Below are positions 1 through 64,000 of a stretch of 64,000 nucleotides of DNA, one piece after another. The stretch is taken from positions 1-64,000 of the forward strand of contig PLCB01000009.1 in NCBI GenBank assembly GCA_003134695.1, read 5' to 3'. This DNA comes from Candidatus Zemynaea palustris (lineage in GTDB: Bacteria; Vulcanimicrobiota; Vulcanimicrobiia; Vulcanimicrobiales; Vulcanimicrobiaceae). Position 1 is the first letter of the stretch. The number at the start of each line of letters is the position of its first letter. Under the pieces are notes generated by a model. That model had not been told where the DNA came from. It saw nothing but the letters and a program-made list of their open reading frames with translations, and did no database searches. The position numbers were made by a program, and so were the translations under genes.

Positions 1-686
1 GCGACGTCGATCGTGCCGGTCGAATTAAAGGCGATGCCGCGATTGGAACTCAGGGCAAAGCTCGTCGTCGTCGCCAAGGTGCCGCCGCCGAAGGTCAATT
101 GGGCCGCCGTTGCACCGCCCGGTGCCGTGCCGAGATTGTTGTCGGCGGAGATTTTCAAGATCCCGCCGTTGATCGTCGTCGCGCCGCTGTAGGTGTTGGT
201 GCCACTCAAGATCAGCGTGCCGGCGCTGGTCTTGGTCAGGCCCCCCGCGCCGCTGAGCACGCCGCTGATGGTCAAGCTCTCGGAGGCGTTGCTGACGCTG
301 AAGGTGCGCGTCGCCGCTATCGACACGGCCAGGCTGACCGTATTGGAGCCGGCGGCGTTCGTGTCGCTGAGGTTTCCCGCGCCCAGCGCGATCGAGTTCC
401 CCGCCAGCGTATACCCGTTACCGGAGATCGTGATCGAATTGAAACTCCTCCCGGCCGCAATGTTATTGTTTGTCGTCAGGTGTGCCGCGCCGGCCGGAAA
501 GACCAAGTCGCTTCCTGCCGCCGGTGCAGCGCCGCCGGTACCGGACCAATTGCCGCCGGTCGCCCACGCGTTGCTTGTCGCGCCGGTCCACGTGGCCGTA
601 ACCGCCTGCGCTGCCTGCACGCCAACCAATGCGATTGCGATAGGGACGATCGCGAACGCGAACGCGAAGAGCAGGATGCGTCGCAT
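1..686 (-). CDS. Autotransporter-associated beta-strand repeat protein, N-terminal part
   Basis: The reading frame starts at ATG 686 and runs off the left edge, so only the first ~228 residues are visible. It begins with a signal peptide ([19 protein letters not shown], ending near AQA), then WTG-type repeats, and contains the PATR signature ([20 protein letters not shown], followed by TTINGGIL). Such repeats form the right-handed beta-helix passenger of surface or secreted proteins. The start shares one base with the stop of the upstream barrel gene (TGATG), indicating translational coupling and making it the last visible gene of the surface operon. Whether a C-terminal autotransporter barrel or another anchor exists cannot be seen. 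Confidence 0.85.
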
Positions 687-3600
687 CAGTGGCCCCAGCC
701 GAGGAGGCGATCGATCAAACTCGTCATCGTCACGTAGACGCCTCGCCGGCTCGGCGCGGACGCCAAGGCGGGATCGGGCGCACCGCTCAGATTATAGCCG
801 ACGGCCAACCGGATCTGGTCGCCCAACCGATAGCCGGTTTCAAACGCGAAAGCGGCCGTCGAGGCCGCAGCGACGTCGCTTACGCCGAGGATGCTGCCCT
901 CGGCGCCCAGGTCGAAGTGCGAGCCGATCCGCTGCACGGCGCGCAGACTGAGGAGGTGGGATCGCGCCGGATAGTATACGTCGCCGTCGAGTTTGTAGGC
1001 CAGCCGTCCGGCGAGCTCCAATCGCGCGGTCGGACGGTAGAGTTGTTCGAGCGAGAGAACGTCGCTGCGTAGCGGCAATGTGCTCGAGGCCTGCTCCGTG
1101 CGTTCGTAATCGAACAACGTTACGCTGCGGTCGTCGGCGACGGGCCGGTGAGCGATGCCGATCTTCGAATCCCCGCTCGACGTCCCGTTGACGTTCGCCG
1201 TATCGACCGTCGCGAATACCGAAAACGCCGGTGACAGCGCGCCGGCTGCACCGAGGCGTAACGTCGCGCCGCCGCCGTCGCCGGTACGCAATTGGTAGGC
1301 TCCGTTGGCCCGGAGCCGACCGTTTTGGTCGGCGTATGCCAGCGTCAGCCCGTATACGTTGAACGACCCGGCGCTCGGGCCGGCGTCGCCGCCGCGCTGG
1401 AAGGATGCGTCGCCGCGGAGGACTTTGCTGAGTTCGAATCGTTCGGTCACACCCATCGACGACGTGACGTCGGTGCCGTTGGCGGTCTGTTGGATGGCGT
1501 AATCGGTCGTGACGGTCGCATTGCCGACCGGACGTTCGAAGCCGAACGACGTAGCGCGCGTCGATAAGACCGGCGTCGTCAGCGACTGCGTCGCCGCCGC
1601 GAAACTCGACACGGGAGCGGCGCTCCACAACTCGCGCAGGTAGGCGCGTCCGCGTCCCGGGAGATCGACGCTGAGCTGCGCGCTGGTCTCCGCAGGCTGC
1701 GCCGTGCTCACGCTCGGCCCGATGTCGCTGAGTCGACGCAGCGAGAGTCCGAGGTTGCTGAGCGGCTTCCATTCGAGCCCGAGGTCGGCTTGCGTCGCTA
1801 CCCCGCCGGCGTCGGTCGGCGAACTCGAAGCGGACATCACGCCGTTCGCCGGCGTCGCCGGCTGTCCCGGGACGAGCGTTTGAAACGATCCACTGCTCTG
1901 AACGCTACGAATGAGTCCCGCCGTCAACGTCAGGCGCTTTCCGATCTTTTCGTTGAGGTGCAGTGCGGCATTGGTCTGCGAGGCGAGCGATCCGAGGCCG
2001 ATGTTCTGTTCGTGATCGAAATTGAAGGTCAGTTCGCCGCGCTGGTTGCCGAACTTCCGCCCGTACTCGACGCGATAGTCGAGTAAGCCGGGCGTCGACA
2101 GGCCGCCGAACGGATTGTCGTAGCCGACCGTCGTCGACTCGAATGAGAACGCGAAACGATCGGGACCGCGTGCCTGGCGAAACGACGCGCGATACGCGTC
2201 GCCCGCCGTGCCGAATACGCTCGTCCCGAGGTCTTGCGTCGCCAAAATACCGCGGCTGGCCAGATGCGAGAGCGACCATGCGCCGCCCGGAAGTTGGCCG
2301 CCGAGATCTTGGCCGAACAGGCTGATGTTGCCGGCGCCGTACGCGTCGTTGACGTAGCCGACGCCGAAGTGCATCTGTTTGCCGCTGCCGAACGTCCCCT
2401 CAAATCGGCCGCCGGTCGTCTCGGCGACAGCTCCCGGGCCACTGTATTCATACTGCACCAAAATCTGTTGCGGGTTGAAGTTTACGTCGAACGGCAGCGG
2501 CGGAGCGATGAACGTCAGTTGTCCGGTGGGATAATCGAGCGTGTAGTCGAGATTGCGCGTCAAGGTCGTTTGCGACACCGGTATTCCGGTCCGGCGATCG
2601 AGCGACACGAGCGTGACCACGTCGGAGCCGATGACGATGCCCGGATGGAGGGGGTTGCCGAGCGTCGCGAGGCCGCTCGGGCTGAAGATCTGTCGCGCGT
2701 ACGCGATGTCGTTGTGTGCCGTGAAGGCGCTCAGTTTGGTATTCGCTTGCGCGAGCTCAACTTTGGCGCCGTCGACGAGCAGGTTGAATCCGCCGAGCCC
2801 GTCGGGCGAACCGGTTTGAGCCTGGAATTCGCCCCACATCACATTCGAGCGGCCGGCGTCGACACGCGCATAGAGATGATCTTGCGAAAAGACGTCCTGG
2901 CGGCGCACGCTCGCGTCACCGTACGTGTCGTATGGTCGAGCCGCAGCATCGTCGACAAATGCGCCGTGCTCTCCGTCGTGCCCGAGCGTATTGGCGGTGT
3001 CGTACGCCAGCGTCGCAAGCATCGCTTTGTTCAGGCTGCCGGTCGCGAAGAGCGCAATCCGACCATGCCGCGTGCCGGCGCCGTCGGCGCTTGTCAGTGC
3101 CCCTCCGGGATCCGCAGGGACCGCACCGATTCCGACGCTCGCAAGGCCGACAACCATCGGGGCGCGCACGTCCGGCGCCAAGAAAACGTGGCGGTCGAGT
3201 TCGAGTTCGCCGCAGAGGAGTTGGACGTCGAGGTCGCCCGGCTTCAAGCCCGGGGCGAGGATTACGCTGCCCGTGCCGCCCGGTCCGAGCAGCAAATCAA
3301 AACTCGCCGGCGTGACTCCGCCTGCCGGAGGACCGAGGGCAATGTTGGGTGTGCCCGTCGGCGTTGGATTCGGCGTGACGGTTCGCACGAGCCGTGCGTC
3401 GCCGGAGACGATCCTCACGTTGACGACCGAACCCGGCGCGGCGTTGTGACGCCACTCGTCGTGCGCGGTGACTCGCAAGATCAAGGTCGAGCGGCCGTCT
3501 GCGACGGCGCGTCCTTCAAAGACCGCCTCTAACGTCGCCGGCTTCCCCGGCCCATAGATGATCTGCGAGTTCGTTGGGCCGCGCAAGTTGTCCGCACCGA

Positions 3601-4228
3601 GCGGAGTGATTTCCAGTTGGTTGGGACCGGGTTGCAAGGTGACGCCGTAATAGGTGTAGCGCGTCACGCCGGCCGGCGGATCGATCACGCGCTTGCCGAT
3701 GCGTGTCGCTGGAACGATCTCGCCGTTGACGCGCAGCTCGGCGCCTTGGCCGAGGCCGACAGCGACCTCGACGATCGTCGCCAGCGTCTCCGATGCGCTC
3801 TCGGCGATCGGTTCCACCAAAGCGGCATGCAGTTCTCGCGTCGCCGTAAAGCTGAGATGGCTCAGATCGCCGTACTTGGGCGCTGACGATGGGGTCGAAA
3901 GCGGACTCGCCGCGGGCGCCGGGCTCGGAAGCGGACTCGCCACGGCCGCCGGGCTCGGCGCGACGATTTCGGTATCGCCCGAACCGTCCAAATCCGCGAC
4001 CGCGGGCGAGGAAGCGACGAAAAACGAGCCGATCAGGACGGCCGCTAGTACTTTTCTGACGCCATACGCCCGACAACGCCGCGCTGGTCTCGTCTTATGC
4101 AGTCGCGAGCGTCCTTGAGGACGCCGTGGGCGCAGCACGCGAATCGCGGTCAGCAAACCGAGGAAAAGCGCCGTCAGTGAGGCGACGAAGAACGCGACGA
4201 TAAGGACGGACGCAAGTACGCGTCTCAC
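686..4228 (-). CDS. Large barrel-like outer-membrane protein of the DUF11 surface operon
   Basis: 1180 aa from a GTG start that overlaps the upstream stop as GTGA. After an N-terminal hydrophobic segment, a Pro/Ser/Ala-rich linker (about residues 90-120) leads to Ig-like beta domains ([14 protein letters not shown]; later [14 protein letters not shown]). From roughly residue 600 onward the sequence is alternating amphipathic, aromatic-rich strands (e.g. [20 protein letters not shown] near the end), typical of an outer-membrane barrel. No TonB box or plug domain was recognised. Position after two DUF11 proteins suggests it anchors or exports them; that is inference. The N-terminus is odd: residues 1-18 are repeated imperfectly at 57-74 (see findings), and the second copy looks like the better cleavable signal peptide. 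Confidence 0.75.
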
Positions 4229-6384
4229 GATGCACGCCTCACGGCGAAGGAGATGTCTTGCATCGTCCCGCCGTCGAAGACGCCGTGGACCAAGCGCCGG
4301 GTGCTGCGCTCGTCGCTGAAATTTCGCACGGGGAAGGCTTGCAGATTGGAGGGTAGCGTCGTCTCGTCGAGACGCAGCACGTGCAGGCCGGGACGAGCGG
4401 CGGGAAACGAGAAGCGCCCGAAGCGGTCGGTCGTCACCGACTCGCCGTCCTCGAGAAAGATTCGAACGTTGGCGACGCCTTCATCGGCACGCGTGAAGCG
4501 TCCGGTCCCACCGTCGTCGACGTAGACCCGTCCGGTGATCGCGATGCGTGCGGCGAAAACCCCGCCGGAGACTTGCACGTCGACGCTAGCGGCCGCCGTA
4601 AGGGCGTTGGGATTGTTCGGGGCGATGGCCGCAATCGTAACCGGATTCGTCAACGTCGTCCCGGCGTCGACGCCGGGCATGACGACGGCGGCGTAGGTGA
4701 GCGTGTGGTCCTGATTGAGCGCTGCGAACGACCAGGTCAGCGTGCGGCCGCGTTGGACCGGTTCCAGCGCGACGCCGTCGACTCGCGCGGTCGCCGGCGC
4801 GTACACGAGGCCTGGTGGGAGCGTCCCGGTGAGGGTCGTCGAGCCGAGCGGATACGAACTGCGGTTTCCGAAGTGCACCGTGTAGATCAAACGGTCGCCG
4901 GCGGATGCAAGCGATCGATCGACGCTTTCGTCGATCTGCACGCTGCGCTGCGGAAAGAGCGGGAAGTTTCCGAAGAAACCGTAGACCTCGTCGAGCTGCA
5001 CCGGGCCCGCCATCAAACGATAATCGCCGGGCGCGGCCAGGAGCTGTCCGTCGAGTGCCGCGACATCGGCCGTAAAAACGGTGAACGTCGGATCGGGCGT
5101 GAGCGTCAAGCGGAGGTGTCGATTGAGATAACCCGAGGCGGAGATCAGCAGGTCGTAGACCGCAGGATGCGCCGACGTCCCAATCTGTGCCGCCGACAGC
5201 TGGAATTGATACGTCCCACTCGAGCCGGTAGTGACCGTCGCGAGCGCGGCGTTACTGCTTGCCGAGCGCGTCGTCTTCGTGGAGCTCGGCGTAATCGCGC
5301 TTCCCGTCGCCGGGTCGACGATTTGGAGAGTCGCGTTGGCGATGGGCGCTCCGACGCCGGCATCGCCGTCGTAGACCACGTTGGCGTCGCCGATAAAGAC
5401 CGTCGCCGGTGTGCTCTTGACGGCCGTCGCGTTGTCGGCCGTCAGGCTCGCGATGTTGACGAGGCTCGTCCCGAGCGCGGCGAGATTCGTCGGTGCCGCG
5501 TCAAAGGTGATCGCTTCTGGAGTTTGCGGCGGGATCGTGCCGAGGGCGACGGTCAAGGCCGCTCCCTTCAATCCGATCGCGCTTGAAGGAAGCGGAACGC
5601 CGTTCAGCTTCAGGCTGCTCGGATCGACGCGCATCCCGACCGGCAGATTGTCGGCAAGCGTCGCGTTGTACGCCGGCACCCCGCCGCTGTTGGTAAAGGC
5701 GATCGTGTAGTGGACCGTCGTCGTCGAACGAATCTGCTCGGCGGCCACTCCGTCGACGAGCTTCGAGATGGCGTTGAGCACGCCGGGTTGCGTGAAGGCG
5801 GCGCCCGCTGCGGCGATTCCGCATTGCTGGCCGGAATCGGTCTGCAAGCCATTTGCGGTTCCGGCGACGGTCGTGCGGGCCGTGAGTCCGATCGAAATCT
5901 GCGTGCCGACGGCGACGCCGCTCGTCGCGACCGAGATTTGCACCTGGATCGAACCGCCGGGCTGGACCGGCGGCGAGATCGCGCCGACGCTCGCCGGGAT
6001 GATCGTGCCGTCAGGCGCGACAAACGCGACGGCGGAAATCTTTCCGCCGCTGGTCGTCGCGTTCAGGATCGTGTAGGCGTCGGCGATGTTGCTGACGTTG
6101 CTAATGGTGAACGTCCGCTTGAGCAGCACCCCGATCGAGAAGACGTCGGTTTGCGGGTTACAGCCCGTCTCTTTGGGAGTGACGACCAGTGCGCCGATCG
6201 CGGCGACCGTCGTCGACACCGTATTGGAAACTGATGCGTACGTGGTGCTAGTGGCGTCGCGATAGGTCGCCGTCGCGACGTTTTGAAGGACGGTGCCGCC
6301 GGGCGTCGCCGCCTCGCTTACATTCTGTACGAAAAGCAGAATGACGAATGTGAGGAGGGGCGCTGCCCGGCGATGGGCGTTCAT
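4225..6384 (-). CDS. DUF11-repeat surface protein with C-terminal SdrD-B-like domain
   Basis: 719 aa. Signal peptide (APLLTFVILLFVQNVSEA) followed by the TYRDATSTTYASVSNTV segment that the upstream 791-aa protein also carries, so the two are paralogous at their N-termini. At least two DUF11-type domains can be seen (about residues 205-330, VHYTIAFTNSGGVPAYNATL; and 490-620, LIYTVHFGNRSSYPLGSTTL). The C-terminal ~100 residues (VYVDDGGTGRFTRADEGVANV through TTDRFGRFSFPAARPG) match the SdrD B-like/Cna-B-like fold of extracellular adhesins. An AGGA Shine-Dalgarno lies about 9 nt before ATG 6384; the stop overlaps the barrel gene start. Confidence 0.8.
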   Translation of the reverse strand: MNAHRRAAPLLTFVILLFVQNVSEAATPGGTVLQNVATATYRDATSTTYASVSNTVSTTVAAIGALVVTPKETGCNPQTDVFSIGVLLKRTFTISNVSNIADAYTILNATTSGGKISAVAFVAPDGTIIPASVGAISPPVQPGGSIQVQISVATSGVAVGTQISIGLTARTTVAGTANGLQTDSGQQCGIAAAGAAFTQPGVLNAISKLVDGVAAEQIRSTTTVHYTIAFTNSGGVPAYNATLADNLPVGMRVDPSSLKLNGVPLPSSAIGLKGAALTVALGTIPPQTPEAITFDAAPTNLAALGTSLVNIASLTADNATAVKSTPATVFIGDANVVYDGDAGVGAPIANATLQIVDPATGSAITPSSTKTTRSASSNAALATVTTGSSGTYQFQLSAAQIGTSAHPAVYDLLISASGYLNRHLRLTLTPDPTFTVFTADVAALDGQLLAAPGDYRLMAGPVQLDEVYGFFGNFPLFPQRSVQIDESVDRSLASAGDRLIYTVHFGNRSSYPLGSTTLTGTLPPGLVYAPATARVDGVALEPVQRGRTLTWSFAALNQDHTLTYAAVVMPGVDAGTTLTNPVTIAAIAPNNPNALTAAASVDVQVSGGVFAARIAITGRVYVDDGGTGRFTRADEGVANVRIFLEDGESVTTDRFGRFSFPAARPGLHVLRLDETTLPSNLQAFPVRNFSDERSTRRLVHGVFDGGTMQDISFAVRRAS

Positions 6385-6408
6385 GGTGTGGCGTCCTAGC
6401 GAGACGCG

Positions 6409-8784
6409 TTACTTGACCGTGACGTTGAAGGTGATCGTACCCGTCAAGCCCGGCTGCAGCTTGAATGCTGCGCCGCCGACCGTCGCGACGAACGAGCTTG
6501 GGCCGGCCGTGATGCCCGGATACGCGCCCGACGCAAACGTGCCCGAGGGCAGGTAGGTGTAGGTCGTTCCGCCCGTGGTGTCGCTCGGTGCCGCGTTCAG
6601 GCCGAAGGTGTTCGTGCCCCACGAATTGCCCGAAGCGTTGCCGTCTTCGGTCAAAGCCAGGGTGCCCGCGCCGGTCGTAATGCCGGCCAGCGCCCAGGCC
6701 GGCTCGGTCCCCGCGTTCGTGCCGCCCGGCGCAACCGCCGCGGGCGCGATGTTGAGGTACGTCACGGTGTACTGCAGCACGCCGCCCGGACAGACGGTCC
6801 CGGCCGGGGGCGCGGGCGATGCGCCGGCCGGACAGTTCGTGCTGGTGACGGAGACAGCGGCAGTCAACTTGACGGCACCTCCGGGGTAGAGGTCGTCGTG
6901 CGTGTCGTTCGTGTCCGCTGCGCCGCCGAGCGTTCCGGTGGCGGTCAAGGTGGAGTCGACGGCGACGAACGGGGTCACCGCGCTTGCCGCCTTATAGACC
7001 GCGATGTAATGGAAGTATGCACCCGAGGCCACCGAGCCGATGCTGCCGCTCACCGTGCCACCTGCACTCGAGACGCCGGTGAGCGCCGAGCCGAGCGTGC
7101 ACGTCGGCAAGCTCGTCCCACCGTACGGAAGCGCCGGACAACCCGTCGCGGCGTAGAGTTGGACCGTATAACCCGCCGGCGCCGTCGCTTGAAGCGTGAA
7201 TGTGTCGGAGACGTTGCCGGTGTTTTGGATCGAGTTGACTACCTGAACACCGGCTGCCGGAACGTTGCAGGTAAAGCTGCCATTGTTGATCGCCGCGCCG
7301 TTGCTGCACGCGAAACCGACGGCAGTGAAGTCGAGGTTGTTGGTCGCCGCCGCCGAGCCGTTATTGGAAGCCGCCGGATACGAACCGGTCGCACCGGGTT
7401 GGCCGAACGGACCGTTGACGACCGCACCGGTCGTCGCGGCCTGACTGGACGCGGTGTTTGATGCGCCGCCGGGTGGCGTGACGCCGCTGCTCGGGGTCGT
7501 GTTTTGCAGCGGACCCGACCCACCGGTCAGGTTCGATGACGATGCGCTGTCGGCGGTTCCGACGGCTACACCAGGGGCAACGATCGGGATGACGCTCGTC
7601 GCGCCGACGTTGCCGCCGATGATGCCGTTGGCGATGTCGTTAACCGAGCCGCTGATTCCCGAACCGTTGCCCGAGGGCTGACTGGTCAAGAACGTCAGCG
7701 TGATTTGTGCGCTCGTTACGTTGCCTGCGCCGGTCGAACCGCCCGTATTCGACGGAAGTTCGACCGCGCCCGAGCCTCCCGTGATGAAGGCGCCGATCAT
7801 TGCCGCGCTGAGATTCTGGGTGGTGGTCCATCCGCTCGCGCCGGTCGCGTCGGTCGTGTAGTACAAGGTCGCGGTCGCGCCCGACGTCGCGCCGCTCAGG
7901 CTGACCGTCGGCGTTTGCGTCAGCGCGAGAGGCGATCCGCCGAACGCCGGCACCTTCGTCGACAGGAAGATGCCCTGATTCGCCGTGCCGAGCAAAGCTT
8001 TCACCGATGCGAGATCGTGCGCGGCGAATCCGCCGCCGTTGTTGGCGATGATCGTCCACGTGATCGCGGGCCCCGAGGTGGCCGGTTGCGAAGCGGTCGC
8101 TTTGACGTCGAGCCGCGCGTCGGCCAGGATTGTGTCGGAATCGTTGCCCGTCACGTTGGCCGACGTTACAGCAGGAGCGCATCCGGGATTGCCGCTGGTG
8201 CAACCGTTCGGCGTCGTGGCATAGGCGATGTTGGCCGTCATGGACGCGCTCACGGTACCGGGCGAGGCGCCCAGGTTGACTTTATACTGGACGCCGATCG
8301 TGATCGAACCGTTGACCGCCGTCGCCGCAAGGGCGTTCAGTTGCGTTTGCAACGTCGCGAGTGAACAGGACGTGGCGACCGAACAGGTGCCGGTCGCCGC
8401 GCCGTTGAGGACGTAGCCCTGCAAGGCTGCGCTGCCGGTGATCGTCGAGTCGCTGGGCACCGTCCAGGTGCCGGCGGCGTTGCCGGTGTTGGTCAGTGTA
8501 TAGGTGTCGACGACGAGATCGCCAGGCGCAGTGTTTTGCGCGGCACCCGGCGGCGTGACCGTCAGCGAAGGCGCGTTCTGAACGGTCGTGCTGACGGTGT
8601 TCGAATTCGAACTGAAATTGTTTCCGCTGCCGTCTTGATAGGTCGCACTCGCCGTGTTCGTGATCTGAACGCCGGGAGCGGTCGCGGCCGAGGCAGGTTG
8701 GCCGCCGAAGTTCGCGATCAGCGCGAACGCTACGGCGGCGCTAAGAGCGAGACGCAACAGTGTCGCTCGGTGATTGGTCGCCAT
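6409..8784 (-). CDS. Long DUF11-type exported surface protein
   Basis: 791 aa, Ala/Thr/Gly/Ser-rich with very little charge, as in secreted stalk proteins. Signal peptide at residues 1-34 (LALSAAVAFALIANFGG, ending PASA). The mature start (VQITNTASATYQDGSGN, then SNTVSTTV) matches the N-terminus of the 719-aa neighbour. Beta-rich modules with paired Cys follow, and the C-terminal part contains the DUF11-like TVTYLNIAPAAVAPGG segment. ATG 8784 overlaps the preceding stop as TAATG; 24 bp separate its stop from the next ATG. Likely a structural surface component; no catalytic motif is visible. Confidence 0.75.
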   Translation of the reverse strand: MATNHRATLLRLALSAAVAFALIANFGGQPASAATAPGVQITNTASATYQDGSGNNFSSNSNTVSTTVQNAPSLTVTPPGAAQNTAPGDLVVDTYTLTNTGNAAGTWTVPSDSTITGSAALQGYVLNGAATGTCSVATSCSLATLQTQLNALAATAVNGSITIGVQYKVNLGASPGTVSASMTANIAYATTPNGCTSGNPGCAPAVTSANVTGNDSDTILADARLDVKATASQPATSGPAITWTIIANNGGGFAAHDLASVKALLGTANQGIFLSTKVPAFGGSPLALTQTPTVSLSGATSGATATLYYTTDATGASGWTTTQNLSAAMIGAFITGGSGAVELPSNTGGSTGAGNVTSAQITLTFLTSQPSGNGSGISGSVNDIANGIIGGNVGATSVIPIVAPGVAVGTADSASSSNLTGGSGPLQNTTPSSGVTPPGGASNTASSQAATTGAVVNGPFGQPGATGSYPAASNNGSAAATNNLDFTAVGFACSNGAAINNGSFTCNVPAAGVQVVNSIQNTGNVSDTFTLQATAPAGYTVQLYAATGCPALPYGGTSLPTCTLGSALTGVSSAGGTVSGSIGSVASGAYFHYIAVYKAASAVTPFVAVDSTLTATGTLGGAADTNDTHDDLYPGGAVKLTAAVSVTSTNCPAGASPAPPAGTVCPGGVLQYTVTYLNIAPAAVAPGGTNAGTEPAWALAGITTGAGTLALTEDGNASGNSWGTNTFGLNAAPSDTTGGTTYTYLPSGTFASGAYPGITAGPSSFVATVGGAAFKLQPGLTGTITFNVTVK

Positions 8785-9275
8785 TACTTGACCCTCACCA
8801 CGTAGATGAAGGTCGCGCTACCCTTAGGCGCGAGCGGCTTGTCCTCGATCCAGCGGACCGACGTGTACGTCGCCGGGTCGGCTTTCTTGACGACGTCACC
8901 GGCAGGCGTGTGTACTCTGATCGTCGGCGCGCTCGACCACGTCTTTCCGCCGTCGAGGGAATACTCGACGTGGGCGGCATCCTTCATCGACGCGGAACCC
9001 GCTTGAAAGGCGGTCCCCGCCGGGACTTGTCCGATCGGCACCAAATTGCGGGCCGGATCGGCGCCGACGTTCGACGCGACGATGACGTAGCGAACGACGT
9101 CGCCCGGCTTCAGTTGAGCCTTCTCGACGGCGCTGGTTCTCTCGGCCCCGTTCTGGTCGCGTTCGACGAGGACGCCACTCAACTTGAGGACGACGTTCGG
9201 TTTCGCTTCGGCGACCGCGACAAGCGCGGCGCCGCAAAAGACAAGTGCGCAGAACGCGCTGATGATTCGTTGCAT
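8784..9275 (-). CDS. Short DUF11-domain exported protein, first gene of the surface operon
   Basis: 163 aa when started at ATG 9275, chosen over ATG 9311 because GGGAG lies 5 nt upstream and the signal peptide (MQRIISAFCALVFCGAALVA, ending AEA) then begins at residue 1. The mature part is a single DUF11-like domain (GDVVRYVIVASNVGADPARN; VPAGTAFQAGSASM; LAPKGSATFIYVVRVK). Its size suggests a subunit or periplasmic partner of the longer DUF11 proteins encoded immediately downstream. The upstream region 9276-9724 should hold the operon promoter. Confidence 0.8.
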   Translation of the reverse strand: MQRIISAFCALVFCGAALVAVAEAKPNVVLKLSGVLVERDQNGAERTSAVEKAQLKPGDVVRYVIVASNVGADPARNLVPIGQVPAGTAFQAGSASMKDAAHVEYSLDGGKTWSSAPTIRVHTPAGDVVKKADPATYTSVRWIEDKPLAPKGSATFIYVVRVK

Positions 9276-9724
9276 CGGGGCTCCCACGGGGAAATCGGTA
9301 AAATTGGGCATGAACGTTAGTTAAACCACGTTTCAAGATTCTCTGACTGGGGTCACTAAAGACTAACTGAAGTTCGGCCGACAAACGTTGCGCTTAAGTC
9401 ACACTTGCGCGAGAATGTGACGGCGGTCATTGTGATCTCGATCACACGCACTTCCGGCGATCGTTCCGGCGCTGATGCAAGCAAAAAAGTCGTGACCACT
9501 GCTTGGGTTGTCGGGACGCGTGAGCGCAGACTTGACGATTTTTTTGCGATACCGGACGGATTTAACAGAGCGTCGATTCTTAAGTGATACGATGAGGGAT
9601 CAACGGGGCGTCAACGTCGCAGCGTTAACGCTAGTCCTCGTGCACTATCGAGCGTTTCTCGAGGTTACGGCCCACGTTGTTGGGCCGCGAAGGCGCGCTT
9701 CGTCGGTACCGCCAAGCGGAGCCC
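9276..9724. other. Divergent intergenic region between surface operon and TPP enzyme
   Basis: About 450 bp without a supported gene. It separates the start of the leftward surface operon from the rightward TPP enzyme, so it should hold promoters for both. The clearest element is the CRP-type palindrome at 9431-9446. The stretch is more AT-rich than its flanks. No convincing paired -35/-10 consensus was found. Confidence 0.6.
9431..9446. promoter_or_regulatory. CRP/FNR-family operator-like palindrome
   Basis: The sequence TGTGATCTCGATCACA matches the CRP consensus TGTGA-N6-TCACA exactly, and symmetry extends to seven bases per half-site (TGTGATC/GATCACA). It is about 155 bp upstream of the surface operon start and 280 bp upstream of the TPP enzyme start, in a non-coding gap. 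Either gene could be the target. No CRP-family regulator is encoded in the window. Confidence 0.55.
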
Positions 9725-11389
9725 ATGCCGAAACGGTCCGGCGGCGAAATCCTCGTGGCGGCGCTGCGTACGAACGGCGTCGACGCGCTCTACTGTGTCC
9801 CCGGCGAAAGCTACATCGCCGTCCTCGACGCCCTCTACGACGCGCCGGGCGTTCGCGTCGTCACCTGCCGGCACGAAGCCGCCGCCGCAAACATGGCCGA
9901 AGCCGACGGAAAGATGACGGGCCGTCCGGGCGTCGCGTTTGTGACCCGCGGCCCCGGCGCGACGCACGCCAGCATCGGCGTGCACACCGCGATGCAGGAT
10001 TCGACGCCGATGCTGCTCTTCGTCGGCCAAGTTCCCCGGCGCTTGCGCGGGCGCGACGCCTTTCAAGAAGTCGACTACGAGAAGATGTTCGGCGGGCTCG
10101 CGAAATGGGCGTTCGAGATCGACGATGCGCGTCGCATCCCGGAGATCGTCGCGCGCGCCTTTGGCGTCGCGTGCGCCGGCCGCCCGGGGCCCGTCGTGAT
10201 CTCGCTCCCGGAAGACGTGCTGGCCGAACACGTCGACGCCGTCGATCTCGGACCCACGCGAACGGTGCACGCATATCCCAGCGAAGACGAGCTCGTCGCC
10301 TTCTGCACGATGCTCGCTGCGGCGGAGCGGCCGCTCGTCATCCTCGGCGGGAGCGTGTGGGACGCCGAAGCCTGCGCGGCGTTGCGGCGCTTCGCGACGC
10401 GCTCCGCGCTAGCGGTCGCGTGTTCGTTTCGGCGGCAGGCACTCTTCGATAATCGCGACGAGCACTACGTCGGCGACCTCGGCTATGGCGTCGATCCGGC
10501 GCTCGCGCTGCGCGTGCGCGACGCCGATTTGATCGTCGCGATCGGAGGCCGGCTGGGCGACGTTCCGACCGGGAGTTACAGCTTGATCGAAGCGCCGCGC
10601 CCGCGCCAGCGGCTCGTCCACGTGCACCCCGATCCGCTGGAACTCGGCCGCGTCTTCGAGACGGCGCTTGCGATCAACGCCGCGCCAACCGCGTTTGCGC
10701 GCGCGCTCGATCGCGTGCCGCCGATCGACGGGACGCGCTGGGCCGAGTCGACGCGTGCGGGGCGCCGCGCTTACGAGGCATACGTGCAGCCGCCGCCCAT
10801 CGAGAGCGCCCTCGACCTTGCCGCGATCGTCCGATTTCTCTCCGAGCGCTTGCCCGAGGATGCGTTCATTACGACCGGTGCCGGCAATTTCTCGATTTGG
10901 CCGCGGCGTTTCTTCCAATATAAGCAATTCGGAACGCAGCTGGCGCCGATCGCGGGAGCGATGGCCTACGGCGTCCCGGCCGCGGTCGCCGCAAAGTTAC
11001 GGTATCCCGACCGGATCGCGGTCGCGTTCGCCGGTGACGGCGACTTCATGATGAGTGGTCAGGAGTTGGCGACCGCGATGCAATACGGCGCGGCGATCGT
11101 CGTCGTCGTCATCAACAACGGGATGCTCGGGACGATTCGGATGCACCAGGAGCAACATTACCCCGGACGGACCATCGCGACCGACCTATGCAATCCGGAC
11201 TTCGTCGCGCTGGCGCGAGCCTATGGCGCGCACGCGGCGCTGGTCGAGCGGACTGCCGACTTCGCAGCCGCGTTCGAGGCGGCGCTCGCGAGCGGCCGGC
11301 CCGCGTTGCTCGAGTTGCGCGTCGACCCCGATCGGATCACGCCGTCGCAGACGCTCAGCGGCATTCGCGCGCGCGCCGGCCACGCCTGA
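9725..11389 (+). CDS. Thiamine-pyrophosphate-dependent enzyme, acetolactate-synthase-like
   Basis: 554 aa with the three-domain layout of the IlvB/benzoylformate-decarboxylase family. The N-terminal Pyr domain has the cofactor-activating Glu (CRHEAAAANMAEADGKMTG) and the C-terminal PP domain has the GDG...N Mg-TPP motif (AFAGDGDFMM, then VVVINNGMLG). Because the Glu is retained it is not a glyoxylate carboligase, where this residue is Val. ATG 9725 is preferred over 9677: GGAG precedes it and homologues begin near KRSGGEILVAALRTNGV. Length fits a complete enzyme. No small regulatory IlvH subunit is adjacent, so a catabolic or 2-oxoacid decarboxylase-type role is as likely as branched-chain biosynthesis; the substrate cannot be read from sequence. 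Confidence 0.85.
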   Translation: MPKRSGGEILVAALRTNGVDALYCVPGESYIAVLDALYDAPGVRVVTCRHEAAAANMAEADGKMTGRPGVAFVTRGPGATHASIGVHTAMQDSTPMLLFVGQVPRRLRGRDAFQEVDYEKMFGGLAKWAFEIDDARRIPEIVARAFGVACAGRPGPVVISLPEDVLAEHVDAVDLGPTRTVHAYPSEDELVAFCTMLAAAERPLVILGGSVWDAEACAALRRFATRSALAVACSFRRQALFDNRDEHYVGDLGYGVDPALALRVRDADLIVAIGGRLGDVPTGSYSLIEAPRPRQRLVHVHPDPLELGRVFETALAINAAPTAFARALDRVPPIDGTRWAESTRAGRRAYEAYVQPPPIESALDLAAIVRFLSERLPEDAFITTGAGNFSIWPRRFFQYKQFGTQLAPIAGAMAYGVPAAVAAKLRYPDRIAVAFAGDGDFMMSGQELATAMQYGAAIVVVVINNGMLGTIRMHQEQHYPGRTIATDLCNPDFVALARAYGAHAALVERTADFAAAFEAALASGRPALLELRVDPDRITPSQTLSGIRARAGHA

Positions 11390-11391
11390 GG

Positions 11392-11871
11392 CTACTCTAG
11401 CCGAACATCGAAGATGAGGTGTACGACCGGATGCGTCTGTCCATGCAGCGTGAGGTCGCCCTCGACGACCCATAGCTTTGCACCGCTCCCCTTGACGGAA
11501 CCGGCGTCTTTGCTCGCGCTCGAGCGGTACGAGATCGTCGGGTACTTTGCGACGTCGAGGACTTGCGGCCCGAGCATGTTGGCTTGCACGCTGTCCCGCC
11601 GGCTCGGCGGGTCCAGGACGCGCATCTTCGCCGCGTCTATGGTCAGTTGCACGGAATTCGTCATTTGATCGAGCGAGCCCGACGCGATCGGGACGTCGAC
11701 CTCGTGATTGTCGCCCGCAAACGCGGAGACGCCCTCCTTGAAAACGTAGACCTTTACCCATGAGTGCTTGACATCGATGGACTGGAGTCCGGTTTGGTCC
11801 GTAGCAGCCGCCCAGCCGCTTTGGCCGAAGAACACTGCCACGGCGCAGACGAGTGAAGCCACTCTGCCCAT
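11392..11871 (-). CDS. YceI-family periplasmic lipocalin-like protein
   Basis: 159 aa. N-terminal signal peptide (MGRVASLVCAVAVFFGQSGW), then the YceI fold: IDVKHSWVKVYVFKEGVSAF at the start, a middle VDVPIASGSLDQMTNSVQLT strand, an AANMLGPQVLDVAKYPTI-like segment and the closing GDLTLHGQTHPV. YceI proteins are periplasmic barrels binding long polyisoprenoid or lipid-like ligands; the specific ligand is unknown here. It converges on the TPP enzyme with 2 bp between stops and is divergent from the ABC transporter operon. Confidence 0.85.
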   Translation of the reverse strand: MGRVASLVCAVAVFFGQSGWAAATDQTGLQSIDVKHSWVKVYVFKEGVSAFAGDNHEVDVPIASGSLDQMTNSVQLTIDAAKMRVLDPPSRRDSVQANMLGPQVLDVAKYPTISYRSSASKDAGSVKGSGAKLWVVEGDLTLHGQTHPVVHLIFDVRLE

Positions 11872-11968
11872 GCGATATCTATACCCCTCGAACGTGAACG
11901 CTTTCTGAAGGTAAAGGCCTCCCGCACCTTAATGATTCGAGGGTCCGGCGAGGCTCAAGAGACGCGGC

Positions 11969-12787
11969 ATGGCCACTATAGCAGCAAATCTTCCCGATAT
12001 CGGCCTGACGAAGCCGCTGCTTTCGGTTTCCGGCGTTACCCTGCAATACAAGACGCGCGACCATGAGGTCACGGCGACCTATCGGGTCGGCTTCGAAGTC
12101 TACCCTTCGGAGCGCTACGTCGTCCTCGGGCCGTCGGGCTGCGGGAAGTCGACCTTGCTCAAAGCGGTGGGCGGCTATCTCACGCCGACCGAGGGCTCGA
12201 TTCGTCTGCACGGCGCGATCGTCAAGCAACCCGGCGCCGACCGAATGATGGTCTTTCAGGAATTCGACCAACTCTTGCCGTGGAAGACCGTCAAGCAAAA
12301 CGTGATATTTCCACTGCTTTCGAGCGGGACGCTGCGCGGGAAGGCGGCTGAAGAGCGCGCGCTCGACTATATCGAAAAGGTCAACCTTACGAAGTTTGCC
12401 GATACGTATCCGCACACGCTCTCCGGCGGCATGAAACAGCGGGTCGCGATCGCGCGGGCGATGGCGATGGAGCCGGCGATCCTTTTGATGGACGAGCCCT
12501 TCGCGGCGCTCGACGCGCTGACGCGACGCAAGATGCAGGACGAGTTACTGGAACTCTGGGACGAGACGCGTTTCACGATGATCTTCGTGACGCACTCGAT
12601 CGTCGAAGCGATTCGGGTCGGCAGCCGGATCCTGTTGCTTTCGCCCCATCCCGGTCAGGTCAAAGCGGAATGGAACAGCGTCGAGCGCGACGCTCCCGAG
12701 AGAGAAAAAGCGATCGGCGCGCTCGAAACGCGGATTCACGAGATGCTCTTCGCCGACACCGTCGAGACGGAGATTGTCAATGGCTAA
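11969..12787 (+). CDS. ABC importer ATPase, nitrate/sulfonate/taurine (SsuB/TauB) family
   Basis: 272 aa. Walker A (GPSGCGKST, ~residues 51-59), Q-loop (VFQEFDQLLPWKTV), signature LSGGMKQR and Walker B (ILLMDEPFAALDALTRRKMQ) are all intact, and the D-loop and H-loop (VTHSI) follow, so it should be catalytically competent. The LPWKTV segment after the Q-loop is characteristic of the SsuB/TauB/NrtD family. The permease start lies 8 bp inside the end of this gene, so the two are translationally coupled. Confidence 0.9.
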   Translation: MATIAANLPDIGLTKPLLSVSGVTLQYKTRDHEVTATYRVGFEVYPSERYVVLGPSGCGKSTLLKAVGGYLTPTEGSIRLHGAIVKQPGADRMMVFQEFDQLLPWKTVKQNVIFPLLSSGTLRGKAAEERALDYIEKVNLTKFADTYPHTLSGGMKQRVAIARAMAMEPAILLMDEPFAALDALTRRKMQDELLELWDETRFTMIFVTHSIVEAIRVGSRILLLSPHPGQVKAEWNSVERDAPEREKAIGALETRIHEMLFADTVETEIVNG

Positions 12788-13655
12788 GACGTTGCTGGCG
12801 ACGGTTCGCCCCGAGCGCGCCGGAACGCCGGTCGACGCCGCAAAGTTCGGCATCGTCCAGAAGCGGCTTTCGACGTGGGAAAACGTCTGGAATCAAGCGT
12901 GGCTGCGCAAGCTCCTCATCCTGATCGCACTCGCGGCGATTTGGGAAATCTACGGACGCGCGGTCAACAACCAGCTGATCGTACCGCCGTTCAGCGATAC
13001 GATCAAAGCGTTCTTCGCGAGCATCGCCGACGGAGAATTGCCGGCCAAGGTTTGGACGTCGATCAAGGTTCTCTCGTTCGGCTACGCGATGGGCGTGTTT
13101 CTCGCCGCGGTGCTCACGACGCTTGCCATCACGACCCGTTTCGGCAACGATCTCCTCGAGACGCTGACCGCGATGTTCAACCCGTTGCCGGCGATAGCGC
13201 TCTTACCGCTCGCGCTGTTGTGGTTCGGACTCAAACCGTTCAGCCTCGCCTTCGTGCTGATCCATTCGGTGCTGTGGCCGGTCGCCCTCAACACCCATAC
13301 CGGTTTTGTCGCGGTCTCGACGACGTTGCGGATGGTCGGAAAGAATTACGGCCTGCGCGGGGTCGGTTACGTCGCGAAGATTCTGATCCCGGCGGCCTTT
13401 CCGAGCATTCTCGCCGGCCTCAAGCTCGGCTGGGCCTTCGCCTGGCGAACGCTGATCGCGGCCGAACTCGTCTTCGGCGTCACGACCGGCGGCGGCGGGC
13501 TCGGTTGGTTCATCGTCGAGAACAAGAACGTCCTGAACATCCCCTACGTCTTCGCCGGCCTGTTCACGGTCATCTTGATCGGCTTGTTCGTCGAGAACGT
13601 CATTTTCAGAACCATCGAGCAGCGCACGATCCGGCGCTGGGGAATGGCTTCCTAA
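12780..13655 (+). CDS. ABC importer permease, SsuC/TauC family
   Basis: 291 aa from ATG 12780, which overlaps the ATPase stop. About six transmembrane helices; the N-terminal cytoplasmic stretch contains the ENVWNQAWLRKLLILIALAA entry into the first helix. The EAA coupling loop is present around residues 185-205 (GVGYVAKILIPAAFPSILAG), followed by GLKLGWAFAWRTLIAAEL, standard for the BPD_transp_1 domain of sulfonate/taurine/pyrimidine-type importers. Forms the membrane pore with the ATPase and the binding protein downstream. Confidence 0.9.
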   Translation: MAKTLLATVRPERAGTPVDAAKFGIVQKRLSTWENVWNQAWLRKLLILIALAAIWEIYGRAVNNQLIVPPFSDTIKAFFASIADGELPAKVWTSIKVLSFGYAMGVFLAAVLTTLAITTRFGNDLLETLTAMFNPLPAIALLPLALLWFGLKPFSLAFVLIHSVLWPVALNTHTGFVAVSTTLRMVGKNYGLRGVGYVAKILIPAAFPSILAGLKLGWAFAWRTLIAAELVFGVTTGGGGLGWFIVENKNVLNIPYVFAGLFTVILIGLFVENVIFRTIEQRTIRRWGMAS

Positions 13656-13702
13656 GTAGCCAAGGGATACCACACCACTTCCAAACCGAAGGAGACTCAG
13701 GC

Positions 13703-14719
13703 ATGCGCGCGTTCGTCCGAATGATCCTCGCCGCGGCCGTCACGCTGTCGCTTGCCGGGCCGGCCATCGTCCGCTCGGCACTTGGCGAGGTCAACGAGGT
13801 TCGGCTGACGCGGCAACCCGGGCTCGTTTACCTTCCACTCATGATAATGGAACATGAGAAGTTCATCGAGAAAGAGGCGAAGGCTCGTGGCAATCCGGAT
13901 CTCAAGGTGAGCTGGTTTGTCTTCAACAGCGGCGGCGCCGCGGTCGACGCGTTGCTCTCGGGGAACGTCGATTTCGTGACCAGCGGATGCTCGAACCTCC
14001 TTGTCGCTTGGTCGGCCTCCGGCGGAAAGGTCAAGGGGGTCGGCGGGGCGGGCGCGATCCCGATGATCCTGGTGACGCGCAACCCGAACGTGAAGTCGCT
14101 CAAAGACTTCACCTCCGCCGACAAGATCGCGGTGCCGACGGTGCGCGTCTCGATGCAGGCCGTGATGATGCAAATGGAAGCCGAAAAAGAATTCGGTCTG
14201 GATCAGATTCGCAAGATGGATCCGATTACGGTAGCGATGGGTCACCCCGATGCCTACGCCGCGCTTTCGACCGGGAAGGGCGAGATCGACAGCCATTTTT
14301 CACTCCCGCCCTACGAGCAGGAAGAGCTGAAGCTTCCGGGCGTTCACGCCGTGATCGACTCGGTTAAAATCGCCGGCGGCCCGGTCTCCAACGGCGTCGT
14401 CTTCTCGTCGGTAGCCTTCCACGACAACAACCCCGCGACGTATGCCGCGGTGTTAGCGGCTCTACGCGATGCGCAGGCGCTGATTCGGAACGACAAGCGT
14501 GCCGCCGCGCAGATCTACCTCGCCGAGACACACGAGAAGTTGACGGTTGACGAGCTCGTCACGATCATGAACGGTCCAAACTTCGTCTATTCGGTCGCGC
14601 CGCAGCGGGCGCAGAAGGTCTCCGAGACGATGTACCGCGCCGGCTCGATCAAGATGAAGGCGACGAGCTGGAGAGACTTTTTCTTCCCCGAAGTCTACAA
14701 CGACAAGGGCAGCAGCTAA
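13703..14719 (+). CDS. ABC importer periplasmic substrate-binding protein, SsuA/NMT1-like
   Basis: 338 aa. Start at ATG 13703 with AAGGAG about 8 nt upstream; the frame is open further upstream but that extension is antisense-like and lies over the permease. Signal peptide MRAFVRMILAAAVTLSLAGP. The mature protein matches the NMT1/SsuA-like periplasmic binding fold: RLTRQPGLVYLPLMIMEHEK, FVFNSGGAAVDALLSGNVDF, then KIAVPTVRVSMQAVMMQM. Ligand is not deducible; family members carry nitrate, alkanesulfonates, pyrimidine precursors or riboflavin. Its place between importer genes and a sugar-acid-type dehydratase makes an organic acid possible. Confidence 0.85.
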   Translation: MRAFVRMILAAAVTLSLAGPAIVRSALGEVNEVRLTRQPGLVYLPLMIMEHEKFIEKEAKARGNPDLKVSWFVFNSGGAAVDALLSGNVDFVTSGCSNLLVAWSASGGKVKGVGGAGAIPMILVTRNPNVKSLKDFTSADKIAVPTVRVSMQAVMMQMEAEKEFGLDQIRKMDPITVAMGHPDAYAALSTGKGEIDSHFSLPPYEQEELKLPGVHAVIDSVKIAGGPVSNGVVFSSVAFHDNNPATYAAVLAALRDAQALIRNDKRAAAQIYLAETHEKLTVDELVTIMNGPNFVYSVAPQRAQKVSETMYRAGSIKMKATSWRDFFFPEVYNDKGSS

Positions 14720-14738
14720 TCGGTACTACCGAGCATTG

Positions 14739-16465
<1,727 letters not shown>

Positions 16466-16469
<4 letters not shown>

Positions 16470-17476
16470 ACGAAGCGATCTAATTTGACGCGGCCGGTTT
16501 TCGCGAGCAGCGGGGCCCAGAGATCGCCGGCTTTGTTGATGCGCGCCGGCATGTTGTCGAGCCGAAAATCCTCGAGCGCAATCCCCCGTTCGACTTCCTT
16601 CCAAGTGACCGGTGCGGAGACCGTCGCGCGCGGCGTCGGCCGGACCGAATAGACCGAGGCCAGCGTCTGGCCCCACGCGTTCTGATTGTAGTCTACCAAG
16701 ACTCGCCCCGCCGGTCGTTTCGCGATCTTGTACTCCGCGGTGATCAGATCCGGTCGATGCGCGGCGAGCGCCTGCGCGAAGGCTTTCGCGAACCTCCAAA
16801 CCTCTTTTTGCAGCGGCCCGCGAACGATCGGGACGTAGACGTGAATTCCGTTCGAGCCGGTCGTCTTCGCGAACGACGGCATCTTAATCGCGTCGAGCCC
16901 GCGTTTGACCTCGAGCGCCGTCTCGCAGACCGCTTCGAATGCCGTCTTACCTTTGCGCGGGTCCTTGACAGGATCGAGATCGAAGTGAAGGTAATCGGGT
17001 CGGTCGACGTCGTCGCAGCGCGCGTACCACGGATTGAGATCGATGCAACCGAGGTTGATCACCCAGAGCAGCGCCGGTAGATCGTCGATCACCGGGAAAT
17101 CGATGAACTTCTCGTCGCCGTGGTCGACGCGGCACGTACGCAGCCATTCCGGCGCGCCGGCGGGCGTACGCTTCATGAAGAAGAACTCGCCAGCGGCGCC
17201 GTTTGGGTAGCGCTTCATCACCATCGCACGGTCGCGAATGTGCGGGATGAGCACCGGCGCGACGGCCGCGTAGTAGCGTAGCAGATCGCCCTTCGTGAGG
17301 CCGACCTCGGGGAAGAACAGCTTGCGTAGATTGGTCAGTCCGACGTTGCGCGTGCCGAAACGAAGCGTGACGCCGTCGCAGTCCAACGGAATCGCGACAT
17401 CCGCCGCCGCCCCGCCGCCCTTACTTCTTGTCCGTCGTCCTAGGGCCGCGGTTTTGGGGCCATTCTTTTGGGCCAT
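16466..17476 (-). CDS. LigD-type polymerase/primase domain protein (NHEJ)
   Basis: 336 aa stand-alone PolDom of the archaeo-eukaryotic primase superfamily, as in bacterial DNA ligase D. Visible family motifs are GLTNLRKLFFPE near residue 45, YYAAVAPVLIPHIRDRAMVM, the catalytic DYLHFDLDP (two Asp, ~residue 178) and the KTTGSNGIHVYVPI motif (~residue 215). It would add nucleotides at broken ends during non-homologous end joining or prime repair. No ligase, phosphoesterase or Ku gene is in the window, so the partners, if any, are elsewhere. The exact start is uncertain because a small frame overlaps the first ~55 bp. Confidence 0.9.
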
Positions 17477-17591
17477 GCCGTACGGAATTGGCGCGCGCTT
17501 GGGTGTTTTCCGCGCGCTCGGCGGCCTGTTCTCGCTGAGATTCCTCGTCGGAGGTCGGCTGCACGAGGGGGTCGTGCTTCTTTTTGGTCAT
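17421..17591 (-). CDS. Small hydrophilic protein overlapping the LigD-polymerase start
   Basis: 56 aa (MTKKKHDPLVQPTSDEESQR onward, ending TTDKK), rich in Lys, Glu, Gln and Arg with no hydrophobic segment. It begins at ATG 17591 and runs 56 bp into the 5' end of the polymerase gene in another frame. Composition is plausible for a small soluble protein, but the ribosome binding site is weak (GCGAG). It may be a leader gene coupled to the polymerase, or the overlap may mean that gene starts further in. Function unknown. Confidence 0.4.
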   Translation of the reverse strand: MTKKKHDPLVQPTSDEESQREQAAERAENTQARANSVRHGPKEWPQNRGPRTTDKK

Positions 17592-17687
17592 GCTCGCGTT
17601 CTTTCACGGATGCCGTCACCCCAAACATGCCGGGCCGAGGGGCGCCCCTTTCGGCTGAGCGTTTGCGCGTGATAATATCGAGGTGGC

Positions 17688-18020
17688 ATGCACTACTCCG
17701 AAACGTGGCTCGACACGAAGCCCTACAAGGAAGTCTACGATGGACGGGCTCACCGCAAGATGAACCCGCAGCGAACCCATGCGCTTCTGCAGGCCCGGAT
17801 TCTGGGGCGACTTGCGACATGGGCCGACGCGCGCGGCGACGGCGAAGCCGGTATCGAGTTGCGCGTCTACCTGGACGAAGAAACCTCGCTCGTGCCCGAC
17901 GTATCGTGGATCTCCGACGTACGGCTGAAGAAGCTGTCGCCCGAAGAACGCGAGCGGCCGCCTTTTGCACCGGAACTTCGCGTCGCCGATGTCTTCGCGC
18001 CCCTCGATCGTCTCAAGTAA
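17688..18020 (+). pseudogene. Truncated Uma2-family PD-(D/E)XK nuclease gene
   Basis: 110 aa, versus ~180-200 aa for Uma2 proteins. The N-terminal half is recognisable (VYDGRAHRKMNPQRTHALLQ, then the VYLDEETSLVPDVSW strand carrying the catalytic Asp). The frame then degenerates: the expected PDLVVEVLSP segment is replaced by PELRVADVFAPLDRLK and a stop, so the catalytic Glu and the rest of the nuclease core are lacking. Most likely a decayed copy. Confidence 0.6.
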
Positions 18021-18025
18021 GCGTA

Positions 18026-19282
18026 TTAGCTCTTCGCGGGGAGGTTCGAAAAGAGACGGCCGAATCGTGTGGCGAACGCCTGCGGCGTCAGACTCGTCTT
18101 TGCGCTCAGGCGCGTGAGCTGCGGCTCGCTCATATCTTCTGGTTCCAGCCGGATCATGTATTCGCGCGCGACTTGATACGATTCCGTCGCGATGTCGACG
18201 AGCCGAACGCGAATGCGCCCGGTCTGCCGGTCGGTCAGCTCTTCGAGCGTCACCGGGACGACGTGTCCGCCCGAGAGCGCGATGAGCGCGCCGCTGCCGC
18301 CCTTGAGCAGATAGCGCACCGCGCCGTAGCCCAGCGTGCGGGTGTACTCGACGTCGAACGGTACCGGCTTCGCGCAGCGTAGTTCGTACCCGATGTCCTT
18401 GGGGACGACGGTCGTGCCGAGGCCGAGCTCTTTGAGACGCTTGCGAACCGCATCGCGCAGCACCGTGCCGATCGGAATGTCGGCGAGACGAACGTTTCCG
18501 TAGGCATCACGCGGTGCGTCCGACATCATCGCGAGATCCGCCGGCGAAAGCCGCTCGACGAAACCTTCGGAGATGACCGCGACGCCGTGATCTCGGCCGT
18601 CGGCGGCACGCTTGATGACGGCGCCCGCGATGGTATCGACGATGAGATCGAGTTTGATGGTTCCGGACGGAAACTCTTCGGGGATGACCGCGAGCGTCGC
18701 GCCGGCGGCCTTGCAGATGCCGAGGGCGAGCGAGCCGGACTTGCGGCCCATCGTGATCGCGAGATACCAGCGCGACGCGGTGCGAGCGTCTTCCATGAGG
18801 TTCTCGACGATGCCGGCGCCGACCGAGCGGGCGGTTTCGAAACCGAACGTCGGTGCGTTGTCGGGAAGCGGCAAATCGTTGTCGATCGTCTTCGGGACGG
18901 TGACGATGCCCAGGCGTCCGGCGGCACGTTCGGCGATCTTCGATGCGCCGTAGGTCGTGTCGTCGCCGCCGATCGCGATCAGATAGCGCAACTTCAAGGC
19001 GATCAGCGAGTCGACACAGCGCGTCAGCGTCGCATCGTCTTTGGCGGGGTTGGTCCGCGACGTGCGCAGGATGGAACCGCCGGTGTTGTGGATGCGCGAG
19101 ACGTCGTCGAGTCCGAGGGGCGTGACGTGTGTCGTATCGCCGCGGGCGATGTGCTCGTAGCCGTCGTAGAGGCCGACGACCTCGAGCTTTGAGTTGAGCG
19201 CCTCGATCGCCGCCGAGGCGATGACGCCGTTGATACCGGGGGCGGGTCCCCCACCGACGAGGATTCCGATGCGTGTCGCCAT
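18026..19282 (-). CDS. pfp: 6-phosphofructokinase, pyrophosphate-dependent type
   Basis: 418 aa. The phosphofructokinase fold is clear: GGGPAPGINGVI at residues 10-21, GGDDT at 105-109, PKTIDND at 130-136 and the ITMGRKSGSLAL segment. The second Asp in GGDD and the Lys in PKTIDND are hallmarks of PPi-dependent enzymes; ATP-dependent enzymes have GGDG and PGTIDND. It would reversibly phosphorylate fructose 6-phosphate with PPi, so it can serve glycolysis and gluconeogenesis. It converges with the degenerate Uma2 gene and is divergent from puuE. Confidence 0.85.
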   Translation of the reverse strand: MATRIGILVGGGPAPGINGVIASAAIEALNSKLEVVGLYDGYEHIARGDTTHVTPLGLDDVSRIHNTGGSILRTSRTNPAKDDATLTRCVDSLIALKLRYLIAIGGDDTTYGASKIAERAAGRLGIVTVPKTIDNDLPLPDNAPTFGFETARSVGAGIVENLMEDARTASRWYLAITMGRKSGSLALGICKAAGATLAVIPEEFPSGTIKLDLIVDTIAGAVIKRAADGRDHGVAVISEGFVERLSPADLAMMSDAPRDAYGNVRLADIPIGTVLRDAVRKRLKELGLGTTVVPKDIGYELRCAKPVPFDVEYTRTLGYGAVRYLLKGGSGALIALSGGHVVPVTLEELTDRQTGRIRVRLVDIATESYQVAREYMIRLEPEDMSEPQLTRLSAKTSLTPQAFATRFGRLFSNLPAKS

Positions 19283-19382
19283 TTGACATGAGTCTTTGGC
19301 AGCGGGGCGCCCGTACCATCGTAGCCGAGCGAGCCTGGCCCAAGCAAGGGGACGGTGCCGACTCGGGGCTAATCAACGCGTG

Positions 19383-20300
19383 ATGTCCTATCCGCGCGAT
19401 CTCGTCGGCTACGGTGCGAATCCGCCGCAGGCCGATTGGCCCGGCGGTGCGCGTATCGCCGTGCAGATCGTGATGAACTATGAAGAGGGCTCGGAGTATT
19501 CGATTCCCGACGGCGACGAGACGTCGGAGTTGTATCTCACCGAAGTGCCCGGCGCGACGTTAGGGAAGCACAAGCGCGATCTGATCGTCGAGTCGGTCTA
19601 CGAATATGGAAGCCGCGCCGGATTCTGGCGGTTGATGCGCCTCTTCGACGAGCGCAAAATTCCGGTGACGGTCTTCGGCGCGGCACTCGCGCTCGAACGT
19701 AATCCCGAGGCCGCCCGCGCGATCGCCGCCGCCGGTCACGAGGTCTGTTCGCATGGCTGGCGCTGGATCGGCTTTCAAGACATGGATATCGAGGAAGAAC
19801 GCCGGCAGATGAAGATGGCGATCGCCTCGATCGAGAAGACGATCGGTCAGCGCCCACTGGGCTGGTATTGCCGATACGCGCCGAGCGAAAACACCCGCCG
19901 TCTGATCGTCGAGGAAGGCGGATTCTTGTACGATTCCGACGCGTACAACGACGATCTTCCGTATTGGGTGCGCGTCGACGGGAAGGCACATCTGGTGATC
20001 CCGTACACGCTCGACGTCAACGACATGAAGTTCTCGGTTCCGCCGGGTTTTACGTCGCCGAGCGGCTACTATGAGTATCTCAAGGATGCGTTCGACGTGC
20101 TGTACGCGGAAGGGAAGAAGCATCCGAAGATGATGTCGGTCGGCTTGCACACGCGTCTCGCCGGTCGACCGGGCCGCGCCGCGGCACTCGAGCGCTTCCT
20201 CGATTACGTTTGCGGATGGAAGAAAGTGTGGATCGCGCGACGCGTCGACATCGCGCGCCATTGGATCGCGCACCACCCGGCGGAGAAATACTTGCGATGA
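19383..20300 (+). CDS. puuE: Allantoinase PuuE (polysaccharide-deacetylase family)
   Basis: 305 aa from ATG 19383 (MSYPRDLVGYGANPPQADWP), the usual PuuE start. PuuE opens the ring of allantoin to allantoate and belongs to the NodB/polysaccharide-deacetylase fold rather than the metal amidohydrolases. Diagnostic segments are VMNYEEGSEYSIPDGD, EYGSRAGFWRLMRLF, AGHEVCSHGWRW and RPLGWYCRYAPSENTRRL. It overlaps the allantoate amidohydrolase start by 4 bp (ATGA), directly linking consecutive steps of the ureide pathway. Confidence 0.93.
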   Translation: MSYPRDLVGYGANPPQADWPGGARIAVQIVMNYEEGSEYSIPDGDETSELYLTEVPGATLGKHKRDLIVESVYEYGSRAGFWRLMRLFDERKIPVTVFGAALALERNPEAARAIAAAGHEVCSHGWRWIGFQDMDIEEERRQMKMAIASIEKTIGQRPLGWYCRYAPSENTRRLIVEEGGFLYDSDAYNDDLPYWVRVDGKAHLVIPYTLDVNDMKFSVPPGFTSPSGYYEYLKDAFDVLYAEGKKHPKMMSVGLHTRLAGRPGRAAALERFLDYVCGWKKVWIARRVDIARHWIAHHPAEKYLR

Positions 20301-21565
20301 TCGTCGGGACTCAGGTCGTCGAGCGGCTCGCCGAGTTGGCGAAGTTAGGGGCTTACGACCAGGGGATCGATCGCGGCCTGTTCACGGCGACCGAACACGA
20401 AGCGCGCCGCCGTTTCGCCGGCTGGGCACGCGCCGCCGGATTCGATCTCGAGCAGGATCGCGCCGGCAATCTGTTTGCGCGACGCCGGGGAGGCGGCGAC
20501 GGACGCGCGCCGATCGTCGTCGGTTCCCATCTTGACACCGTTCGGACCGGCGGAGCATATGACGGTGCATACGGGGTGGTCGGCGCGATGTGCGCGCTCG
20601 AGCGGCTGAATGCCGGGGGGACGCAGACGGAACATCCGGTCGAAGCCGTGGCCTGGGCCGGCGAAGAGGGTAGCCGTTTTCCGATGGGCTGTCTCGGGAG
20701 CGGCGCGTACGCGGGTTTGAATTCCATCGAGGCGATCGAGGCGCTCGTCGGCGATGACGGCGTTCGCTTCGTCGCCGCGCGCGACGGCGCCGGCGGATTG
20801 TTGCCGGACGTTCGCGTGCGTGAAGGTTTTCCGCGTCCGGCGGCCTGCCTCGAATTGCACATCGAACAAGGCCCGATCATGGAACGCGCCGGCGTGCGGC
20901 TCGGCGTCGTGAGTGCAATCGCCGGTCAAGTCCGTGTGGAAGTCGAGGTACTCGGCGAATCGGGGCACGCCGGAACCGTTCCGATGATCGCTCGGCACGA
21001 CGCGCTTGCCGCAGCCGCCGAGATCGCGCTCGCGCTCGAGACGCTGGCCCGTCAATTGGGCGAATGCGTCCTCACGGTCGGGCATCTGGTCGTCGAACCA
21101 AATCAAACCAACGTCATCCCGGCCCGGGTCGTCTTCCGGGTCGACGCCCGGAGCGTCGACGACGAGCGGGTCGATCGCCTCGAAGCCGGAATACGCGATG
21201 AGTGTGCCCGAATGGAGATTCAGCGCGGCGTGAAATGCGCGATCAAGACTCTCGAGCGCAGAGCGGCCGTTTCCATGGATGGAGGCCTGCGCGCAGCGAT
21301 CCAAGAGGCGCTTGGCGGCCTGCGCGCAGCGCAGCGTGACGCGCATGGCAACTTGGATATTAAGGTAATGGAGATTTCATCCGGGGCCGGACACGATACG
21401 ATGTGCGTGGCGACGATCGCGCCGGCCGCGATGATCTTCGTGCCGAGTGCCGGCGGCCGCAGTCACGTCGGCAGCGAGTACACCGCGCCCGAGGATTTAG
21501 AACTCGGTGTCGAAGCGTTGACCCGGTCGATCGTTGCGGTCGATCGCTTACTGAGCAAGAAGTAG
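20297..21565 (+). CDS. allC: Allantoate amidohydrolase / N-carbamoylase, peptidase M20 family
   Basis: 422 aa from ATG 20297 inside the puuE stop; the longer upstream frame lies over puuE. M20 metal-binding segments are intact: GSHLDTV (His78, Asp80), AWAGEEGSRFP with the catalytic and metal Glu pair, ELHIEQGP and the C-terminal SSGAGHDTMC. The LFTATEHEARRRF region and dimerisation domain fit the allantoate amidohydrolase/ureidoglycolate hydrolase/beta-ureidopropionase group. Coupling to puuE makes allantoate the likely substrate, releasing ammonia and CO2 and giving ureidoglycine or ureidoglycolate. Confidence 0.88.
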   Translation: MIVGTQVVERLAELAKLGAYDQGIDRGLFTATEHEARRRFAGWARAAGFDLEQDRAGNLFARRRGGGDGRAPIVVGSHLDTVRTGGAYDGAYGVVGAMCALERLNAGGTQTEHPVEAVAWAGEEGSRFPMGCLGSGAYAGLNSIEAIEALVGDDGVRFVAARDGAGGLLPDVRVREGFPRPAACLELHIEQGPIMERAGVRLGVVSAIAGQVRVEVEVLGESGHAGTVPMIARHDALAAAAEIALALETLARQLGECVLTVGHLVVEPNQTNVIPARVVFRVDARSVDDERVDRLEAGIRDECARMEIQRGVKCAIKTLERRAAVSMDGGLRAAIQEALGGLRAAQRDAHGNLDIKVMEISSGAGHDTMCVATIAPAAMIFVPSAGGRSHVGSEYTAPEDLELGVEALTRSIVAVDRLLSKK

Positions 21566-21575
21566 AGTCTTTGCG

Positions 21576-21950
21576 ATGCGATTTTTCATCTGCGGCTCCG
21601 CGCTGCGGGGCCAGCCGGACCACCAGAATCTCGGCGACGCGAAATTTCTGGGCGCGGCGAAGACGGCGCCGCGGTACCGGCTGCACTCGGTGCGCGATCA
21701 GCATCCGGGAATTTATGAGGTTTCCGAAGGCGGCGTCTCCATCGCCGGCGAGTTGTACGACTTTACGTCCGAGCAGCATGCGCACCTCATGGCGAACGAG
21801 CCACCCGACCTCTACGAAGCCGACATCGTCCTTGACGACGGAACGATGGCGGGCGCGATGATCTATCCGCGCACGTTGATCGAGGAGCGCGGCTACGAGG
21901 ACGTCTCACAGTACGGCGACTGGGCCGCGTTCAAGGCGTCTCGCGCTTAG
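21576..21950 (+). CDS. Gamma-glutamylcyclotransferase-fold protein like the allophanate hydrolase C-terminus
   Basis: 124 aa. FICGSALRGQPDHQNLGDAK, TAPRYRLHSVRDQHPGIYEV and GELYDFTSEQHAHLM match the small domain found alone in purine-degradation clusters and as the C-terminal domain of allophanate hydrolase (AtzF). It starts 10 bp after the amidohydrolase, so it is probably third in the operon. The YLYGSL-like entry of cyclotransferases is changed to FICGSAL; true cyclotransferase activity is doubtful. It may process a ureide or carbamoyl intermediate. Confidence 0.75.
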   Translation: MRFFICGSALRGQPDHQNLGDAKFLGAAKTAPRYRLHSVRDQHPGIYEVSEGGVSIAGELYDFTSEQHAHLMANEPPDLYEADIVLDDGTMAGAMIYPRTLIEERGYEDVSQYGDWAAFKASRA

Positions 21951-21964
21951 GTCAGCCGCGCATT

Positions 21965-22471
21965 TCATTCGGCGATGGTATCTACCAAACGCAGCCGCGC
22001 GATCTTCGCGATCTCGGCGAGGGCGGTGGCGATCTCAGTCTGCCGATCGTTTTCTGCTCGCCGTTCGATTTCGTTGAGAATCGATGCCTTGCCGTGTTCG
22101 CGCGCGCAGATGACGAATGGGAAGCCGAAACGTGCGCGATACTCCGAGTTGAGTCTCTCGAAGCGTGCGATCTCGTCCGGCGTCAGCTTGTCGAAGCCCG
22201 CTGAAGCCTGCTCGCCGCGCGAGGCGGCGGTCAGCCGCTCTTCGCGCGCGACGCGCCCGGCGAGGTCTGGGTGGGCCGCGATGAGCGCGATGCGTTTTTC
22301 TTCCGGAGATCCGCCGACGACCTCGACCATACGCGAATGCAGGGCGTCGACGCTCGCGAACGGCCGAGCTTTCGCCGCTTCTTCGGCGATCCAAGGCGAA
22401 TGTTCGAACGTAAAACCGACGCTGGCGACGAAGTCCTCGGGGGTGCAGAGGTTGAGTTCGTCAAGAGTCAT
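21965..22471 (-). CDS. uraD: OHCU decarboxylase
   Basis: 168 aa, the usual length for 2-oxo-4-hydroxy-4-carboxy-5-ureidoimidazoline decarboxylase, the last step from urate to S-allantoin. Conserved segments: FEHSPWIAEEA (containing the HSPW motif), LIAAHPDLAG with the catalytic His, SAGFDKLTPDE and the FGFPFVICAREHGKASIL signature near the C-terminus. It converges with the allantoate operon (14 bp) and its start is only 28 bp from the divergent deaminase start, so promoters must lie inside neighbouring genes. Confidence 0.93.
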   Translation of the reverse strand: MTLDELNLCTPEDFVASVGFTFEHSPWIAEEAAKARPFASVDALHSRMVEVVGGSPEEKRIALIAAHPDLAGRVAREERLTAASRGEQASAGFDKLTPDEIARFERLNSEYRARFGFPFVICAREHGKASILNEIERRAENDRQTEIATALAEIAKIARLRLVDTIAE

Positions 22472-22498
22472 CGTACTCGGGGTCCGGATGGTGGAGAG

Positions 22499-23854
22499 GT
22501 GAGCACCCTGCTCGTTCGCGATGCGACCCTGCTCGCAACCTTCGATGACGGCGGTCGCGAGATCGCCGGCGGCGGCCTGTTCGCGCGCGACGGCGTCATC
22601 GAGGCGGTCGGGCCGAGCACGACGCTACCGAAGGACGCCGACCAGATCGTCGATGCGGGTGGGATGGTGGTCCTGCCCGGGCTCGTCTGCACGCACCATC
22701 ACTTCTACCAAACGCTGACGCGAAACTTGCCGGCGGCACAGGATGTGGCGCTTTTTCCGTGGCTCGTTGCCCACTATCCGATCTGGGCGCGCCTGACGCC
22801 CGGCGGTGTACGCAGCAGCACGGCGGTCGCACTCTCCGAACTGTTGCTCTCAGGCTGTACGACTGCCGCCGACCACGGCTACATCTGGCCGAACGGTGCG
22901 TGCGTCGACGACCAGATCGACGTCGCGCAGGAGATGGGCGTCCGCTTTCACGCCTCGCGCGGCTCGATGTCGGTCGGAAGATCGCGCGGCGGGCTCCCGC
23001 CCGACGAAGCGGTCGAAGACGAGTCCGAGATCCTGCGCGACTGCGAGCGCGTCATCGCCGAATACCACGACCCCGCGCGCTACGCGATGACGCGGATCGT
23101 CCTCGCGCCGTGCTCGCCGTTTTCAGTCTCGCCGGAGTTGATGCGCAAGAGCGCCGAACTCGCTCGAAAGCACGGCTGCTTCTTACACACCCATCTTTGT
23201 GAAACCGTCGATGAAGAACGCTATTGCCTCGAGCATTTCGGCAAACGGCCGGTCGAATTCGCCGAGAATCTTGGGTGGAGTGGACCGGACGTCTGGTACG
23301 CGCACGCGATCCACGTCGCGCCGGAAGAAATCGTGCGGCTCGGCGGCTCGCGGACCGGCGTCGCGCACTGCCCGACGTCGAACATGCGATTGGGTGCCGG
23401 GATTGCGCCGGTTCTCGCGCAGATCCGCGCGGGGATGCGGGCCGGGCTCGGCGTCGACGGCTCGGCCTCGAACGACGGTTCGCACCTGCTCGACGAAGCG
23501 CGTCACGCGATGCTGTTGCAACGCGTCGCACATGGAGCCGCTGCGATGACGGCGCGCGACGCTTTACGCCTTGCGACCCGCGGCGGTGCCGAGGTGCTCG
23601 GCCGCGACGACGTCGGTTATCTGGCGCCGGGGATGGCGGCCGATTTCATCGGCGTGCGCGTCGATGGACTCGCGACCGCCGGCGGCGCCGTCCACGACCC
23701 GCTCGCATCGCTCGTGTTCTGCCGGATTCCGAACGTCGACCTCAACGTGATCGCCGGCCTCGTCCGCGTCCGCAACGGCGAGCTCGTCGACGTCGATCTG
23801 CCCGAATTGCTCTCGCACCACAACCGCCTCGCCCGCGAACTCGTCGGCAGATAA
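22499..23854 (+). CDS. 8-oxoguanine deaminase-type amidohydrolase (TrzN/AtzB subgroup)
   Basis: 451 aa from GTG 22499 (VSTLLVRDATLLATFDD), a start that matches family N-termini. Metal-dependent amidohydrolase features: THHHFYQTLTR (residues 65-75), LLSGCTTAADH, HTHLCETVDEERYCLEHFG, AHAIHV and GLGVDGSASNDG (the catalytic Asp). HHHFYQTLTR plus FPWL and YPIWARLTP closely resemble bacterial 8-oxoguanine deaminases, which convert 8-oxoguanine to urate and so feed this pathway. Guanine or s-triazine substrates cannot be excluded. The Shine-Dalgarno (GGAG) is unusually close to GTG. Confidence 0.85.
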   Translation: MSTLLVRDATLLATFDDGGREIAGGGLFARDGVIEAVGPSTTLPKDADQIVDAGGMVVLPGLVCTHHHFYQTLTRNLPAAQDVALFPWLVAHYPIWARLTPGGVRSSTAVALSELLLSGCTTAADHGYIWPNGACVDDQIDVAQEMGVRFHASRGSMSVGRSRGGLPPDEAVEDESEILRDCERVIAEYHDPARYAMTRIVLAPCSPFSVSPELMRKSAELARKHGCFLHTHLCETVDEERYCLEHFGKRPVEFAENLGWSGPDVWYAHAIHVAPEEIVRLGGSRTGVAHCPTSNMRLGAGIAPVLAQIRAGMRAGLGVDGSASNDGSHLLDEARHAMLLQRVAHGAAAMTARDALRLATRGGAEVLGRDDVGYLAPGMAADFIGVRVDGLATAGGAVHDPLASLVFCRIPNVDLNVIAGLVRVRNGELVDVDLPELLSHHNRLARELVGR

Positions 23855-23903
23855 GAGAGCGGGAGGAGCGCGCTAAATCCAAGATCAGATGAGGTAACCA
23901 CTA

Positions 23904-24287
23904 ATGGACAGAATCAAAGGCGCCCAAATTCGACAAGAGGTGCTCGGCACCGGGCACGTCAAGGGCATGGCGACGAACGTCGATCCGTTCTATCAGAACT
24001 TCATCGACTTCACCGAAGAGTTTTGCTGGGGAAACGTCTGGGTGCGGCCGGGACTCGAGCGCAAGACGCGCAGCATGCTCAACCTGGCGATGCTCTCGGT
24101 GATGGCGCGCTGGCACGAGTTCGAGGTCCACGTGCGCGGCGCGCTCAACAACGGTGTCACCAAAGAAGAGATCGCCGAGATACTCCTCCAGGCGGGTGTT
24201 TATGGTGGGGTGCCGATCGCGGCCGAGGCCTTCCGCGCTGCCCGCCGCGTCTTCGAGGCGATGGAAGCCGAGTCGAAGCGTTCGTAA
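23904..24287 (+). CDS. Carboxymuconolactone decarboxylase-family protein
   Basis: 127 aa. The CMD domain is clear: TRSMLNLAMLSVMARWHEFE, VHVRGALNNGVTKEEIAEIL, then QAGVYGGVPIAAEAFRAA. This is the PcaC-like branch without the AhpD CxxC pair, so a lactone or related decarboxylation is more likely than peroxide reduction. GAGG lies about 10 nt before ATG. It follows the deaminase by 49 bp and may be cotranscribed, but no aromatic ring-cleavage genes are in the window, so its substrate here is open. Confidence 0.85.
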   Translation: MDRIKGAQIRQEVLGTGHVKGMATNVDPFYQNFIDFTEEFCWGNVWVRPGLERKTRSMLNLAMLSVMARWHEFEVHVRGALNNGVTKEEIAEILLQAGVYGGVPIAAEAFRAARRVFEAMEAESKRS

Positions 24288-24297
24288 CGTCACACGG

Positions 24298-24319
24298 ACG
24301 AGCGGGGTCGACCGCTCGT
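24298..24319 (+). terminator. Hairpin after the CMD-family gene
   Basis: A perfect 8-bp stem (ACGAGCGG / CCGCTCGT) with a 6-nt loop sits 10 bp after the stop. No T-tract follows, so it could be a factor-assisted terminator or a processing barrier between the catabolic genes and the exported-protein gene downstream. Confidence 0.45.
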
Positions 24320-24362
24320 GAGGCAGGTGCAAATTACAGTTGGTGAAGAAACCAGAACTGCG

Positions 24363-25148
24363 ATGATTGTTCCCTTGCGGCGTTTCTCGCCGATTGCAAT
24401 TCTTGGTGCCGTCGCATTCGTTGCCGGCACGATGCAGGTGTCGCCGGCCGACACCATCTTTCCGTCGCCCTTGCCGCAAGTGCCACTCTGCTTGAGTTCT
24501 GTCGGTGCGCCTGGGACGCCGTGCCGCGCAAACCCGGGCCAATGGATCGCAATCGGCCTCGATCGTCGCTGGGGCGCAGGCGACAAAATCGTCGGCTTCA
24601 ACGGGACGACCAGCAGCGGCCGAAACGTGGGCTGGAACTATGATGCCAAACAGCGCGTCGGCGATCGTCAAGCCGACATCGTCGAGGTCGTCATGGTTCC
24701 CGGAGCGATTTGCAGCCTCGGGCTGGGCGTCTACACGATCACGATAACCGATAGACGAACGGGTGCCGGTGCAAACCTATTGGAGAAGTTCCAACCGATT
24801 TGTCCAAGCGCGGCCCCTTCGAATGCGGCGCTCCCGCAAGCGCCGATCTGTCTGAACTCGGTGGGACCGGTCAACGTTCCGTGCCGCGTTGCCCCGGGTG
24901 CCACGATCGCCATCGCGCTCGACGCTTCGTGGGGAAAGGGCGATCATGGGATCGACATCGGTTCGTATCAGGTGCCGGGGCCGCAGCGCGTTGGTGACGG
25001 CCGCGCATCGATCGTGTTGATCGTGACGGTTCCGCAAGACATCTGCAAAGTCTATAAGGGCCAGCCGCTGATCGTAACGGTTTTGCCGGCCTCGACGGCG
25101 CTCGGTCGACCCCGTCAGCTTTTCCAGAGGTTCCAGCCGATCTGTTAG
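24363..25148 (+). CDS. Exported protein with two Cys-containing repeats
   Basis: 261 aa from ATG 24363, chosen because a signal peptide (FSPIAILGAVAFVAGTM) then starts near residue 1. The mature protein is a tandem duplication of a ~100-residue module: PLCLSSVGAPGTPCRANPGQ with LDRRWGAGD, and PICLNSVGPVNVPCRVAPGA with LDASWGKGD. Each copy keeps two Cys early, one Cys later and a closing FQPIC, so each probably has internal disulphides. No known family recognised. It converges on the nucleobase permease with a 4-bp overlap of stops. Confidence 0.75.
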   Translation: MIVPLRRFSPIAILGAVAFVAGTMQVSPADTIFPSPLPQVPLCLSSVGAPGTPCRANPGQWIAIGLDRRWGAGDKIVGFNGTTSSGRNVGWNYDAKQRVGDRQADIVEVVMVPGAICSLGLGVYTITITDRRTGAGANLLEKFQPICPSAAPSNAALPQAPICLNSVGPVNVPCRVAPGATIAIALDASWGKGDHGIDIGSYQVPGPQRVGDGRASIVLIVTVPQDICKVYKGQPLIVTVLPASTALGRPRQLFQRFQPIC

Positions 25149-26653
25149 TGTCGAAGCTGTAGCGACTGCAAAGCGAAGATTCGCGCGACAGCGAACGCCA
25201 CAGCGAAACCGACGAAATACGAGACGTCGCCGAGGCCGGGGTAATGCGCGGCAAGCGGACCGACGTACCAAGGTTGCTGATAAAACGGAAGCGCCGCGAT
25301 CAGGCCGGCGATCCATCCGATCAGCGTGCCGGAGACGCGTCGCGACGACGGCATCCCGCCCGCAGCGATGACCGCGCCGGCCCACGGCGTGGCCCAACTC
25401 GACAGTAAGAGCAAGAAGCTCGTGTATTCGCGCGCGACCTCCCCGGGGTACAACCCGGCAAGCGACAGTAATCCGCCGAGCGCGCCGACGACGATCGCTG
25501 CCTGCCAGCGGGCGAGCGTGTAGCGAACGACGAGTCCGGTGACGAGGCCGACGCCGAGCGCGCACGCTCCGCTGACGAGCGGCGCAAAGCGAGCGCCCGG
25601 ATCGGTTTGGCCGGCAACCGCGAGCATGACGAACGTGCCGAGTGCGAACGCTGCACCGACGAGGATCGCGAACCACGGCCGGCGCCGCCCGTCCCAGGCG
25701 ACGAGCGATGCCAGCGAGCCCGAATAGAGATTCAGACAATTCGCGCTGAGCGTGCCGAGTAAGACCGTCAGAAGACCGAGCGCAACCAGCCAGTTGCTGG
25801 CGAACAACTTTTGGATGATGTCACTCGGCGTCGCCGCGACCAAGTCGGTCCCGACGATCGCGGTCACCGCGGCGGCTCCCAAGATTTCGAGCGCCGTTGA
25901 CGGGACGCCGCCGCCTAAGAACGTCCACCACCACACCGCTCGCTTGTCGCTGTCGGCGGGCAGATAGCGCGAATAATCCGCAGCGCACGGCGCCCAGCCG
26001 ATTGCGTACGAAAACGCAATCGCCGCCGAGAAGACGATCCCCGCCACCTCGCCACCGCTCGCGAGCGGTGCGTGCGCGTCGAACGGCGCGCCCGGGTTGG
26101 CGCGCTGGAAGCACGCGATCGCGATTGCTATAAAGCCGACCGTTAGCGCGACGCCGGCGACCTTTTCGAAGAGATGGATCATGTTGTAGCCGTAGATCAC
26201 GATGACGATTTCGATCGCCAACACGATCAGCAGCGCCGGAACGTATTGCAGATGGAGCAACGCCTGGAGCGCAAACGCGCCGAAGATCGTATCGATCGCG
26301 AACCAGCCGACGCCGGCCAAGAATGCGAGGACCGCCGGGAAGACGTTCGCGTCGGTTCCGAGTGCCTGTCGCGAGACCATCATCTGGGGCCGCCCGAAGC
26401 GCGGACCCATCTGCGCGAGAAACCCGAGCACCGCGTACCCGGCGAGGTTGCCGATCACGATCCCGACGACGGCCCCCCAAAACGATGTCCCGAAGAGCGC
26501 GACCGTCAGAATCCCGGTTGCAAAGGTCGCCGTCTCGGCGTTCGCGGCGAACCAAAGCGAGAAGAGATCGCGCGGGTTGCCGTGACGCTCGCTCTCGTCG
26601 ATGCGCTCGATGCCGTGCGGCTCGACGACGGCGACGTTTGCGCCGTATGACAC
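25145..26653 (-). CDS. NCS1-family nucleobase:cation symporter
   Basis: 502 aa when started at GTG 26653, which overlaps the XDH stop (TAGTG). The NCS1 pattern is clear: GIERIDESERHGNPRDLFSL at the cytoplasmic N-terminus, about 12 transmembrane helices, the FLAQMGPRFGRPQMMVSRQA loop with the purine/cytosine permease signature and the later GWAPCAADYSRYLP motif. It should import a purine, cytosine, hydantoin or allantoin with H+ or Na+. Coupling to xanthine-dehydrogenase-like genes favours a purine. Confidence 0.9.
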   Translation of the reverse strand: MSYGANVAVVEPHGIERIDESERHGNPRDLFSLWFAANAETATFATGILTVALFGTSFWGAVVGIVIGNLAGYAVLGFLAQMGPRFGRPQMMVSRQALGTDANVFPAVLAFLAGVGWFAIDTIFGAFALQALLHLQYVPALLIVLAIEIVIVIYGYNMIHLFEKVAGVALTVGFIAIAIACFQRANPGAPFDAHAPLASGGEVAGIVFSAAIAFSYAIGWAPCAADYSRYLPADSDKRAVWWWTFLGGGVPSTALEILGAAAVTAIVGTDLVAATPSDIIQKLFASNWLVALGLLTVLLGTLSANCLNLYSGSLASLVAWDGRRRPWFAILVGAAFALGTFVMLAVAGQTDPGARFAPLVSGACALGVGLVTGLVVRYTLARWQAAIVVGALGGLLSLAGLYPGEVAREYTSFLLLLSSWATPWAGAVIAAGGMPSSRRVSGTLIGWIAGLIAALPFYQQPWYVGPLAAHYPGLGDVSYFVGFAVAFAVARIFALQSLQLRH

Positions 26654-28842
26654 TACCTGACGAGCGCCTCGGCGCTGGCGGTCGTGCGGCGGCGGGTTTC
26701 CTCGATCGCCCGCAGCACGCGCTCCGGCGTCATCGGCAGATCGCTCACCCACGCGCCGGTTGCGTCGAAGATCGCGGCCGCGACGGCAGGCGCGAATGGG
26801 ACGAGCGGCATCTCGGCGACGCCGCGTGCGCCGAACGGTCCGTTCGGGTCGGCGCTTTCGACGATCACCGGATAGATTTCGGTCGGCATGTCGAGCGTCG
26901 TCGGCAGAAGGTACGTCGAGAAGTACGGCGTCAGCAGTTTGCCGTCGCGCGCCGGCATATTTTCGGTCAGCGCGTAGCCCACCGCTTGCGCCAAACAGCC
27001 TTCGATCTGGCCTTCGACTTGCTGCCGGTTGATCGCGCGGCCGACGTCGTGCACGCTGATGACGCGCAGGACCCTCGTGACGCCGGTCAGCACGTCGACT
27101 TCGACCTCGACCGCCTGCGCCGAATACCCATAGCAGTAATTCGGGATGCCGTCGCCGGTCTCAAGATCGAGCGGCGTGGTACGCGGCGGCCGGTATTGCA
27201 CGGTCGCTTCCGGTTTCGCGCCTGCGACCCAATTGCGGCGTGCCGCCTCGGCCGCATCTTTCACCGCGCGCCCGCCCATGAACGTCATGCGCGACGCCGA
27301 CGCCGAGCCGGTATTCGGCGCCTCTGAAGAATCGTCGGTGACCATGCGCACTGCCTCTAGCGGCAACTCTAGAGTCTCCGCAGCGATCTGTCGGAGAACG
27401 AGATGCGCTCCCTGACCGACCTCGGCGGCGCCGACGCGCACGATCGCGCCGCGAATCTCGGCCGGCGTGGCGTCCAACTCGACGGTCGCCGTCGCCTGTT
27501 CCGGAAAACCGAACGAATAGCCGACGTTCTTGATTCCGCACGCGATGCCGATTCCACGCCGCAACGAGTTCGCCGGTTCGGGCCGGCGGGCCGGCAGCGC
27601 AAAACGCGCCGCCTTCTCTTCGAGGCACCGCTCGAAGACCGCCCGGACGCTCACGCCGGGTGGAAGCGGATGGCCGGTCGTCTCGATGTCGCCTTCCTTA
27701 TATAGATTCTTCCGGCGCACGTCGGCTGGATCGAGTCCCAGCGCGTGGGCGAGGCGCGTCACCATCGATTCGGCGGCGAAGTGTGCTTGCGGCGTGCCGA
27801 AGCCGCGGAAGGCACCGCTCGGCACGTTGTTGGTGTACACCACGATCCCGTCGGTCGCGACGTTCGGGATCGAGTACGGACCGCAGGCGAAGATCGACGC
27901 GCACTTGAGCACCTCGACCGACGTCGACGCGTACGCGCCGCCGTCGGCGATCGACTCGATTTCCGCGGCGACGATCGTCCCGTCGCGCTTGGCGCCCCAC
28001 TTCGTCGTTATCGTGAACGGATGGCGTTTGTGATGGCCGATGATCGACTCTTCGCGATTCCATACCATCGCGACCGGCCTGCGCAACTTCCAGGCGGCTA
28101 ACGCGACCAGCGGCGGAAGCGAGAGGTCCTCTCGCCCGCCGAACGCGCCGCCGATCTTCGCGTAGCGGATGACGACGTTCTCTTCGGGCATCTCGAACAT
28201 CGCGGCGATCTGGCGACGATCCTCGTGCAACCACTGTCCGGCGGTCTCGAGAACGAGTTTCTCGCCTTCCCAATACGAGATGCCCGCATCGGGTTGAAGG
28301 TAGGCGTGTTCCTGCCAGCCCGTCGTAAATTTCCCTTCGAGAATAACGTCGGCTTGGAGGAAGCCGGCCGCGACGTCGCCTTTGCGTATCTTTTGATGTA
28401 AGAGAACGTTCGACCGATCGGCGTGGACGCGCTGCGCGCCGGGCGCAAGCGCCGCCTGCGCGCTCGTCACCGCCGGAAGATCTTCGTAGCTCACGTTCAC
28501 GCGCGCCGCGCCGTCTCGCGCGATGGCCGCCGAGTCCGCGACGACGAGCGCGACGCGGTCGCCATAGAAACGGACGACGTCCTCGCACAGCAGCGCCTGG
28601 TCGGCAACGATCAAGCCGAAGCGGTTATACGGCACGTCGGCGGCGGTCAAAACGGCGTGCACGCCCGGCAGCGCCCGCGCTCCGCTCGCTTCGATATTCA
28701 GGATGCGCGCGTGCGCGCGGTGCGCGAAGACGGCCGCCGCATGCAGCATCCCGGCCTTGACGAGATCGGCCGGGTAGCGTGCCGCGCCGGTGACCTTGTC
28801 GAGCGCGTCCGGACGCGGCACCGATGCGCCGATAATCTTCAT
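26653..28842 (-). CDS. Xanthine dehydrogenase-family molybdopterin-binding subunit
   Basis: 729 aa from ATG 28842, inside the stop of the FAD/FeS gene (ATGA). Molybdenum hydroxylase large-subunit features: RPDALDKVTGAARYPADL at the N-terminus, GGAFGGRED, SGAFRGFGTPQAHFA, VGAAEVGQGAH and GARGVAEMPLVPFAPAVAAA near the C-terminus with the catalytic Glu. These hydroxylate purines or related heterocycles using water. Linked NCS1 permease and ureide genes make xanthine/hypoxanthine to urate the likely reaction, but substrate choice in this family is not certain from sequence. No XdhC-type maturation gene is adjacent. Confidence 0.9.
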   Translation of the reverse strand: MKIIGASVPRPDALDKVTGAARYPADLVKAGMLHAAAVFAHRAHARILNIEASGARALPGVHAVLTAADVPYNRFGLIVADQALLCEDVVRFYGDRVALVVADSAAIARDGAARVNVSYEDLPAVTSAQAALAPGAQRVHADRSNVLLHQKIRKGDVAAGFLQADVILEGKFTTGWQEHAYLQPDAGISYWEGEKLVLETAGQWLHEDRRQIAAMFEMPEENVVIRYAKIGGAFGGREDLSLPPLVALAAWKLRRPVAMVWNREESIIGHHKRHPFTITTKWGAKRDGTIVAAEIESIADGGAYASTSVEVLKCASIFACGPYSIPNVATDGIVVYTNNVPSGAFRGFGTPQAHFAAESMVTRLAHALGLDPADVRRKNLYKEGDIETTGHPLPPGVSVRAVFERCLEEKAARFALPARRPEPANSLRRGIGIACGIKNVGYSFGFPEQATATVELDATPAEIRGAIVRVGAAEVGQGAHLVLRQIAAETLELPLEAVRMVTDDSSEAPNTGSASASRMTFMGGRAVKDAAEAARRNWVAGAKPEATVQYRPPRTTPLDLETGDGIPNYCYGYSAQAVEVEVDVLTGVTRVLRVISVHDVGRAINRQQVEGQIEGCLAQAVGYALTENMPARDGKLLTPYFSTYLLPTTLDMPTEIYPVIVESADPNGPFGARGVAEMPLVPFAPAVAAAIFDATGAWVSDLPMTPERVLRAIEETRRRTTASAEALVR

Positions 28843-30272
28843 TTTAATGGCACAAGCTCGCTGCGCGCCCCCACGCCACTGTCGCGGCGTGGGACCCCCA
28901 TGATTGCATCCAGGATCTTTCGGTATCCGGTGCAGCGGCACAGGTTTCCGCTGATCGCCGTTTGAGCATCGTCGAGATCGCAGCCGGGTCGCTCATCGAG
29001 CAACTTCGCGCCGGCCATCAGCATCCCCGGGATGCAGAAACCGCACTGCACGGCGCCGCGTTCGACGAACGCGCGCTGCAACGGATGCAAGTCGGAGCCG
29101 TTCGCCAAGCCTTCGATGGTCGTGATCTCTGCGCCGTGCGCTTGCGGCGCTGGGACGAGGCACGACATTACAGCTTGGCCGTCGAGCCAAACGGTGCACG
29201 CGCCGCACTCTCCTTCAGCGCAGCCTTCCTTCGCGCCGGTCAATCCGGCGTTTTCGCGTAACGCGTCGAGCAGCGACTTGTGCGCCGCGTTCTCGAGCCG
29301 GCGCGGACGGCCGTTGATCGTGGCCTCGATCGTCCCGCTGAACGCCTTCGGTTCGGATCTCGCAGCCGTCGTCGCCAACAGGATCGGCATCTCAGGAAGG
29401 CCCTCGGCTTCGGTTCCGTCGGCGATGCGCTCGAGGGCGCGTTCGACGAGCACTGCGACCATGTGCCGGCGATATTCGGCCGAGCCGCGCACGTCGTCGA
29501 TCGGTTGCACCATCTCGGCGGCCGATCGGCCGGCGTTTTCGCGCGCCGCTCGTTCCAGCGACGAACCGACAAGCGCCTTCTCCGCTTCACGCGCGCGCAC
29601 GATCGTCGGCGCGACGCAGCCGAGAGCGATCCGCGCGCTCGTAACGCGCGAGCCGGCAAAATCGAGGACGACGGCGACGTTGAGCACCGAGATCGCCTGT
29701 GCGCGGCGCAAGCCCAGTTTCAAGAAGATCCCGCGCCGCTCGCTTTCGGGTTTGGGAAGCCTGATCGAACGGATCAGCTCGCCCGGCCGCAGCGCCGTCG
29801 TCCGAAATCCGGTGCAGAACTCCTCGATGGGCAGCATACGCGTTCCGCTGAGATCGACGAGTTCGACTTCGGCGCCGAGCGCGTAGAGCGCGGGGATCGT
29901 GTCGTTGGCCGGCGACGCCGTTACGATATTCCCCGCGATCGTCGCGCGGGTTCGAATCTGCGGCGCGCCGACTTCCAGGCAGGCTTGCACCAACGGCAGC
30001 ATGTCGTGGCGGAACCCAGGGGCGGCGAGGACTGCGTTATGCGTGGCCAGCGCTCCGAGCGCGTACGATCTCCCGTCTTCGGTCTCCCAGATCGCGCCGA
30101 GTTCGGCGCCGAGTCCGCTGACGTCGATCAGCCGGTTGGTCGGTTTGACGCCGCGCTGCAACTCGACCATGACGTCGGTCCCGCCCGCGATTACGCGCGC
30201 CCGATCGCCCTCGCGGGCGAGCAGGGTCAGGGCCTCTGTCAAGGAGGTGGGCCGGAGGTAGGTCTCGATCAT
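28839..30272 (-). CDS. Fused FAD-binding and 2Fe-2S subunit of xanthine dehydrogenase
   Basis: 477 aa from ATG 30272, preceded by GGAGG at 6-nt spacing. Residues ~1-290 are the CoxM-like FAD domain (ARVIAGGTDVMVELQRG at ~26-42; RTRATIAGNIVTASPANDTI). Residues ~310-477 are the CoxS-like iron-sulfur domain: ferredoxin cluster GCAEGECGACTV (Cys351, 356, 359 and 371) and the second cluster CGFC...CRC (about 410-447). The two electron-transfer parts normally lie on separate proteins, or fused with 2Fe-2S first; here the FAD part comes first. The pair would pass electrons from the Mo subunit to NAD+ or another acceptor. Confidence 0.9.
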   Translation of the reverse strand: MIETYLRPTSLTEALTLLAREGDRARVIAGGTDVMVELQRGVKPTNRLIDVSGLGAELGAIWETEDGRSYALGALATHNAVLAAPGFRHDMLPLVQACLEVGAPQIRTRATIAGNIVTASPANDTIPALYALGAEVELVDLSGTRMLPIEEFCTGFRTTALRPGELIRSIRLPKPESERRGIFLKLGLRRAQAISVLNVAVVLDFAGSRVTSARIALGCVAPTIVRAREAEKALVGSSLERAARENAGRSAAEMVQPIDDVRGSAEYRRHMVAVLVERALERIADGTEAEGLPEMPILLATTAARSEPKAFSGTIEATINGRPRRLENAAHKSLLDALRENAGLTGAKEGCAEGECGACTVWLDGQAVMSCLVPAPQAHGAEITTIEGLANGSDLHPLQRAFVERGAVQCGFCIPGMLMAGAKLLDERPGCDLDDAQTAISGNLCRCTGYRKILDAIMGVPRRDSGVGARSELVPLK

Positions 30273-30333
30273 GGCCGGCCTCCAATCTTCGTGACCCTCC
30301 GCCCCCGTTCTTGGGTAACCCCCCAAGCGCGAC

Positions 30334-31818
30334 TTAATATCCGAGCGCGTGGTGGACGGCGCGTTCGATCGCTTCGCGCGGGGGGTGGCGTGCGATCCAT
30401 CCGACGTAGCCGTCGGGCCGGACAAGCGCCGCGAACGGCGCGCGGGTTTTCCATCGCGCGGCTCGCTGACGTTCGATCGCGAGCTTTCGCACACTGCGAG
30501 GCAGGTCAAGCCGATTCGCATTCGCCTCGTCGAGTCCGTGGAGCACGAGTATCGCGCCGTCCGTCGTTGCGAGCGCGGGATCGGGAGCGCGCCGTCCGAC
30601 CCAGCGGTCTCTTGCGAGAAATAAGGGAGAATCGTCGTACCGAACGTCGAGCAGGACGCCGGTTCGTAAAACCCGCCGAGCGAGCGGCGCGAAGCGCATC
30701 AACCGGCCGCCCGCGGCGAGCAGCGGCCGCCGCCAGCGTGGCGCGATGCCGAGCATCCATTTCGTGCAACGATCGCTGAAGCGCTCGGTGCTGGTGACGA
30801 TCGCGCAACGCCGTTCGACGTCGTACGAGGCGAGCAATCTCATCGTGTCCGCGCCGTCCAGTGCGAAGGCCAGCTTCCAACTGAGGTTGTGCGCGTCGGC
30901 GACGCCGCCGTTGAGTCCTTGACCGCCGACCGGGCTGTTCAAATGCGCGGAATCGCCGGCGAGGACGACGCGCCCGACCGCAAACCAGGGCGCGTGACGC
31001 CTATGGATGTTGAAAGCGCTCGCCCATTCGATCTCAAAGGGGCCGTCGCCGAGCGTGGCGCGGACGTGGGAGGCGATGCGATCGTGTGCGAGTGCGGCTG
31101 CGTCGCTCTCGTCGGGTGGGATCGCCGCGATGACGCGCCAGCGCCCGCGCGCGAAACGCAGCGCGGCGAGATATTCAGGGCCGTCGAAACGTAGTCGCGG
31201 CCAGGGGAGAATATCGCGCCGATCCTCGATGCCGATGACGGCGAGCATGATTCGCGTCGGATACGTCTCGCCCTCGAGCGCCAGCCCGAGTTTTGTGCGG
31301 ACGGTGCTGTTGGCTCCGTCCGCACCGACGAGAAACGGCGCGTCCACCGAATACGTCGATTGCTCGCCGAGCTTGCGAAGCACGACTCGGACGCCGCCCG
31401 GGTCGTGCCAAAAATCGACGACCTCCTCACCGAAGCGAGCGTCGACCAAGCCCGTGTGCACGGCCGCGTTGCGCAGGATCGCTTCGGTCCGGTGCTGCGG
31501 CAGAAACACCGGCTCCGGGTCGAACGTTTCGTCGCGAAGCAGCGAGAAGTCGAGGCGTGCGAGTTCTTCGCCGTCGAGCGCATCGCAGATATTGAGTGCT
31601 GCAGGGACGATGGCCTCGGCGCGGATCTCATCGAGCAAACCCCACGAGCGAAAGATCTCGACCGTGCGCGGCAGCACGACGCCGGCGCGCGCATATAGCG
31701 CAGGGGCGGGCGCTTTCTCGAAGACGATCGAGCGTACGCCGTGGCGCGCCAGGCCGAGCGCGGCCGCAAAGCCCACGGGCCCGCCACCGGCGATAGCGAC
31801 CGGTGTCGTCTCGTTCAT
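30334..31818 (-). CDS. FAD-dependent aromatic-ring hydroxylase-type monooxygenase
   Basis: 494 aa from ATG 31818, overlapping the MFS stop (ATGA). Class A flavoprotein hydroxylase motifs: GGGPVGFAAALGLARHG (FAD GxGxxG near the N-terminus), the VGADGANSTVRTKLG NAD(P)H/FAD motif and RVVLAGDSAHLNSPVGGQGL. A C-terminal ~100-residue thioredoxin-like extension (LVRPDGYVGWIARHPP) is as in MhpA/PgaE-type enzymes. It should hydroxylate a ring with O2 and NAD(P)H. In this setting a urate hydroxylase role (HpxO-like) is possible but HpxO lacks the extension; phenolic or antibiotic-type substrates are equally possible. Confidence 0.8.
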   Translation of the reverse strand: MNETTPVAIAGGGPVGFAAALGLARHGVRSIVFEKAPAPALYARAGVVLPRTVEIFRSWGLLDEIRAEAIVPAALNICDALDGEELARLDFSLLRDETFDPEPVFLPQHRTEAILRNAAVHTGLVDARFGEEVVDFWHDPGGVRVVLRKLGEQSTYSVDAPFLVGADGANSTVRTKLGLALEGETYPTRIMLAVIGIEDRRDILPWPRLRFDGPEYLAALRFARGRWRVIAAIPPDESDAAALAHDRIASHVRATLGDGPFEIEWASAFNIHRRHAPWFAVGRVVLAGDSAHLNSPVGGQGLNGGVADAHNLSWKLAFALDGADTMRLLASYDVERRCAIVTSTERFSDRCTKWMLGIAPRWRRPLLAAGGRLMRFAPLARRVLRTGVLLDVRYDDSPLFLARDRWVGRRAPDPALATTDGAILVLHGLDEANANRLDLPRSVRKLAIERQRAARWKTRAPFAALVRPDGYVGWIARHPPREAIERAVHHALGY

Positions 31819-32984
31819 CGACCGCGGTGCGCTTTCTCCGCGACGTGCGCGGCGGCGCCGAGCCTGGGACCGATCACGATCAAGATGATCACGGCGAGGA
31901 CCACTGGGATGAAAGCGGTCGCGGAGATGTGGGAGAGATCCCAGATCGCCCCCGAGAGAAGCGACATCACGAACGCAACCGAGTAGCCGATCGTGAACGC
32001 CCCGGCCGACATCGATGCGACGTCGCCGGCGGCCGCGACGAGCGGCGGCAAAGCGAAACTCAAGATCAGCGTGTATGCGCCCCAAAAGCCGATGAATACC
32101 ACTGCGGCGACGCCCAACCAGCCGCCGTACACCAGGAAAATGGCGAGCGCCACCGCCAGGAGCAACGCCATCACGGTGCACGTGATCCAGTGGCTCAAGA
32201 TGCGTATCGGAATGAGGCCGAATGCGAACGACGCGGGCAGCTGACCGAGGTTGAGCGCGGCGAGTGCTGGCCCCACGAACTGCGCTTGATGGTTGGCGTG
32301 TAAATAGTCCGGGATGAACGTGTTCGCGCCGAAATAGGTCAGGCTCGCCGCAGCTTGAAGGATACCAACCTCCCACAGCCGCTCGTCGCGAAAGTTCGGA
32401 AACCAATTCGCCGTAGCTCGATCGGCATGGCCGTCACCGCGTCCTGCGAATAGCATCACGATGACGGCGACGAGCGCGACCGAAATGCCCCACACGCCGA
32501 AACTTTTTTCCCAACTTCCGCCGACCAGCGGCAAGACGAGCGGCAGCGTCAGCGATGCGCCAAGCGCCTCGCCGGCGAGCAGGCCGTTCGACCACACGGC
32601 GGTGGCGAGCGCGACGCGGTTGGAAAACCATTCGCGTGAAAGGGTCGGAAAGACGGGTTGCAAGAGTGCGATGCCGAGCCCCATCAGGAACGTCATCGCG
32701 AACAGCACGACGATCGACGGGCCGATGCCGCGCAGGCTCGATGAGAGGGCGATGATCCACAGCGCGACGATCATCGCTCGACGCGTTCCAAGACGGGCCA
32801 CGAGCAGTGACCCGAAGATTGAGGAGCCCGCCAAGGTGAGCACCGGCAAATTCGAGAGCGCGGCGACGCCGGCTTCATTCAAGTGAAGATCGCGGTGGAT
32901 CGCCGGAAGCACCGGCGGCAGGGCCAAGAGGGTTAGCCGCAGGTCGATCCCCGCCAACCACAACAGAGAAAGCCTGAGCTTCAT
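31815..32984 (-). CDS. MFS transporter, CynX/NimT (cyanate-transport-like) family
   Basis: 389 aa, about 12 transmembrane helices. The DLRLTLLALPPVLPAIHRDL entry, the LGTRRAMIVALWIIALSSSL cytoplasmic loop and the FGLIPIRILSHW mid-protein segment fit the CynX/NimT group, which carry cyanate, 2-nitroimidazole or unknown anions. It is translationally coupled to the flavin monooxygenase, so it probably moves that enzyme's substrate or product. Divergent from the next gene with ~33 bp between starts. Confidence 0.8.
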   Translation of the reverse strand: MKLRLSLLWLAGIDLRLTLLALPPVLPAIHRDLHLNEAGVAALSNLPVLTLAGSSIFGSLLVARLGTRRAMIVALWIIALSSSLRGIGPSIVVLFAMTFLMGLGIALLQPVFPTLSREWFSNRVALATAVWSNGLLAGEALGASLTLPLVLPLVGGSWEKSFGVWGISVALVAVIVMLFAGRGDGHADRATANWFPNFRDERLWEVGILQAAASLTYFGANTFIPDYLHANHQAQFVGPALAALNLGQLPASFAFGLIPIRILSHWITCTVMALLLAVALAIFLVYGGWLGVAAVVFIGFWGAYTLILSFALPPLVAAAGDVASMSAGAFTIGYSVAFVMSLLSGAIWDLSHISATAFIPVVLAVIILIVIGPRLGAAAHVAEKAHRGR

Positions 32985-33017
32985 CGCGGCGCGCTTCCGC
33001 CTGTAGCCTCAAAAGAC

Positions 33018-36000
33018 ATGGCGCCCGCAGCGCGAAACGCCGCTCGGGGAGATCGAAGTCTGGATACCTTAGCGCCCGATCTTTGGTCGACGCTCGCCGG
33101 CGTCTTGCGCTTGCAAGGCGCCGCGTTCGCGCAGGTCCTTCACGTCCACAATCGCTTTGCGGTCGCCCTCGCGATCGTGCTGATTGCCGGCCTTTCGGAA
33201 GGGATCGCGCAAAGCATCGTCTTGTTCGCCAATCGCGTCACACCTGCGCGTTTCGTCTTGAGCGCGGCGACCAACGCGCTGCTCTTTGTGTTCGGCTACG
33301 TGTTCCTGGTCTCGAGTACGTTCGCGATCTGTTTGGCGCCGGGCGCCCCGCATCTTTCGTTCAGTACCTTGCTGCTGGTGATCGCGTTCAGTTACGCGCC
33401 GCGGGTCTTTGCGTTTTGGGCGGCGTTGCCATACTTGGGGAACCAGCTGCTTTGGGTCTTGCGCGGCTGGCATTTGCTGGCGATGGTGGTCGGCGTCGCG
33501 GCGGCGGGGCACGTCGCGCGGGTCGACGCCTTCATCTGCGTCGCACTCGGCTGGCTCGGGACGGTCGTCGCGCAACATACCTACGGGCGCCCGATCGCGA
33601 ACCTCGGTGTGCGCTGCCTGAACGCGGCGGCCGGCACGACGCTGATCGACGACGAGCAGCTTGCGATCGACCGAGCCGGCTCGACGATGATGGGCGCCGT
33701 AAAAGCTTCGACCGGCGCGGCTTCGCGCTCGGATCGCCTGCAAAGCGTGATCGGCGCGATCGCCGTCGTGCTGCTCACGGTCGTCGTGGTGCTTGCGCTC
33801 GTCCCCGTGCGCGATTCGGTTTTTGGCTGGTACGGCCGTATTCCGCTCGAGCTGCGCCTGCCGCTCGATCTGGTCTGGCTCGCGTTCATCGCGGCGCTGG
33901 TCGCCGCGCTGCTTGCTCCGGTCGAGACGTTGGGCTGGTGGGCCGGATGGTACGGTGAAACGCTGAAACCGCCGGCGGATCGCGATCCGCTCGACGTCGC
34001 GAAGGCTCGCCAGGCAGTCTCGCGCTACGTCGTCTATCTCGACGGTATCTCTCAATCCAGTTCACACTACACCCCCGACATCGAGACCTTTCTCGACGCC
34101 TTTGCACCGCGACTTCCGGAACGCGTGCGTTTGATTCGCGGGCTCATGGTCTATTCGGTGCTGAACCGACCGCTCGATTCAGACCCCGTTTTCTCCCATT
34201 TCTGGAAGCTCGTCGACGCGATCCGTCTGAAAAACGGGAATTCGCTGCTGGGGATGTTCATCAATTTGCGAAACGTGCTGATCGTCGCGGTCTCGGCAGA
34301 TCAACGCTACGGCCCGCTGTACAACTTCGGAATCGCGCGACTCGTTTACGACGCCCTAATCGCGGACGGTTACGATCCCAAGAGCGGGATGCCCGTAACG
34401 CTCGTCGGCTACAGCGGCGGCGGGCAGATGGCGGCGGCATCGGCGGCCGTGCTCAAGCGCGCAATCGACGCGCCGATCGACGTGATCTCACTCGGCGGGG
34501 TCATGAGCGGAAACTCACGCTTTCTCGAACTCGAACAGCTGTATCATCTCGTCGGTTCCAAGGACGGCGTCGAGCGGCTCGGCCCGATGCTCTTCCCGTC
34601 GCGCTGGAAGATCTTCCCGCTATCGTATTGGAATCGAGCCGTGCACTTGGGGCGGATCACCTTCGTCCCCCTCGGCCCCGTCGGGCACCAAGTACCCGGC
34701 GGAATGTTGGATGCCAACGCCGTCCTCCCCGATGGCCGAACGAATCTCGGGCAGACGCTCGACATCATCGATCGTATCTTGCGCGGCACGTGGGCGAGCC
34801 CCGCGCCGCTGTCCGCTCCGAAGGCGAGCAACTACGACCGCTACGTCGAAGCGGCGTGGAACCTCCCGGACTATTACCCACTAGAGCGTACGGTCGACGC
34901 GCAGCGCTATCGACCGATCGGCGAATGGATGGGCCGGCTGATTCTCCCCAAACCTGAAGAACGCGCGAGCGTGCGTGGGGCGTGGTTCGAAGTACACCAC
35001 GCCGCTGAGGATCAGCGCGACCTCGTCGGCCGCACCGTGAAGTTGCGCTGGAGCGACGAGCCGGAGGTGCAAGAACTGGTGCGCGCGGTGACTCGTGACG
35101 TGAACTTCAGCGCCGAGGCGGACTATGCGAGCCATTATGGCGGCCTGGTCATGCCGGTTCGCCTCAATCACGTTCGGCTCGTCGATCCTTTGGAGTCGCT
35201 GGCGGGTTCGCATCCGACCGACGACGCGATCGTCATGCTTTCCGGGCCTGTGGAGAGACGAGACGAGGACGGGGTCGTTCTCCAGATCGCGCGTCACCCG
35301 GTCCAGATTTCCGGACGGTATTACGCGTTGTTCCGCTTCGTCGAGGCGCTCGCCGGCGACCACTTTCGCGTCGTGCACTTCAACAGGTCGTCGCACGACT
35401 TCAACGGACCGGAGGAAATCGTTCGACTACCGCCGGTCGTCTCCGATTGCGAGGGACGCGAGCCGTCGAGCACTCGCGCTCTCGAGCGCACGGCGCTCAA
35501 CACGGCCGGCTGGTATGCGTACGGTGCGCCGGACGCGAACGGAGAGTTCGTCGTGCGCGCGCTTGCGCCGCGCGCGTTGTTGCGCGTCGCGCCGGAATCC
35601 GTGCAGCCGGGTGGGATCGCGGCCTACGGCGCCGTGCGAAAGATGGCGTGGGACGACATCGTCGCGCGAAAAGGGACGATGCGCTCGGTGCTCTTCGGCG
35701 GCTCGCCCAGCGGCTGGAGTGTGGGCTCCAAGGCGTTGCTCGTCCACGTCTACGGCGGCATCGGCGGAACGCAACGCGAAGCGACGGCGTCCGCTCTCAT
35801 CTACTTCGGCCACTTCGCGTACGGTCTGGCCGAGGTCGTCATGGATCCGCTGGCCGGCGAGTCGCGCTTCGAGATCGTGTACCACCAGGTCTACACGCAG
35901 AACGGCGATGGTCTGATCGCGGGCCCCCTGCATTGGTCGCGCTACATGGGCGATCGGCAATTCGGCTGGGCCGGGTTGCGCCCGGTGTGCGACTTGCTGT

Positions 36001-36566
36001 TCAAACTCGACGCGTTCGGCGAGGACTTCGAGATCGACGCCGCCCCGAGCGGGTCTGCGCTCTCGGGCTTGGTGCTGCAGCTCGAAGCGATGACGGCGCG
36101 CTATCGCATCGGCGACGGGACCGGCGGAACGTTTGTCGGACCTGCCAACAACTGCTCGCAGGACGCGAACCACGCGCTCTTCTCGACGCTGCGCCGCTTG
36201 CAGCAATTCATCGAGGCCCATCCGGCGTTCGACGATTGGGAAAGCTCCTCATCGGCCGACGCGCAACGCTACCGCGTCTTGGTGCAGCTCAGCCGAGAGC
36301 TCTCGCGAAAACTTCAACCCTTCGGTAGTCCCCGCGCCGATTGGAGTGCAAACGAATTCAATCTCGGGAGCACGCTCGAAGATGCTCCGCTTCAAAGCCT
36401 ACTCGCGGGGCTGACGAGCTGGCGCGTCGTGCTGCCGCGCCTCGCCGCCGACACGATGCTCGGCACCTTCCTGCGTCACGGCGCCGCGGTCTGGCTGCTG
36501 ACGACCGACCAGATCGGCGGCGAACATCCCGAGGTCGAGCCTGTCGCGCCGACGACGATCTTCTAA
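33018..36566 (+). CDS. Large membrane protein with alpha/beta-hydrolase-like core
   Basis: 1182 aa. Residues ~30-310 hold about six transmembrane helices in a Yip1-like arrangement (LSEGIAQSIVLFANRVTPAR; PVRDSVFGWYGRIPLELRLP region). A soluble part follows with a nucleophile-elbow motif GYSGGGQMAAA (~residues 463-473, GxSxG form) after a LVYDALIADGYDP helix, suggesting a serine hydrolase or acyltransferase. The C-terminal ~550 residues form further domains without a recognised match; the segment around residues 1035-1055 (VGPANNCSQDANHALFSTLR) stands out as a conserved-looking Cys/Asp/Asn motif. Length and layout recall poorly characterised cyanobacterial membrane proteins, by resemblance only. 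Function unknown. Confidence 0.6.
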   Translation: MAPAARNAARGDRSLDTLAPDLWSTLAGVLRLQGAAFAQVLHVHNRFAVALAIVLIAGLSEGIAQSIVLFANRVTPARFVLSAATNALLFVFGYVFLVSSTFAICLAPGAPHLSFSTLLLVIAFSYAPRVFAFWAALPYLGNQLLWVLRGWHLLAMVVGVAAAGHVARVDAFICVALGWLGTVVAQHTYGRPIANLGVRCLNAAAGTTLIDDEQLAIDRAGSTMMGAVKASTGAASRSDRLQSVIGAIAVVLLTVVVVLALVPVRDSVFGWYGRIPLELRLPLDLVWLAFIAALVAALLAPVETLGWWAGWYGETLKPPADRDPLDVAKARQAVSRYVVYLDGISQSSSHYTPDIETFLDAFAPRLPERVRLIRGLMVYSVLNRPLDSDPVFSHFWKLVDAIRLKNGNSLLGMFINLRNVLIVAVSADQRYGPLYNFGIARLVYDALIADGYDPKSGMPVTLVGYSGGGQMAAASAAVLKRAIDAPIDVISLGGVMSGNSRFLELEQLYHLVGSKDGVERLGPMLFPSRWKIFPLSYWNRAVHLGRITFVPLGPVGHQVPGGMLDANAVLPDGRTNLGQTLDIIDRILRGTWASPAPLSAPKASNYDRYVEAAWNLPDYYPLERTVDAQRYRPIGEWMGRLILPKPEERASVRGAWFEVHHAAEDQRDLVGRTVKLRWSDEPEVQELVRAVTRDVNFSAEADYASHYGGLVMPVRLNHVRLVDPLESLAGSHPTDDAIVMLSGPVERRDEDGVVLQIARHPVQISGRYYALFRFVEALAGDHFRVVHFNRSSHDFNGPEEIVRLPPVVSDCEGREPSSTRALERTALNTAGWYAYGAPDANGEFVVRALAPRALLRVAPESVQPGGIAAYGAVRKMAWDDIVARKGTMRSVLFGGSPSGWSVGSKALLVHVYGGIGGTQREATASALIYFGHFAYGLAEVVMDPLAGESRFEIVYHQVYTQNGDGLIAGPLHWSRYMGDRQFGWAGLRPVCDLLFKLDAFGEDFEIDAAPSGSALSGLVLQLEAMTARYRIGDGTGGTFVGPANNCSQDANHALFSTLRRLQQFIEAHPAFDDWESSSSADAQRYRVLVQLSRELSRKLQPFGSPRADWSANEFNLGSTLEDAPLQSLLAGLTSWRVVLPRLAADTMLGTFLRHGAAVWLLTTDQIGGEHPEVEPVAPTTIF

Positions 36567-36693
36567 CCGCTACCCGGGCACGTGCGAGCCGTCACACTCG
36601 GTCGGCTTTTCGGTCGGCGAGACTGAGGAAGCGGGCGCCTGCGTCGAAGCGACGGGCGGGGTGGCGCCGTTTTCGATGGCGCCCTCTCGCGAC

Positions 36694-36734
36694 GGAGCCG
36701 GTTTGTGTGGCGCAAGGCCGGCTCCGATCTTTTT
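36694..36734 (+). terminator. Rho-independent terminator after the large membrane protein
   Basis: Stem GGAGCCGG (36694-36701) pairs perfectly with CCGGCTCC (36718-36725) and is followed by GATCTTTTT. It lies in the gap before the convergent psuG stop and its T-tract touches that gene's 3' end. A second self-complementary GGCGCC pair occurs at 36663-36683. Confidence 0.7.
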
Positions 36735-37633
36735 CAAGCGCGCAGCGCGATCGCGATCTCCGCGCCGAGCCGCGCGTTGTTTTCGATCAGGGCGACATTC
36801 GCGGCGAGGCTTCGTCCGCCGCTCAGCGCCGCGAGCCGCTCGAGCAGGTACGGCGTGACGTCTTTGCCGGCGATATCGCGCGCCCGAGCTTCCTCGATCA
36901 CCGCTTCGATATGCGGCCGTAGATCGTTTGCCGGAATCTCCTTCGATTGTGGAATCGGATTGGCGACGACGGTCCCGCCGGCGAGTCCGAGATCGCGTTT
37001 GATCGCGATGAAGCGCGCGATCTCGGCGCTGGAGTCCAGGCGGAGCGGCGCGGGTAGGCCGCTCGAGCGGCTCCAGAACGCTGGAAACTCGTCGGTGCCG
37101 TAACAGATCACCGGGACGCCGCGCGTCTCGAGGGCTTCGAGCGTCTTGGCGAGGTCGAGGATCGCTTTCGCGCCGGCGCAGACGACCGTGACCGCCGTGC
37201 GCGCGAGTTCTTCCAGGTCCGCGGAGACGTCGAACGTTTTCTCCGCTCCGCGATGGACGCCGCCGATGCCGCCCGTCACGAAGACCTCGATTCCGGCGAG
37301 GTGTGCACAGATCATCGTCGCCGCGACGGTCGTCGATCCGTCGATTCCGGCCGCCAGCGCATACGGCAGATCGGCGCGACTCAGCTTGCGGACGTTCTTC
37401 GCCCTCGCGAGCCGCTCCAATTGGGCGTCGTCGAGCCCGACGTGAATGTTGCCGTCGAGCACGCCGATCGTCGCCGGGATGGCGCCCGATTCACGGACGA
37501 TTCGCTCGACATTGCGCGCCGTCTCGAGATTCTGCGGATACGGCATGCCGTGTGTCACGATCGTCGTTTCGAGCGCGACGATGGGTCGGCCGCGCGCCCG
37601 CGCCTCTTCGATCGCGTCGCCGGCGACGAGCAA
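36734..37633 (-). CDS. psuG: Pseudouridine-5'-phosphate glycosidase
   Basis: 299 aa. Family signatures are intact: VALETTIVTHGMPYPQNLET near the N-terminus, GNIHVGLDDAQLERLA, the VFVTGGIGGVHRGAEKTFD loop, DLEELARTAVTVVCAGAKAI and the closing PYLLERLAALSGGRSLAANV. It cleaves pseudouridine 5'-phosphate to uracil and ribose 5-phosphate. The best start is TTG 37633, only 5 bp after the stop of the upstream exported-protein gene; no ATG fits. No pseudouridine kinase (psuK) is adjacent. Confidence 0.92.
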   Translation of the reverse strand: MLVAGDAIEEARARGRPIVALETTIVTHGMPYPQNLETARNVERIVRESGAIPATIGVLDGNIHVGLDDAQLERLARAKNVRKLSRADLPYALAAGIDGSTTVAATMICAHLAGIEVFVTGGIGGVHRGAEKTFDVSADLEELARTAVTVVCAGAKAILDLAKTLEALETRGVPVICYGTDEFPAFWSRSSGLPAPLRLDSSAEIARFIAIKRDLGLAGGTVVANPIPQSKEIPANDLRPHIEAVIEEARARDIAGKDVTPYLLERLAALSGGRSLAANVALIENNARLGAEIAIALRA

Positions 37634-37638
37634 GGAGT

Positions 37639-38283
37639 CTAGATTTCGCGGATGCGCATGATCATCTGCGCGTGCGAGTCGATGCCCGGCGTCCCCGGCT
37701 GCGCGCCATGATCGAGCCCGTCGCTGCTATAGACCAAGAAGATCCGATCGGTCGCCGAGAGGTGGTAGGTCGTCGTGACGGAGAGATCGGCCGTCCCGAG
37801 CGGCGTCGTGGTAAACGTGTTCGTCGTCCCCGAACCGTCGAGTGGGAGCAGCGCTCCGGTCCCCGGCGTCAGACTGAAGAGGCCGTAATGCCCGGACTCT
37901 TTCAGGGCGACGAAACCGAGATGGAGCCGGTCGCCGGCGCCGGCAGTCGTTACGTCGACCGTGCCCCCCGCTCCCAGCCACTTCCCGAAGTTGAATCCTA
38001 GCGGTTTGCCGTTTGCGTTGAAGAGTTGCGACGTGCGGTCGTCGCTGGCCAGACTCGCCGCTCGGAGACCTGCGAGGTGCTGGATGTTCGAGCCGTCCGT
38101 CCCTTGCGCCGCACCGCCGTCGCGCACAAAAACCTGCGGATCGATCGGTTGTTGCGTGAGATCGGCGTAGAACGTCGCGTGCGTCATGAACAGCCAGTGC
38201 TGTTCTTGCGCGGCGAGCGGGGTGGTGAGGGCGACCAGCAACAGCGTCGTAGCCGACGTCAGGGCGAGAAACAGTTTGCGCAT
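37639..38283 (-). CDS. Exported protein of unknown function upstream of psuG
   Basis: 214 aa. Signal peptide MRKLFLALTSATTLLLVALT with cleavage near LAAQ. The mature part (HWLFMTHATFYADL; FVALKESGHYGLFSLTPG) is beta-rich with many Thr/Gly and no Cys or transmembrane segment. AGAGG lies 9 nt before ATG 38283. It sits between a Lys/Arg-rich protein and psuG in a compact three-gene run. No known family recognised. Confidence 0.7.
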   Translation of the reverse strand: MRKLFLALTSATTLLLVALTTPLAAQEQHWLFMTHATFYADLTQQPIDPQVFVRDGGAAQGTDGSNIQHLAGLRAASLASDDRTSQLFNANGKPLGFNFGKWLGAGGTVDVTTAGAGDRLHLGFVALKESGHYGLFSLTPGTGALLPLDGSGTTNTFTTTPLGTADLSVTTTYHLSATDRIFLVYSSDGLDHGAQPGTPGIDSHAQMIMRIREI

Positions 38284-38294
38284 TGGGTTAACCT

Positions 38295-38624
38295 CTAAGA
38301 CGTGCGACGGCGCGGGCGTTTGCCGGTTACGTTGTCAATCCGATCGGCGATCTGTTCGGCGGTCGAGGCGCCTTCTTGCAGTATCTGACCGACTTGCTTT
38401 GCGGTCGCCGCAACTTCGCGCACCGTCGTCGTCGCGCGCTTCGCTCCGCGCACGGCCTTGCGGGCGACGGCCGCGCCCTTCTTGATTACGGCACCGGCTT
38501 TCTTTCGTGCGCCGGTCTTGCGCCGCGTCCGTTTTGCCGTGGCTTTCTTGCCGCGTTCGCTCTTGTGAACCGCGGCCCGCTTCCCGCGAGTCGATTTCTT
38601 CCGTCGAGTCTTTCGTGCAGCCAT
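38295..38624 (-). CDS. Lys/Arg-rich histone H1-like protein
   Basis: 109 aa, extremely basic in the first ~60 residues (RRKKSTRGKRAAVHKSERGK) with AKK/RK repeats, then an Ala/Val helix segment (TTTVREVAATAKQVGQILQE) and a basic tail. This composition matches H1-like nucleoid-associated proteins, which bind DNA through disordered basic tails. GGAGAG precedes ATG. Sequence match to a specific family is compositional, so DNA binding is an inference. Confidence 0.7.
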   Translation of the reverse strand: MAARKTRRKKSTRGKRAAVHKSERGKKATAKRTRRKTGARKKAGAVIKKGAAVARKAVRGAKRATTTVREVAATAKQVGQILQEGASTAEQIADRIDNVTGKRPRRRTS

Positions 38625-38683
38625 TCTCTCTCCGTTCCCTTAAATCGGCGATCCAACCGCATTGGCTTCAGCTGGGCAAGCGT

Positions 38684-39196
38684 TCACTTCGGACCCGACT
38701 GGGGTCGTGGCGACGACCAACTTTCGTAGGTCGCATTTTCGTGCTGCTGCGGCCGTCTCCGAACGATGCCGAGTGCGAGATCTTTCACGATGTAGCGCAA
38801 CAACCGTGACGCCGCCGGGATGATCGCGCGGTCGTAGAACTCGCGCGGCCGCTCGTCCGGAAGGATCGCGACGACCTCCTGCTCGCAGATGTCGCCCGTG
38901 TCGAGCCCGTCGTCGGCCCAGAACCAGGTCGCTCCGGTGTAACCCTCACCGAGCTTGAAGGCCCACTTGATGGAGTCCGGGCCGCGATGTCGCGGTAGGA
39001 GGGACGGGTGGAAGATCAGCGTCCCGAACTCGGGCTTTGCCAGGTCTTCGGCGCCGATCTTGACGGTGAGGCGTGGAGCGATCGCGACGGTCGCGGCCGC
39101 GGGATCGTCGACGACTTCGACGGCCTCATCTCTGAGAATGTCGAGACAGGCCTGCACCATCGGTTGTTCGCGATCGCCGATTACGTAGACCGTCAT
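38684..39196 (-). CDS. Formyltransferase-fold protein with altered active site
   Basis: 170 aa, similar to the catalytic half of methionyl-tRNA/GAR formyltransferases: FHPSLLPRHRG (about residues 60-72) and TWFWADDGLDTGDICEQEV. The catalytic His and the Asp of LDTGD are present, but the position that is usually Asn (NxHPS) is Ile here (IFHPS). The normal N-terminal Rossmann part is shortened. It may act on another substrate or be inactive as a formyltransferase. Divergent from the DUF2079 gene. Confidence 0.75.
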   Translation of the reverse strand: MTVYVIGDREQPMVQACLDILRDEAVEVVDDPAAATVAIAPRLTVKIGAEDLAKPEFGTLIFHPSLLPRHRGPDSIKWAFKLGEGYTGATWFWADDGLDTGDICEQEVVAILPDERPREFYDRAIIPAASRLLRYIVKDLALGIVRRRPQQHENATYESWSSPRPQSGPK

Positions 39197-39245
39197 GACG
39201 CTTTACTCGGAGGCCTTGCCGTCCAGCCCTGCCAAAGGCCGCGTA

Positions 39246-40766
39246 ATGCTGGCGCGCTACGGCGATCGGCGGCTTGCGGTTGCGATTGCCCTGTACCTCG
39301 TCGTCCTCGGATCGCTTGCGGCTTGGCGCTGGCACATTGGAACCTACGGCGCCGACACGGGACTCTTCACGCAGGTCGTCTCCGATGGGCTCGGGGGCTT
39401 TCGCGACGGACCGGAAGACGGGACCCACTTCAGGTTCCATTGGTCGCCCCTGCTGGCGCTGCTCTGGCCGTTGGTCGCCGCGCCGCATCTGTCGCTGGTC
39501 CTGCAATTCGTCCAAGTCGCCCTCATCGCTGCGACCGCGATTCCACTCTATCTGCTGGCGCGAACGTATCTGCCGGAAAAACTTGGGCTCGCGGTGGCGT
39601 GCTTGGCGCTGGTGTATCCGCCGCTCATGGCCGTCGCTTTCACGGAATTTCACGAGATCGCATTCTATCCGCCGATCGCCGTCGGACTATTTTGGGCGGC
39701 CGATCGCGCGGCTTGGCGCTGGTTTGCCGTCTTTGCGTGCGCGTCGGCGCTGATTCGCGAGGACACCTGCATCGTTTTCGCGATCGTCGGCCTTGTCTTC
39801 GCGGCGATCGGTGTGCTGCGGCGTGGCACGCAAATCGTGGGCGACGACGGACTGCTCGTCGGGAGGCCGCGGCAGCCCCGTGCCTTGGCGCTCGCCGGCG
39901 TCGCGCTGGCACTCGTGAACGTGGCGGCACCGCTCGCATATTTCGGTCTCGTGATTCCACGAGTCGGAGCTTGGGAGCCGTCACATTTCTACGATTACCC
40001 GTTCGCAAGTTCGCCGCTCGGCTTGCTCGCGGCGCTGTTCGCTCACCCGGCGTACGTCGCCTATTTGCTCAATTACGGAAGGTTGACGTATCTGATCGAG
40101 GCGTTCGTGCCGCTGGCGCTGTTGCCGTTCTTTTCGCGTTGGTCGTTGCTCGCGCTACCCGGACTCGGTATCGTGCTCTTGTCGAGCAGTTGGATTGCGT
40201 GGCGCATGGGCTCCCACTATGCGGCGATTTTCGTGCCGTGGCTGTTCATCGGCGCGTTGGCGGCGCTGGTGCGCTGGCACCGCGCTGGGCGCACTCTCCG
40301 CGTGCGCCGTTTCCTGACCGCCGCGTTTGCTATCTGCGCCTTGGTGCTCGTCGCGTTCAACCCGCTGCATCCGCTGCACTATATCCGGCCGATCTACCCT
40401 AAGGGCGACGACATCGGGCGGGCACTTGCATCGATCCCGGCAAGCGCGCACGTGTTGACGCATGACGAATGGTTCACCTGGATCGCCTCGACGCACCCGC
40501 ACGCGACCGTGTTCCTGTGTCCGGACGTCGACATGCTCGTCCTCGGCGACGAGTATCCGACAAAATTGTGGCCGGAGGTTCACGCCGAGCTCGAGAGCGG
40601 TCAACTCCGATTTGCCCGGCGCTTTGGACGCGTTACGGTCTACCTACGCCGGGCGGATAGGCCGGGCGAGTACGAGAATTGCGCTACCGGCCGTTACGAC
40701 GATTTTCCGAGCCGGCGCGCGTTTCTCGACTTCAACCTGAAGAGGATGGAATCGACGCGCCGCTAG
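39246..40766 (+). CDS. DUF2079-domain multi-pass membrane protein
   Basis: 506 aa from ATG 39246; an in-frame ATG at 39195 would overlap the start codon of the divergent gene and lacks a spaced Shine-Dalgarno, whereas AAAGG precedes 39246. About 10 helices, with HIGTYGADTGLFTQVVSDGL early, AFTEFHEIAFYPPIAVGLFW and the AHVLTHDEWFTWIASTHPHA soluble tail, as in DUF2079 proteins. These resemble GT-C glycosyltransferases; a lipid-linked sugar transfer role is only suggested by fold. Its 3' end overlaps the convergent methyltransferase by ~35 bp. Confidence 0.8.
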   Translation: MLARYGDRRLAVAIALYLVVLGSLAAWRWHIGTYGADTGLFTQVVSDGLGGFRDGPEDGTHFRFHWSPLLALLWPLVAAPHLSLVLQFVQVALIAATAIPLYLLARTYLPEKLGLAVACLALVYPPLMAVAFTEFHEIAFYPPIAVGLFWAADRAAWRWFAVFACASALIREDTCIVFAIVGLVFAAIGVLRRGTQIVGDDGLLVGRPRQPRALALAGVALALVNVAAPLAYFGLVIPRVGAWEPSHFYDYPFASSPLGLLAALFAHPAYVAYLLNYGRLTYLIEAFVPLALLPFFSRWSLLALPGLGIVLLSSSWIAWRMGSHYAAIFVPWLFIGALAALVRWHRAGRTLRVRRFLTAAFAICALVLVAFNPLHPLHYIRPIYPKGDDIGRALASIPASAHVLTHDEWFTWIASTHPHATVFLCPDVDMLVLGDEYPTKLWPEVHAELESGQLRFARRFGRVTVYLRRADRPGEYENCATGRYDDFPSRRAFLDFNLKRMESTRR

Positions 40767-41373
40767 CCGAGGGTGCGCTCCAAAGCGTCTGGTAGTCGTC
40801 GAGTACGCAGGTCCAACCGAGTTCGGCGAGTCGCCGTTTGGCAAGCCGCGGCTTTCCGCCGCCAGGAAGATCCCCGTCGTCGATCAGCACGAGCGCGTGT
40901 GCCGCGAGCGACGGAAGCGCAGCATCGAGCTCGCCGAGGCAATGCAGCTGCGAGGCCTCGCGGGCCGCATCGCGGTTCGGTTCGAGTTCGTAATCGAAGC
41001 TGTCGAGATAGAGGAAGTCGATTTCGACGCGGGGCTGCGTCATGGCCCACGCGGTGAGAAACGCGATCGAATCGCCGACGTGGTACGAGATCCAGCGCTT
41101 GTAGCGCCGGGTGATGCGCCGGCAGAGCGCCATGTTATGAGGGCTGAGGTCGACGGTGAAGAGCCGGCCACCGCCCCGTTCGAGAAATTCGCCGAAAAGC
41201 ACGGTCGAGTACCCGGCGCTATAGTCGTTTTTCTCACGGACGCAGCCGGTCTCGACGATCGCGCGATTCGGACCAGTGCGCTCGAGCAAGAGCGCAAAGG
41301 CGGCGCGGAACGTCCGGTAGCGCTTCCCCAGCCGGGCCTGGTACGCCCGCTCGAACCAGGCAAGGTCCTTCAC
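40732..41373 (-). CDS. Class I SAM-dependent methyltransferase-like protein
   Basis: 213 aa from GTG 41373 (VKDLAWFERAYQARLGKRYR); the longer frame to 41547 is low-quality and would overlap the cytochrome gene. IVETGCVREKNDYSAGYSTV, LFTVDLSPHNMALC and IDFLYLDSFDYELEPNRD fit the Methyltransf_24 type Rossmann fold (SAM loop, acidic residue and motif IV). Substrate unknown. Confidence 0.65.
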   Translation of the reverse strand: MKDLAWFERAYQARLGKRYRTFRAAFALLLERTGPNRAIVETGCVREKNDYSAGYSTVLFGEFLERGGGRLFTVDLSPHNMALCRRITRRYKRWISYHVGDSIAFLTAWAMTQPRVEIDFLYLDSFDYELEPNRDAAREASQLHCLGELDAALPSLAAHALVLIDDGDLPGGGKPRLAKRRLAELGWTCVLDDYQTLWSAPSASGASIPSSSG

Positions 41374-41449
41374 GACTGCCTGCTTATCGCGCGACGAACG
41401 CGGTCCCCTCGGTGGGGTGGAGCACGGCGTTGCGGAAACACTTCCGGCT

Positions 41450-42672
41450 ATGCCGAGACGTTTGATCGGACCGCTCGTCATGGCCGCGCTGGTGTGCTGG
41501 GCGATCGCCGCGCGGGGGCAGGCGACGTTGCCGGAAGGCAGCGGCAAGGATGTCGTGGAGACGAAGTGTTCGGTCTGTCACGGCCTGCAACAGATCACGC
41601 GAGCGGGCTACTCGCACGACGGCTGGCTGAACGTGGTGGCGATGATGGTCAACGTCGGAGCGAAGCTTTCGCCGGCGGAAGCGTCGACGGTCGTCGACTA
41701 TCTCGCCAAGAACTTCCCGGAGAAAGCCGGGCCGGCGCCGGTGATCGTTCCGGGGAGCGCGCACGTGACGATTCAGGAATGGGTCGTCCCGACGCCGGGC
41801 TCGCGTCCTCACGATCCTCTGGCGATGCCCGATGGTTCGATTTGGTACAGCGGCCAGATGGCGAACGTGCTCGGCCGGCTGGATCCGACGACCGGTGTGA
41901 TCAGGGAGTATCACTTACCCGAAGGTTCGGGGCCGCACGGTCTGATGCCGGACACGGCCGGCAATATCTGGTACACGGCAAACTTCAAAGCTTACATTGG
42001 AAAGTTCGACCCGAAGACCGGGAAGGTGAGGGAGTATCCGATGCCGACCCGGCGGCGCGCGATCCACACACCCTCGTTTTCGACCAGAAGGGCCTGTTGT
42101 GGTTCACCGTGCAGGGCGGTAATTTCGTCGGGCACCTGGACCCGAAGACGGGTGACGTCAAACTCGTCAAGCTACCGTCGCCGAGATCGCTGCCGTACGG
42201 GATGGTCATCAACTCGAAAGGCGTCCCATTTTTCGACGAGTTCGGCGGGAATCGGATCGCGCGGATCGATCCCGAGACGCTGGAACTCCACGAATACACG
42301 CTGCCCGATCCAGCTGCGCGGCCGCGCCGCATCGCGAAGACGAGCGACGACGTGATTTGGTATTCGGATTACGGCCGAGGGTATCTGGGACGTCTCGATC
42401 CGGTGACGGGAAAAGTCACCGAGTGGGCGTCACCCGGCGGTGCGAAGTCGCGTCCCTACGGGATCGCGGTCATCAAGGGCGTCATCTGGTACAGCGAATC
42501 GGGCGTCGAGCCGAACACGATCGTGCGCTTCGATCCGAAGACTGAGAAGTTCCAAACTTGGACGATTCCGTCCGGCGGGGGCGTGGTACGCAACGTGAGC
42601 GTGACGCGCGACGGAAATCTCGCGATCGCCTGCAGCGGTGTGAACCGAATCGGCCTCGTCGAGATCCGGTAG
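41450..42672 (+). pseudogene. Cytochrome c / Vgb-type beta-propeller gene with one frameshift
   Basis: Two consecutive frames make one protein. The first (from ATG 41450) has a signal peptide (LIGPLVMAALVCWAIAARGQ), a c-type heme site KCSVCHGLQQ and the start of a virginiamycin-B-lyase-like propeller (WYSGQMANVLGRLDPTTG). The second continues it without a break in homology (FDQKGLLWFTVQGGNFVGHL to GVNRIGLVEIR). The frame changes at about 42046, where one G appears missing (CCGACCC for CCGGACCC); restoring it gives ~408 aa. Either a real mutation or an assembly/sequencing error. If intact, a periplasmic heme protein with a propeller. Confidence 0.8.
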
Positions 42673-42783
42673 CTCGCCGGCCGTCGCAAGCGCAAGGCTC
42701 GCGAGATTTTGGTAGTAATTCCGCGGAGTTGGGTATCGGTGCGGTGAGCCCGATCCAACCGTAGGCTCGAAAGGGGTCCAATC

Positions 42784-43740
42784 TTGCGGCACCTTGTGTC
42801 GGTCTCCCTCGCATCTGCCCTCGGCGCTGCGGCGCTGTTTTTCGCACTCGGCTTACCGGCGAGCGCCCAGTACACGGTGTCCATCAACGGCAGGCCGCTC
42901 AACCTGTCGCCCGAACCGATTGAACGCGGCGGACGCGTCTTCGTGCCGCTGCGCGGCGTCTTCGAGCAGCTCGGCGCGAGCGTCGTGTATGCGAACGGGC
43001 AGATCAACGCGACCGGCAACGGCCGCACGATCTCGCTCACAGTTGGTTCTACGCAAGCCATCGTCGACGGCGCGCCGCAACTCCTCGAGATCGCGCCCTT
43101 CATCGTCGGCGACAGCGCGTACGTTCCACTGCGTTTCGTTTCGCAGGCGTTTGGCGCGACGGTGAATTACGAGAGTTCGAATCGCCTCGTGTTGATTACG
43201 ACCGACGGCTCGACGGCGATCTCTCAGCAAAACCCGCCGCCCGCGTTGCCGCCGGGCACGAGCATCGTCGGCACGCTGTCGCGAGACATCAGCACGGCGA
43301 CGGCGCAAATCGGCGACACGTTTGCGATCGATCTCATGCCGCCGTACCCGAACGACGACCCGTCGTTCGCCAACGCCTACATCCGCGGGCATGTCGGTAG
43401 CGTGACGCGTGCCGGACAAGGCACTCAGGCGCAGCTCGGGCTTTCTCTTGACCAACTCGTCTTCGCCGACGGGCGCACGATGCCGATCTCCGGATACGTC
43501 ACGGCGGTCGACGAGCAACACAAGAGCGCCCTCCTGCAGCAGGCGGTGGGTGCGCTCGGCGGCATGCTCGTCGGCAACGCGCTCGGAAAGATCCTCTTCA
43601 GAACCAACGCCGGCGGAGCCGCGGGCGCGGTCGGCGGCTTTCTCTACGCCAACAATTTGAAGACGGACTTCACGGTTCCGAAATCGTCGACGGTCACCGT
43701 GCAAACCGACGTTCCGCGCCGTCAACCGAACAGACCTTAG
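42784..43740 (+). CDS. Stalk-domain (copper amine oxidase N-terminal-like) exported protein
   Basis: 318 aa from TTG 42784, with GGGG about 7 nt upstream. Signal peptide near residues 1-28 (ending ASAQ). Residues ~30-140 are the CuAO N1/stalk fold (PLRGVFEQLGASVVYANGQI; YVPLRFVSQAFGATVNYESS), a non-catalytic module in many surface proteins. The rest (SIVGTLSRDISTATAQIGDT) is beta-rich, with a Gly/Ala hydrophobic stretch (LGGMLVGNALGKILF) that may insert in a membrane. Role unknown. Confidence 0.85.
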   Translation: MRHLVSVSLASALGAAALFFALGLPASAQYTVSINGRPLNLSPEPIERGGRVFVPLRGVFEQLGASVVYANGQINATGNGRTISLTVGSTQAIVDGAPQLLEIAPFIVGDSAYVPLRFVSQAFGATVNYESSNRLVLITTDGSTAISQQNPPPALPPGTSIVGTLSRDISTATAQIGDTFAIDLMPPYPNDDPSFANAYIRGHVGSVTRAGQGTQAQLGLSLDQLVFADGRTMPISGYVTAVDEQHKSALLQQAVGALGGMLVGNALGKILFRTNAGGAAGAVGGFLYANNLKTDFTVPKSSTVTVQTDVPRRQPNRP

Positions 43741-43803
43741 TCGCCCGGCTTCCGACGCTCTTGGCGGCAGAGGGAAACTTCGACCCTACCGAACGTGCGG
43801 GCC

Positions 43804-44910
43804 ATGGCAATAGAACGAACCCGCTTTGAGGCGGCGACGCTCCGGGGGTTCGCGGCGCGGGCCCTCGAGGCGGTGGGCGTCGACGCGGACGACGCGAGGC
43901 TCGTCGGCGAGGTCTTGGTCGCTTCGGATCTTCGCGGCATCGAATCCCACGGCGTCGCGAGGCTCGAGGGTTTCTACGTCGATCGCATTCGGGATGGCCG
44001 CATCGACCCGCAAGCCGGGGCGACGACGCTGCGCGAAACGCCGACCTCGCTGTCGGTCGACGCGAACAACGGCCTCGGACATCCGGTCGGCGTGCGCACG
44101 ATGCGCCGCACGATCGAGAAGGCGCAAAGAGCCGGCTGCGCGATCGCGACCGTGCGGCGCAGCAATCACTTCGGCATCGCGGGGTACTACGCGATGCTGG
44201 CGCTGGAGAGCGATTGCATCGGTGTCGTCAGCACGAATGCCGGCCGGCTCGCGGCGCCGACGGGCGGACGGGAACCGATGCTGGGGACGAATCCGTTCGC
44301 CTTCGCCGTACCGGCCGAGGACGGCGATTCGTTCGTTCTCGACATGGCGACGACGACGGTCGCACTGGGAAAACTCGAGATCGCGAAGCGGCTTGGAAAA
44401 CCGCTGCAACGCGGCTGGGCAGTTGACCGCGACGGAAATGACACGACCGATCCCGATGCGGGGCTGCTCGGCGCGCTATTGCCGCTCGGCGGCTTTGGAA
44501 CCGAAACCGGCGGGCACAAAGGCTACGGTCTCGGGCTGCTCGCGGATTTGCTTTGCGGAGTCTTGGCCGGTGGAGTTTTCGCGCCCGACATGCCCGATTC
44601 GCGGGACCTCCTCAAGCCCGGCATCGTCAGTCATTTCTTGATGGCGATCAGGATCGACAGTTTTCGCCCGGTCGCGGACTTCAAGCGCGACGTTTCGCGC
44701 TCGCTGCGCGCGTTCCGCGAGAGCCCGCCCGCGCCGGGCTTCGAGCGCGTCTACACCGCAGGCGAACCGGAGATGATGCGAACGAAGGTACATCTGCGCG
44801 ACGGGATCGGACTCGATCCGATCGTCGTCGCAAGCCTTCACAGCGTGGCGGAAAAACTTGGCATCGACCCGCCTCCCCCGTATGTCGCGACCGCCGCAAG
44901 TCTTTATTAG
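43804..44910 (+). CDS. Ldh-family NAD(P)-dependent oxidoreductase (malate/L-lactate or ureidoglycolate dehydrogenase type)
   Basis: 368 aa from ATG 43804. Family markers: LVASDLRGIESHGVARLEGF, VRRSNHFGIAGYYAMLALES with the catalytic His, PTGGREPMLGTNPFAFAVPA, VLDMATTTVALGKLEIAK and GGHKGYGLGLLADLLCGVLA. The family includes AllD (ureidoglycolate dehydrogenase), malate and sulfolactate dehydrogenases; sequence alone does not choose. Allantoate genes in the same window make ureidoglycolate plausible. The stop overlaps the Shine-Dalgarno of the cupin gene. Confidence 0.85.
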   Translation: MAIERTRFEAATLRGFAARALEAVGVDADDARLVGEVLVASDLRGIESHGVARLEGFYVDRIRDGRIDPQAGATTLRETPTSLSVDANNGLGHPVGVRTMRRTIEKAQRAGCAIATVRRSNHFGIAGYYAMLALESDCIGVVSTNAGRLAAPTGGREPMLGTNPFAFAVPAEDGDSFVLDMATTTVALGKLEIAKRLGKPLQRGWAVDRDGNDTTDPDAGLLGALLPLGGFGTETGGHKGYGLGLLADLLCGVLAGGVFAPDMPDSRDLLKPGIVSHFLMAIRIDSFRPVADFKRDVSRSLRAFRESPPAPGFERVYTAGEPEMMRTKVHLRDGIGLDPIVVASLHSVAEKLGIDPPPPYVATAASLY

Positions 44911-44919
44911 GAGCACGTC

Positions 44920-45297
44920 ATGCTGAACGCGAATCGATTGATCGTCAGTCATCTCGCGTCGTCGCATTTCGAGGGCGGTGGTTTACGCTCGCATTACGAG
45001 TATCGCGATCTCGGCATTGGTGCGGTGACGGGTGGCAGAGTCGGCGCCCACGTCATTCGAGTTGCAAACGCTCGCGCGACGTCGCCGCCGCATACGCACG
45101 CACTCGATTTCCAGATGATCTACATCCTCAAAGGATGGGTCATCTTCGATTATGAGGGCGTTGGCGAAGTGCGGCTCGAGGAAGGCTCGTGCGCCTACCA
45201 ACCCTCGGGCATTCGCCACGCCGAAATCGCCCATAGCGACGATCTCGAAATCCTCGAAATCACCATGCCCGCCGAGTTCGAGACGGCGTCTGCCTAA
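44920..45297 (+). CDS. Small single-domain cupin
   Basis: 125 aa, one cupin barrel: PPHTHALDFQMIYILKGWVI with metal-type His residues, then YQPSGIRHAEIAHSDDLEIL. AGGAG overlaps the Ldh stop, so the two genes are an operon. Ureidoglycine aminohydrolase AllE is a two-cupin protein twice this length, so equating them is not supported; it may be an isomerase, a dioxygenase or a binding protein. Confidence 0.8.
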   Translation: MLNANRLIVSHLASSHFEGGGLRSHYEYRDLGIGAVTGGRVGAHVIRVANARATSPPHTHALDFQMIYILKGWVIFDYEGVGEVRLEEGSCAYQPSGIRHAEIAHSDDLEILEITMPAEFETASA

Positions 45298-45305
45298 TGA
45301 GAACG

Positions 45306-45349
45306 GGCACGGCGGCGGGCTCGCGCTCAAGCGAGCTCGCCACCGTGCC
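45306..45349. terminator. Bidirectional hairpin between convergent cupin and lipoprotein genes
   Basis: A 19-bp imperfect stem (45306-45324 with 45331-45349, two mismatched pairs, loop GCTCAA) lies in the ~57-bp gap between stops. Stem length and position fit a shared terminator; there is no clear T-tract on the plus side beyond ATTATTT. Confidence 0.65.
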
Positions 45350-45354
45350 GCCGA

Positions 45355-46896
45355 TTATTTCCCGACCGCGATTCCGAAGATCGCGAACGCGCCGGTGCTC
45401 ACCTTGAAGATCAACGAAGGCACGCTGCCCGCCGTGATCGGCGCGGTGTAGACCGTGACGGTCGCATCGCTGAGGTTGCCGATGTACAGGTTCCCGGCCG
45501 GGTCGAGCGCGAGCCCTTCGGGCGTGTTCACGCCGGTCTGGAGGTTGAACGCCGGAGTGCTTGCCGCCGTGATCGGCAGGTTGTACACGTCGACCCGTCC
45601 CGGCGCGTTCGCCACCGAGGCGGCGTACAACTGGGTCGCGTTCACCGCGATCTTGCGATATGCGGTGCTGGCGGACGAGAACGGGTAGTTGATGACGTTC
45701 GGCGTGATGATCGGCGCACCGGTATACGGGGGCGCGTAGACGTAGATGTTGCTGCCGCAGCCACCTCCCGGCTGTGAGGTACCGGCGCAGGCGGCGGCGT
45801 TACCGGTGCCGGCGTTCGAGATGTAGAGGTTCTGCGCGGCGTCGATCGCCGTGCCGATATCCGAGACCATTCCAGCGTCCGTGACGAACGCCGCCGGCAC
45901 GCTCGCGTTGCTGAATGGCGAGTTGAACCGGTTCACCCGGTTTGAGACCGTCGCGGCCCAGAAGTCGCCGGTGCTCAGGAACGAGGCATTACCGTTGTTG
46001 GTTGCGGCGCCGTTGTTGAACGTCGCAGCAGGCACGCTCGCACCGGAGAGCGGGGCCGTAAAGAACTGCAAGTGGCCCGCGTTGTCACCGACTGCGAGGT
46101 TTCCATTGGCGTCGACCCCGACGGTCACGACGTTATTCGAGGCGATCGCGAAGTTCGACGTTGTACTCATGGTCAGCGGGAGATTGAACTGCAGGACACT
46201 GCCCGACGTATTGTCGTTCCCGACGTAGAGATGCAGCGGGGTGGGAGTCGGCGCCGGGGTCGGAGTCGGAGTCGGGGTCGGTACCACCAATGTCGAGCTG
46301 GTGGTGAACAGCACGAAGGAGTACGTTCTTCCGGCGACGAGCGCGAAGGGTGCGCCGCCCGTCGTCCAGATGAGCGTGTTGCCGTTGACTGCTGCGGTGC
46401 CTTCGATCGTATTCCAGCCGGCTGCCGCGTTGCCGGGATCGTAGATCGCCACGTACGCACTGCCCGCGCTCGGCAGCGTCGCTCCGGGCGAGAACGCGAT
46501 CGCGAACGACGGGGTGTTGGGGCATGTTACATTGACGTCAGGCGTGACCGTGAAATACCCGAACGGCACGATGCTCGCGCCGCCGATATTCTGCGGCCGG
46601 CGCCTCATCGCCGCGACGGCCGGCGTTCCGGTGGGCGCCGAGAGCGAGAAGACGATGCTCAGGTGCGCAACGGCGCTCGCCGGCGTGCAGCTCGTCGTCC
46701 CGGTGACCGTCGAACCGAACGGGCCGACCGGCCCGAGCGTGAGGGACGATGACAAGGTCGTGCTCGTCGTCAGGATGCCGCTCGCACTCGCGATCGGTCC
46801 GGGGGTCGGAGTCGGCAGCGGCACCGTACCGTTGCTCGTATTGCAGCCGGCCGCAATGGCGGCGAGCGCGACTATAATGAATAGACGGTGAAGCAT
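45355..46896 (-). CDS. Propeller lipoprotein with Pro/Thr linker
   Basis: 513 aa. Lipobox LAAIAAGC at residues 11-18, so the mature N-terminal Cys should be lipidated. PLPTPTPGP and a longer PTPTPTP linker near residue 215 separate an N-terminal beta domain from a C-terminal NHL/SMP-30-like propeller (LHLYVGNDNTSGSVLQFNLP; GLALDPAGNLYIGNLSDATV). Probably an outer-membrane-anchored surface protein; binding target unknown. Overlapping GGAGGG is 3-4 nt before ATG. Confidence 0.8.
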   Translation of the reverse strand: MLHRLFIIVALAAIAAGCNTSNGTVPLPTPTPGPIASASGILTTSTTLSSSLTLGPVGPFGSTVTGTTSCTPASAVAHLSIVFSLSAPTGTPAVAAMRRRPQNIGGASIVPFGYFTVTPDVNVTCPNTPSFAIAFSPGATLPSAGSAYVAIYDPGNAAAGWNTIEGTAAVNGNTLIWTTGGAPFALVAGRTYSFVLFTTSSTLVVPTPTPTPTPAPTPTPLHLYVGNDNTSGSVLQFNLPLTMSTTSNFAIASNNVVTVGVDANGNLAVGDNAGHLQFFTAPLSGASVPAATFNNGAATNNGNASFLSTGDFWAATVSNRVNRFNSPFSNASVPAAFVTDAGMVSDIGTAIDAAQNLYISNAGTGNAAACAGTSQPGGGCGSNIYVYAPPYTGAPIITPNVINYPFSSASTAYRKIAVNATQLYAASVANAPGRVDVYNLPITAASTPAFNLQTGVNTPEGLALDPAGNLYIGNLSDATVTVYTAPITAGSVPSLIFKVSTGAFAIFGIAVGK

Positions 46897-47070
46897 GAAC
46901 CCTCCAGCTATCGGACCTGGGGAGCCTTCGCCCAGGAACCTCGCCTACCTGGTTCGCGCGAAATCCTCGCGAAGATCCCCGCAGTCTGACGAGCAGGACG
47001 CACACAGGGCCTTAGAAACGCGACGTCGGAGTTGCCCGCGACACCAAGAATTCCGTCGGAGGGGCGTCTC

Positions 47071-47895
47071 ATGCGAAATGCTACGCACCGTCTCATTGCC
47101 ATCGTGGCGAGTGTCGTTGCCCTTGCGATCTCGCCGCCGGCCGTGGCCGGCAATGACGATCAAGTCGTCAACCACACACGCGCCCTCATCGAATGGGTTT
47201 TCGGATTCAAACTGGATGCGACGACGATGCAAGCGATCCGCGACGGCACTGCGATCGACATGTCGAAGGACCCGGCGGGCGTTCAAGCCTCGGTGCAGGA
47301 TATGGACAACGTCATGGCTTGGGTCGCCAAACATTCGGCCGGCGACCGCGCCTTGTTGCGCAGTCTCATCGAGCCCCAACTGGTGGCCGCCTTCCAAGCC
47401 GACACGGATCCCAGCTCCGATACTTCGAAGAGACTCGTGGTTGCCTGGCGAGCGCACAATCACCCCATAGCCGAAGGCACGCCGCCGCTGAGACGCGCCG
47501 TCGTCGATTCGTACGTTGGGATGTTCGAATTCATCTCCAAGCACGCCGGCAAGTCCGTGCCCGCCGGCATCGCGAATCACGATCAGTTCGCAAAACGCGT
47601 TGCCGCTCAATACGCGGCCGCATCGCCCGACATGCAGATGAAGTTCAACAACGTTCAGACCTTGTGGCTGGCAACCCAGGCGCTGTGGGCGCAGGCCACA
47701 CCGGCACAGCGGAACGCGTTAAGCGCGCAGTGGCGAGGCACCGCAAAGCCCGTCGCGGCGGCGCCGAAAGCAGCGCCGCCCAAATCGGGCCTCGGCGCTC
47801 AGACCTTTAACGAGGAACGATACAAAGAGCATCTCTTCGTTCTGGGCCAGAGTCGGGCGATCATGTCGACCTGGTCGAACCCGTTCATCCATTAA
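47071..47895 (+). CDS. Exported protein of unknown function
   Basis: 274 aa from ATG 47071 with GGAGGGG at 6-nt spacing. Signal peptide MRNATHRLIAIVASVVALAI with cleavage near AVAG. The mature protein is alpha-helical and Ala/Gln-rich (VNHTRALIEWVFGFKLDATT; FNNVQTLWLATQALWAQATP) with a Pro/Ala/Lys linker near residue 230. No family recognised. It marks the start of the accessory stretch where most genes lack known relatives. Confidence 0.7.
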   Translation: MRNATHRLIAIVASVVALAISPPAVAGNDDQVVNHTRALIEWVFGFKLDATTMQAIRDGTAIDMSKDPAGVQASVQDMDNVMAWVAKHSAGDRALLRSLIEPQLVAAFQADTDPSSDTSKRLVVAWRAHNHPIAEGTPPLRRAVVDSYVGMFEFISKHAGKSVPAGIANHDQFAKRVAAQYAAASPDMQMKFNNVQTLWLATQALWAQATPAQRNALSAQWRGTAKPVAAAPKAAPPKSGLGAQTFNEERYKEHLFVLGQSRAIMSTWSNPFIH

Positions 47896-47906
47896 GCCTG
47901 TGTACG

Positions 47907-48200
47907 TTACGGGCAGAGATCCGGGCGTTTGGCGCGCAAGGTCGTCGCAAAGCGCCTAGCTGCCGCCCTCGGAACATCTACGACTAGTGCGAACCGATCG
48001 ACGCCGCCCGCGACAACACTCGCAGCGGGGAGAGAGAGCGCTTCCGCATGCTTCACAACCGCATAGGATGCGGCCCATGGTTCGCTGGTGATGATCCAGC
48101 CGCCGATTTGGCGCTGGTCGTCGTTAATGATGGTTCCGGGAACCCCCATTACGCGCTCGAGCTCCGCCCAAAACGCATCGCGCCACTCAGAGTAGGTCAT
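47907..48200 (-). CDS. Small soluble protein of unknown function
   Basis: 97 aa from ATG 48200 (MTYSEWRDAFWAELERVMGV). Composition and secondary-structure pattern look coding (YAVVKHAEALSLPAA; DRFALVVDVPRAAARRFATT), but no family was recognised and the ribosome binding site is weak. Converges on the preceding exported-protein gene. The frame is open upstream to 48266, so the start may be earlier. Confidence 0.55.
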   Translation of the reverse strand: MTYSEWRDAFWAELERVMGVPGTIINDDQRQIGGWIITSEPWAASYAVVKHAEALSLPAASVVAGGVDRFALVVDVPRAAARRFATTLRAKRPDLCP

Positions 48201-48716
48201 GATGAGCTGTCGTATTGTCGTGGCCAAGCACGACGCCCTGGTATCGCCGCAGCTGGTCCGTGCCACCGACCCGCTCTGAGCTTATCCGGCCTTCGTCACT
48301 GAAGACGACGAGCGATACGGGCGCCGTGACGGAGGCGGGGCACTTCACCGAGGACCAGGTCGACGTAGGGAAGTCACTGGCCGCCGAATCGCCGGCGGCA
48401 CAATGGCGGACCCGAGCGCCCGGCCCACCGTGTGAATCAAGTCTCGCGCTGCTTCTGACCTTTTCTGACTAAGAGGGACAATGTGGACGGCCAACTCGCC
48501 TTATGACCGCCCGCCTTACCGTTCGTGATTGGTACGAAATGTCGAAGGTGCAGATTAAGGGGGCGCCCGATTCATTGACGTAATGTGTCGGGATATTTTG
48601 TAGCCCAATGATTGCGCCAGCGAACAGGCTGACCACGACCATCGCGACTTAACCCTCAGGCGCGCAATATCCAAAATGTTTCCGGAAAATCACTCTTAGA
48701 ATACTTTATACCACCC
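48201..48716. other. Intergenic region without a supported gene
   Basis: About 515 bp, AT-richer than the left half of the window. A plus-strand frame at 48215-48472 has no start signal or recognisable content. No hairpin terminator or paired promoter was convincing. It separates two minus-strand genes and may be decayed DNA. Confidence 0.5.
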
Positions 48717-49574
48717 TCAACTAAACCAGCCTTTCGCGGCGTCGGACAACAGGCTCCCCATATGCGAGTCTAACCATTTTGTCCAACCGGGGAATGGCCC
48801 ACCGTTCAGAAAGCAGCACGATGGGGGATCGGGCCAAGGGAATGCGACGCTATAGACAAGCGGCCAATGCGCGCCTGGAGGGTCATATGCGCCAACCCCG
48901 AGGTGCGCAACAAGACCTTGAATCGTCCGGGCGTCCTTGGCAAGCAGCGACCTGGTGCTGAGATTTGAAATCGTTACAAAAGCCTCGGCTACCGTGACGG
49001 GGCCCTGGGCCTTCGCGACCGGGGCCGCAAGCGTAACGTGAAGGGTAGCATCGAAGTAAGTTCGGACCACCGGGTCGTAACCAATCCTCGTTCCTGATCT
49101 GCCGACCTGAAACCGGCTCAGCGTGTACTTGCCGTCGATGTAATTCGAGTGCGTGCTGTAAGTGAACGCGACTTTGTTCTTCCCCGCATCCGCCCCGGAT
49201 AAGGACCCTTTCATCATCTTGCAGGAGACGTTAGACACCGAGATCGGAAGCTTGGACTTGGGCCACACGTATCTTTTTGCGCCCGTGCCGCCGCCGCCCG
49301 GGCCAAGCGGGCCGCCCTCTACGGGGTTGTAAGTGTATGTGTCGAGTCTGGGCGCCAGTGCGAAGAGGTTCCTGACGGTCTGGCACGGCAGACCGCGCGT
49401 CCAAAAACTGGCGAGATCCCCGTTGACCTGCCTGCGATTGATCTGCGGACTCGTCGTGCGGCCGCTCACGGTTCGAGTGAGGGCCAAGTCTCCGGCCGTG
49501 AATGTTCGCGGCGAGGCCGAGACCTGCGCGATTGCGAGCACGAAGATAAAAACGAACGTGATGACGAGACGCAT
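48717..49574 (-). CDS. Exported protein of unknown function
   Basis: 285 aa with signal peptide MRLVITFVFIFVLAIAQVSA; GGAGG lies 9 nt before ATG. The mature protein is beta-rich with two Cys pairs (GLPCQ, VSCK, and SCCFLNGG near the end) and a Gly-rich loop (GGPLGPGGGGTG). C-terminal LDSHMGSLLSDAAKGWFS is amphipathic. No family recognised. Confidence 0.7.
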   Translation of the reverse strand: MRLVITFVFIFVLAIAQVSASPRTFTAGDLALTRTVSGRTTSPQINRRQVNGDLASFWTRGLPCQTVRNLFALAPRLDTYTYNPVEGGPLGPGGGGTGAKRYVWPKSKLPISVSNVSCKMMKGSLSGADAGKNKVAFTYSTHSNYIDGKYTLSRFQVGRSGTRIGYDPVVRTYFDATLHVTLAAPVAKAQGPVTVAEAFVTISNLSTRSLLAKDARTIQGLVAHLGVGAYDPPGAHWPLVYSVAFPWPDPPSCCFLNGGPFPGWTKWLDSHMGSLLSDAAKGWFS

Positions 49575-49857
49575 CTAATAGGTCCTCCAGAAACAGCAAA
49601 GCTATGCGTCAATGATGCCCATCAGATTAACGTTGGCTGCCGCTATCTCGATCCCATGTTGGGAGATTGAACATCCACGTGATCTCATGAACCAGTGCGA
49701 CGACTGATCCGGCCACAGGACAATTACGCCGTAGCCCAAACCTGTGCGCTCGCCGATCAAGAACTGTGCCACGCGACCTACGAACTCGGGATCGGCGCGA
49801 CGTTCTGGAAGGCCACCGCCTAGCGGGGATCGGAATACTCCTTGCGCAGGAATGTCC
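49575..49857. other. Intergenic region upstream of two divergent exported-protein genes
   Basis: About 280 bp. It should contain promoters for the minus-strand 48717-49574 gene and the plus-strand gene at 49858. A minus-strand frame (49602-49859, 85 aa, containing ERTGLGYGVIVLWPDQSSHW) looks faintly protein-like and could be a fragment of a lost gene, but it is unsupported. Confidence 0.45.
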
Positions 49858-51042
49858 ATGTGCTGTTCGGTTCCGGTTCAGTGGCTCCGGCGCGCCGTTC
49901 TTCTGCCCCTACTCGGCGCAGCGACGTTGTTTCCCGGTCGCGCGCTAGCGGCGCCCGTGCTCAACTCGGTGACTCCAGGGGCTTGCATGGCCGAGCCGAG
50001 CATACAGCTGTTCACGCTGAACGGCTCGGGTCTCACCGGCCCCAAGACGAACGGCTATTCTTTCGATCAGGACGTCCAGCTCCATGTCAGCATCAATGGC
50101 GCCCCGTACCAGAATAAGCCGAACATCATCCAGACGTGGACCTCGGTCCAACTAACACTCCAGCTCGATGCCGGCACCTTCTGCCCCGCGCCCGGCAGCC
50201 TGCGCTTCTTTATCAGCGTCCTGGGAGTGAATTCAAGCGTGTTTTCGATGCCGATCGTCGCGGCGCCGAGTGGACCGCCGACGATCAGTTCGATCAATCC
50301 CACGAGCTTGCCGATCGCCGCGACGAGTTGGGGTATGCGTATCGTTGCAACCGGTCTCGACATCAGTTCGACCGGAGTCACGGTGAATGGCGTGTCGCCA
50401 GGCTTCTTGTCAAGGCTCGATGCTTTCTCGGGATATGTCGACATCGTCGTCCCGCCGTCTTTGCGAGCGCAGGCCGGGCGCTATCAAGTCGTCGTGACAA
50501 CAGCACGCGGATCGTCAAACCCGGTCAACTTCGATATCATCGGATCGCCGGTGATCAAGAGCATCGCGCCTTCAACCATATCGCTGCTCCCGCCACCTCG
50601 AGCGAGCACGCTCGCGCGACCCCTCTCCCCTGGATCAGGGCCTGCGGGCCCGGTTGGGCCTGCCGGACCGCCCGCGCCGGCCGGACCCGCCGCGCCTGCG
50701 CCCGCGCCGTCCGCGACGTCTCATATCGCTGCGCTCCAATCATCCAGCGCGATCTTCGGGATACCATTCACCATCAACGCGAGCGATATCGATGCCAACG
50801 TAACACTTACATTTGGTGGGCAGTCATTGCCGATCGATCAAAAAATGCTCACGTACGGCGCACAAAAAATTGTTGCGCGTCTGCCGAAGTGGGCCCAACT
50901 GTGCGGCACGCAAAACTACGCGATTCAATTACGTACGGCGATTGGCACTTCGAACACGGCCATGCTCGTCGTGCAGAATACCCCGTGCACAAATCCGCAG
51001 ATGGCACTGCCGGCGCGATCAATACACACGCCGCCGCCCTAA
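49858..51042 (+). CDS. Exported Ig-like (IPT/TIG-type) protein with Pro/Gly/Ala linker
   Basis: 394 aa. ATG 49858 is chosen over 49852 because AGGA then sits 6 nt upstream. Signal peptide near VPVQWLRRAVLLPLLGAAT, ending ALA. Three Ig-like TIG-type units can be seen (APVLNSVTPGACMAEPSIQL; PPTISSINPTSLPIAATSWG; SPVIKSIAPSTISLLPPP), then a Gly-Pro-Ala linker (~residues 255-290) before a last beta domain. Likely a cell-surface protein. Confidence 0.75.
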   Translation: MCCSVPVQWLRRAVLLPLLGAATLFPGRALAAPVLNSVTPGACMAEPSIQLFTLNGSGLTGPKTNGYSFDQDVQLHVSINGAPYQNKPNIIQTWTSVQLTLQLDAGTFCPAPGSLRFFISVLGVNSSVFSMPIVAAPSGPPTISSINPTSLPIAATSWGMRIVATGLDISSTGVTVNGVSPGFLSRLDAFSGYVDIVVPPSLRAQAGRYQVVVTTARGSSNPVNFDIIGSPVIKSIAPSTISLLPPPRASTLARPLSPGSGPAGPVGPAGPPAPAGPAAPAPAPSATSHIAALQSSSAIFGIPFTINASDIDANVTLTFGGQSLPIDQKMLTYGAQKIVARLPKWAQLCGTQNYAIQLRTAIGTSNTAMLVVQNTPCTNPQMALPARSIHTPPP

Positions 51043-51074
51043 AATTGGGCCACTTTTTGGCCCCCGTTAATCGA

Positions 51075-51096
51075 AAAACCGCTTAACAACGCGGTT
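51075..51096 (+). terminator. Terminator-like hairpin next to the left att-like repeat
   Basis: AACCGC and GCGGTT form a 6-bp stem around an 8-nt loop, preceded by AAAA and followed by CCTTT, about 35 bp after the stop of the TIG-type protein. A decayed version of the same block precedes the second repeat near 53665-53686. Confidence 0.45.
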
Positions 51097-51102
51097 CCTT
51101 TG

Positions 51103-51123
51103 GTAGCCCCAACGGGATTCGAA
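51103..51123. repeat. tRNA-3'-end-like direct repeat, copy 1 (putative att site)
   Basis: A 21-bp block containing CCCCAACGGGATTCGAA. Read on the minus strand it is the T-loop, T-stem and acceptor strand of a tRNA 3' half (TTCGAATCCCGTTGGGG, then CTACCA with the encoded CCA). No complete tRNA can be folded from the flank: the 5' T-stem bases do not pair. Tyrosine-recombinase elements commonly use exactly this tRNA part as their attachment core. Confidence 0.65.
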
Positions 51124-51221
51124 TCCGACGCTTCGTGGTTTTGTGCGGGCGCGAGAGGGCTCACATGGCCGAGGAATCGAGGCTTTTCAGGTGTCGGCGG
51201 GTTTCGATGGGCGGGCGTGGT

Positions 51222-51249
51222 TGCAACCGACTGCAACCAGATTGCAACC
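51222..51249. repeat. Phased TGCAACC repeat cluster A
   Basis: Three copies of TGCAACC begin at 51222, 51232 and 51243, i.e. about one helical turn apart, roughly 100 bp from the left att-like repeat. Such phased repeats look like protein-binding iterons, for example arm-type sites for a tyrosine integrase. Cluster B at 52871 shares the same spacing and flanking bases. Confidence 0.6.
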
Positions 51250-51364
51250 AGGAAACGCGCCAATTCCGTGCCACCTTCGCCGCCCTCCCGCAATCGAACG
51301 GGCAGAGTCGAACCAGCAGCAATCCGTTTTTCTAGGTCGCTAAACCAAGCGTGTTACGGGGGCG

Positions 51365-52108
51365 TCAGCGTCCGGCCAGCTGAAGGCCGATGTAGGGTGC
51401 GGAACGTACCGTCTGCGCCGTGCGGCTACCAGGGTGGAGCGAACGCATCTCTTGATATAACCCAAAGACGAGCGCGCTGCTGGATGAACCCAATCGCCAA
51501 CTGACACCGCCGTCGAAGGTGACGGCGGTAAAGGTGAGCGTCCGGGCACCGTAAGCGCCCTGCGCTGCGGGATAGTAGTACAGCGCGGTAAAGACGTCGA
51601 GGCGCCTTTCGGGATTCACGGAGCGCTCGATGCCGACGCCGCCTCCGCGGATGCGGCGGTATCCGATCGGGTAGTCGAGGTTCGAGCTTGTTTGGAGAAA
51701 CCCGATCCCGGCGTAGAGATCGAAGAATCCGGTGCAGCGAGCGATACGCGCCTCGTCGGTTTCCTCAATGGCAAGGAACCATGGAACAGCAACGTCCGGA
51801 CCGGCGAGGGTATGAATGACGGTGTCCGTTTGGTCGCCGGTGTGCTCCGTCTGGTATTCGCTGCGGTGCGTTTGAATCGTAAGTGCGTAGCCCTTGCGAA
51901 TCAAGGTCCCTCTTGCAAAGAACGACGGGAACTCCTCATTACCGTCGCTTGCGACCTGGTTATACACGTCTCCGAGCGAGTTGGCCACGACAATACTTTG
52001 CGAATCAGCCGTCGAGCACGGCCGCGCCTGAGCCGACGCACCGATCGCGAGCACACTGGCGAAAAAGAGTGCGGCCGCGATTGGCGCGCGTAAAGGTCCG
52101 AACGTCAA
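51365..52108 (-). CDS. Small outer-membrane beta-barrel-like exported protein
   Basis: 247 aa. Signal peptide RAPIAAALFFASVLAIGASA, ending AQA. The mature sequence alternates polar and aromatic residues (TGFFDLYAGIGFLQTSSNLD; RLDVFTALYYYPAAQGAYGA) and ends in a short strand-like SAPYIGLQLAGR, as in small barrels. Lies between the two att-like repeats. No specific family recognised. Confidence 0.65.
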   Translation of the reverse strand: MTFGPLRAPIAAALFFASVLAIGASAQARPCSTADSQSIVVANSLGDVYNQVASDGNEEFPSFFARGTLIRKGYALTIQTHRSEYQTEHTGDQTDTVIHTLAGPDVAVPWFLAIEETDEARIARCTGFFDLYAGIGFLQTSSNLDYPIGYRRIRGGGVGIERSVNPERRLDVFTALYYYPAAQGAYGARTLTFTAVTFDGGVSWRLGSSSSALVFGLYQEMRSLHPGSRTAQTVRSAPYIGLQLAGR

Positions 52109-52143
52109 TTGGTCGCGCTATGACTCAGCAAAACCGAGCCGCA

Positions 52144-52599
52144 CTAGCCGCAGCTCGAGCTATCGCCGACAAGGGTAAGCGTCGCCGTCACGCCGCCGCC
52201 GGCCGTGACGGTAAGCGTGTTCGTGATTGCGCCGCCTGAATCGGTAACGGTGAATGTTGTCGCCGAGGTACCGCTGGATGGTGAGACCGTAAAGCTGGTC
52301 GAGTTACTAACCACCGTAAACGTCCCGCTATAGTTGGCTTGTGAGATAGTGAACGTGTTCAGGGCCCCGTTCGTGCAAAAGACGGTCATCGTGTTGCCGC
52401 TGACGTTCGGACCACGGAACGTCACAGCGCCGGGCGCCGGGGTCGGGGTGGGTGAGGGCGACGGCGACGCGATCGGCGTTGAGCTTGACGCATTTCCGCC
52501 CGATCCGCTGCACTGGGCGAGGGTAACGCCCAGCGCGGCTAGAGCCAGAAAGCCGAAAATCTGAACTTTCGCACGCAGCATTTCGCGTCTCGCTTTCAT
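52144..52599 (-). CDS. Small lipoprotein with Pro/Ser/Thr linker and BACON-like beta domain
   Basis: 151 aa. Hydrophobic leader FGFLALAALGVTLAQC with a lipobox-like LAQC, followed by SGSGG and a PSPSPTPTPAP linker, then a beta-rich domain with TFTISQANYSGTFTVVSNST and repeated Thr/Gly strands. Probably membrane-anchored on the cell surface. An alternative start is ATG 52581. Lies inside the putative integrated segment. Confidence 0.65.
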   Translation of the reverse strand: MKARREMLRAKVQIFGFLALAALGVTLAQCSGSGGNASSSTPIASPSPSPTPTPAPGAVTFRGPNVSGNTMTVFCTNGALNTFTISQANYSGTFTVVSNSTSFTVSPSSGTSATTFTVTDSGGAITNTLTVTAGGGVTATLTLVGDSSSCG

Positions 52600-53290
52600 A
52601 GAACCGTCTTCAAAAAGCGGGTTCGCGTCGAACGGCGTTCACCCTGTGGTAGACGCACGCGAGACAAATCTGGGAACGACGGCTCCGAGGGCTTCAGGTT
52701 GAAGCCTGGCCCAAAGGTAGCAGACCGGGCCACGGCCCGCCCTCCACGGTCGCCGAAGAAAAGGCGCACAACCCGTTTTTCTAGGGTCAGGACGGGGTGC
52801 GGTCGGTTACCAAAGGTTTATTCCGTGAGACTTTTCGGCTTCTGAGGGTCATCATTCGGCCAGGCGTGGTTGCAGCCGACTGCGACCAAATTGCAACCAG
52901 AAAATGGCGTTACAGGAAAGCGGGAAAGAACGTGGGCTGATTGAGCCCTCAGGATGCGGCGAACGCGTGTGACGAACTATAAAGGCTCGCGTCCAAGCGC
53001 CAGCGCGCGGCAGCGCGTTTGGAATGCATGAATTCGAGCATTCTGGATGGCAGGCGCGTCGTGCCAGCGCGGCTGGCACAGCGCAGTGAAGGCATCGGCT
53101 TCGTCCGTTGTCCCCGGCCTTGCAGCTCGAGCCGTTCGCGGCGTTCGAGCGCGCTGACCGAGGGAACGGCTTCGTAAGTAAGGGATGAGGGCCGGCCCCT
53201 GAGAGGCACGCGGCGTCGAAGACGAGGGTAACCAGCGTTGCCTTCTGCGCGCCGCTGCCCCGATACCGTGATTGGTGGCCGCTCGGAGTA
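52600..53290. other. Intergenic region containing repeat cluster B
   Basis: About 690 bp with no supported gene. At 52871-52898 there are three TGCAACC-like units (TGCAGCC, TGCGACC, TGCAACC) with the same 10/11-bp spacing as cluster A, and the flanks share GCGTGGTTGCA and CCAG. A CCGTTTTTCTAGG block near 52780 also recurs near 51325. The remainder may be degraded mobile-element DNA. Confidence 0.5.
52871..52898. repeat. Phased TGCAACC repeat cluster B
   Basis: Imperfect copies at 52871, 52881 and 52892 keep the 10- then 11-bp spacing seen in cluster A, and the surrounding ~40 bp is clearly homologous to it. This points to duplication of a whole functional site rather than chance repetition. 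Confidence 0.55.
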
Positions 53291-53581
53291 TTGTTGCTTA
53301 TCGACACTGGGGCAAACGTAAGTGGCATCGACGAGCAGGTCGCTGCGCAACTTGGACTTCAGACGACCGGGCCTAAGAAGGTCCACGGTATCGGAGGCCC
53401 GGGCACGGCGAACGAACACATCGTTCAGATCCGGCTGTCGGGCGCTGGGACGGCTCTATGGTTGGTGGTCAGTGCGAAGCTACAAGGAGCTGGCAATATC
53501 GCGCTCATTGGGACCGACATCCTGACCGAATGCGTCTTCGTCTTTGACGGGCCTAACGGGACGTTTTCCCTGAGCTGGTAG
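53291..53581 (+). CDS. Retropepsin-like aspartyl protease domain protein, possibly 5'-truncated
   Basis: 96 aa from TTG 53291. LLIDTGANVSGIDEQVAAQL contains the catalytic DTG triad of clan AA, and the later IALIGTDILTECVFVFDGP matches the hydrophobic-GxD/N part of bacterial retropepsins. Homologues usually have 10-20 residues before the DTG strand; here the frame is open upstream but without a good start, so the N-terminus may be lost or use a non-standard start. Single-domain proteases of this type act as dimers. Confidence 0.65.
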   Translation: MLLIDTGANVSGIDEQVAAQLGLQTTGPKKVHGIGGPGTANEHIVQIRLSGAGTALWLVVSAKLQGAGNIALIGTDILTECVFVFDGPNGTFSLSW

Positions 53582-53625
53582 CTAAGGCGGAAAACCGGTC
53601 CATCCCGACGCTCTCGCTACTCGAC

Positions 53626-53643
53626 TGCAACCAAACTGCAACC
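53626..53643. repeat. Phased TGCAACC repeat cluster C
   Basis: Two TGCAACC copies 11 bp apart (53626 and 53637), about 50 bp before the right att-like repeat. With cluster A next to the left repeat this gives an arrangement like arm sites beside both attachment cores. Confidence 0.55.
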
Positions 53644-53691
53644 AGGATCGGCTCGAGAACGAAAAAACCCCGTGGTTACGCGGTTCGGATT

Positions 53692-53712
53692 GTAGCCCCA
53701 ACGGGATTCGAA
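53692..53712. repeat. tRNA-3'-end-like direct repeat, copy 2 (putative att site)
   Basis: Identical over 21 bp to the copy at 51103-51123 and preceded by the same ACGCGGTTC block nine bases long after a 5-bp difference. The encoded CCA is not kept here (CTACAA). The two copies are direct repeats 2.6 kb apart and bracket the barrel-like, lipoprotein and protease genes. Confidence 0.65.
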
Positions 53713-53907
53713 CTCTCAGCCAGCGGTCCCGGCCGATCCCTGGCAATCCCCAAGAGGCCCGTTCTATAAAGTTTCCGGCGCAGCGGCATCACAGGCGCTC
53801 CCTAGCGATCCCTGTCACGTTCACCCGCTCCGTGACAAAATTGTGACAAAGCTGAAAGCCTATTGGGCTGCGCAATTCCAATTACGGAGGTGCCGTGAGT
53901 CCGGAAT
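53713..53907. other. Non-coding stretch after the right att-like repeat
   Basis: About 195 bp, AT-rich at its end, with a GTGACAAAATTGTGAC direct repeat near 53835-53850 but no supported gene. It follows the 53692 repeat and precedes the 3' end of a minus-strand gene. Confidence 0.4.
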
Positions 53908-54438
53908 CTATGTGGGCCACTCACCGTCCACTTGACCCTCGCCTTTGTATGGCCCGAGCGTGACGCTGCATCGTCCCGGCACAGCGCGGAGATAGTCTTG
54001 CGTGGCCAACGCCACGCGCACTCGCAGATGGATCATCCCACCAGGCAGCGTCCCGTTCCACGAGCGAGTTCGTCCTCGGGGATCGGTATTGAGGTAGTAA
54101 GCGAAGTTGCCCTCGCCGGCGACGTACGGTTCGTCGAACACCTCGACTGAGATCACGCGCTTCGTCTTCGTCACTTTTCCTGCCTGGTCGAACAGCATGA
54201 TGTCAGGCGCCGGTGCATTCGTCATATCAACAAAGGAACCATTGATCTCAATGACGGCGACCGCGAATTGCGTTTCGAATCCAGGCGGCAAAGGTCTTGG
54301 CTTCACCCCTATAGAGCCGTAGGCACAGAAGAACAACTTCATATGCGCATACTCTGGTGTGAGTTGGGCGTGGCCACGTGCAGTTGAGGCCGTTAAGAGG
54401 AATAGGACGGCAAGGGGGATTCGCAGCGAACTGATCAT
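53908..54438 (-). CDS. Exported protein of unknown function
   Basis: 176 aa from ATG 54438, which places a signal peptide (SLRIPLAVLFLLTASTARG) at the start; the frame extends upstream but with coding-unlike sequence. Mature part has two Cys (FFCAYGSIGV; GRCSVTLGPY), strand-rich segments (FAVAVIEINGSFVDM; IHLRVRVALATQDYL) and no known family. Confidence 0.65.
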   Translation of the reverse strand: MISSLRIPLAVLFLLTASTARGHAQLTPEYAHMKLFFCAYGSIGVKPRPLPPGFETQFAVAVIEINGSFVDMTNAPAPDIMLFDQAGKVTKTKRVISVEVFDEPYVAGEGNFAYYLNTDPRGRTRSWNGTLPGGMIHLRVRVALATQDYLRAVPGRCSVTLGPYKGEGQVDGEWPT

Positions 54439-54520
54439 GTGGTGATAGCGGTTCTCCGTTGTCGCTCGTGACGCGTTCCCGAGTCGCGAGAAGAGTGGGC
54501 ACGTCTTCGGAACGTTCAGA

Positions 54521-56200
54521 CTAATCCGACCGACTCGCCTCGATGAAGACGTGATTGGTCGCGTCTCCGGGCGCGCGGTACAGTGCGAGCGTCGCGGTCC
54601 AGTGCTTCCCGGCGGCGTCGACGTACGCAAATGTAGCGCCCGCAGAGTTTTCCGCCGCATTTCTCGATGTCGGCGTCCAGCCGGCTCTCGTCATCTGGTC
54701 CGAAAAGCCATCGAGCAATTCGGCGACGGCGGCCGATGAATCGAAGCTCGCCGAGCTGCCTTGCGCCGTCGCGCCAAACGATCCCCAGCCCGGCTTCGGT
54801 GATGTGCCTGGAAGTCGCAGTTGTGGAAGCGTCCAGACCTGCGGGGGGCTGGCGAACGGCTGCGGCGGGCATTCTGCCTTGGTGACGCCGCGCGAAACGT
54901 TCAGAACAACGTTGTTGGAATCGGGACGCGTCCACAAATCGATTCTGGGGAAACCGGACTTGCAATAAGCGAGCAGCGTGCGATCGCGGCTTCCGGCAGT
55001 AAAGCCGCTCTGCTGACGCATAGGCAGCCAGTTTATCCAGCCGGTCTTCGCCAATCCGCCCAGATAGGCGGAGAGCTGCGACTCTGCAAGTTCGTAATAA
55101 AGCGTCTCGACTCCGGCGTTCCCCGGCTGCGAAACCAGCGTTGGTTTGCTCGACGTGCTTCCGACCAATCTTCCCGCGGGAAGAGGGACCGTCCCGTCGA
55201 GTTCGGGAGGAGCCTTACCGACGAAGGCGTCGACGCTCTCAGGTTGTCCGCTCGTAACCATCATCCGAACGAGTCGAGCGAAAGCGGGCAAATCGGCGCG
55301 CGCGATCGTCACCGGAATCGAGGGCTGGATGGGAGGCGAAAAAGCGGATTCGGAGACGGACCTGCCCCTCGCTATGACGATGGCTTGTAGCTGAGAGGGC
55401 TTCGCCGTAGGAAATACGGCGACCATCGCGTTCCATGATTTTTCTCCGGCGCCGAATGAGAATACGGCGCCACCTCCGTTTGACGCAATGGAGCTGGAGG
55501 ACAGGCGCCATCCGGCGCGCTGCATTTGCGCGACGTAGCTTTTCATCAGCTCGCGAGCCGACGCTTTTCCTAGAATCAGAGCGCCTGCGTTCACCTCGAT
55601 CGAGTCTCCATTCAGGCCGGACCCTCGGCTACTGCTCCCGCCTATCATGGTCACGTTCGTAGCCTGCGGGGAAGACAAAGCTGGGAGCGGAGAGGAAGGT
55701 ACGCGCGAATCATTCCTGTCGATGCACGGGTTGAGGCCCAGTGCCGCGGAGGTGACCGTCACTCGCAAGTCGCCTTCGGCGCCGCCGCCCACCGCCAGAT
55801 TCACCGGCTGCTTATCCTTGCAGTAGAGGTCGAATGCCGGTAGCGAGGCGGCGGCGTCCGTAAACACCACGTTGGGCGGACCGTTTCTCGGATGTTGAAC
55901 GAAGCCCACCGCTTTCAGAACGCCGGTATATTCCGCGTAAGCTGCCTGTGCGTCGGTCGGCGCGTAATAGACCGTGACGCGAGTGCTACCGTAGCTTATT
56001 GCGCCCAGGATCGGTACGTTTGCGGGCAGCGGTACCGGAGACGTCCAGCCGGGCGGCAGCGCGCCGATGGTGGCTTGGGTGTTCTGCGACATGCTGCCAA
56101 CCACGCGCGCGACGAGCATTGCCGCGGGAGAATTATCGGCGAACACGGCCTTCGTCATTGCGAGAACCGCAATAGCGACGGCGATAAGGAACTTCTTCAT
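54521..56200 (-). CDS. Exported protein with internal two-fold duplication
   Basis: 559 aa from ATG 56200, with GGAGG 6 nt upstream. Signal peptide MKKFLIAVAIAVLAMTKAVF. Two ~240-residue halves share the same order of elements: a PLPA segment, a YY/LxxxGW helix, a Cys-containing strand (FDLYCKDKQPVNL; LLAYCKSGFPRIDL), then a helix ending QMQRAGW or QMTRAGW and an aromatic closing strand. Function unknown; probably periplasmic or surface-exposed. Confidence 0.7.
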   Translation of the reverse strand: MKKFLIAVAIAVLAMTKAVFADNSPAAMLVARVVGSMSQNTQATIGALPPGWTSPVPLPANVPILGAISYGSTRVTVYYAPTDAQAAYAEYTGVLKAVGFVQHPRNGPPNVVFTDAAASLPAFDLYCKDKQPVNLAVGGGAEGDLRVTVTSAALGLNPCIDRNDSRVPSSPLPALSSPQATNVTMIGGSSSRGSGLNGDSIEVNAGALILGKASARELMKSYVAQMQRAGWRLSSSSIASNGGGAVFSFGAGEKSWNAMVAVFPTAKPSQLQAIVIARGRSVSESAFSPPIQPSIPVTIARADLPAFARLVRMMVTSGQPESVDAFVGKAPPELDGTVPLPAGRLVGSTSSKPTLVSQPGNAGVETLYYELAESQLSAYLGGLAKTGWINWLPMRQQSGFTAGSRDRTLLAYCKSGFPRIDLWTRPDSNNVVLNVSRGVTKAECPPQPFASPPQVWTLPQLRLPGTSPKPGWGSFGATAQGSSASFDSSAAVAELLDGFSDQMTRAGWTPTSRNAAENSAGATFAYVDAAGKHWTATLALYRAPGDATNHVFIEASRSD

Positions 56201-56390
56201 CACGCGCCTCCACGACGAGACGTACGGCATGAGACTTAACGGGCGCATACCCGACGCATGGCTGGACCGAAGCGATACACTTAAGAGGAATGCTCCATTG
56301 CGCGGCGGTTGCCCCGATGCTCTACTCGAATCGATCGGAATACACCGACACAAACCCTGCACGCCGACGTCGAGAAGCGCTCCCCCGCTT

Positions 56391-56933
56391 CTATTCTCCA
56401 AAAGGCCTCGCTGTTCCCCACGGATGCTTGAAACACTTACCTCCGGGCGGCTCCGGAAACATTCCCCCTGGATCTACGTCGGGCTCATAAAGTTCGCTAC
56501 ACTGGCCATTGAGTACGGGACCTCCCCAGCACGCGCCACCCTTAGCGTCATAGACGAGGAAAAGGGTCATGGTCGCGCCCTTAAACGCGGTACTCGAGGG
56601 TCCGGTTAGGAAAACAAATCTCAGCGCCTGAGACTTTAGAAAATGCCTAATGCGTCCAAGAGTTTCCGTCTGCTGTGCATCAAGTGGTGGGACGCCGGGT
56701 TTCCCGACATCGTTGGCGCTGTAGTTTATCGGTCCACGCGGCAGTTTTTCGCCGTAAGGTGTGCACTGTCTGCCACCGTCTCTTGAGATCCCCGCCAGTC
56801 TTTGCCTTTCGGCCCGACTCATCACCGCCCACGGAGGACGTAGCGTCGCTGCTGGACTGGGCGGCGGGCTCGCAGAAGCGAATCGGGGCGTCAGTAACAA
56901 TACGGAAGTTGCTGCGATTAGAATACAGCGCAT
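56391..56933 (-). CDS. Exported Cys-rich protein of unknown function
   Basis: 180 aa from ATG 56933. Signal peptide MRCILIAATSVLLLTPRFAS, ending ASA. Contains QCTPYGEKLPRGPINYSAND, FVFLTGPSSTAFKGATM and the Cys-containing GGACWGGPVLNGQCSELYEP tail. No family recognised. An ATG at 56969 is less likely since it precedes the signal peptide by 12 residues. Confidence 0.65.
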   Translation of the reverse strand: MRCILIAATSVLLLTPRFASASPPPSPAATLRPPWAVMSRAERQRLAGISRDGGRQCTPYGEKLPRGPINYSANDVGKPGVPPLDAQQTETLGRIRHFLKSQALRFVFLTGPSSTAFKGATMTLFLVYDAKGGACWGGPVLNGQCSELYEPDVDPGGMFPEPPGGKCFKHPWGTARPFGE

Positions 56934-57200
56934 ACTGAGACGCTGAGATCGTACGCTCACGCGATACACTATCGATCACCGTCAGGGTTAGCGGAGGTTA
57001 GAATCGCCACCCGCGAGGTCTTGCCCGGACCCCACCACGATGTAAGACTGTCGCCTCCACTTGTGTGCTTGGCCCGCAAAACCCAATTGTAGCATGATGT
57101 CGTCAAGCGCTCGGGGGTTCTGAGAATCGAACGACGTCGTAGCTTCGCCCGAAGCTGAGGCCCTGGGAAATGATGCCCCCCCAATGTAAGGCTCGATCGC
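56934..57200. other. Divergent intergenic region
   Basis: About 265 bp between the starts of a minus-strand exported-protein gene and the plus-strand membrane-protein gene. It should contain both promoters; no perfect consensus or operator was seen. Confidence 0.4.
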
Positions 57201-57770
57201 ATGTTGCTGGACCGCTATCTGTTGTTTGCGGTGGCCAAGCCGTATGGAACGCTCGCGCTCCCATTTGTGGCGCTTGGTCCATGGCTCTTGGCTCCGCATC
57301 CCGCCGACATGCTTGTATCTGCGACGCCGATCATCGCGTGGTTCGCGGGCTCGTTCGCCTTCAGCCGGCTCGTCCGGGACGGAGAAATCGGCGCGCTCCG
57401 GGCCTCGGGCTGCACGCTGTCACGAATGCTAATCGGGCCGCTTTTCTTTGCGACGCTTTTTGCATTGGTAGCGGTAGGGATCGCTTCCCTCCTCGGGTTT
57501 CAGGGACCGGGGATACTGCGAAGTACGCAAGCCTTGGCATCAGTGCTTATTCTGGCAACTCTTCTGCCCTTGTCTGTGCGGTTTGCCAAAGGCGACGCGT
57601 ACCTGCCGTCAGGCTTTGGAATCTTGCTGCTTGGCCTCTTCGAAGGCCTCGTTGCAGTTGCATGGGCGACGGCGAGCGGACCGTGGACTGGAACAGTCCG
57701 CGTGGCAGTTCTAGACTTGGCCGCGGTCGGAAGCGTCATCTACTTCGTTCGCTGGGCCGAACGATGGTAG
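57201..57770 (+). CDS. Mini LptF/LptG-like permease
   Basis: 189 aa, about five transmembrane helices. LLDRYLLFAVAKPYG and FSRLVRDGEIGALRASGCTL (residues ~54-73) closely match the cytoplasmic coupling loop of LptF/LptG lipopolysaccharide-transport permeases, which interacts with the LptB ATPase. Full LptF/G proteins are ~360 aa with a periplasmic beta-jellyroll between helices 3 and 4; that domain is absent. It may be a reduced permease or an internally deleted copy. No other lpt gene is nearby. Confidence 0.65.
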   Translation: MLLDRYLLFAVAKPYGTLALPFVALGPWLLAPHPADMLVSATPIIAWFAGSFAFSRLVRDGEIGALRASGCTLSRMLIGPLFFATLFALVAVGIASLLGFQGPGILRSTQALASVLILATLLPLSVRFAKGDAYLPSGFGILLLGLFEGLVAVAWATASGPWTGTVRVAVLDLAAVGSVIYFVRWAERW

Positions 57771-58267
57771 AGTGGAGCGAGGCGATGCGAAACAAGCGAT
57801 CGCATGATGACCGAGAGCGTAGAGTGGTTCGCATTCGTGAAGTATTTCGGTGAGAGGATTGCGCTGTGCGCAGTGATTCAGAAATTGTTTGTTTTTGACG
57901 GATGGCCATGACGATGGGTCGGCGAGCTCAGGAAGCATCCGACTTTGATCGTAGATATTTGACAACGACCATCGTCCCTTATAATAGCAGAGCTTTGCTC
58001 TCACCGGATTATGTACTGGAGCGAGAATTATACTATGCGTTGAGCAAATCGCGCGTTCCCGCGTGGTTTGTAAGCAAACCGTAAGCAAGAAGAGGGCCAC
58101 CGGGTTACCTGGATCGATCGCCATGATAAGACTGGACCACATCAGCGTCCGAATGTGGCTCGGGGTTGCCCTCAAGGCTGGAAAACGGCGATCCGGCGTC
58201 GAAAAACGCGGCCACCTGGTGAATTATCAGATAAGATGATGGTCGCCCTGGGTTTGGAGTAAGGCTG
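57771..58267. other. Long intergenic region with consensus promoter and possible non-coding RNA
   Basis: About 500 bp without a supported gene; a 60-aa plus frame at 57902-58084 overlaps the promoter and is unconvincing. Downstream of the promoter at 57959-57985 there are small hairpins: GAGC-TTT-GCTC near 57991 and GGTTTG-TAAG-CAAACC near 58066. Either a long leader of the 58268 gene or an independent small RNA. Confidence 0.4.
57959..57985 (+). promoter_or_regulatory. Consensus housekeeping sigma promoter
   Basis: TTGACA (57959-57964) and TATAAT (57980-57985) are both exact consensus hexamers, spaced by 15 bp, slightly under the 17-bp optimum. Transcription would start near 57992, about 275 bp before the next gene. 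Confidence 0.6.
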
Positions 58268-59074
58268 ATGCTTTACACGAGGTTCTCGTCGCGTCTGCTT
58301 GGAGTGTTGGCGTTGCTCCTCATGGCAACGCTCGCTCTTGCGCGCGCCGCGCCGCTGAATATGGATCCCGTGCTCATCGAGCGGGATGCCGTCGCCCGGG
58401 GCGCTGGTGGCGTAGCCGCTACTCAGATCCTCGCGGCATTTCTTGCCAAAGATGCCGGTGAGCTCGAGCGCACGCGGCTGGCGAAACAGTTCGACTCGCT
58501 TACGGTCGCCGTGCATTATTCGAGCGGCATCCTCGACTGCCCGGCGAATCCTCGGCGCTGCGAACAGGTCACGCTGACGCTTTATGGTTGGCAAGCGAAC
58601 CAGCCATCACTGCTCGGCCGGGTTCGGTTTTCCTTGGAAGATCTGGTTCCGCACGATCGAGCGCAAGCAATGCGACTCGAACGCAGCTCGGCGGCGGGTC
58701 TCACGGCGGTCGTGGAACGCCTCGTCTATTACAATGGCCGCTTCGCGGCAGAGGTTTGGCTCTTGGTACGTCCCGACGAAAGCATGGCGAAGGGGCAACT
58801 CCCTCGGGCCCCCGGAATGGACCCGGGCGCGGCAGGCAAACGACTGCAACGACAGCTGCTTGCGGAAGAAGGCTTCTTCTTGGCCGATAGCAGCATGAAC
58901 TCCGACGTTTCTGGGCCCGCGATTCCGGAAGTTACTCGCTGGTTTCACCTGCTCGGCTTCTTGACACCGCAGAACGTCGATACGATCGGGCCGTCGACCG
59001 TGTGGCTTCTCAGCAGTATGTTGGGCATCGACCCGTCGCGCGACATACCGGCTTCTCCGACGCAGGGTCGTTAA
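58268..59074 (+). CDS. Exported protein of unknown function
   Basis: 268 aa. Signal peptide RFSSRLLGVLALLLMATLAL, ending ARA or AAP. Two Cys-containing segments (SGILDCPANPRRCEQVTLTL) suggest a disulphide; later VYYNGRFAAEVWLLVRPDES and PEVTRWFHLLGFLTPQNVDT are amphipathic. No family recognised. ATG 58268 has a weak Shine-Dalgarno (GGAGTAAGG about 8 nt upstream). Confidence 0.7.
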   Translation: MLYTRFSSRLLGVLALLLMATLALARAAPLNMDPVLIERDAVARGAGGVAATQILAAFLAKDAGELERTRLAKQFDSLTVAVHYSSGILDCPANPRRCEQVTLTLYGWQANQPSLLGRVRFSLEDLVPHDRAQAMRLERSSAAGLTAVVERLVYYNGRFAAEVWLLVRPDESMAKGQLPRAPGMDPGAAGKRLQRQLLAEEGFFLADSSMNSDVSGPAIPEVTRWFHLLGFLTPQNVDTIGPSTVWLLSSMLGIDPSRDIPASPTQGR

Positions 59075-59187
59075 GCCGCAGGCGCGGGATTGCGGTGCCA
59101 ACGCTGCTTCAGCACCGAGGTGACGACGCGGTGATACCGGCAGAAAGCCAGCTTGCTATAGGATTGGGAAGCGCAAGCACATTACCG

Positions 59188-59814
59188 CTATCGAACGATT
59201 GCACTCAAAATGCGCGTCCTGTCATCTTTGCTAAGCGTATCGATCTCGAGAAGGATCACAGAGACCTTCCCGATCGTTTTCGCAGAAATATGCCGGATGG
59301 ATACGCCTGGAGTGTCGGGAAGTACGATAAGCGGTTGAGCGTCCGGTTTTCCAATGATAGATCGCTCTAAAAAAAACCGAAGGCCATTGTTTAAATGAGC
59401 CGCTATTACGACGCTTTGGCCGTCGTTAGTAATCCAAGCACTGTCGACAGTTGCGATGCCAGCAAGCTCGTGGACAAGATCAACCGCCGATTGGTCAGCG
59501 TAAGGTGAGGTCAGTTGGCGTAAAGGTGAATACGAGACGTGGGTCCCAGTGATGCGCGCTAGCGCGTTGGCGAGACTATCGCCCATCGCGGAAAGATTGA
59601 CGTTGCGAGCAGCAACTGTTGCACCGGCGAGAGCCAAGAGGACTGAAAAAGTGAGAATTGATCGATACGCGAGGACTTGAACTCGACGACGGCGTGAGGC
59701 CTGGTCGAGCAATTCGCTAAAACGCGGTTTACTAAAAGGCGGAGCCGCAACGCGAAAAAATGCATCACGCGCGGCATTCAAGTGGTCGGATAACTGTTCT
59801 TCAGAGAGTTTCAT
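59188..59814 (-). CDS. Single-pass anti-sigma-like membrane protein
   Basis: 208 aa from ATG 59814, which overlaps the upstream ECF sigma gene by 14 bp. N-terminal cytoplasmic ~60 residues (LSEEQLSDHLNAARDAFFRV), then one transmembrane helix (YRSILTFSVLLALAGATVAA) and a periplasmic domain. Order and coupling fit an anti-sigma factor, but no HxxxCxxC zinc-binding motif is seen, so it would be of the non-ZAS type. Confidence 0.65.
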   Translation of the reverse strand: MKLSEEQLSDHLNAARDAFFRVAAPPFSKPRFSELLDQASRRRRVQVLAYRSILTFSVLLALAGATVAARNVNLSAMGDSLANALARITGTHVSYSPLRQLTSPYADQSAVDLVHELAGIATVDSAWITNDGQSVVIAAHLNNGLRFFLERSIIGKPDAQPLIVLPDTPGVSIRHISAKTIGKVSVILLEIDTLSKDDRTRILSAIVR

Positions 59815-60364
59815 ATGCGCCCACTCCAACGGTTTCATCGGTCGCGTCGTAATGCCGAAAAGATTCACCTAACTCTTCCGCGAGTTTCACGCGAGCGCGG
59901 TGTACGCGATATCGCACGGTGCCAGCCGGGATTCTCAGGATGTCCGCCGCCTCGCCGCTCGAATATCCGAGCAGTGCCGTCAAGACGATCGCTTCTCTGA
60001 ATGGCTTCTGCAGCAAAGAGATTGCATTTAGCACCAAAACGACATTTTCGTGTGAGGGCTCAATCGGTGCATGCCGATTGAGCGAATTATAGTGAGCGCG
60101 CATTCGGCGACGTTCTTTTGCTACGGCGCGTAGCAATATCTTCGTGAACCAGACCTTGAACGACTCAACCTTCCTGAGGCGGTGGACGTGCAGGGCACAC
60201 GCAAGGCAGGCGTTCTGGGTCGCCTCTTCGGCGATGCTCGAGTCGCCGCAGAACGCGAATGCTATTCGAAATGCTCGCGGCCAAAGGTCGGCCACGAGGC
60301 ATTCGATGCCTTCGCGCGACCCCGTGATAGCGTCGGCTACTTGCTCATCAGTTACAAGGTCCAT
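59801..60364 (-). CDS. ECF-type RNA polymerase sigma factor
   Basis: 187 aa. Sigma region 2: AFRIAFAFCGDSSIAEEATQ and VESFKVWFTKILLRAVAKER; region 4: PFREAIVLTALLGYSSGEAA followed by DILRIPAGTVRYRVHRARVK, a helix-turn-helix for the -35 element. A C-terminal ~20-residue tail follows. With the anti-sigma-like partner downstream it forms a two-gene signalling unit; its target promoters are not identifiable here. Confidence 0.85.
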   Translation of the reverse strand: MDLVTDEQVADAITGSREGIECLVADLWPRAFRIAFAFCGDSSIAEEATQNACLACALHVHRLRKVESFKVWFTKILLRAVAKERRRMRAHYNSLNRHAPIEPSHENVVLVLNAISLLQKPFREAIVLTALLGYSSGEAADILRIPAGTVRYRVHRARVKLAEELGESFRHYDATDETVGVGAYETL

Positions 60365-60494
60365 CTTTGATATAGAGGCTCGGAAGGGCCGGTTCGTTGG
60401 CAGTCCGCGCTGCCGCGATTCTGCGACAGACGAACTTTTTTCGCCGAATTAGGTCCGCCTAAGCGCGGGATGCAGGGGATCGCCAACTCGATGA

Positions 60495-60656
60495 CCGGAC
60501 GCAACTCCGTTCATGCACTTCCTCGACGCGCGCGGCTGGGGCGGCGTGCAGCTCGGCGGCGGCGCGGCTCGCGGCTTGGGATCTCTACCGCGGCTCGTTG
60601 CCCTCGGTCCCGAGCCCGAGCGAATCGACGCGCTGCTCCGGAAGGCGGCCGGCTAA
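60495..60656 (+). pseudogene. GC-rich fragment of a lost gene
   Basis: A short frame, closed upstream by a stop at 60492-60494 and ending in TAA, encodes MHFLDARGWGGVQLGGGAAR followed by LGPEPERIDALLRKAAG. The composition is protein-like and much more GC-rich than the surroundings, but no start with a Shine-Dalgarno or family match is seen. Probably the 3' remnant of a foreign gene. Confidence 0.3.
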
Positions 60657-60740
60657 AGTCACCGCGCCGGCGGGCGCCTCCTTCGGCGGTCGCCGGCGCC
60701 GTCAAGCGGTCCACGGGTTAGGCCTCAGGCGCCTCAAAGT

Positions 60741-60797
60741 GGCGGCACCCCTCCGGGCGGGTTGCGGGGCGTGGGTTGCGGGGGTCGTTGGGGGGCC
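60741..60797. repeat. GC-rich direct repeat R1 beside the AbiJ-like gene
   Basis: 57 bp, starting GGCGGCACCCCTCCGGG and ending GGTCGTTGGGGGGCC, recurring with small changes at 62191-62250. It ends 11 bp before the stop of the AbiJ-like gene. Lacks the long complementary arm seen at the second copy. Confidence 0.65.
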
Positions 60798-60808
60798 AGG
60801 TAGGCTGT

Positions 60809-61711
60809 TCAAACCGGCTGGGCGTTATGCGATTCGATCAGGAAGACAGCCAACGCCGACGCAGCTCCGGCTGCCAGCCTCGCGTGGCGCGCTTCAAGAG
60901 TCGCACTGCCGGACGTCTTGCCGTGTCCGGTTCCGTAAAGATTGCGAATCTCGGCAAGTCCCGAGGCTAGTCCGCCAAGGCTCGCCAGTATCTTCGCGAT
61001 CGCATTCTCTGTCGAGGCTTGATTTGCGATCTGCTCTGGCGTTTGGCTAAGGGCTGAGCGTGCTTTTCTTACGAGTGCCGGCATGGATTCAGTATTCGTG
61101 TATTCCACGCCTCGCGCATCGAGAATCGTCTTGCAAACCGTCTCTACCAGTTCTTTAGCGGTTCCGATGGCCAGGTCAGGCTCGGTGGCGATCGCAGCTT
61201 CCATGCGATTGATCTGCCTCGCGGTATATGCCGGATCGGTGACTGCGATAATATCCTTCGCGGCCGCGAGTCCTGGATTTGGAACCGTACCGACATAGCG
61301 CGCGGCATAAACTGGGTGTCCTGAAAGTACTGTGCTCTCGAAGAGCCTGAAGCCGTCGCGAATTAGAAGCTCATTGTACATCGAGCAAAGCCGCGAGCAC
61401 TCACCGACGTCCTGCCGTACCATTGGGTGAAGTGTCTCGCACAAAAAATTCAGGAACTGATCGTCGTCGCCGCTGGACAAACCGAAGCGATCGTCGTAGA
61501 AAACCCACGAATCGCTCCAATCGTTGTTCCTCACGGTGTGCTGAACAATATCGCCACGCGCTGTCTCAAATCTAGAATCGTTCGATGGAAACTCATCAAG
61601 AGCATAGAGTCGGGAGAGAAATTCAGGCTCATCAAGCCTTCCGCTCCAGCGAACGCCCATGCCGATCAATGCGTCCGCGATATCGCGCCTAGTGATCGCT
61701 GTAATGAGCAC
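60809..61711 (-). CDS. AbiJ-type abortive-infection phage-defence protein
   Basis: 300 aa from GTG 61711. The N-terminal ~130 residues (ITAITRRDIADALIGMGVRW; SLYALDEFP-like LSRLYALDEFPSNDSRFETA; FLCETLHPMVRQDVG) match the AbiJ N-terminal domain. The C-terminal Abi_C/HEPN-like region carries the RNxxxxxHG ribonuclease-type signature as RNLYGTGHGKTSG (~residue 256). Such proteins act in anti-phage defence, probably by RNA cleavage that kills or arrests infected cells. GTG is only 2 bp after the stop of a small upstream frame, implying coupling. The gene is bracketed by the R1/R2 repeats. Confidence 0.75.
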   Translation of the reverse strand: MLITAITRRDIADALIGMGVRWSGRLDEPEFLSRLYALDEFPSNDSRFETARGDIVQHTVRNNDWSDSWVFYDDRFGLSSGDDDQFLNFLCETLHPMVRQDVGECSRLCSMYNELLIRDGFRLFESTVLSGHPVYAARYVGTVPNPGLAAAKDIIAVTDPAYTARQINRMEAAIATEPDLAIGTAKELVETVCKTILDARGVEYTNTESMPALVRKARSALSQTPEQIANQASTENAIAKILASLGGLASGLAEIRNLYGTGHGKTSGSATLEARHARLAAGAASALAVFLIESHNAQPV

Positions 61712-61713
61712 CG

Positions 61714-61905
61714 TTATGGTGCCATGATTTGGTCAGGATTGTTCCCGGCATCGTGTGGGTTTTCGTCGATCGAGGGTTTCGGTGAATCTGGCCGGGGACT
61801 GAAGGCCGCTAGTAATTTTTCGCGGGCTTTCGTCCAGCGCGCTCCCGCGAAGATGCCCACCCATTTCTCGAACGGGCGACCAGTTCGTTCAAATGCATTA
61901 CCCAT
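61714..61905 (-). CDS. Small protein encoded directly upstream of the AbiJ-like gene
   Basis: 63 aa (MGNAFERTGRPFEKWVGIFA onward, ending DQIMAP), basic in the first half and Pro/Asp-rich in the second. The frame stays open upstream of ATG 61905 without another start. TAA is followed two bases later by the AbiJ GTG, so it may be a leader, an antitoxin-like partner or the remnant of a longer gene. No family recognised. Confidence 0.4.
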   Translation of the reverse strand: MGNAFERTGRPFEKWVGIFAGARWTKAREKLLAAFSPRPDSPKPSIDENPHDAGNNPDQIMAP

Positions 61906-62153
61906 GTCATTGATAAACCTGATTGCAGTCGCCGGGGATGCAACCAGAACTGATCGGAGGCTTCGCTCTATCCGGCTTTGATCGAACTAATCGCCGACCA
62001 GCCGCGCAATTGAGCTCTTAGCCTGCGGTGGTTCCCGTGATGCTGAGGTACAAAGCATCCGCGTACTTGTATGAGGCCCTTGGCGATACTCTTGATCGCG
62101 CTGGTTCTCCGTCGCGACCTGCGCAACGCCCGCGGCGCCTCCGCCCGCCCGCA

Positions 62154-62242
62154 AACGACTGGCGCAGCCCGCACAGCGGAGCACGCCGCAGGCGGCACCC
62201 CTCCGGGGGGCGGGTTGCGGGGCGCGGGTTGCGCCAGTCGTT
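62154..62242. repeat. Long imperfect palindrome (folded element)
   Basis: The 19-nt arms 62154-62172 (AACGACTGGCGCAGCCCGC) and 62224-62242 pair with one mismatch and enclose ~51 nt that include most of repeat R2. As DNA or RNA this would form a tall hairpin of ~90-110 nt. Size and form would suit an integron attC-like site, a transposon end or a structured RNA, but the canonical attC end motif (GTTRRRY) is not matched. Confidence 0.55.
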
Positions 62243-62250
62243 GGGGGGCC
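62191..62250. repeat. GC-rich direct repeat R2
   Basis: 60 bp, homologous to R1 at 60741-60797 and in the same orientation; both end in TCGTTGGGGGGCC. It overlaps the loop and right arm of the palindrome. R1 and R2 bracket the AbiJ-like gene and its small upstream frame. Confidence 0.65.
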
Positions 62251-62473
62251 TCGATTACCCACCGGCCGCGCGTGGGGCGGCTTAGCGGAGCCGGCCGAGC
62301 GGCCTCGACGCTGCACAGCGGCCCTACAGCTTCGGTCTAGCGGCGTCGGGCCTGGCATGTGTGCTATATTTGGAGCAACGCACCCTCGATACGAGGGTCC
62401 TCTTATCTGAAGAACTGTCCCGCATCCAGTTCCGCAACGGCGTGGACGTTCAATTCTTACACAAGGTGATAGA

Positions 62474-63205
62474 TTGGCTAACTTAACCGTTGTGCCGGGC
62501 GGTCTTCCGCCAAAGCGGCCGTTTTCGATGAATGCGCGCGGCGTTGCAAAGTACATGATCGCAAGTCCGTACGCGGCTCGCAAAGTCGTCGAGGATTATG
62601 CGTTCCCTAAAGAAGAAACTCCGAAAATCATCACGCCGACGCCTGCCAAGGATGTAGTTTGGCAGTATTTCCGCAGAGGCCAGGACGAGCAAACGCTCCA
62701 CGACGCAATCGCAGCCTATGGAGTCAAACCGATCTCGGAGACCCCGGTGGCTCGGAGTCGGCGACTCGGAGCCCTTAACGCCGCGAAGATCCTTCTGAAG
62801 TTCGGGCAGGCATTCCGGGTGACGGACGTTCGACGCAAAACCTGCCTAATCACGATAGAAGGCCTCCCGGTGCGTGCTTCAATCGATTTCTTTTGCAAGG
62901 CTTCGAACGACGGAAAAATTCTCGCCATGATCTTTAATGTCGCAGCAGAGGTCTCCGACAACCACGCGAAACTTGAGCACTACGCCCGCGTTGAGAGTGA
63001 AATCGCTTGGCAGGCCACGCGCCTACATATGCCTTCAACCGACGAGATTTGGTATGTCGACCTTCTTTCAGAGAAAGTAGTGCGCCGGCATAAGACGTCG
63101 CTCAAGGCGGCTTGGCGAAATATCGAGACGACTGCGGACAACATTTTGATTGCGTACAATACGCTAATAGCGCGACGAGCACGTGAACGACGGCTTGGCG
63201 CATAG
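62474..63205 (+). CDS. Protein of unknown function near the AbiJ-like gene
   Basis: 243 aa from TTG 62474 (AAGGTG about 5 nt upstream); an internal ATG at 62528 is an alternative. Codon use is ordinary for the window edge. A strand-rich centre (CLITIEGLPVRASIDFFCKA; GKILAMIFNVAAEVSDNHAK) is followed by a helical, basic C-terminus. No family was recognised; a hydrolase or nuclease core is conceivable because of the order of acidic and Lys residues, but no diagnostic motif is present. Confidence 0.6.
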   Translation: MANLTVVPGGLPPKRPFSMNARGVAKYMIASPYAARKVVEDYAFPKEETPKIITPTPAKDVVWQYFRRGQDEQTLHDAIAAYGVKPISETPVARSRRLGALNAAKILLKFGQAFRVTDVRRKTCLITIEGLPVRASIDFFCKASNDGKILAMIFNVAAEVSDNHAKLEHYARVESEIAWQATRLHMPSTDEIWYVDLLSEKVVRRHKTSLKAAWRNIETTADNILIAYNTLIARRARERRLGA

Positions 63206-63469
63206 AGGCCGATGGCGAAGTGAGTCCTTTCGCTCGGGTTCGTTCGCAGCTATCGTTTGCCAACTCAAGTGAACGCTATTTCCACGCTCTGTGCGGATGA
63301 CTTGAGTCGGGTAATTCGGGCAACCGAAGCTTATTTCGCTGCTACTCGCGCTCCTGAGCGGTCTCGATTCGCGCGCGAAAGGGTGGGTGTGAAATGCAGC
63401 ACTTCGCTCAAGAAGGCATACTTGTCGGCTTCTTCGTCGATAATTTTAGGTCATGCGGTCCTCCAGACA
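63206..63469. other. Intergenic region before the last gene
   Basis: About 260 bp, AT-richer than the gene that follows. The reading frame of the next gene is open back to 63224, with possible TTG/GTG starts at 63257, 63269 and 63389, so its true start could lie here. No terminator or promoter stood out. Confidence 0.4.
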
Positions 63470-64000
63470 ATGGACTCCCTGCTCGGCCAGAACTCGTGGG
63501 CCGACGTCGCCGAGGCGCTCGACATTCCCGTCAACGTCGATCGCTTGGCGAAGGTCGGCCTCGACGATTGCGGCATCGACCCGGACCTGCTCGTCGAGTG
63601 CGGCCTCCTCACACTGCGCCTCGTGATGATCCAGTTCCGTCGCCTCGCGGCGGTCGTCATCGACCGCAAAGATTCGAAAACCGGGCGCGCCCACAAGAGC
63701 ACGGCGATCCAGGCGTACGGCGCGCGCGCAGCACATGGCGGAATTGCTATATCTGGGCGACAAGGACGCCGCCGGCAACCGCGGCGTCGTGCGCGTGACG
63801 CCGCCCGTCTACACGAAGCAGCTAAAGCCGTTCGTGCAGATCGTCTACCTCGCGACGCAGCTGACGTTCGAGCTTGCGAAATACGCGCAGTCGCTTTTCG
63901 GCTCCAAGGACTTGCGCTTCCCTTACCGTGTCAACAGTTCTCTCGTGCTCGGCGAGGAGCGCCGCACGATCCTCCAGCGCCGTCTCGACGAACTCGAGAG
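63470..64000 (+). pseudogene. Unidentified gene with an apparent frameshift, cut by the right edge
   Basis: From ATG 63470 the protein reads MDSLLGQNSWADVAEALDIP, continuing to HKSTAIQAYGAR. Past about 63727 this frame becomes Arg/Ala-rich nonsense, while the next frame continues sensibly as MAELLYLGDKDAAGNRGVVR, then FVQIVYLATQLTFELAKYAQ to the edge. The shift falls in a CGCGCGCG run and can be fixed by removing one base. Helical, GC-rich, no family recognised. Either a real mutation or a sequencing/assembly error. Confidence 0.5.

Follow-up and report, generated by a model that had tools for sequence, protein, structure and literature searches.

A composite island at the 3' end of tRNA-Glu(CTC) as the probable carrier of an AbiJ-family gene in Candidatus Zemynaea palustris

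Introduction

The AbiJ-family gene described here is, with a probability that we put at about 0.78, one cargo gene of a composite island that arose from repeated site-specific integration at the 3' end of tRNA-Glu(CTC). The window, that is the whole stretch of DNA that was analysed, consists of bases 1-64000 of contig C55 (84,883 bases), which belongs to a 2.70 Mb genome assembled into 61 contigs with a completeness of 96.7%. The stacking of foreign DNA at the ends of tRNA genes is a known route by which bacteria gather cargo. A sequence-only reading of this DNA had instead placed the gene, together with a tiny coupled frame, between two GC-rich direct repeats of ~58 bp, and had regarded the whole as a mobile defence cassette. 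In our analysis, AbiJ was more likely carried by an island of about 31-34 kb that is anchored at tRNA-Glu, and the 58-bp GC-rich pair appears to be a later local duplication of half a hairpin rather than a boundary of mobility.

Results

The AbiJ gene and its surroundings

The AbiJ-family gene (60809-61711, minus strand) is intact, starts with GTG and encodes 300 residues. Residues 3-167 match AbiJ_NTD3 (PF18860; E = 1.4e-54, 184 bits against a Pfam cut-off of 32.5) and residues 211-293 match the HEPN domain Abi_C (PF14355; E = 1.8e-21, 76.5 bits against a cut-off of 24). Both scores are well over the cut-offs, which confirms the earlier assignment of an abortive-infection gene. The predicted catalytic R-x6-H motif of the HEPN domain reads RNLYGTGH, in agreement with the R-x4-6-H pattern. 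In an alignment of AbiJ with six plasmid homologues of 34-47% identity, the residues R256, G260, G262, H263 and G264 of the R(N)xxGxGHG segment are invariant in all seven homologues. Exact peptide patterns of AbiJ, which are narrow, gave no match in IMG/VR or GTDB; homologues were obtained by genome search and tblastn.

The AbiJ proteins constitute a HEPN family with fusions to NTD1-5 and are predicted to be suicidal RNases in which the NTD senses phage and perhaps restrains the RNase (Anantharaman et al., 2013; PMC3710099). The C55 gene shares with the AbiJ-NTD3 family the two-domain architecture, the HEPN R-x6-H motif and the occurrence on plasmids or islands, and it shows no difference of substance; it has no partner gene. 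Judged from this domain architecture (PMC3710099), its product would have RNase activity and cause abortive infection, and it most likely acts as a single-protein system. In such a system, the HEPN RNase at the C-terminus would be silenced by NTD3 until a phage signal frees it, and the ensuing RNA cleavage would halt the cell ahead of phage release.

A 63-codon open frame (61714-61905, minus strand), probably no gene, ends 2 bp before the GTG start of AbiJ. The coupled frame of the sequence-only reading thus exists as an open reading frame, but it is not supported as a gene or as half of a gene pair. An in-frame TAG stop lies upstream of it, it gives no Pfam, PADLOC or plasmid match and only chance-level matches in relatives, and the genes upstream of the plasmid homologues of AbiJ are unrelated to one another, with no shared partner among them. 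A role as an antitoxin or partner was rejected on account of this want of relatives and of a common partner on plasmids.

The G+C content falls from 0.649 (1-48 kb) to 0.56-0.61 beyond 51 kb, the two GC-rich repeats excepted; values in the island are 0.57-0.61, and the AbiJ gene itself, at 0.56, lies 9 points under the chromosome. The foreign look of the DNA around AbiJ, which had been remarked upon earlier, is borne out by this drop.

tRNA-Glu(CTC) cores on contig C55

A 20-bp core, which in relatives is the 3' end of tRNA-Glu(CTC) (ARAGORN) right downstream of tRNA-Gln(CTG), occurs on C55 at 51104-51123 and 53693-53712 (both minus strand) and at the contig end (84864-84883), and a degenerate fourth core is found at about 76263. 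The whole genome contains exactly these three exact copies, while the reversed control gives 0, and shuffles predict 0.00 copies in the window. The first copy marks the island edge, with a CCA-like end and a terminator-like hairpin leftwards of it. The second copy bounds the AbiJ-containing unit on the left. A repeat search of the window also returned these two copies as a 50-bp repeat (51074-51123 and 53663-53712) that terminates in TAGCCCCAACGGGATTCGAA. An intact tyrosine integrase gene (C55 83603-84769; Phage_integrase, 1.5e-20) comes to within 95 bp of the last core. Two marks of an island are therefore present: tRNA 3'-end direct repeats at the unit edges and a site-specific recombinase adjoining a core.

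The cores are accompanied by further repeats. The arm-type direct repeat GTGACAAAATTGTGACAAA stands beside the cores at 53.7 kb (at about 53833-53852) and 84.9 kb, and arm repeats of the exact form TGTGACAAA occur on C55 only at 53842, 84786 and 84797. The 155 bp from 53695 recur with 83% identity at 76265, beside the degenerate core. The simplest reading of the arrangement is three tandem units, namely 51104-53693, 53693-76263, which holds AbiJ, and 76263-84864, which holds the integrase; the AbiJ unit has no integrase of its own. By recombining circular elements at the tRNA-Glu(CTC) 3' end, the integrase would have laid down units in tandem, and the integrase-less AbiJ unit may have come in, or may be moved, in cis or in trans. 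Since C55 stops at a core and the intact tRNA-Glu(CTC) is not in the assembly, the right edge of the island is only inferred; relatives G025 and G012 show an intact tRNA-Glu at the island edge. An empty site was not found in any close relative.

A second arm-type family, TTGCAACCA, occurs in direct and inverted orientation at 51218-51250, 52858-52904 and 53626-53648, around the unit 51104-53693. These repeats resemble integrase arm sites of a second specificity.

Other genes and remnants in the island

Besides AbiJ, the island cargo includes a gene for an ECF-type sigma factor (59801-60364, minus strand) and a gene for a 243-aa protein (62474-63205, plus strand), whose homologue in relative G043 adjoins an integrase homologous to that of the island, at tRNA-Glu(TTC). 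Just right of the window and 2.8 kb from AbiJ lies a homologue of KwaA of the Kiwa system (C55 64538-65071, L041:5538-6071; PADLOC 2.4e-15), which matches the solved Kiwa KwaA (PDB) at 3e-7. Kiwa comprises KwaA and KwaB, but C55 has no recognisable KwaB, as the 88-codon frame after KwaA gives no match. This frame ends at a tRNA-Ala(CGC)-like 3' half (C55 64271-64316), readable by eye from the anticodon loop to CCA, and contig C23 terminates in 20 bases of the same 3' end; a second integration event may therefore have removed KwaB. Owing to such remnants, AbiJ itself may stem from an older event that can no longer be read. A tmRNA at C55 64271 was considered and rejected: the RF00023 match is sub-threshold, the site is the tRNA 3' half, and the real tmRNA is intact on contig C22.

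Several other pieces were observed in the same region. A short LptF/LptG-like fragment of 189 aa lies within the island at 57201-57770. Upstream of the ECF sigma gene, an 80-bp repeat (60414-60493 and C55 72964-73043, 79% identity) has the appearance of a gene remnant, and an ORF-like MQGIAN sequence begins in both copies. A second pair of repeated hairpins (C55 66140-66220 and 73274-73354), 88% identical and of the form GTTACCAAATCGT...ACCAAAT...TTGGTAAC, may belong to a further element as its ends or arm sites.

The integration site in relatives

The core was found in 34 of the 60 genomes of relatives, with 13 copies in G025, five in G031 and three in G014; where only one copy is present, it is in many cases just the tRNA. 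In a 15-kb stretch of G025, six cores delimit five successive units, and an intact tRNA-Glu(CTC) supplies the last core with its 3' end. Four of the six are exact or have one mismatch, and the others have one or two mismatches. Overall, the G025 arrays (L115-L117) hold up to six cores with units of 0.5-14 kb, mostly without a visible integrase, and no defence gene was detected by PADLOC among the six large ORFs scanned in the array units. In five relatives (L130, L117, L090, L085 and L106), the distance between the end of an integrase homologue and a core is about 95-125 bp; the homologue of L130, at the tRNA-Glu(TTC) of G043, is full-length with 50% identity. tRNA-Glu(CTC) is thus a recurrent integration hotspot common to relatives across one family.

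In relative G012, two tRNA-Glu cores separated by 67 kb likewise enclose an AbiJ-type gene, whose Abi_C domain is similar and whose N-terminus is different. The cargo genes of this island (L112), including the AbiJ-type gene, are separated by a repeated element, an 8-bp minisatellite CTATACGC plus GAGGTCTTAGATATTCTGCAAATCGTGCTCAAACGC, at positions 1754, 6632-6881, 7743-7806, 10266-10529 and 13393-13580. The G012 repeat was observed in its island and the adjoining DNA, but not in about 220 kb of control stretches. As the repeat differs between the two islands, repeats at defence genes in the tRNA-Glu hotspot may be common, with another sequence each time.

The GC-rich direct repeats

The left copy of the GC-rich direct repeat (60741-60797, plus strand; 82% G+C) lies 11 bp past the stop of AbiJ. 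The right copy (62191-62250) forms the loop and 3' arm of a GC-rich hairpin (62147-62250, no strand assigned) with a 13-bp perfect stem of the GCGCCAGTCGTT type, which folds far better than shuffles on the plus strand (z = -4.27). The copies share 88% identity over 60 columns with one 3-bp gap. The best ungapped self-match in 58-64 kb scores 31 versus 12-15 in 12 dinucleotide shuffles, so the pair is not a product of chance; both the repeats and the near contact of the left one with the AbiJ stop are as the sequence-only reading had described them. The left copy matches the right hairpin in its loop and 3' arm but lacks a 5' arm, and it folds no better than shuffles (z = +1.1 to +1.6).

By the criterion that the same reading had set, failure to find the repeat with other cargo would speak against the cassette. 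No third copy exists in the 2.7-Mb genome, BLAST found no copy in 149 genomes of the phylum, and 98 relatives gave two partial matches at chance level only. Exact patterns of the repeat are absent from 84,980 species genomes (GTDB) and from IMG/VR, and a blastn search of plasmids was empty. The absence is strong for the genome and the phylum, where BLAST was used, and weaker elsewhere, since the pattern scans of the collections were exact and would miss diverged copies. The motif GCGCCAGTCGTT is not in excess of the reversed control across the genome. No recombinase gene lies between the two copies, and six plasmid homologues of the AbiJ gene have no flanking direct repeats. The proposal of a repeat-bounded carrier is therefore not supported.

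We consider it probable that a GC-rich, structure-prone intergenic hairpin was simply duplicated as a segment, or copied through replication slippage, and that the resulting repeats are unrelated to the arrival of AbiJ. Both copies have 81-83% G+C with G-runs of the G-quadruplex type, and they account for two of the four G-quadruplex-type motifs in the 64 kb; moreover, there are only two copies, and these are imperfect. Nevertheless, their spacing exactly round one gene is suggestive, and the order of events is without proof. This explanation is compatible with the tRNA-Glu island and is part of that account.

Discussion

The assignment of AbiJ to the tRNA-Glu island has to be weighed against three other readings. 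According to the first, the tRNA-Glu arrays are relics that have come down by vertical descent and are no longer active, and AbiJ, as a resident gene, has never moved in this lineage. One degenerate core (76263) and several broken-looking island genes would fit, but we regard such a history as unlikely: AbiJ_NTD3 is missing from nearly all relatives (found in one of 117 genomes of the class, by a match over the N-terminal domain), the nearest matches of AbiJ are from Streptomyces and alphaproteobacterial plasmids at 40-47% identity, the G+C content of the gene is well below that of the chromosome and the integrase is intact.

The second reading is the original one, in which the 58-bp repeats bound a mobile AbiJ cassette of 1.45 kb. 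In its best form, a recombinase would act in trans, the intact hairpin would be the attachment site and the half-hairpin would be the copy made on integration. The full hairpin in one copy and only its 3' side in the other are indeed what integration into a palindromic site would leave, and a repeat so far above chance hugs the AbiJ stop. We nevertheless think it improbable to a still greater degree, given a pair that recurs nowhere in the genome, the phylum or the collections and plasmids searched, the lack of a recombinase inside and of a target duplication outside, repeats that are not attC-like, and plasmid homologues without such flanks. What survives of the mobile defence cassette is a defence gene of the AbiJ type within DNA that is foreign and probably mobile; the 58-bp repeats as its boundaries do not. 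Finally, that AbiJ is a gene cassette of a chromosomal integron with the repeats as attC sites is scarcely credible: a single gene lies between direct repeats, one of them palindromic, with its stop close to a repeat, but the hairpin ends CCCCAAC and GTTTGCG do not, by inspection, fit the core sites RYYYAAC and GTTRRRY, palindromy is missing from the left copy, and no integron integrase was recognised on C55.

The tRNA-Glu island, on the other hand, has clear counterparts. The ssrA islands of Dehalococcoides (PMC3146451) are likewise tandem islands, the limits of each being marked by a 20-bp direct repeat taken from the 3' end of an RNA gene, with some integrase-less units and an integration module at the edge. 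There are distinguishable differences between the two. The first is the target and enzyme, which are tRNA-Glu(CTC) and a tyrosine recombinase on C55 but ssrA and a serine recombinase in Dehalococcoides. The second is the cargo, which includes defence genes on C55, whereas the Dehalococcoides islands carry reductive dehalogenases. In the additive flexible island of Ca. Methylopumilus, the last 20 bp of tRNA-Lys(ctt) recur in the manner of the C55 cores, and tycheposons resemble the C55 island in combining a tRNA, a tyrosine recombinase and cargo (PMC10872708); both differ from it in the tRNA and the phylum. The C55 island is thus a tRNA-anchored accretion of an already known type, and its novelty lies in the location, the target tRNA and the cargo.

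A broader model may be put forward tentatively. Across the family, the 3' end of tRNA-Glu(CTC) could serve as an integron-like docking site, at which one family of tyrosine integrases stacks short units without integrases (0.5-14 kb, including defence genes) into a tandem array between 20-bp cores, with AbiJ as exchangeable cargo. The AbiJ gene itself is a further member of a widespread family, for whose NTD3 type the mechanism is a predicted one. If the arrays are active, they would show where accessory and defence genes can be sought in this lineage, knowledge of which comes mostly from metagenome assemblies, and the core together with the integrase would provide a simple handle for collecting the cargo of its islands.
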